A stretch of DNA of 12,234 nucleotides. It comes from a bacterium (GTDB lineage Bacteria; BMS3Abin14). The stretch is taken from positions 2,601,678-2,613,911 of the forward strand of contig CP070719.1 of the NCBI GenBank assembly GCA_020350725.1, read 5' to 3'. Below the pieces are notes generated by a model that saw only the letters and a program-made list of their open reading frames with translations, was not told the DNA's origin and ran no database searches. Positions 1 through 12,234 of the stretch are shown here, piece by piece; position 1 is the stretch's first letter; each line of letters opens with the position of its first letter. The position numbers and the translations under genes are program-made.

Positions 1-198
1 GAGGGGACCCATTTCGCCACGGTTGCCCTTCGGAATGAGTTCTTCTCCCCCGTCAGGGGAGGGGTGGTCTCGGCCAGCGCGAGGGCGGTGAAGGAAGATG
101 ACCGTACAATCAGTGGAGAGGTGTCGGTGGCCGATGACAGCGACAGGGAGATCGCCCGTTTCGTCTCCACCTTCAAGGTGGCGAAGGGAAGGGGATAG
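1..198 (+). CDS. PaaI-like hotdog-fold thioesterase, C-terminal part
   Basis: Frame 1 is open from the first base to a TAG at 196-198, giving 65 residues; the N-terminus lies outside the window. The visible part reads GTHFATVALRNEFFSPVRGG, then an alternating beta-strand tail with a VSVAD stretch and a FVSTFKV ending. This matches the second half of PaaI/YbgC-type hotdog thioesterases (G-x-x-F-A-T-x-x-L-x-x-N-F-x-x-P-V-R-x-G, then a strand ending in T-F). Such enzymes hydrolyse acyl-CoA thioesters in the cytoplasm; the substrate cannot be told from this fragment. The catalytic Asp/Glu and helix region lie upstream and are not visible. The assignment rests on pattern recognition of a partial protein. 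Confidence 0.72.
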   Translation, partial: EGTHFATVALRNEFFSPVRGGVVSASARAVKEDDRTISGEVSVADDSDREIARFVSTFKVAKGRG

Positions 199-462
199 TT
201 TCCGGCTCCTGGTCGGGAAACTGAGCATCAGGGATCAGAGATCAAAGCAAGGTCCAGAGCCCGAAATCCAAAAAAAACAGCGGGACGGTGGACCCGGGGC
301 GCGAGATGAGACCGCCCCATCGTCCCTGGGCCCTTCGCCCCTTCGCGCCCGTCCCCTGGATCCTCAGGGGTAGAGTGTCACCGTGACCGGTCCCTATCTG
401 ACCCCTGGATGTGATGCCCTTTGGGCTGTAAAGCCTGTTTCCGATTCTGGTATATTCCTCCT
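199..462. other. Intergenic region with possible degenerate repeat copy
   Basis: This 264-base stretch between the thioesterase stop and the cardiolipin synthase start holds no convincing gene. A hairpin can form right after the stop (TTTCC with GGAAA, about 199-220). At 223-237 the sequence GAGCATCAGGGATCA resembles the core of the 80-bp repeat at 1901-1980 with an internal deletion, followed by a further GATCAAA. An A-run (270-277) and GC-rich sequence follow. The relationship to the repeat is tentative. Confidence 0.35.
448..456 (+). promoter_or_regulatory. Extended -10 promoter candidate for cardiolipin synthase
   Basis: The sequence TGGTATATT (about 448-456) fits an extended -10 element (TGnTATAAT-like). 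Its TATATT ends 6 bases before the ATG at 463. If used, transcription would start at or next to the initiation codon, giving a leaderless or nearly leaderless mRNA, which fits the lack of a Shine-Dalgarno sequence there. No good -35 is seen at 16-18 bp. Inference from sequence only. Confidence 0.3.
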
Positions 463-1899
463 ATGGTAGCCGGCGCGAGTAAAGTGTTCGTCCTCACCGT
501 CGCCCTGGTGCTCGCCGTCTGGGCTTCGGGCCACGCCGTCCTGAACAAGCGGGACCCCAGGGGAGGAACACTGTGGATCTTCGTCATCATCATTCTCCCG
601 GTGGCCGGGCCGTTCCTCTACTGGATCTTCGGCATCAACCGGATCCATCGCTGGGGCGTGGAGAGAGCGAGGACCAAGGAAGTCGCCCCCACCCATCTCT
701 ATCCCAGTGAGTTCCTTGCCGAGACCCCTCACGCCTGCGTGGACCTCGATTGCCTCCAGGATATCTCGTCAAGGGCGACCGGCCGTCCCCTCCTGTCCGG
801 TAACAGGATCGAGCCCCTCTACGAGGGCAACCAGGTGTTTCCCGCCATGCTCGAGGCCATCGGGGGGGCCAGGCGGTCGGTGACCCTCAGCACTTACATC
901 CTCGACCGTGACGCAGTGGGGATCCGGATCATCGACGCGCTGTGCGCAGCAGCCAACCGAGGCTGTCACGTCCGCGTTCTGGTGGACGGGTTCGGCACCA
1001 GCAGGTCAGCCCTGAGAATGGCCCTGAAGCTCAGGGAGTCGGGCGCCGGGATGTCCGTCTTCCATCCTCTCCTCGGCTGGCTCCCCCTCCGCAGGCCGGG
1101 CCTGAACCTCAGGAACCACCGGAAGATCCTGGTTGTCGACGGGAAGGTCGGATTCACCGGCGGGATCAACATCAGCGGAAGGCACTTTTTCTCGAGATAC
1201 AAGCGTCTCAGCCCTGTCCGGGATATCCATTTCCGTGTCAGCGGTCCCGTGGTATCGGCCATGCAGGAGGTTTTCGCCGAGGACTGGCTGGTCTCCACGG
1301 GAGAGCTCATCCAGGGGCCTGATTTCTTCCAGCCCCCGGAGGCAAAGGGGGACATCTGTGCCAGGGCCGTGGCCAGCGGTCCCGACGAGAATTTCGAGAG
1401 GATCTACGAGGTGGTCATGGGCGCCATCCGGTCGGCCAACCGGGAGATCCTCATCATGACCCCCTATTTCATACCCACCAGGGCCCTGACCCAGAGCCTT
1501 CGCACAGCCCATCTGGCCGGGGTCGACATCCGCATCATCCTGCCCAGGCACAGCGACCACCCCCTCGTCCAGGCTGCCTCCATGGCCTATCTCGAGGAGC
1601 TCCTCGAGACCGGCGTGTCCGTTTACACGGCGCCGCCGCCCTTTCTCCACAGCAAATTGATGATCGTGGACAGGGTATGGTCCCTCATCGGGTCGGCAAA
1701 CCTGGACCCGCGCAGTTTCAGGCTGAATTTCGAATTCGATCTGGAGGTCTACAGCCTCGACCTGGCCGAGAGGCTGATGGCCTATGGAGAGAGGACGCTT
1801 CAGGACTCGGACCGCATCGATCTGAAGGCATTCACGTCGCGGCCGATTTCGGTGAAGCTGGCGGAGGGAGTGGCAAAGCTGTTTTCGCCGTACCTGTGA
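463..1899 (+). CDS. cls: Cardiolipin synthase (phospholipase D superfamily)
   Basis: A 478-residue membrane enzyme that should condense two phosphatidylglycerol molecules into cardiolipin at the inner membrane. The N-terminus has two hydrophobic helices with the PLDc_N-type stretch NKRDPRGGTLWIF and a PVAGPFLYWIFG segment. Two HKD catalytic motifs follow: H219-R-K221-(x4)-D226 followed by a GGINIS block, and H396-S-K398-(x4)-D403 followed by GSANLDPRSF. The C-terminus ends FSPYL, typical of ClsA. Length matches ClsA/ClsB-like synthases. The frame is open from a TTG at 421, but the ATG at 463 (MVAGASKVFVL) is preferred because it starts just before the first membrane helix. No ribosome-binding site precedes either start. 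The product and both active-site halves look intact. The gene stands alone and is followed one base after its stop by a dispersed repeat. Confidence 0.93.
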   Translation: MVAGASKVFVLTVALVLAVWASGHAVLNKRDPRGGTLWIFVIIILPVAGPFLYWIFGINRIHRWGVERARTKEVAPTHLYPSEFLAETPHACVDLDCLQDISSRATGRPLLSGNRIEPLYEGNQVFPAMLEAIGGARRSVTLSTYILDRDAVGIRIIDALCAAANRGCHVRVLVDGFGTSRSALRMALKLRESGAGMSVFHPLLGWLPLRRPGLNLRNHRKILVVDGKVGFTGGINISGRHFFSRYKRLSPVRDIHFRVSGPVVSAMQEVFAEDWLVSTGELIQGPDFFQPPEAKGDICARAVASGPDENFERIYEVVMGAIRSANREILIMTPYFIPTRALTQSLRTAHLAGVDIRIILPRHSDHPLVQAASMAYLEELLETGVSVYTAPPPFLHSKLMIVDRVWSLIGSANLDPRSFRLNFEFDLEVYSLDLAERLMAYGERTLQDSDRIDLKAFTSRPISVKLAEGVAKLFSPYL

Positions 1900-1900
1900 G

Positions 1901-1980
1901 ACCGGTTGCCGGTTTCCAGTCAATACAGAGCATGCGAGCATTGGAGATCAGGGATCAATCCCGAACACAGGATCAAAAAG
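1901..1980 (+). repeat. Dispersed 80-bp gene-end repeat, copy A
   Basis: This element starts one base after the cls TGA. It matches the reverse complement of 4857-4936 over 80 columns without gaps, with 8 mismatches (90% identity). It holds a small hairpin ACCGG-TTG-CCGGT at 1901-1913 and a second, GGGA-TCAA-TCCC, at 1951-1962. Three GATC sites lie in its second half. Both hairpins are conserved in the other copy. It does not look coding. Confidence 0.85.
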
Positions 1981-2150
1981 ATATCTCCTGCTGCGGGACA
2001 GCGGTGTGGCGGAGGCCCGTTATCCCCGGCTTCTCCCGTCATCCGGAACTGTGAACCGGTACCTGGAAACGGTGAACTACTCTTCTGGTTCTTGGACTTT
2101 TGATCTTGGAGAAAGATTTCAAACCCGGAACCGGGACGGCACCGCCCCTC
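1981..2150. other. Intergenic region between cls and the DUF2007 gene
   Basis: Both flanking genes end here convergently, so it should serve as a shared termination zone. No long hairpin with a T-run is evident. The tract around 2050-2075 repeats a GTGAACC/GGTGAAC word, and 2085-2107 (CTTGGACTTTTGATCTTGG) faintly resembles the reverse complement of the possible repeat copy near 230-260, so an inverted, decayed repeat copy may lie here. Nothing else is recognised. Confidence 0.3.
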
Positions 2151-2588
2151 CTACCTCCAATTCCGTCCGCAGACACGGCATCTGAAACGGGGGACGAACA
2201 GGGCCATCAACCCTGCGCCCCTTTCGACATGTGAGGAGCCGCACCTGGGACAGCGCACCTCTCCGGCGTCCGCCGCCCTCTCCCGAGGGGGAATGCTGTG
2301 CGGATCTCCCTCCCAGGGCGGGAGCGCCAGGTCTCCGTTTTCAGCCTGGTCCAGGACCTCCCGTGCCCTGGTCAGATCCTCCTCGAGGACCAGCAGGCGG
2401 ATCCCCCCGGCAAGGGCGGAACTCACCGGTTCGTTCCGGGCAAGGTGGTCGTCGGCGAGGAAAGCCTCGATGCCCTCTGATTCCAGAAGTCCCAGGGCGA
2501 GGTCAGCCCTCCACGGCGAGAGGAAACGGGCCAGGATGACCAGGGACGGATCTTTGCCTTTCCTTCGAATGGAGGGCCTCCGCGTCAT
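2151..2588 (-). CDS. DUF2007-type protein with C-terminal zinc ribbon
   Basis: A 145-residue soluble protein. Residues about 15-80 (VILARFLSPWRADLALGLLE, ...EGIEAFLADDH..., ...GGIRLLVLEEDLTRAREVL) match the DUF2007 fold, a small alpha/beta domain in which a segment covering 'source of the value' is followed by a sequence on changing the ligand-like strand; its role is poorly known. Residues about 112-144 carry two Cys pairs, CPRCGS and CRVCG, forming a treble-clef or zinc-ribbon knuckle. The combination suggests a small regulatory or binding protein, but no specific function can be assigned. The ATG at 2588 has only a weak GGGAAC upstream. It is divergent from the small membrane-protein operon, with about 85 bases between their starts. 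Confidence 0.75.
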   Translation of the reverse strand: MTRRPSIRRKGKDPSLVILARFLSPWRADLALGLLESEGIEAFLADDHLARNEPVSSALAGGIRLLVLEEDLTRAREVLDQAENGDLALPPWEGDPHSIPPRERAADAGEVRCPRCGSSHVERGAGLMALFVPRFRCRVCGRNWR

Positions 2589-2594
2589 TATCAG

Positions 2595-2637
2595 TTCCCA
2601 TGGAGCAAACGGTTGTTATAATAATGTGAGATATCTC
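2595..2637 (+). promoter_or_regulatory. Promoter candidate and palindrome before the PGWW operon
   Basis: A perfect -10 hexamer TATAAT lies at 2617-2622, with a partial -35 TTCCCA at 2595-2600 (4 of 6 matches, 16-bp spacer). Just downstream, at 2628-2637, is the perfect 10-bp palindrome GAGATATCTC, placed where a repressor could bind near the transcription start. The site lies in the divergent gap between the DUF2007 gene and the small membrane-protein operon. Inference only. Confidence 0.45.
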
Positions 2638-2673
2638 GGGATAATGGAAAGGAAAAATGGAAAGGGGAAGGAG

Positions 2674-2796
2674 ATGCCCGCGGACCGGTGGAAGAATTTT
2701 AACAGGAGGATCGGGTTTTTGAAGCCCGGATGGTGGATCGTGCACCTGATCGGCATCACGACAGTCTACACGCTGGGTAAAGTCCTCTGGCCGTGA
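2674..2796 (+). CDS. Small single-span membrane protein with PGWW motif (first copy)
   Basis: A 40-residue protein with a basic N-terminus, then LKPGWWIVHLIGITTVYTLG and a short tail ending in VLWP: one predicted membrane helix with positive charge before it. The ATG at 2674 follows an AAGGGG/AAGGAG stretch; an in-frame ATG at 2644 would add ten charged residues and has a weaker ribosome-binding site. The motif PGWWI-x-H and the following hydrophobic helix recur in the next gene, 10 bases downstream, so the two are probably diverged duplicates. Their tight packing with the four-helix protein at 2915 suggests they are subunits or assembly partners of the same membrane complex. The function is unknown. 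Confidence 0.68.
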   Translation: MPADRWKNFNRRIGFLKPGWWIVHLIGITTVYTLGKVLWP

Positions 2797-2806
2797 GGAG
2801 AGGGAC

Positions 2807-2905
2807 ATGCTGCGCCATATAATGCGGTACAGACCGGGCTGGTGGATCCTGCATGTGGCGGCCGTGGCCCTGACATTCTACCTCGGCCACAGGATAAAAT
2901 TCTGA
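2807..2905 (+). CDS. Small single-span membrane protein with PGWW motif (second copy)
   Basis: A 32-residue protein starting at ATG 2807, 10 bases after the previous stop, with a GGAG/AGGG ribosome-binding site in the gap. It reads MLRHIMRYRPGWWILHVAA, then a hydrophobic stretch and YLGHRIKF. The block RPGWWI-L-H, the hydrophobic helix and a YxLG-type exit match the first copy (KPGWWI-V-H ... YTLG). Such a short frame would often be missed, but shared motif, ribosome-binding site and spacing argue that it is real. It ends 9 bases before the next start. The function is unknown; a small subunit of a membrane complex is a guess from context. Confidence 0.65.
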   Translation: MLRHIMRYRPGWWILHVAAVALTFYLGHRIKF

Positions 2906-2914
2906 GGGGCGGCC

Positions 2915-3361
2915 GTGGTCGACATCGTCAGCCTGAGGAAAACCCTCCTGTTCGGCCTCTTTCTATTGGCCCTGGGCGCTCTGACCATTCATCTGAAATA
3001 TCATCCCCCTCTCAACCCGTCGGAAGGCGGCGGGCTGGCCGATTTCACCAACACCGCAGCAGCTGTCTTCAGTCTCATCGATGTCCTCCTGGTGACGTAT
3101 CTCTTTTCCAGGAAACAGACCGCTGTCTATGCCTACCTGGTCAACGGGCTCCTCGTCATCTACGGAACCGTGATCATGGGTCACTGCGGGATCGCCAAGG
3201 TCTTCGGCCCGGAAACGGATGCCGTTCAGTATGTTTTCCTGCCCACCCTGCCCTATATCATCATCGCCTGGGCGGATTTCTTCCTCGGGGCCGCCCTCTA
3301 CAGGATGTGGTCACTGGAATCGGCCAGGGAAACCGGGCAGGCTCCTCGCCCAACCGGTTGA
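2915..3361 (+). CDS. Four-helix integral membrane protein of unknown function
   Basis: A 148-residue protein with about four membrane helices, near residues 7-25 (LLFGLFLLALGALTIHL), 50-66 (AAVFSLIDVLLVTYLF), 72-90 (AVYAYLVNGLLVIYGTVIMG) and 110-128 (LPYIIIAWADFFLGAAL). Conserved-looking polar residues include the HLKYHPPLNP segment after helix 1 and the MGHCGIAKVFG segment after helix 3, whose His and Cys could bind metal or cofactor. It starts at GTG 2915, 9 bases after the second PGWW gene, with GAGGGG upstream. It is not recognised as a named family. Context suggests a membrane complex with the two small PGWW proteins. Confidence 0.7.
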   Translation: MVDIVSLRKTLLFGLFLLALGALTIHLKYHPPLNPSEGGGLADFTNTAAAVFSLIDVLLVTYLFSRKQTAVYAYLVNGLLVIYGTVIMGHCGIAKVFGPETDAVQYVFLPTLPYIIIAWADFFLGAALYRMWSLESARETGQAPRPTG

Positions 3362-3382
3362 TCCATCCGTCCCCGGACCCGC

Positions 3383-4021
3383 ATGCGCCGCACTCCGTCA
3401 GTCATCGGTGAGATCGGCAGATCCTTTCTGGTTCTTCCTGCGGGAGATCCTCCCGGTCCCGGCAGGCGCACCCCCATATACCTGGGACCGGGGCGGGCCT
3501 TCGGTTCGGGGGGACACGAGACGACCGTCAGCTGCGTGGAAGAGATGGAGGGCCTCGCCCCCCTGAAGGGATCCAGGGTCCTGGACGTCGGTACGGGCAC
3601 CGGCATTCTGGGGCTTGCCGCCCTGTTCCTCGGAGCCGAGTACGTGGTCGCCCTGGATGTCGATCCCGATGCGGCCCGGACCGCGTCGGGAAATGCAGCC
3701 CTCAACGGAACCGGCGACAGGATGGCTGTTCTGTGCGGCACGTTGGCCAGCATCCGGAGCGGGGCGGCATTCGATCTGGTCCTGGCCAATATCTACGGGG
3801 ACATCGTCATCCGGGAGGCGGGCAGGCTCGCCGGCCACCTGTCCCCCGGCGGCCGCCTCATCATCTCCGGGATCCAGTACCACGACAGCACCCAGGTCAA
3901 GGGGCTTTTCGAGGGCCTGGGCCTGACCGGCCTGTCCGTCACGTTCCTTGAGGAATACGTGACACAGGTGTGGCTTAATCCTCCTGCTCCGGCAGAAGAA
4001 GGCGCCTCAGGGCGGGCCTGA
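3383..4021 (+). CDS. PrmA-like (ribosomal protein L11 methyltransferase-like) SAM methyltransferase
   Basis: A 212-residue class I SAM-dependent methyltransferase. Residues about 35-48 read GPGRAFGSGGHETT, the hallmark PrmA loop (usually P-x-x-A-F-G-T-G-x-H-x-T-T). Motif I, VLDVGTGTG, is at 66-74; LDVDPDA follows at 91-97; and the PrmA-type D-L-V-L-A-N-I-Y is at 131-138. PrmA trimethylates L11 in the cytoplasm, but full-length PrmA is about 290 residues with an N-terminal substrate-recognition domain that is missing here. The substrate may therefore differ, and no gene symbol is given. The start is uncertain: ATG 3383 lacks a clear ribosome-binding site, and the frame upstream is closed by the previous gene's TGA at 3359-3361. 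The 3' end overlaps the convergent gene by 47 bases. Confidence 0.8.
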   Translation: MRRTPSVIGEIGRSFLVLPAGDPPGPGRRTPIYLGPGRAFGSGGHETTVSCVEEMEGLAPLKGSRVLDVGTGTGILGLAALFLGAEYVVALDVDPDAARTASGNAALNGTGDRMAVLCGTLASIRSGAAFDLVLANIYGDIVIREAGRLAGHLSPGGRLIISGIQYHDSTQVKGLFEGLGLTGLSVTFLEEYVTQVWLNPPAPAEEGASGRA

Positions 4022-4262
4022 TGTAGACGTCCTCCATGGGAAAACCCTTGAGTTCCCGGATGAGGACGGCCACTGTCTCCCGGGACGATATCCTCTTGTC
4101 CAGAAAGAGGATCGGCTTGCCGTCAACGTACGCCAGGCCGCTCTTGACCACCGCTTCCTCGTCTCCCAGGATCTCCCGCCGGACCTCGATGCCGAGTTTT
4201 TCCGCAAGCTCGATGAGTCCCGATCGGTAGATCTCCGCGTCCCAGTCGGAATACTTTTCCAC
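3975..4262 (-). CDS. Conserved hypothetical protein
   Basis: A soluble protein of about 95 residues from GTG 4262. It starts VEKYSDWDAEIYRSGLIELA, then EKLGIEVRREILG, a strand-rich centre (GGLAYVDGKPILFLDKRIS-like, with VKS in place of GG) and a helical tail ending VYIRPALRRLLLPEQED. The pattern 'helix, strand, KPILFLD, helix, VYIRPALR' resembles an unnamed hypothetical family met in deltaproteobacterial genomes; this is from memory and no function is known. A GTG at 4331 would add 23 Pro/Gly-rich residues, but that stretch encodes a perfect 9-bp hairpin and a 6-bp hairpin and looks non-coding. GTG 4262 has GGAGG just upstream, though at short spacing. It probably shares a transcript with the GYD gene. 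Confidence 0.6.
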   Translation of the reverse strand: MEKYSDWDAEIYRSGLIELAEKLGIEVRREILGDEEAVVKSGLAYVDGKPILFLDKRISSRETVAVLIRELKGFPMEDVYIRPALRRLLLPEQED

Positions 4263-4286
4263 TTCCCTCCAGTGTCTTCGCAGGAA

Positions 4287-4312
4287 CCCCGTCCGCAGGC
4301 CGCCGGACGGGG
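4287..4312 (-). terminator. Perfect 9-bp hairpin between two minus-strand genes
   Basis: CCCCGTCCG at 4287-4295 pairs perfectly with CGGACGGGG at 4304-4312 around an 8-base loop. On the minus strand it lies between the GYD gene and the GTG start at 4262. There is no T-run after it, so it may be a processing or partial-termination hairpin rather than a full intrinsic terminator. A second hairpin, GCCGGT-GGC-ACCGGC, is at 4321-4335, right after the GYD stop. Confidence 0.5.
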
Positions 4313-4337
4313 GAAAGGAAGCCGGTGGCACCGGCCT

Positions 4338-4622
4338 TTATTTCAGGCTCGCGATGAAATCGTCAACGGGGATGGCGGGCATGGTGGTAATGGTCACGGA
4401 TCCTCTGGAGCCGATCTCGACCGATGCCCTCGCGACGGTCTCGTTGTCCGGGGCCTCCACCAGGTTGACGAAATCGTATTCCCCCAGAACAGCCCACTGT
4501 CCTTTGACCTCAACGCCCATATTCCTGAGTTCTTCGTCCACCTCCTTGATCCTGTCGGGTTTTTTCTTGATGGTCTCCAGACCATCACATGTCAGGTTGC
4601 TCAGCATAATGTAAAGCGGCAT
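4338..4622 (-). CDS. GYD domain protein
   Basis: A 94-residue protein of the GYD family (small alpha/beta proteins of the dimeric ferredoxin-like fold; molecular role not established). It begins MPLYIMLSNLTCDGLETIKK and carries the family block VLGEYDFVNLVEAPDNETVA, with the name-giving G-E-Y-D in place of G-x-Y-D, and ends FIASLK. Length matches the usual 90-100 residues. The ATG at 4622 follows GAGGGGGTGGACC, a good ribosome-binding site. The open frame runs further upstream to 4787 but that extension is low complexity without a start signal. It probably leads a short transcript with the gene ending at 3975. Confidence 0.88.
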   Translation of the reverse strand: MPLYIMLSNLTCDGLETIKKKPDRIKEVDEELRNMGVEVKGQWAVLGEYDFVNLVEAPDNETVARASVEIGSRGSVTITTMPAIPVDDFIASLK

Positions 4623-4704
4623 GGTCCACCCCCTCTGTTCGTCCCGGGGACGTTCATCCCCGTCCATCCGGCTCTCCGCTGGCGGGAGAGCACCCATGGG
4701 TAAA

Positions 4705-4713
4705 AGTATATCA
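4705..4713 (-). promoter_or_regulatory. Extended -10 promoter for the GYD gene
   Basis: On the minus strand the sequence reads TGATATACT, an extended -10 element (TG-n-TATACT, 5 of 6 matches to TATAAT). It is about 83 bases upstream of the GYD ATG. The predicted leader starts near 4698 and holds a 7-bp hairpin, GCTCTCC (4671-4677) with GGAGAGC (4685-4691). Confidence 0.5.
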
Positions 4714-4856
4714 GACCGGCGGGGGTGATCGATGAATTCAGACGCTGTCGTCCCGAGTCCACAATAAAAAGGCGCGTCATTGTTCACCGTTCCTGATCAC
4801 GTCAAATACATGGAACACGGAACCGTCCCCGTTTCCCTGTCCAGGGCAGAAGGTGT

Positions 4857-4936
4857 CCTTTTGATCCTGTGTTTGGGATTGATCCCTGATCTCCAATGCT
4901 CTGACGCTCTGTATCAACTGGAAACCGGGAACCGGT
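4857..4936 (-). repeat. Dispersed 80-bp gene-end repeat, copy B
   Basis: The minus-strand sequence matches 1901-1980 at 72 of 80 positions with no gap. It starts 8 bases after the stop of the permease gene and has the same orientation relative to that gene as copy A has to cls. Its first hairpin is longer here (AAACCGG-TTC-CCGGTTT, 7 bp), and the loop base differs from copy A while the stem is kept. The GGGA-TCAA-TCCC hairpin is identical. Confidence 0.85.
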
Positions 4937-4944
4937 TTTCCCCT

Positions 4945-6228
4945 TTACACCACCAGGCTGACCAGCGAGAGGGCGGCCACGGCGGCGAGGATGGGATCGA
5001 CGTCCCTGGCCTTGCCCACGGCCACCTTGATAAGGACGTAGGACAGGAAGCCGAACACCAGACCCTTCGCGATGGAGAAGGTCAGCGGCATGAGGATGAG
5101 GGTGAGGAAGGACGGCACACCTTCCTCGAAGTCGTAGAAGTCGATCTGCCCTATCCCCCGCATCATGAAGATGCCCACGATGATGAGGGCAGGGGCCGTG
5201 GCGTACCCGTGGACGGCTCCGATGACGGGAGTGAAGAAGGCGGCGAGGAAAAAGAGGAGGCCCGTGGTCACCCCCGTGAGACCCGTGCGCCCTCCCACCG
5301 CCACCCCGGACGCTGATTCGATGTAGGTCGTCGTGGTGCTGGTTCCCAGGAGGGCTCCGAAGACAGTGGCGACAGCGTCGGCCGAGAGCATCCGGGGCAG
5401 GTCCTTTATGTGGCCGTCCTTCTCCAGGCCCGCCTCACGGCTGACGGCAAGCATGGTGCCCAGGCTGTCGAAGAGGTCCACGAACATAAAGGAGAAGATG
5501 CTGGCCCACAGGGATACCTTGAGCGCCCCGATGATGTCCAGCCTGAAGGCCACGGGGGCGATGCTGGGGGGCAGGGAGACGACACCTTCCGGAAAGGGGG
5601 AGATCTTGAGGATCATGCCCAGAAAGGCGGTGGCCAGGATGCCGATCAGGATCGATCCCCGGACCCTCCTGACCTCCATGACGGCCACCAGGAGAAGGCC
5701 GAACAAGCCCAACAGCACGGTCCTGTCCAGGGTCCCGAGGGCCACGAAGGTATTGTCGTCCTTGACGATCAGACCCAGGTTCTTCATCCCTATGAACGCG
5801 ATGAACAGACCGATGCCCACCGAGATGGCCATCCTCAGTGATACGGGGATGGCGCTGACGATCCTCTCCCGGATGCCGATCAGGGTCAGGACGAGGAAGA
5901 ACACGCCGGAGACGAAGACGACGCCCAGGGCTTCCTGCCAGGGGATGCCGGCTCCCAGGACCAGCCCGAAGGCGAAGAAAGCGTTCAGTCCCATGCCAGG
6001 CGCCATCATCAGCGGTGCGTTGGCCCACAGGCCGATGAGAATGGACGCCAGGCCGGACACCAGGCAGGTCACGCTGATCAGGGCGCCCTTGTCCATCCCG
6101 GTGGCCGACAGGATATCCGGATTGACGAAGACGATGTAGGCGGCGGTGAGGAAGGTGGTGGCACCCGCGACCAACTCGGTGCGAAGGTCTGTGTGCCGCT
6201 CCTCCATCCTGAACATTCTTTCCAGCAT
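4945..6228 (-). CDS. NCS2 family (AzgA/PbuG-like) purine permease
   Basis: A 427-residue inner-membrane protein with about 12-14 hydrophobic segments, the usual length for AzgA-type nucleobase:cation symporters that import adenine, guanine or hypoxanthine. Diagnostic blocks are TTFLTAAYIVFVNP near the start, MMAPGMGLNAFFAF, the SVGIGLFIAFIGMKN block, FMFVDLFDSLGTMLAV, and GTSTTTTYIESASGVAVGGRTG, all close to family consensus. The ATG at 6228 (MLERMFRMEER) is preferred because AAGGAGGGG stands just before it; the frame upstream to 6372 is a low-quality extension. The substrate cannot be fixed from sequence alone. It is divergent from the tetraheme cytochrome gene, and the 80-bp repeat follows its stop. 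Confidence 0.93.
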   Translation of the reverse strand: MLERMFRMEERHTDLRTELVAGATTFLTAAYIVFVNPDILSATGMDKGALISVTCLVSGLASILIGLWANAPLMMAPGMGLNAFFAFGLVLGAGIPWQEALGVVFVSGVFFLVLTLIGIRERIVSAIPVSLRMAISVGIGLFIAFIGMKNLGLIVKDDNTFVALGTLDRTVLLGLFGLLLVAVMEVRRVRGSILIGILATAFLGMILKISPFPEGVVSLPPSIAPVAFRLDIIGALKVSLWASIFSFMFVDLFDSLGTMLAVSREAGLEKDGHIKDLPRMLSADAVATVFGALLGTSTTTTYIESASGVAVGGRTGLTGVTTGLLFFLAAFFTPVIGAVHGYATAPALIIVGIFMMRGIGQIDFYDFEEGVPSFLTLILMPLTFSIAKGLVFGFLSYVLIKVAVGKARDVDPILAAVAALSLVSLVV

Positions 6229-6419
6229 TCCCCCCTCCTTATTTATAAGAGCCGAGAGCTCATTCGGGACAGGCCCCTTTGTACCACGGTCGGATTCCGG
6301 TGACAATCGGGCCCGACGGAGCGAGGCGGGCATTTCCCATCCCGGCAAGACACCGATGATGAAATAATGCACAGGATGCGTTATATATGTAGATCATTAT
6401 TTTTATGGGGAGGTTTCCG
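6229..6419. promoter_or_regulatory. Divergent promoter region, permease / cytochrome
   Basis: This 191-base gap separates divergent genes, so it must drive both. An AT-rich core lies at 6381-6405 (TTATATATG, CATTATTTTTATG). No clear -35/-10 pair can be fixed. The permease side is a leader of about 130 bases with GC-rich complementary segments; no purine riboswitch consensus was found. Confidence 0.35.
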
Positions 6420-6881
6420 GTGAGCATTGGACGTCGAGGTCTCTTACTGATGGTGTTTCTTGTCGCCCTTGCGATCCATACGGTTTCGGCACAGGAGAAT
6501 ATCGACCCCCACGACAACGATCCGGCAAATTGCATCCGCTGCCACACCAGGATCCCCACCCCGGAGGAAGCGGCCGACGACGAGTGGTTCCTGGTCAGGG
6601 ACACCATCGACGGCACCTGCCATCTGTGCCATCCCTACGACTGCTGCCGGATCAACTCCCTCAAGGGCCACAACCACCCCAGCAACGTCAGCCGGTGGGA
6701 CGTCGAGGATTTCACCGAACCGAGGAACCTTCCCCTGCATCAGGGTCTCATCACCTGCAACACCTGCCATTACCACCTGAGGCCGTCCGGCGAGGACCAC
6801 AGGATGGTCCGGATCGTCCGGATAACCCTCAGGGGTGTGGATTGGTCGGCCCTCTGCCTCGACTGTCATGTGGGATACTGA
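6420..6881 (+). CDS. Secreted tetraheme cytochrome c
   Basis: A 153-residue protein with a signal peptide (SIGRRGLLLMVFLVALAIHT, cleavage near VSA|QEN) and four CXXCH heme-binding motifs: CIRCH 38-42, CHLCH 67-71, CNTCH 113-117 and CLDCH 146-150. A GHNHPSN block at 83-89 and other histidines could supply distal heme ligands. It should be a periplasmic multiheme electron carrier, as in sulfur- or metal-respiring bacteria; its partner is unknown. The GTG at 6420 is preferred over ATG 6405 because GGGGAGG precedes it by 6 bases. It is not close to cytochrome c3 in motif spacing. Extra cysteines at 75-76 (DCC) are unusual. It stands alone, divergent from the permease. Confidence 0.88.
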   Translation: MSIGRRGLLLMVFLVALAIHTVSAQENIDPHDNDPANCIRCHTRIPTPEEAADDEWFLVRDTIDGTCHLCHPYDCCRINSLKGHNHPSNVSRWDVEDFTEPRNLPLHQGLITCNTCHYHLRPSGEDHRMVRIVRITLRGVDWSALCLDCHVGY

Positions 6882-7101
6882 CTGCCGCACGATCTCCGGG
6901 CGGCCCCTCCCCCGCCTCGCCGTAAGGGAGCCGAAGGAGACGGGAAACGTCGTGTAACGTTAAGAACGGACTTTAAGCGAACGCTGGTTTTAGGGAAAAA
7001 CAAAGGGTTTTCTCAAACATATAATGTTTGGTAATATGGGACGTAATGGATTATGATGGGGAGTGAAAAAGAGAAGGGATCCTTTGGCTGTGGAGGTGAT
7101 C
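6882..7101. other. Intergenic region upstream of the outer-membrane protein gene
   Basis: This 220-base region holds no gene. Its second half is AT-rich and carries the candidate promoter/operator at 7014-7030. No intrinsic terminator for the cytochrome gene was recognised in the first half, and no c-di-GMP riboswitch consensus was found. Confidence 0.4.
7014..7030 (+). promoter_or_regulatory. Palindrome containing a TATAAT -10 box
   Basis: CAAACAT (7014-7020) and ATGTTTG (7024-7030) form a perfect inverted repeat around three bases. A consensus TATAAT (7020-7025) lies across its centre, about 75 bases before the ATG of the outer-membrane protein gene. A dimeric repressor bound here would block the -10. 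No good -35 was found. Confidence 0.45.
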
Positions 7102-7629
7102 ATGACCAGAGAACTGAAATGGACGATGGTGCTGGTGCTGCTCGTGGCGGTGGCGGCGCCGATGAAAGCGCATGGGCTGTATCTGGGCGGCGGGTTGCAG
7201 TCGGTGTCCATCGGAGCCGACCTGGACAAGTGGGCCGACTTCGAGTCGAAGATAGGGTTCAACCTCAATTTCGGCATCCAGTTCAAACCCTCCTACGCCC
7301 TCGACATCCACCTCGGCTACGCCGAGCCGGAAGAGAACATGACGTGGAATACCGTGACTGAGTACACCTGGTTCGAGATCGGGCCCAAGTTCACCTTCGG
7401 CGTCGAGACGGGCATTCAGCCCTCGGTCACCTTCGGGTTGGGAAGTTACAACCTGGATGTGAATGTTCAAGAATTCGAGGGCACCGGCGCCTTTTTCGGC
7501 TTCGGCATCGAGGAGGTCGTCGGTCAGAAGCATTCCGTGGGCTTCTTCGTCAGGTACAGCTACTGGATCGACGATCCCCTGGACGTTTCCAGCCTGGGCA
7601 TGCTCCTGAACTACAGCTACATCTTCTAG
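7102..7629 (+). CDS. Outer-membrane beta-barrel protein
   Basis: A 175-residue protein with a signal peptide (basic MTRELKW, hydrophobic VLVLLVAVAAP, cleavage near AHG or KAHG) and a mature part of alternating hydrophobic and polar residues with repeated G-x-x-F/Y and aromatic residues (LYLGGGLQSV, GFNLNFGIQF, FGLGSYNLDV, SVGFFVRYSY). It ends LLNYSYIF: a C-terminal aromatic residue and alternating pattern is the signal for outer-membrane insertion by BAM. Its size fits an eight-stranded barrel of the OmpW/OmpA-like porin superfamily. ATG 7102 follows a strong ribosome-binding site, GGAGGTGAT. Ligand unknown. A strong hairpin ends the unit at 7670-7700. Confidence 0.82.
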   Translation: MTRELKWTMVLVLLVAVAAPMKAHGLYLGGGLQSVSIGADLDKWADFESKIGFNLNFGIQFKPSYALDIHLGYAEPEENMTWNTVTEYTWFEIGPKFTFGVETGIQPSVTFGLGSYNLDVNVQEFEGTGAFFGFGIEEVVGQKHSVGFFVRYSYWIDDPLDVSSLGMLLNYSYIF

Positions 7630-7669
7630 CTCCCGAATCAGGAACACCCTGTTACCCAGACCAACGATT

Positions 7670-7700
7670 CAGAAGGCCCCTCTCCGGCAGGGGCCTTCTG
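7670..7700 (+). terminator. 12-bp perfect hairpin, terminator-like
   Basis: CAGAAGGCCCCT (7670-7681) pairs perfectly with AGGGGCCTTCTG (7689-7700) around a 7-base loop, 41 bases after the outer-membrane protein stop. The following bases hold only a short TTT, so termination may be partial, and it could act for either strand. Confidence 0.7.
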
Positions 7701-7721
7701 GCGATTTGGACCATTTCGACC

Positions 7722-8123
7722 ATGCAGACGTTTCTCCCCTATCCGGACTTCAAAAAATCGGCCCGCACCCTCGACTGGAAGCGCCTGGGAAGACAGCGCG
7801 TGGAGGCCTATCAGATCCTACGGACCCTATCAGGACTTTCTGCCGGCTGGCGCAGCCACCCCGCTGTCCGCATGTGGGCCGGTTACGAGCTGGCCCTGTC
7901 GGCCTACATGAACGACATGATCGAGGAGTGGCTGAGGCGGGGCTACCGAAATAATATGTACACGGTGGCCCTGGACCCCGGGTACCCCCTGCCCCCGTGG
8001 CTGGGAGACCCGGCCTTCCACAGGGCCCACAGGAGCAATCTCATCCGGAAGGACCCGGCCTATTACAGGAGGTTCTGGCCCGCCCTCTCCGATGACCTTC
8101 CCTACGTGTGGCCTCTTCCGTAG
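7722..8123 (+). CDS. MSMEG_6728-family protein, T4 endonuclease V-like (Pyr_excise)
   Basis: A 133-residue cytoplasmic protein. It begins MQTFLPYPDFKKSARTLDWK and continues RLGRQRVEAYQIL, GWRSHPAVRMWAGYE, PPWLGDPAFHRAHRSNLIRK and ends DDLPYVWPLP. These blocks are the standard signature of the MSMEG_6728 family, related to T4 pyrimidine-dimer DNA glycosylase (Pyr_excise), so a role in DNA lesion repair is suggested but not proven. The active Thr of the T4 enzyme is the residue after the initiator Met; here Gln is at 2 and Thr at 3. There is no clear ribosome-binding site before ATG 7722, and the strong hairpin ends just 21 bases upstream. Confidence 0.85.
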   Translation: MQTFLPYPDFKKSARTLDWKRLGRQRVEAYQILRTLSGLSAGWRSHPAVRMWAGYELALSAYMNDMIEEWLRRGYRNNMYTVALDPGYPLPPWLGDPAFHRAHRSNLIRKDPAYYRRFWPALSDDLPYVWPLP

Positions 8124-8190
8124 GGACCGGGCGAGGCGACCTGCTGTTCCGGCAGGACCTGACGGCCTGGCATTTGATTCTCCTACAGTC

Positions 8191-8227
8191 CGGGCCGACT
8201 GACCGCGGCCCGTCTTTGTGTTAATAT
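8191..8227 (+). promoter_or_regulatory. Hairpin and promoter candidate upstream of the selenoperoxiredoxin cluster
   Basis: CGGGCCG (8191-8197) pairs with CGGCCCG (8206-8212), followed by TCTTTGTGTT: a weak terminator for the previous gene. Overlapping it, CTGACC (8199-8204, 4 of 6 to the -35) and TAATAT (8222-8227, 4 of 6 to the -10) are 17 bp apart, placing a transcription start near 8234 and a leader of about 78 bases before ATG 8312. Both readings are inference. Confidence 0.35.
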
Positions 8228-8311
8228 AGGATGAGAGCCAGAGAGACTGATCTCCGTTGCCATGACGTCACGACCGATGCCTTCGGGCCGTTTCTACCGA
8301 AAGGAGGCCAG

Positions 8312-8803
8312 ATGACACCGAGGAGAATGCTTGTCGTCCTGCTGGCACTGTGCCTGGCGGTCCTCTCGCCGGCTGGCGCCTGGGCCCTGAACGTGGGGGA
8401 TAAAGCGCCCCTGTTCAAGGCGAACTCGAACAGGGGGCAGGTCAGCCTGGAGGACTACCTGGGCGGGAAATACGTGGTCCTCGCTTTTTACTTCGCCATC
8501 AACACACCGGCGTGAAAGAGCACCGTCCTGGCCTTCAAGCGTGATATCGAGACGTTCGAAGGCCTCAACACCCAGGTTCTGGGTGTGAGCTCAGACAGCA
8601 TGGAAACCCTGAACCGCTTCGCCGCGGAACACGGGATCACCTTCCCCCTGATCTCGGACAAAGACGGGGAGCTGAGATCCCTCTATTCGAAGCAGAGGAT
8701 CAACTACCTGATCGACAGGGACGGTACCATCAGGCTGATCCAGAGGGGCGTGCCGGCCAACGATTATTTCATCGAGAAGATCAGGGCTATGGACAGGCGA
8801 TGA
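8312..8803 (+). CDS. Selenocysteine-containing peroxiredoxin (AhpC/TSA-like), exported
   Basis: A 163-residue protein if the in-frame TGA at 8513-8515 is read as selenocysteine (residue 68). ATG 8312 has AAAGGAGG just upstream and begins a signal peptide (MTPRRMLVVLLALCLAVLSP, cleavage near AWA|LNV). The mature domain is thioredoxin-fold: VGDKAPLFKANSNRGQVSLE, YVVLAFYFAINTPA-U68, then KSTVLAFKRDIETF, QVLGVSSDS, ITFPLISDKDGEL, INYLIDRDGTIR. In peroxiredoxins the peroxidatic Cys sits in FY-x-x-x-x-TPxC; here the TGA falls exactly at that C. Both sides are open and family-like, so a decayed pseudogene is unlikely. The mature protein has no Cys, so Sec would be its only redox residue and an external reductant must resolve it. 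Likely role: peroxide reduction in the periplasm. First gene of the cluster to 11355. Confidence 0.85.
8530..8564 (+). promoter_or_regulatory. Bacterial SECIS-like stem-loop after the UGA
   Basis: GGCCTTC (8530-8536) pairs perfectly with GAAGGCC (8558-8564). Above a mismatch, A8538-U8556, G8539-U8555, C8540-G8554, G8541-C8553 and U8542-A8552 extend the helix to a 9-base apical loop GAUAUCGAG (8543-8551). The loop starts with G and is 27 bases after the UGA. Bacterial SECIS elements are known to have a short apical loop with a G in its first two bases, some 16-37 bases after the UGA, bound by SelB; this one fits. Confidence 0.72.
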
Positions 8804-8837
8804 GGAGTCGGGCACAACCCGTCGGCGGGAGGGCTTG

Positions 8838-9392
8838 ATGCGGTGTTCTCCGGTCCTCCCTCTTCTTCTGGGAGTCCTGGTCCTTGCGGTGCCCACGGAG
8901 GCTTCGGCGGCGAGGAAAATGTTCCCCAAGACCCCTTCCGGAAAGATCGAGATCAAGACGATCCCCCCTTCCGTCCTTTTGACCACCGAGATGGAGGGAG
9001 ACTATTTTGACAGGTCCAACGACCTTTTCCGTCGCCTGTTCGATTACATCAAATCCAACAGCGTGTCGATGACGGCCCCCGTCGAGGGATATCTCGACGG
9101 GGCCGGCATGTCCTTCTACGTCGGGCCGGAGGACCGGGAAAGAGGGCTTGCGGACCAGGGCGGGGTGGCCGTCCTCGAGGTTCCCGAGCGCCTGATTGCC
9201 GCCATCGGCGGCAGGGGGTCCTACCGGAAGAAGAATGTCATGAAGCTGAAGGGGCGGCTTGAGGAATGGCTGGAGGGTAACCCCGACTACGGGCCCGACG
9301 GGGAAGCTTACGCCGTCTTCTGGAATGCCCCTTTTATCCCCTGGTTTCTCAGGAGCCTGGAGGTCCACATCCCCGTCAGGCGGATCCGATGA
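8838..9392 (+). CDS. SOUL family heme-binding protein, exported
   Basis: A 184-residue protein from ATG 8838 (ribosome-binding site GGGAGGG 4-10 bases upstream; a TTG immediately before is less likely). The N-terminus is a signal peptide (LPLLLGVLVLAVPTEASAA). The mature part, KIEIKTIPPSVLLTTEMEGD, DLFRRLFDYIKSNSVSMTAPV, GMSFYVG, and a tail with SLEVHIPVRRIR, follows the SOUL/HBP family, including the conserved 'MT-x-PV' block and the final strand V-x-I-P-V. SOUL proteins bind heme or tetrapyrroles. It lies 34 bases after the selenoperoxiredoxin and 62 before the ChaN-like gene, probably co-transcribed. The heme ligand cannot be fixed from sequence. Confidence 0.84.
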   Translation: MRCSPVLPLLLGVLVLAVPTEASAARKMFPKTPSGKIEIKTIPPSVLLTTEMEGDYFDRSNDLFRRLFDYIKSNSVSMTAPVEGYLDGAGMSFYVGPEDRERGLADQGGVAVLEVPERLIAAIGGRGSYRKKNVMKLKGRLEEWLEGNPDYGPDGEAYAVFWNAPFIPWFLRSLEVHIPVRRIR

Positions 9393-9419
9393 GACCGTTT
9401 CCGCGGTAGGTGGCCCGTC

Positions 9420-9436
9420 AGGGGTTTTTTTCCCCT
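9420..9436 (+). other. Small hairpin with T7 loop in the SOUL-ChaN gap
   Basis: AGGGG (9420-9424) and CCCCT (9432-9436) pair around seven T residues. It lies 18 bases before ATG 9455 and just before the ribosome-binding site GGAGG. It may modulate expression of the downstream gene, but is too short to be a convincing terminator. Confidence 0.3.
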
Positions 9437-9454
9437 ATAGTGGAGGAACGACCC

Positions 9455-10327
9455 ATGTGGAGCAGTGTTGCCCCTTCCGGGAGCCGGCTCGCGGCCCTTG
9501 TCCTCGCCGGGATACTGGCAGGGAGCATAATCGCGGTCCCGGCCCTCGCCAAGGACCTCATCTTCAAGGTCGCCAGCATCGGCTCTTTGTCCCTGGACGG
9601 TCTGGTTGAGGAACTGAAGGACGTCCGGGTGGTGGTCGTCGGCGAGCAGCACGACAACCGCCTCCATCACGAGATCCAGCTCAGTATCATCAGCAGGCTC
9701 CACGAGTCCGACAGGAAGCTGGCGGTCGGATTCGAGATGTTCGGGGCCAACTCCCAGAGGGAACTCGACCTCTGGGTGGCCGGAAAGATGACGGAGGACG
9801 ATTTTTTCAAGGTCTACCTGCGCAACTGGGACCTGAACTGGTACCCCCTCTACCGTGACATCTTCGTCTACTGCCGGGAGCACGGCATCCCCATGGTGGG
9901 CCTCAACGTGCCCAGGGAGGTCGTCAGACAGGTGGCGCAGAAGGGCTTCAGTTCCCTGAGCCGCAAGCAGAGGGAAAAACTGGGATTCCTGTCCTGCGAT
10001 GTGGATGAGAGGTACCAGAGAACCCTGGCTCAGGTTCTCGGGGCCAAGGGACATGCCGGCGGAACCGTGTTCGGTCGGTTCTGCGAGGCGCAGGTGGTCT
10101 GGGATACGAGCATGGCTCTGCGGGTCATAGAATACGGCAGGGAGAACCCGGACACCGCAATGGTGGTCCTCGCCGGGACCATACACGCGTGGAAGCGGGG
10201 GATCGTGGAGCAGATCTCAAGGAGGGCGGATCTCGCCAGCCGGGTCATCCTGCCGTCCAGCGACAGCAGTTTTTTCGACTACGAGATCGCCCTGGATGAC
10301 GCAGATTACGTCTGGTGGCTGGAGTAG
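9455..10327 (+). CDS. ChaN-like heme-binding protein (Tiki/EreA superfamily), exported
   Basis: A 290-residue protein of the ChaN family (DUF399). ATG 9455 follows GGAGG; the N-terminus (SGSRLAALVLAGILAGSIIA, cleavage near ALA|KDL) is a signal peptide without a clear lipobox Cys. Key blocks are VVVVGEQHDNRLHHEIQL (GE-x-H at 63-66, with H71 and H72), VGFEMF at 91-96, LRNWDLNWYPLYRDI, VGLNVPREV and VLAGTIHAWKRGI near the C-terminus. The GExH and G-x-x-H-x-x-x-G blocks mark this superfamily; known members bind heme or act as metalloproteases. Which holds here is not clear. Two Cys (in YCREHG and FLSCDV) and a third in RFCEAQ are present. It sits 62 bases after the SOUL gene and 59 before the DUF523 gene. 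Confidence 0.86.
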   Translation: MWSSVAPSGSRLAALVLAGILAGSIIAVPALAKDLIFKVASIGSLSLDGLVEELKDVRVVVVGEQHDNRLHHEIQLSIISRLHESDRKLAVGFEMFGANSQRELDLWVAGKMTEDDFFKVYLRNWDLNWYPLYRDIFVYCREHGIPMVGLNVPREVVRQVAQKGFSSLSRKQREKLGFLSCDVDERYQRTLAQVLGAKGHAGGTVFGRFCEAQVVWDTSMALRVIEYGRENPDTAMVVLAGTIHAWKRGIVEQISRRADLASRVILPSSDSSFFDYEIALDDADYVWWLE

Positions 10328-10386
10328 GGAGCGCCCGGCGGGACGGACCTTCGGATCGTGGGATCCCTTGATGGGACAGGAAGGCG

Positions 10387-11355
10387 ATGAAGAAATCACG
10401 ACATAAAGACGAACGTCTCAGAGTGGGCATCAGCACCTGCCTCCTGGGCGAGAACGTCCGCTGGGATGGAGGGCACCAGCTGGACAGGTACCTTGCCGAC
10501 ACGCTGGGGAAGTTCGTCGAGTATGTACCTGTCTGCCCGGAGGTGGAGTGCGGATTTCCCATCCCGAGGGAGCCCTTTCACCTGGAGGGAGACCCGGAGC
10601 GGCCCCGATTGATCACGTCCCGCACGGGTGTTGACCACACCGAACGGATGGAACGGTGGGCCAGGAAACGGGTCGAGGAGCTCGAGGGGGAGGAGCTGTG
10701 CGGGTTCATCTTCAAGAGCAATTCCCCCAGCAGCGGTATGGAACGGGTCAAGGTGAGGAACGAAAAGGGAATGCCGGTGAAGAAGGGCCGGGGGATCTTC
10801 GCCAGGGTATTCATGGAGCACTTCCCCACCCTTCCGGTGGAGGAAGACGGACGACTCCACGACATCCAGTTGAGGGAGAACTTCGTCGAGAGGATCTTCA
10901 CCCTCAAGCGGTGGAGGGAGATGGTCAAGGAAAGGGGCAGTCGGGGTGGCCTGGTCGAATTCCACACCCGGCACAAGATGCTCATCCTGTCCCACAGTCC
11001 TCAGCTCTACCGGGAGATGGGGAAACTCGTCGCCGGCGGCGGTGGATATGCCCTGGCCGAGTTGTTCGATCGCTACCGGGACCTGCTCACCGAGGCCATG
11101 AAGCTGAAGACGACGGCGAAGAAGAACAGCAACGTCCTCGAGCACGCCCTGGGTTACTTCAAGAAGGTCCTGTCCCCGGACGAAAAACGGGAGATGCTGG
11201 AGGTCATCGAGGAATATCGGCTCGGTTACGTTCCGCTCATCGTTCCGGTCACCCTGGTGAACCACTACGTCCGCAAGTACGACCAGCCCTACCTGAGGGA
11301 GCAGTACTACCTGAATCCCCACCCCCTGGAGCTTGCCCTCCGCAACCACGTGTGA
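10387..11355 (+). CDS. DUF523-DUF1722 (TudS-like plus YbgA) fusion protein
   Basis: A 322-residue cytoplasmic protein in two parts. Residues 11-150 are DUF523: RVGISTCLLGENVRWDGGH, YVPVCPEVECGFPIPREPF, LCGFIFKSNSPSSGMERVKV. Cys are C18, C50, C55 and C105. DUF523 includes TudS, an iron-sulfur desulfidase acting on thiouracil; three Cys ligate its [4Fe-4S] cluster, and C18, C50 and C105 are the likely equivalents. The SPSSG block has Ser where single-domain relatives commonly have Cys. Residues about 190-320 are DUF1722/YbgA: FHTRHKMLILSHSPQLYREM, NSNVLEHALGYFKKVLS, VPLIVPVTLVNHYVRKY, DQPYLREQYYLNPHP. The fusion is common in proteobacteria. ATG 10387 follows AGGAAGG. It may be the last gene of the cluster. 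Confidence 0.88.
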   Translation: MKKSRHKDERLRVGISTCLLGENVRWDGGHQLDRYLADTLGKFVEYVPVCPEVECGFPIPREPFHLEGDPERPRLITSRTGVDHTERMERWARKRVEELEGEELCGFIFKSNSPSSGMERVKVRNEKGMPVKKGRGIFARVFMEHFPTLPVEEDGRLHDIQLRENFVERIFTLKRWREMVKERGSRGGLVEFHTRHKMLILSHSPQLYREMGKLVAGGGGYALAELFDRYRDLLTEAMKLKTTAKKNSNVLEHALGYFKKVLSPDEKREMLEVIEEYRLGYVPLIVPVTLVNHYVRKYDQPYLREQYYLNPHPLELALRNHV

Positions 11356-11436
11356 GCGGACTTTAAGGACTTTGTCGAGGACCCCTCTGCGCCCTCCTGA
11401 TCCGCCTGCTGCACGACCGCACCGTTTCTTTGCCTT
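11356..11436. other. Convergent gap
   Basis: The 81-base gap between two convergent genes holds no gene and no evident strong hairpin. Confidence 0.3.
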
Positions 11437-11952
11437 CTATTTCCCGTAGGCCTTGATCCACTCTATTTCCAGTTCGAAAGGGCCCTCCTGGCGGTCGGAG
11501 ATGAGAAAGCCGAAGGTCCGGATGGCTCCCGGGTCCAGGGGCGGGGCGCCGGGGACCTCATCGCCGCGAAACGTGGGCAGGAACCGGTCAAAGGGCACTT
11601 CTATCGTCAGCCAACGGTCCGGCTCGGTGGAAAACCTGGCCCGGTAGACGACGGAGTCGAAGCGGGGCTCCGTGGTCAGGGACAGCTTGTAGACCTTGCC
11701 GTCCCCCCTTACCCTCAGAGCGAGACCCGTATATCCGGAGAGGTCGAAGCGACCCGGACCGGAGCGCACCGAGGCGAATCCGCCGTGGCGCTCGAAGGAG
11801 ATGCGGCCCGAGAAGACGGCGCTCTTTGCCCCGGTATTGGCAAGGGCGCTCCGGGACACGCCGCCCATGACCCGGTCGTCGATGGGGCCCCAGGACAGGG
11901 CCGACTCCGGCAGACTGAAATCGAAAAGGATGAGTTCAGATCCCGTTTTCAT
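11437..11952 (-). CDS. CIA30 family protein (PF08547-like)
   Basis: A 171-residue protein of the CIA30 family, named for the complex I assembly factor of mitochondria; bacterial members are common but have no known role. Its fold is a galactose-binding-like beta-sandwich. Key blocks are SWGPIDDRVMGGVSRSALAN at 20-40, SGRISFERHGGFASVRSG, LSGYTGLALRVRGDGKVYKL, WLTIEVPFDRFLPTFRG, and IRTFGFLISDRQEGPFELEI before IEWIKAY. These are near-consensus. There is no signal peptide, so it should be cytoplasmic. The start ATG 11952 has only a weak AGGA 7-10 bases upstream. It stands alone and converges on the DUF523 gene. Confidence 0.9.
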   Translation of the reverse strand: MKTGSELILFDFSLPESALSWGPIDDRVMGGVSRSALANTGAKSAVFSGRISFERHGGFASVRSGPGRFDLSGYTGLALRVRGDGKVYKLSLTTEPRFDSVVYRARFSTEPDRWLTIEVPFDRFLPTFRGDEVPGAPPLDPGAIRTFGFLISDRQEGPFELEIEWIKAYGK

Positions 11953-12220
11953 GTTATGGTCCTGATGACGGTTTCCGTTACCCGGGACAGCCGGAAGGGG
12001 CCGGCCTGCAGGTGCAGGAGGTCCGTTGTCCGGCCCGGCAGTCCCGTGGAGAAAAGCACCGTTTCTATATTAACAGAAAATGGCGGCTTTTTTCTCCCGG
12101 CACCTTCCATGCCGGCAGGCAGGCCATCGGTGTTTTTTCACCGGGTTGTTCCACCGGTGCCATCGACGCCTTTGGGAAGTGCCCGGTCCGGGCTGCTTCC
12201 CGGCGACAAAGGAGTACCCC
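11953..12220. promoter_or_regulatory. Divergent upstream region with tandem hairpins
   Basis: This 268-base gap lies before divergent genes. TATATT at 12066-12071 is a -10 candidate on the plus strand. Downstream of it, toward the gene at 12221, are CCGGCA/TGCCGG (12097-12102 with 12110-12115), CGGTG-T6-CACCG (12128-12143), an overlapping alternative CACCGG/CCGGTG (12139-12144 with 12154-12159), and an 11-bp bulged hairpin (12174-12201) just before the ribosome-binding site. The second and third cannot form together. No known riboswitch consensus was recognised. Confidence 0.4.
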
Positions 12221-12234
12221 ATGCAAGTCAGGAC
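12221..12234 (+). CDS. Start of an unidentified gene (partial)
   Basis: ATG 12221 follows AAAGGAG with a 7-base spacer and reads M-Q-V-R before the window ends. Too short to identify; accepted mainly for its ribosome-binding site. Confidence 0.45.

Follow-up and report, generated by a model that had tools for sequence, protein, structure and literature searches.

The canonical peroxiredoxin active site consists of a PxxxT/SxxC motif and an arginine. Peroxiredoxins with selenocysteine (Sec) in a TxxU motif have been a recognised family since 2001, with PrxU of Eubacterium acidaminophilum as their example (Sohling et al., as cited in PMC13188914), and 43 Sec-peroxiredoxin genes were counted in the Sargasso Sea (PMC1088965). 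Here we describe a gene with an in-frame TGA that lies in a 12,234-nucleotide stretch of bacterial DNA (the window). Like PrxU and the Sargasso Sea Sec-peroxiredoxins (PMC1088965; PMC1794560), its product contains an AhpC/TSA domain and a TxxU motif with the Sec at the peroxidatic position, and a SECIS-like hairpin is found 3' of the UGA. Unlike these proteins, it has a predicted signal peptide, its mature part is free of cysteine, and the proline of the motif is replaced by phenylalanine. Its score with the PrxU model NF040737 is 42 bits, far below the equivalog cut-off of 270.

The closest sequence family is the BCP/PrxQ thioredoxin-dependent thiol peroxidase (PRK09437; PDB 3drn and 5enu), which is similar in the TPxC region, the arginine and the overall length. 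Proteins of the BCP/PrxQ type are also the closest solved structures (3drn, E = 2.6e-18). The window protein differs from this family in that it contains Sec instead of Cys, lacks both the proline and the resolving cysteine five residues on, and is predicted to be exported; it reaches 59.4 bits with the BCP/PrxQ model NF006960, compared to an equivalog cut-off of 140. A single catalytic chalcogen and the need for an external reductant are shared with the 1-Cys peroxiredoxins, which are a mechanistic class, but the window protein contains Sec, appears to be exported and is nearest in sequence to PrxQ rather than to Prx6. The Prx-like thiol:disulfide oxidoreductase selenoproteins (PMC1088965) also have Sec in an AhpC/TSA-type fold; they contain a UxxC motif, whereas the window protein has TxxU and no UxxC. 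Sec-peroxiredoxins as such are already known. What is new, judged from the sequence, is a putatively exported version whose mature part has no cysteine, which has lost the motif proline and which falls below the cut-offs of both the BCP/PrxQ and the PrxU models.

Results

The reading frame (Table 1) contains a single in-frame TGA (8513-8515, codon 68) and no TAA or TAG, and it is terminated by a TGA at 8801-8803. An earlier note on this DNA had claimed that the in-frame TGA occupies the peroxidatic position of one gene with no other stop, and that ordinary gene calling would split this gene. We agree with this reading, which is borne out by the translation, by a Pfam match that runs across the TGA and by orthologues. 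The conceptual protein of 163 residues is MTPRRMLVVLLALCLAVLSPAGAWA-LNVGDKAPLFKANS...FYFAINTPAUKSTVLAF...QRINYLIDRDG...AMDRR. Its Pfam AhpC-TSA domain covers residues 28-142 with an E value of 1.6e-27 and 96.4 bits (gathering cut-off 26), a score that places the protein in the AhpC/TSA superfamily. The only cysteine, C14, lies within the predicted signal peptide, and the mature protein contains none, as the same note had stated. An AlphaFold model built from three orthologues had a pLDDT of 50; this low confidence argues neither for nor against the fold. A search of the window against Rfam gave no match.

Table 1. Coordinates of the gene and its features in the window
Feature	Start	End	Strand	Remarks
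Shine-Dalgarno sequence AAAGGAGG	8300	8307	+	4 nt upstream of the ATG at 8312; read from sequence
Sec-containing, predicted exported, peroxiredoxin-like gene	8312	8803	+	163 codons, TGA68 = Sec; translation, Pfam AhpC-TSA, orthologues L046 and L047
Predicted signal peptide MTPRRMLVVLLALCLAVLSPAGAWA	8312	8386	+	AxA cleavage site; holds the only Cys; read from sequence
In-frame TGA = Sec68	8513	8515	+	peroxidatic position (T65-P-A-U68)
SECIS-like hairpin	8530	8564	+	outer stem 8530-8536/8558-8564; 9-nt apical loop 8543-8551, first base G
Codon of Arg129	8696	8698	+	aligned with the conserved Arg of the peroxiredoxin active site (gRvTyvID)

Orthologues were found in two other genera of the same family, one with 65% identity (L046, CP070698.1) and one with 69-71% identity (L047, CP070682.1). 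In both, the TGA occupies the corresponding codon and is the only internal stop, the N-terminus resembles a signal peptide and ends in an AxA-type site, and no cysteine follows it apart from the Sec position. Our sample of the phylum comprises 12 genomes, all in one family, and a phylum- and family-wide search detected the gene in only three of them. The three orthologues share 83 invariant alignment columns, 54 of which are past position 68. Downstream of the TGA, the Nei-Gojobori dN/dS ratios of the three pairs are 0.14-0.31, and the coding sequence 3' of the TGA is under purifying selection. The in-frame UGA is therefore flanked on both sides by conserved coding sequence, as in a selenoprotein gene.

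The gene neighborhood differs among the three genomes, and no conserved neighbors were found beside the two orthologues. Downstream in the window (8838-10327), genes for an exported SOUL haem-binding protein and a ChaN/Tiki haem-binding protein are arranged in tandem; they are not kept beside the orthologues. A small exported multihaem c-type cytochrome with CxxCH motifs (Cytochrome_C7) is encoded at 6405-6881.

We examined the peroxidatic column in 64 homologues, drawn from the lineage of the window and from other bacteria. Cys occupies it in 39 of them and Sec in the other 25, in agreement with the proposal of the earlier note that position 68 should be Cys or Sec in homologues; the column was placed by a motif search demanding C or U, which sets aside any relative with a different residue, and one such relative, L040, was left out of the count. 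Every relative closer than L040 has C or U. In L040 (G027:C38), an AhpC/TSA-like protein, the peroxidatic Cys region is replaced by TPNSAK, which suggests a non-catalytic relative or a protein of another function.

The window protein does contain the FY-x4-TPxC motif on which the earlier note relied. In the canonical motif, PxxxT/SxxC, however, a proline precedes the peroxidatic residue by seven positions, and the window protein has Phe61 at this place. Phenylalanine is found here in all three orthologues. The threonine three residues before the peroxidatic residue (T65 before U68) and the arginine (R129) are in place. Arg129, which is aligned with the arginine of the Cys homologues, is invariant in the three orthologues, as are Thr65 and Sec68. 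Among the Cys forms, 38 of 39 have the motif proline; among the Sec forms, 15 of 25 lack it. Six changes are required on the tree to account for the Sec forms without the proline, and well supported branches force at least two of them, so the pattern of proline loss is probably not the result of one single event. From this modest and uneven sample we infer a correlation between Sec and proline loss. None of the Sec forms seen has the resolving cysteine at +5 that is common among the Cys forms.

Because the motif proline is Phe61, peroxidase activity is not to be assumed. The replaced proline, the missing resolving cysteine and the long branch that carries the clade of this protein (0.97 changes per column) would also fit a selenoprotein that is no peroxidase, for example a periplasmic redox sensor, a thiol-disulfide exchanger or another redox protein. 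We consider such a function unlikely, since the three orthologues all retain Thr65, Sec68 and Arg129 from the catalytic set and UxxC, the motif used by thiol-disulfide exchangers, is absent.

Bacterial SECIS elements have a small apical loop that contains G (PMC1088965). The stem-loop just 3' of the UGA, with its G-bearing loop, fits this description and is a putative SelB site. It starts 14 nt past the UGA in each of the three orthologues. Folding of the 54 nt that begin with the TGA gave a hairpin of -18.2 kcal/mol (z = -2.5). The stem position is common to the orthologues, and two pairs are changed on both sides and still paired; this three-sequence covariation is weak alone, being reached by 42 of 500 shuffles. 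As a control, we folded 60 nt beginning at the Sec or Cys codon of the 25 Sec and 39 Cys homologues. The mean hairpin z was -1.9 after Sec codons versus 0.03 after the homologous Cys codons (Mann-Whitney p = 9e-8, only indicative because the sequences are related). The stem position was paired in 69% of cells in 22 distinct Sec sequences compared to 46% in Cys forms, and a peak at the unshifted register was obtained with the Sec forms only. A second, perfect hairpin at 8568-8586 (ACACCCAG...CTGGGTGT) lies 3' of the SECIS-like one and is invariant in the three orthologues; it encodes NTQVLGV and so may reflect protein conservation only.

The genome that carries the window is one contig of 2,777,163 bases and is estimated to be 100% complete. 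It contains selB (367 bits, cut-off 242; E = 8e-110), an adjoining selA (600 bits; E = 2e-180) and a tRNA-Sec with anticodon UCA (74 bits). Its selD has an in-frame TGA of its own, in the N-terminal QAAGUAAK motif. Thus selA, selB, selC (tRNA-Sec) and selD, the genes that the earlier note proposed to look for, are all present, so that this organism would be expected to decode UGA as Sec. The selD locus (L049, G000:C1:1315718-1316350) is itself a selenoprotein gene, and a portion of its 3' end appears as masked bases (N) in the data used.

An in-frame TGA at which ordinary gene callers would split the gene could also mark a former Cys peroxiredoxin broken by a nonsense mutation. The presence of the same TGA in three genera, the purifying selection downstream, the full Sec machinery and the conserved hairpin make a pseudogene very improbable. 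A sequencing or assembly error, with TGC or TGT read as TGA, has even less in its favor. The codon is one base from a Cys codon and the assembly is of metagenome type, but CP070698.1 and CP070682.1 have TGA at the identical position in proteins that are 30-35% different, and the hairpin follows. Three separately assembled genomes from three genera share the TGA, so the error at this codon that the earlier note had considered is not credible. A conserved TGA, the dN/dS values of 0.14-0.31 and 83 invariant columns are not expected of a pseudogene or of a sequencing error. Genome-wide recoding of TGA to another amino acid (e.g. Trp), for which no supporting evidence was found, has a negligible probability, because, in the homologues examined, in-frame TGAs occur at Cys-aligned or known Sec positions, the gene itself ends at a TGA where its orthologues end, and tRNA-Sec UCA, SelA, SelB and SelD are present. 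We reject all three explanations. Chance is excluded because the two orthologues in other genera keep the TGA and the codon changes after it are those of a selected protein. Based on the Sec machinery, the conserved TGA, the downstream selection, the hairpin and the column that holds only Cys or Sec, we conclude that the TGA is read as selenocysteine.

By eye, the N-terminus resembles a signal peptide, with a hydrophobic core and an AxA site, and the architecture is equal in both orthologues. A23 and A25 at the predicted cleavage site are invariant in the orthologues, and RR is found in the N-termini of two of the three. General secretion appears to be the likeliest route of export, and the Tat route may be possible. 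Further exported-looking Sec peroxiredoxins with no other Cys nearby were found (L059, L060, L063, L088; another small phylum), and also L076; export of a Sec peroxiredoxin would thus not be unique to this gene. Our literature search found no paper on the export of Sec peroxiredoxins, and neither the periplasm nor signal peptides come up in the 2026 review (PMC13188914).

Discussion

Our results indicate that this is almost certainly an intact gene for an antioxidant-type enzyme, predicted to be exported, with selenocysteine as its only reactive residue. The machinery, the hairpin and the conservation suggest that SelB, bound to the hairpin just past the UGA, would deliver Sec-tRNA at codon 68. 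The product would be exported via its N-terminal signal peptide, as predicted from the sequence, and then adopt the AhpC/TSA fold. Judging from the fold family and from three of the four active-site residues, Sec68 together with Thr65 and Arg129 would most likely reduce periplasmic hydroperoxides. As the mature protein lacks any further thiol, the reductant of the oxidised selenium must be another molecule, and the selenium would be reduced from outside as in a 1-Cys peroxiredoxin. It would follow from the sequence that Sec68 is the only catalytic residue and that the resolving thiol comes from elsewhere, as the earlier note had proposed. Taken as a whole, an intact selenoprotein gene whose exported product has an AhpC/TSA (PrxQ/BCP-like) fold and in which Sec68 most likely reduces periplasmic hydroperoxides in a 1-Cys-like cycle is a reading that we consider likely.

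The genome contains a second exported selenoprotein, a fusion of a DsbA-like domain and a peroxiredoxin (1454865-1456070; L083:1366-2571) with two in-frame TGAs. Its Sec sites are DFM-U-PFC in the DsbA-like part and FTPT-U-SGQ in the peroxiredoxin part. No NCBIfam model matched the fusion above its cut-off, the best being NF041057 (80 vs. 190 bits). This double selenoprotein fusion (also L108-L114) is found in 8 of the 12 genomes of the family, and none of the three genomes with the window gene lacks it. The UPFC domain might act as the reductant of the window protein, which makes the fusion a plausible candidate partner. A search of the genome (G000) detected no homologue of DsbD/CcdA, and we rejected DsbD/CcdA as the electron source on this ground. 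One might imagine a periplasmic selenium-to-selenium peroxide relay, in which the thiol-free peroxiredoxin is recycled by the double-Sec fusion without a DsbD-type reductase and in which Sec permits the loss of both the resolving cysteine and the motif proline. We regard this relay as quite improbable.

This gene, complete and conserved, would be overlooked by standard annotation; it comes from a poorly known phylum represented by 12 genomes. It may serve as a clean case in which selenium is the only reactive atom of an exported peroxiredoxin, out of reach of the usual cytoplasmic thioredoxin. Proline loss is frequent in Sec forms and hardly ever found in Cys forms, and this makes the question of what Sec allows beyond Cys testable.
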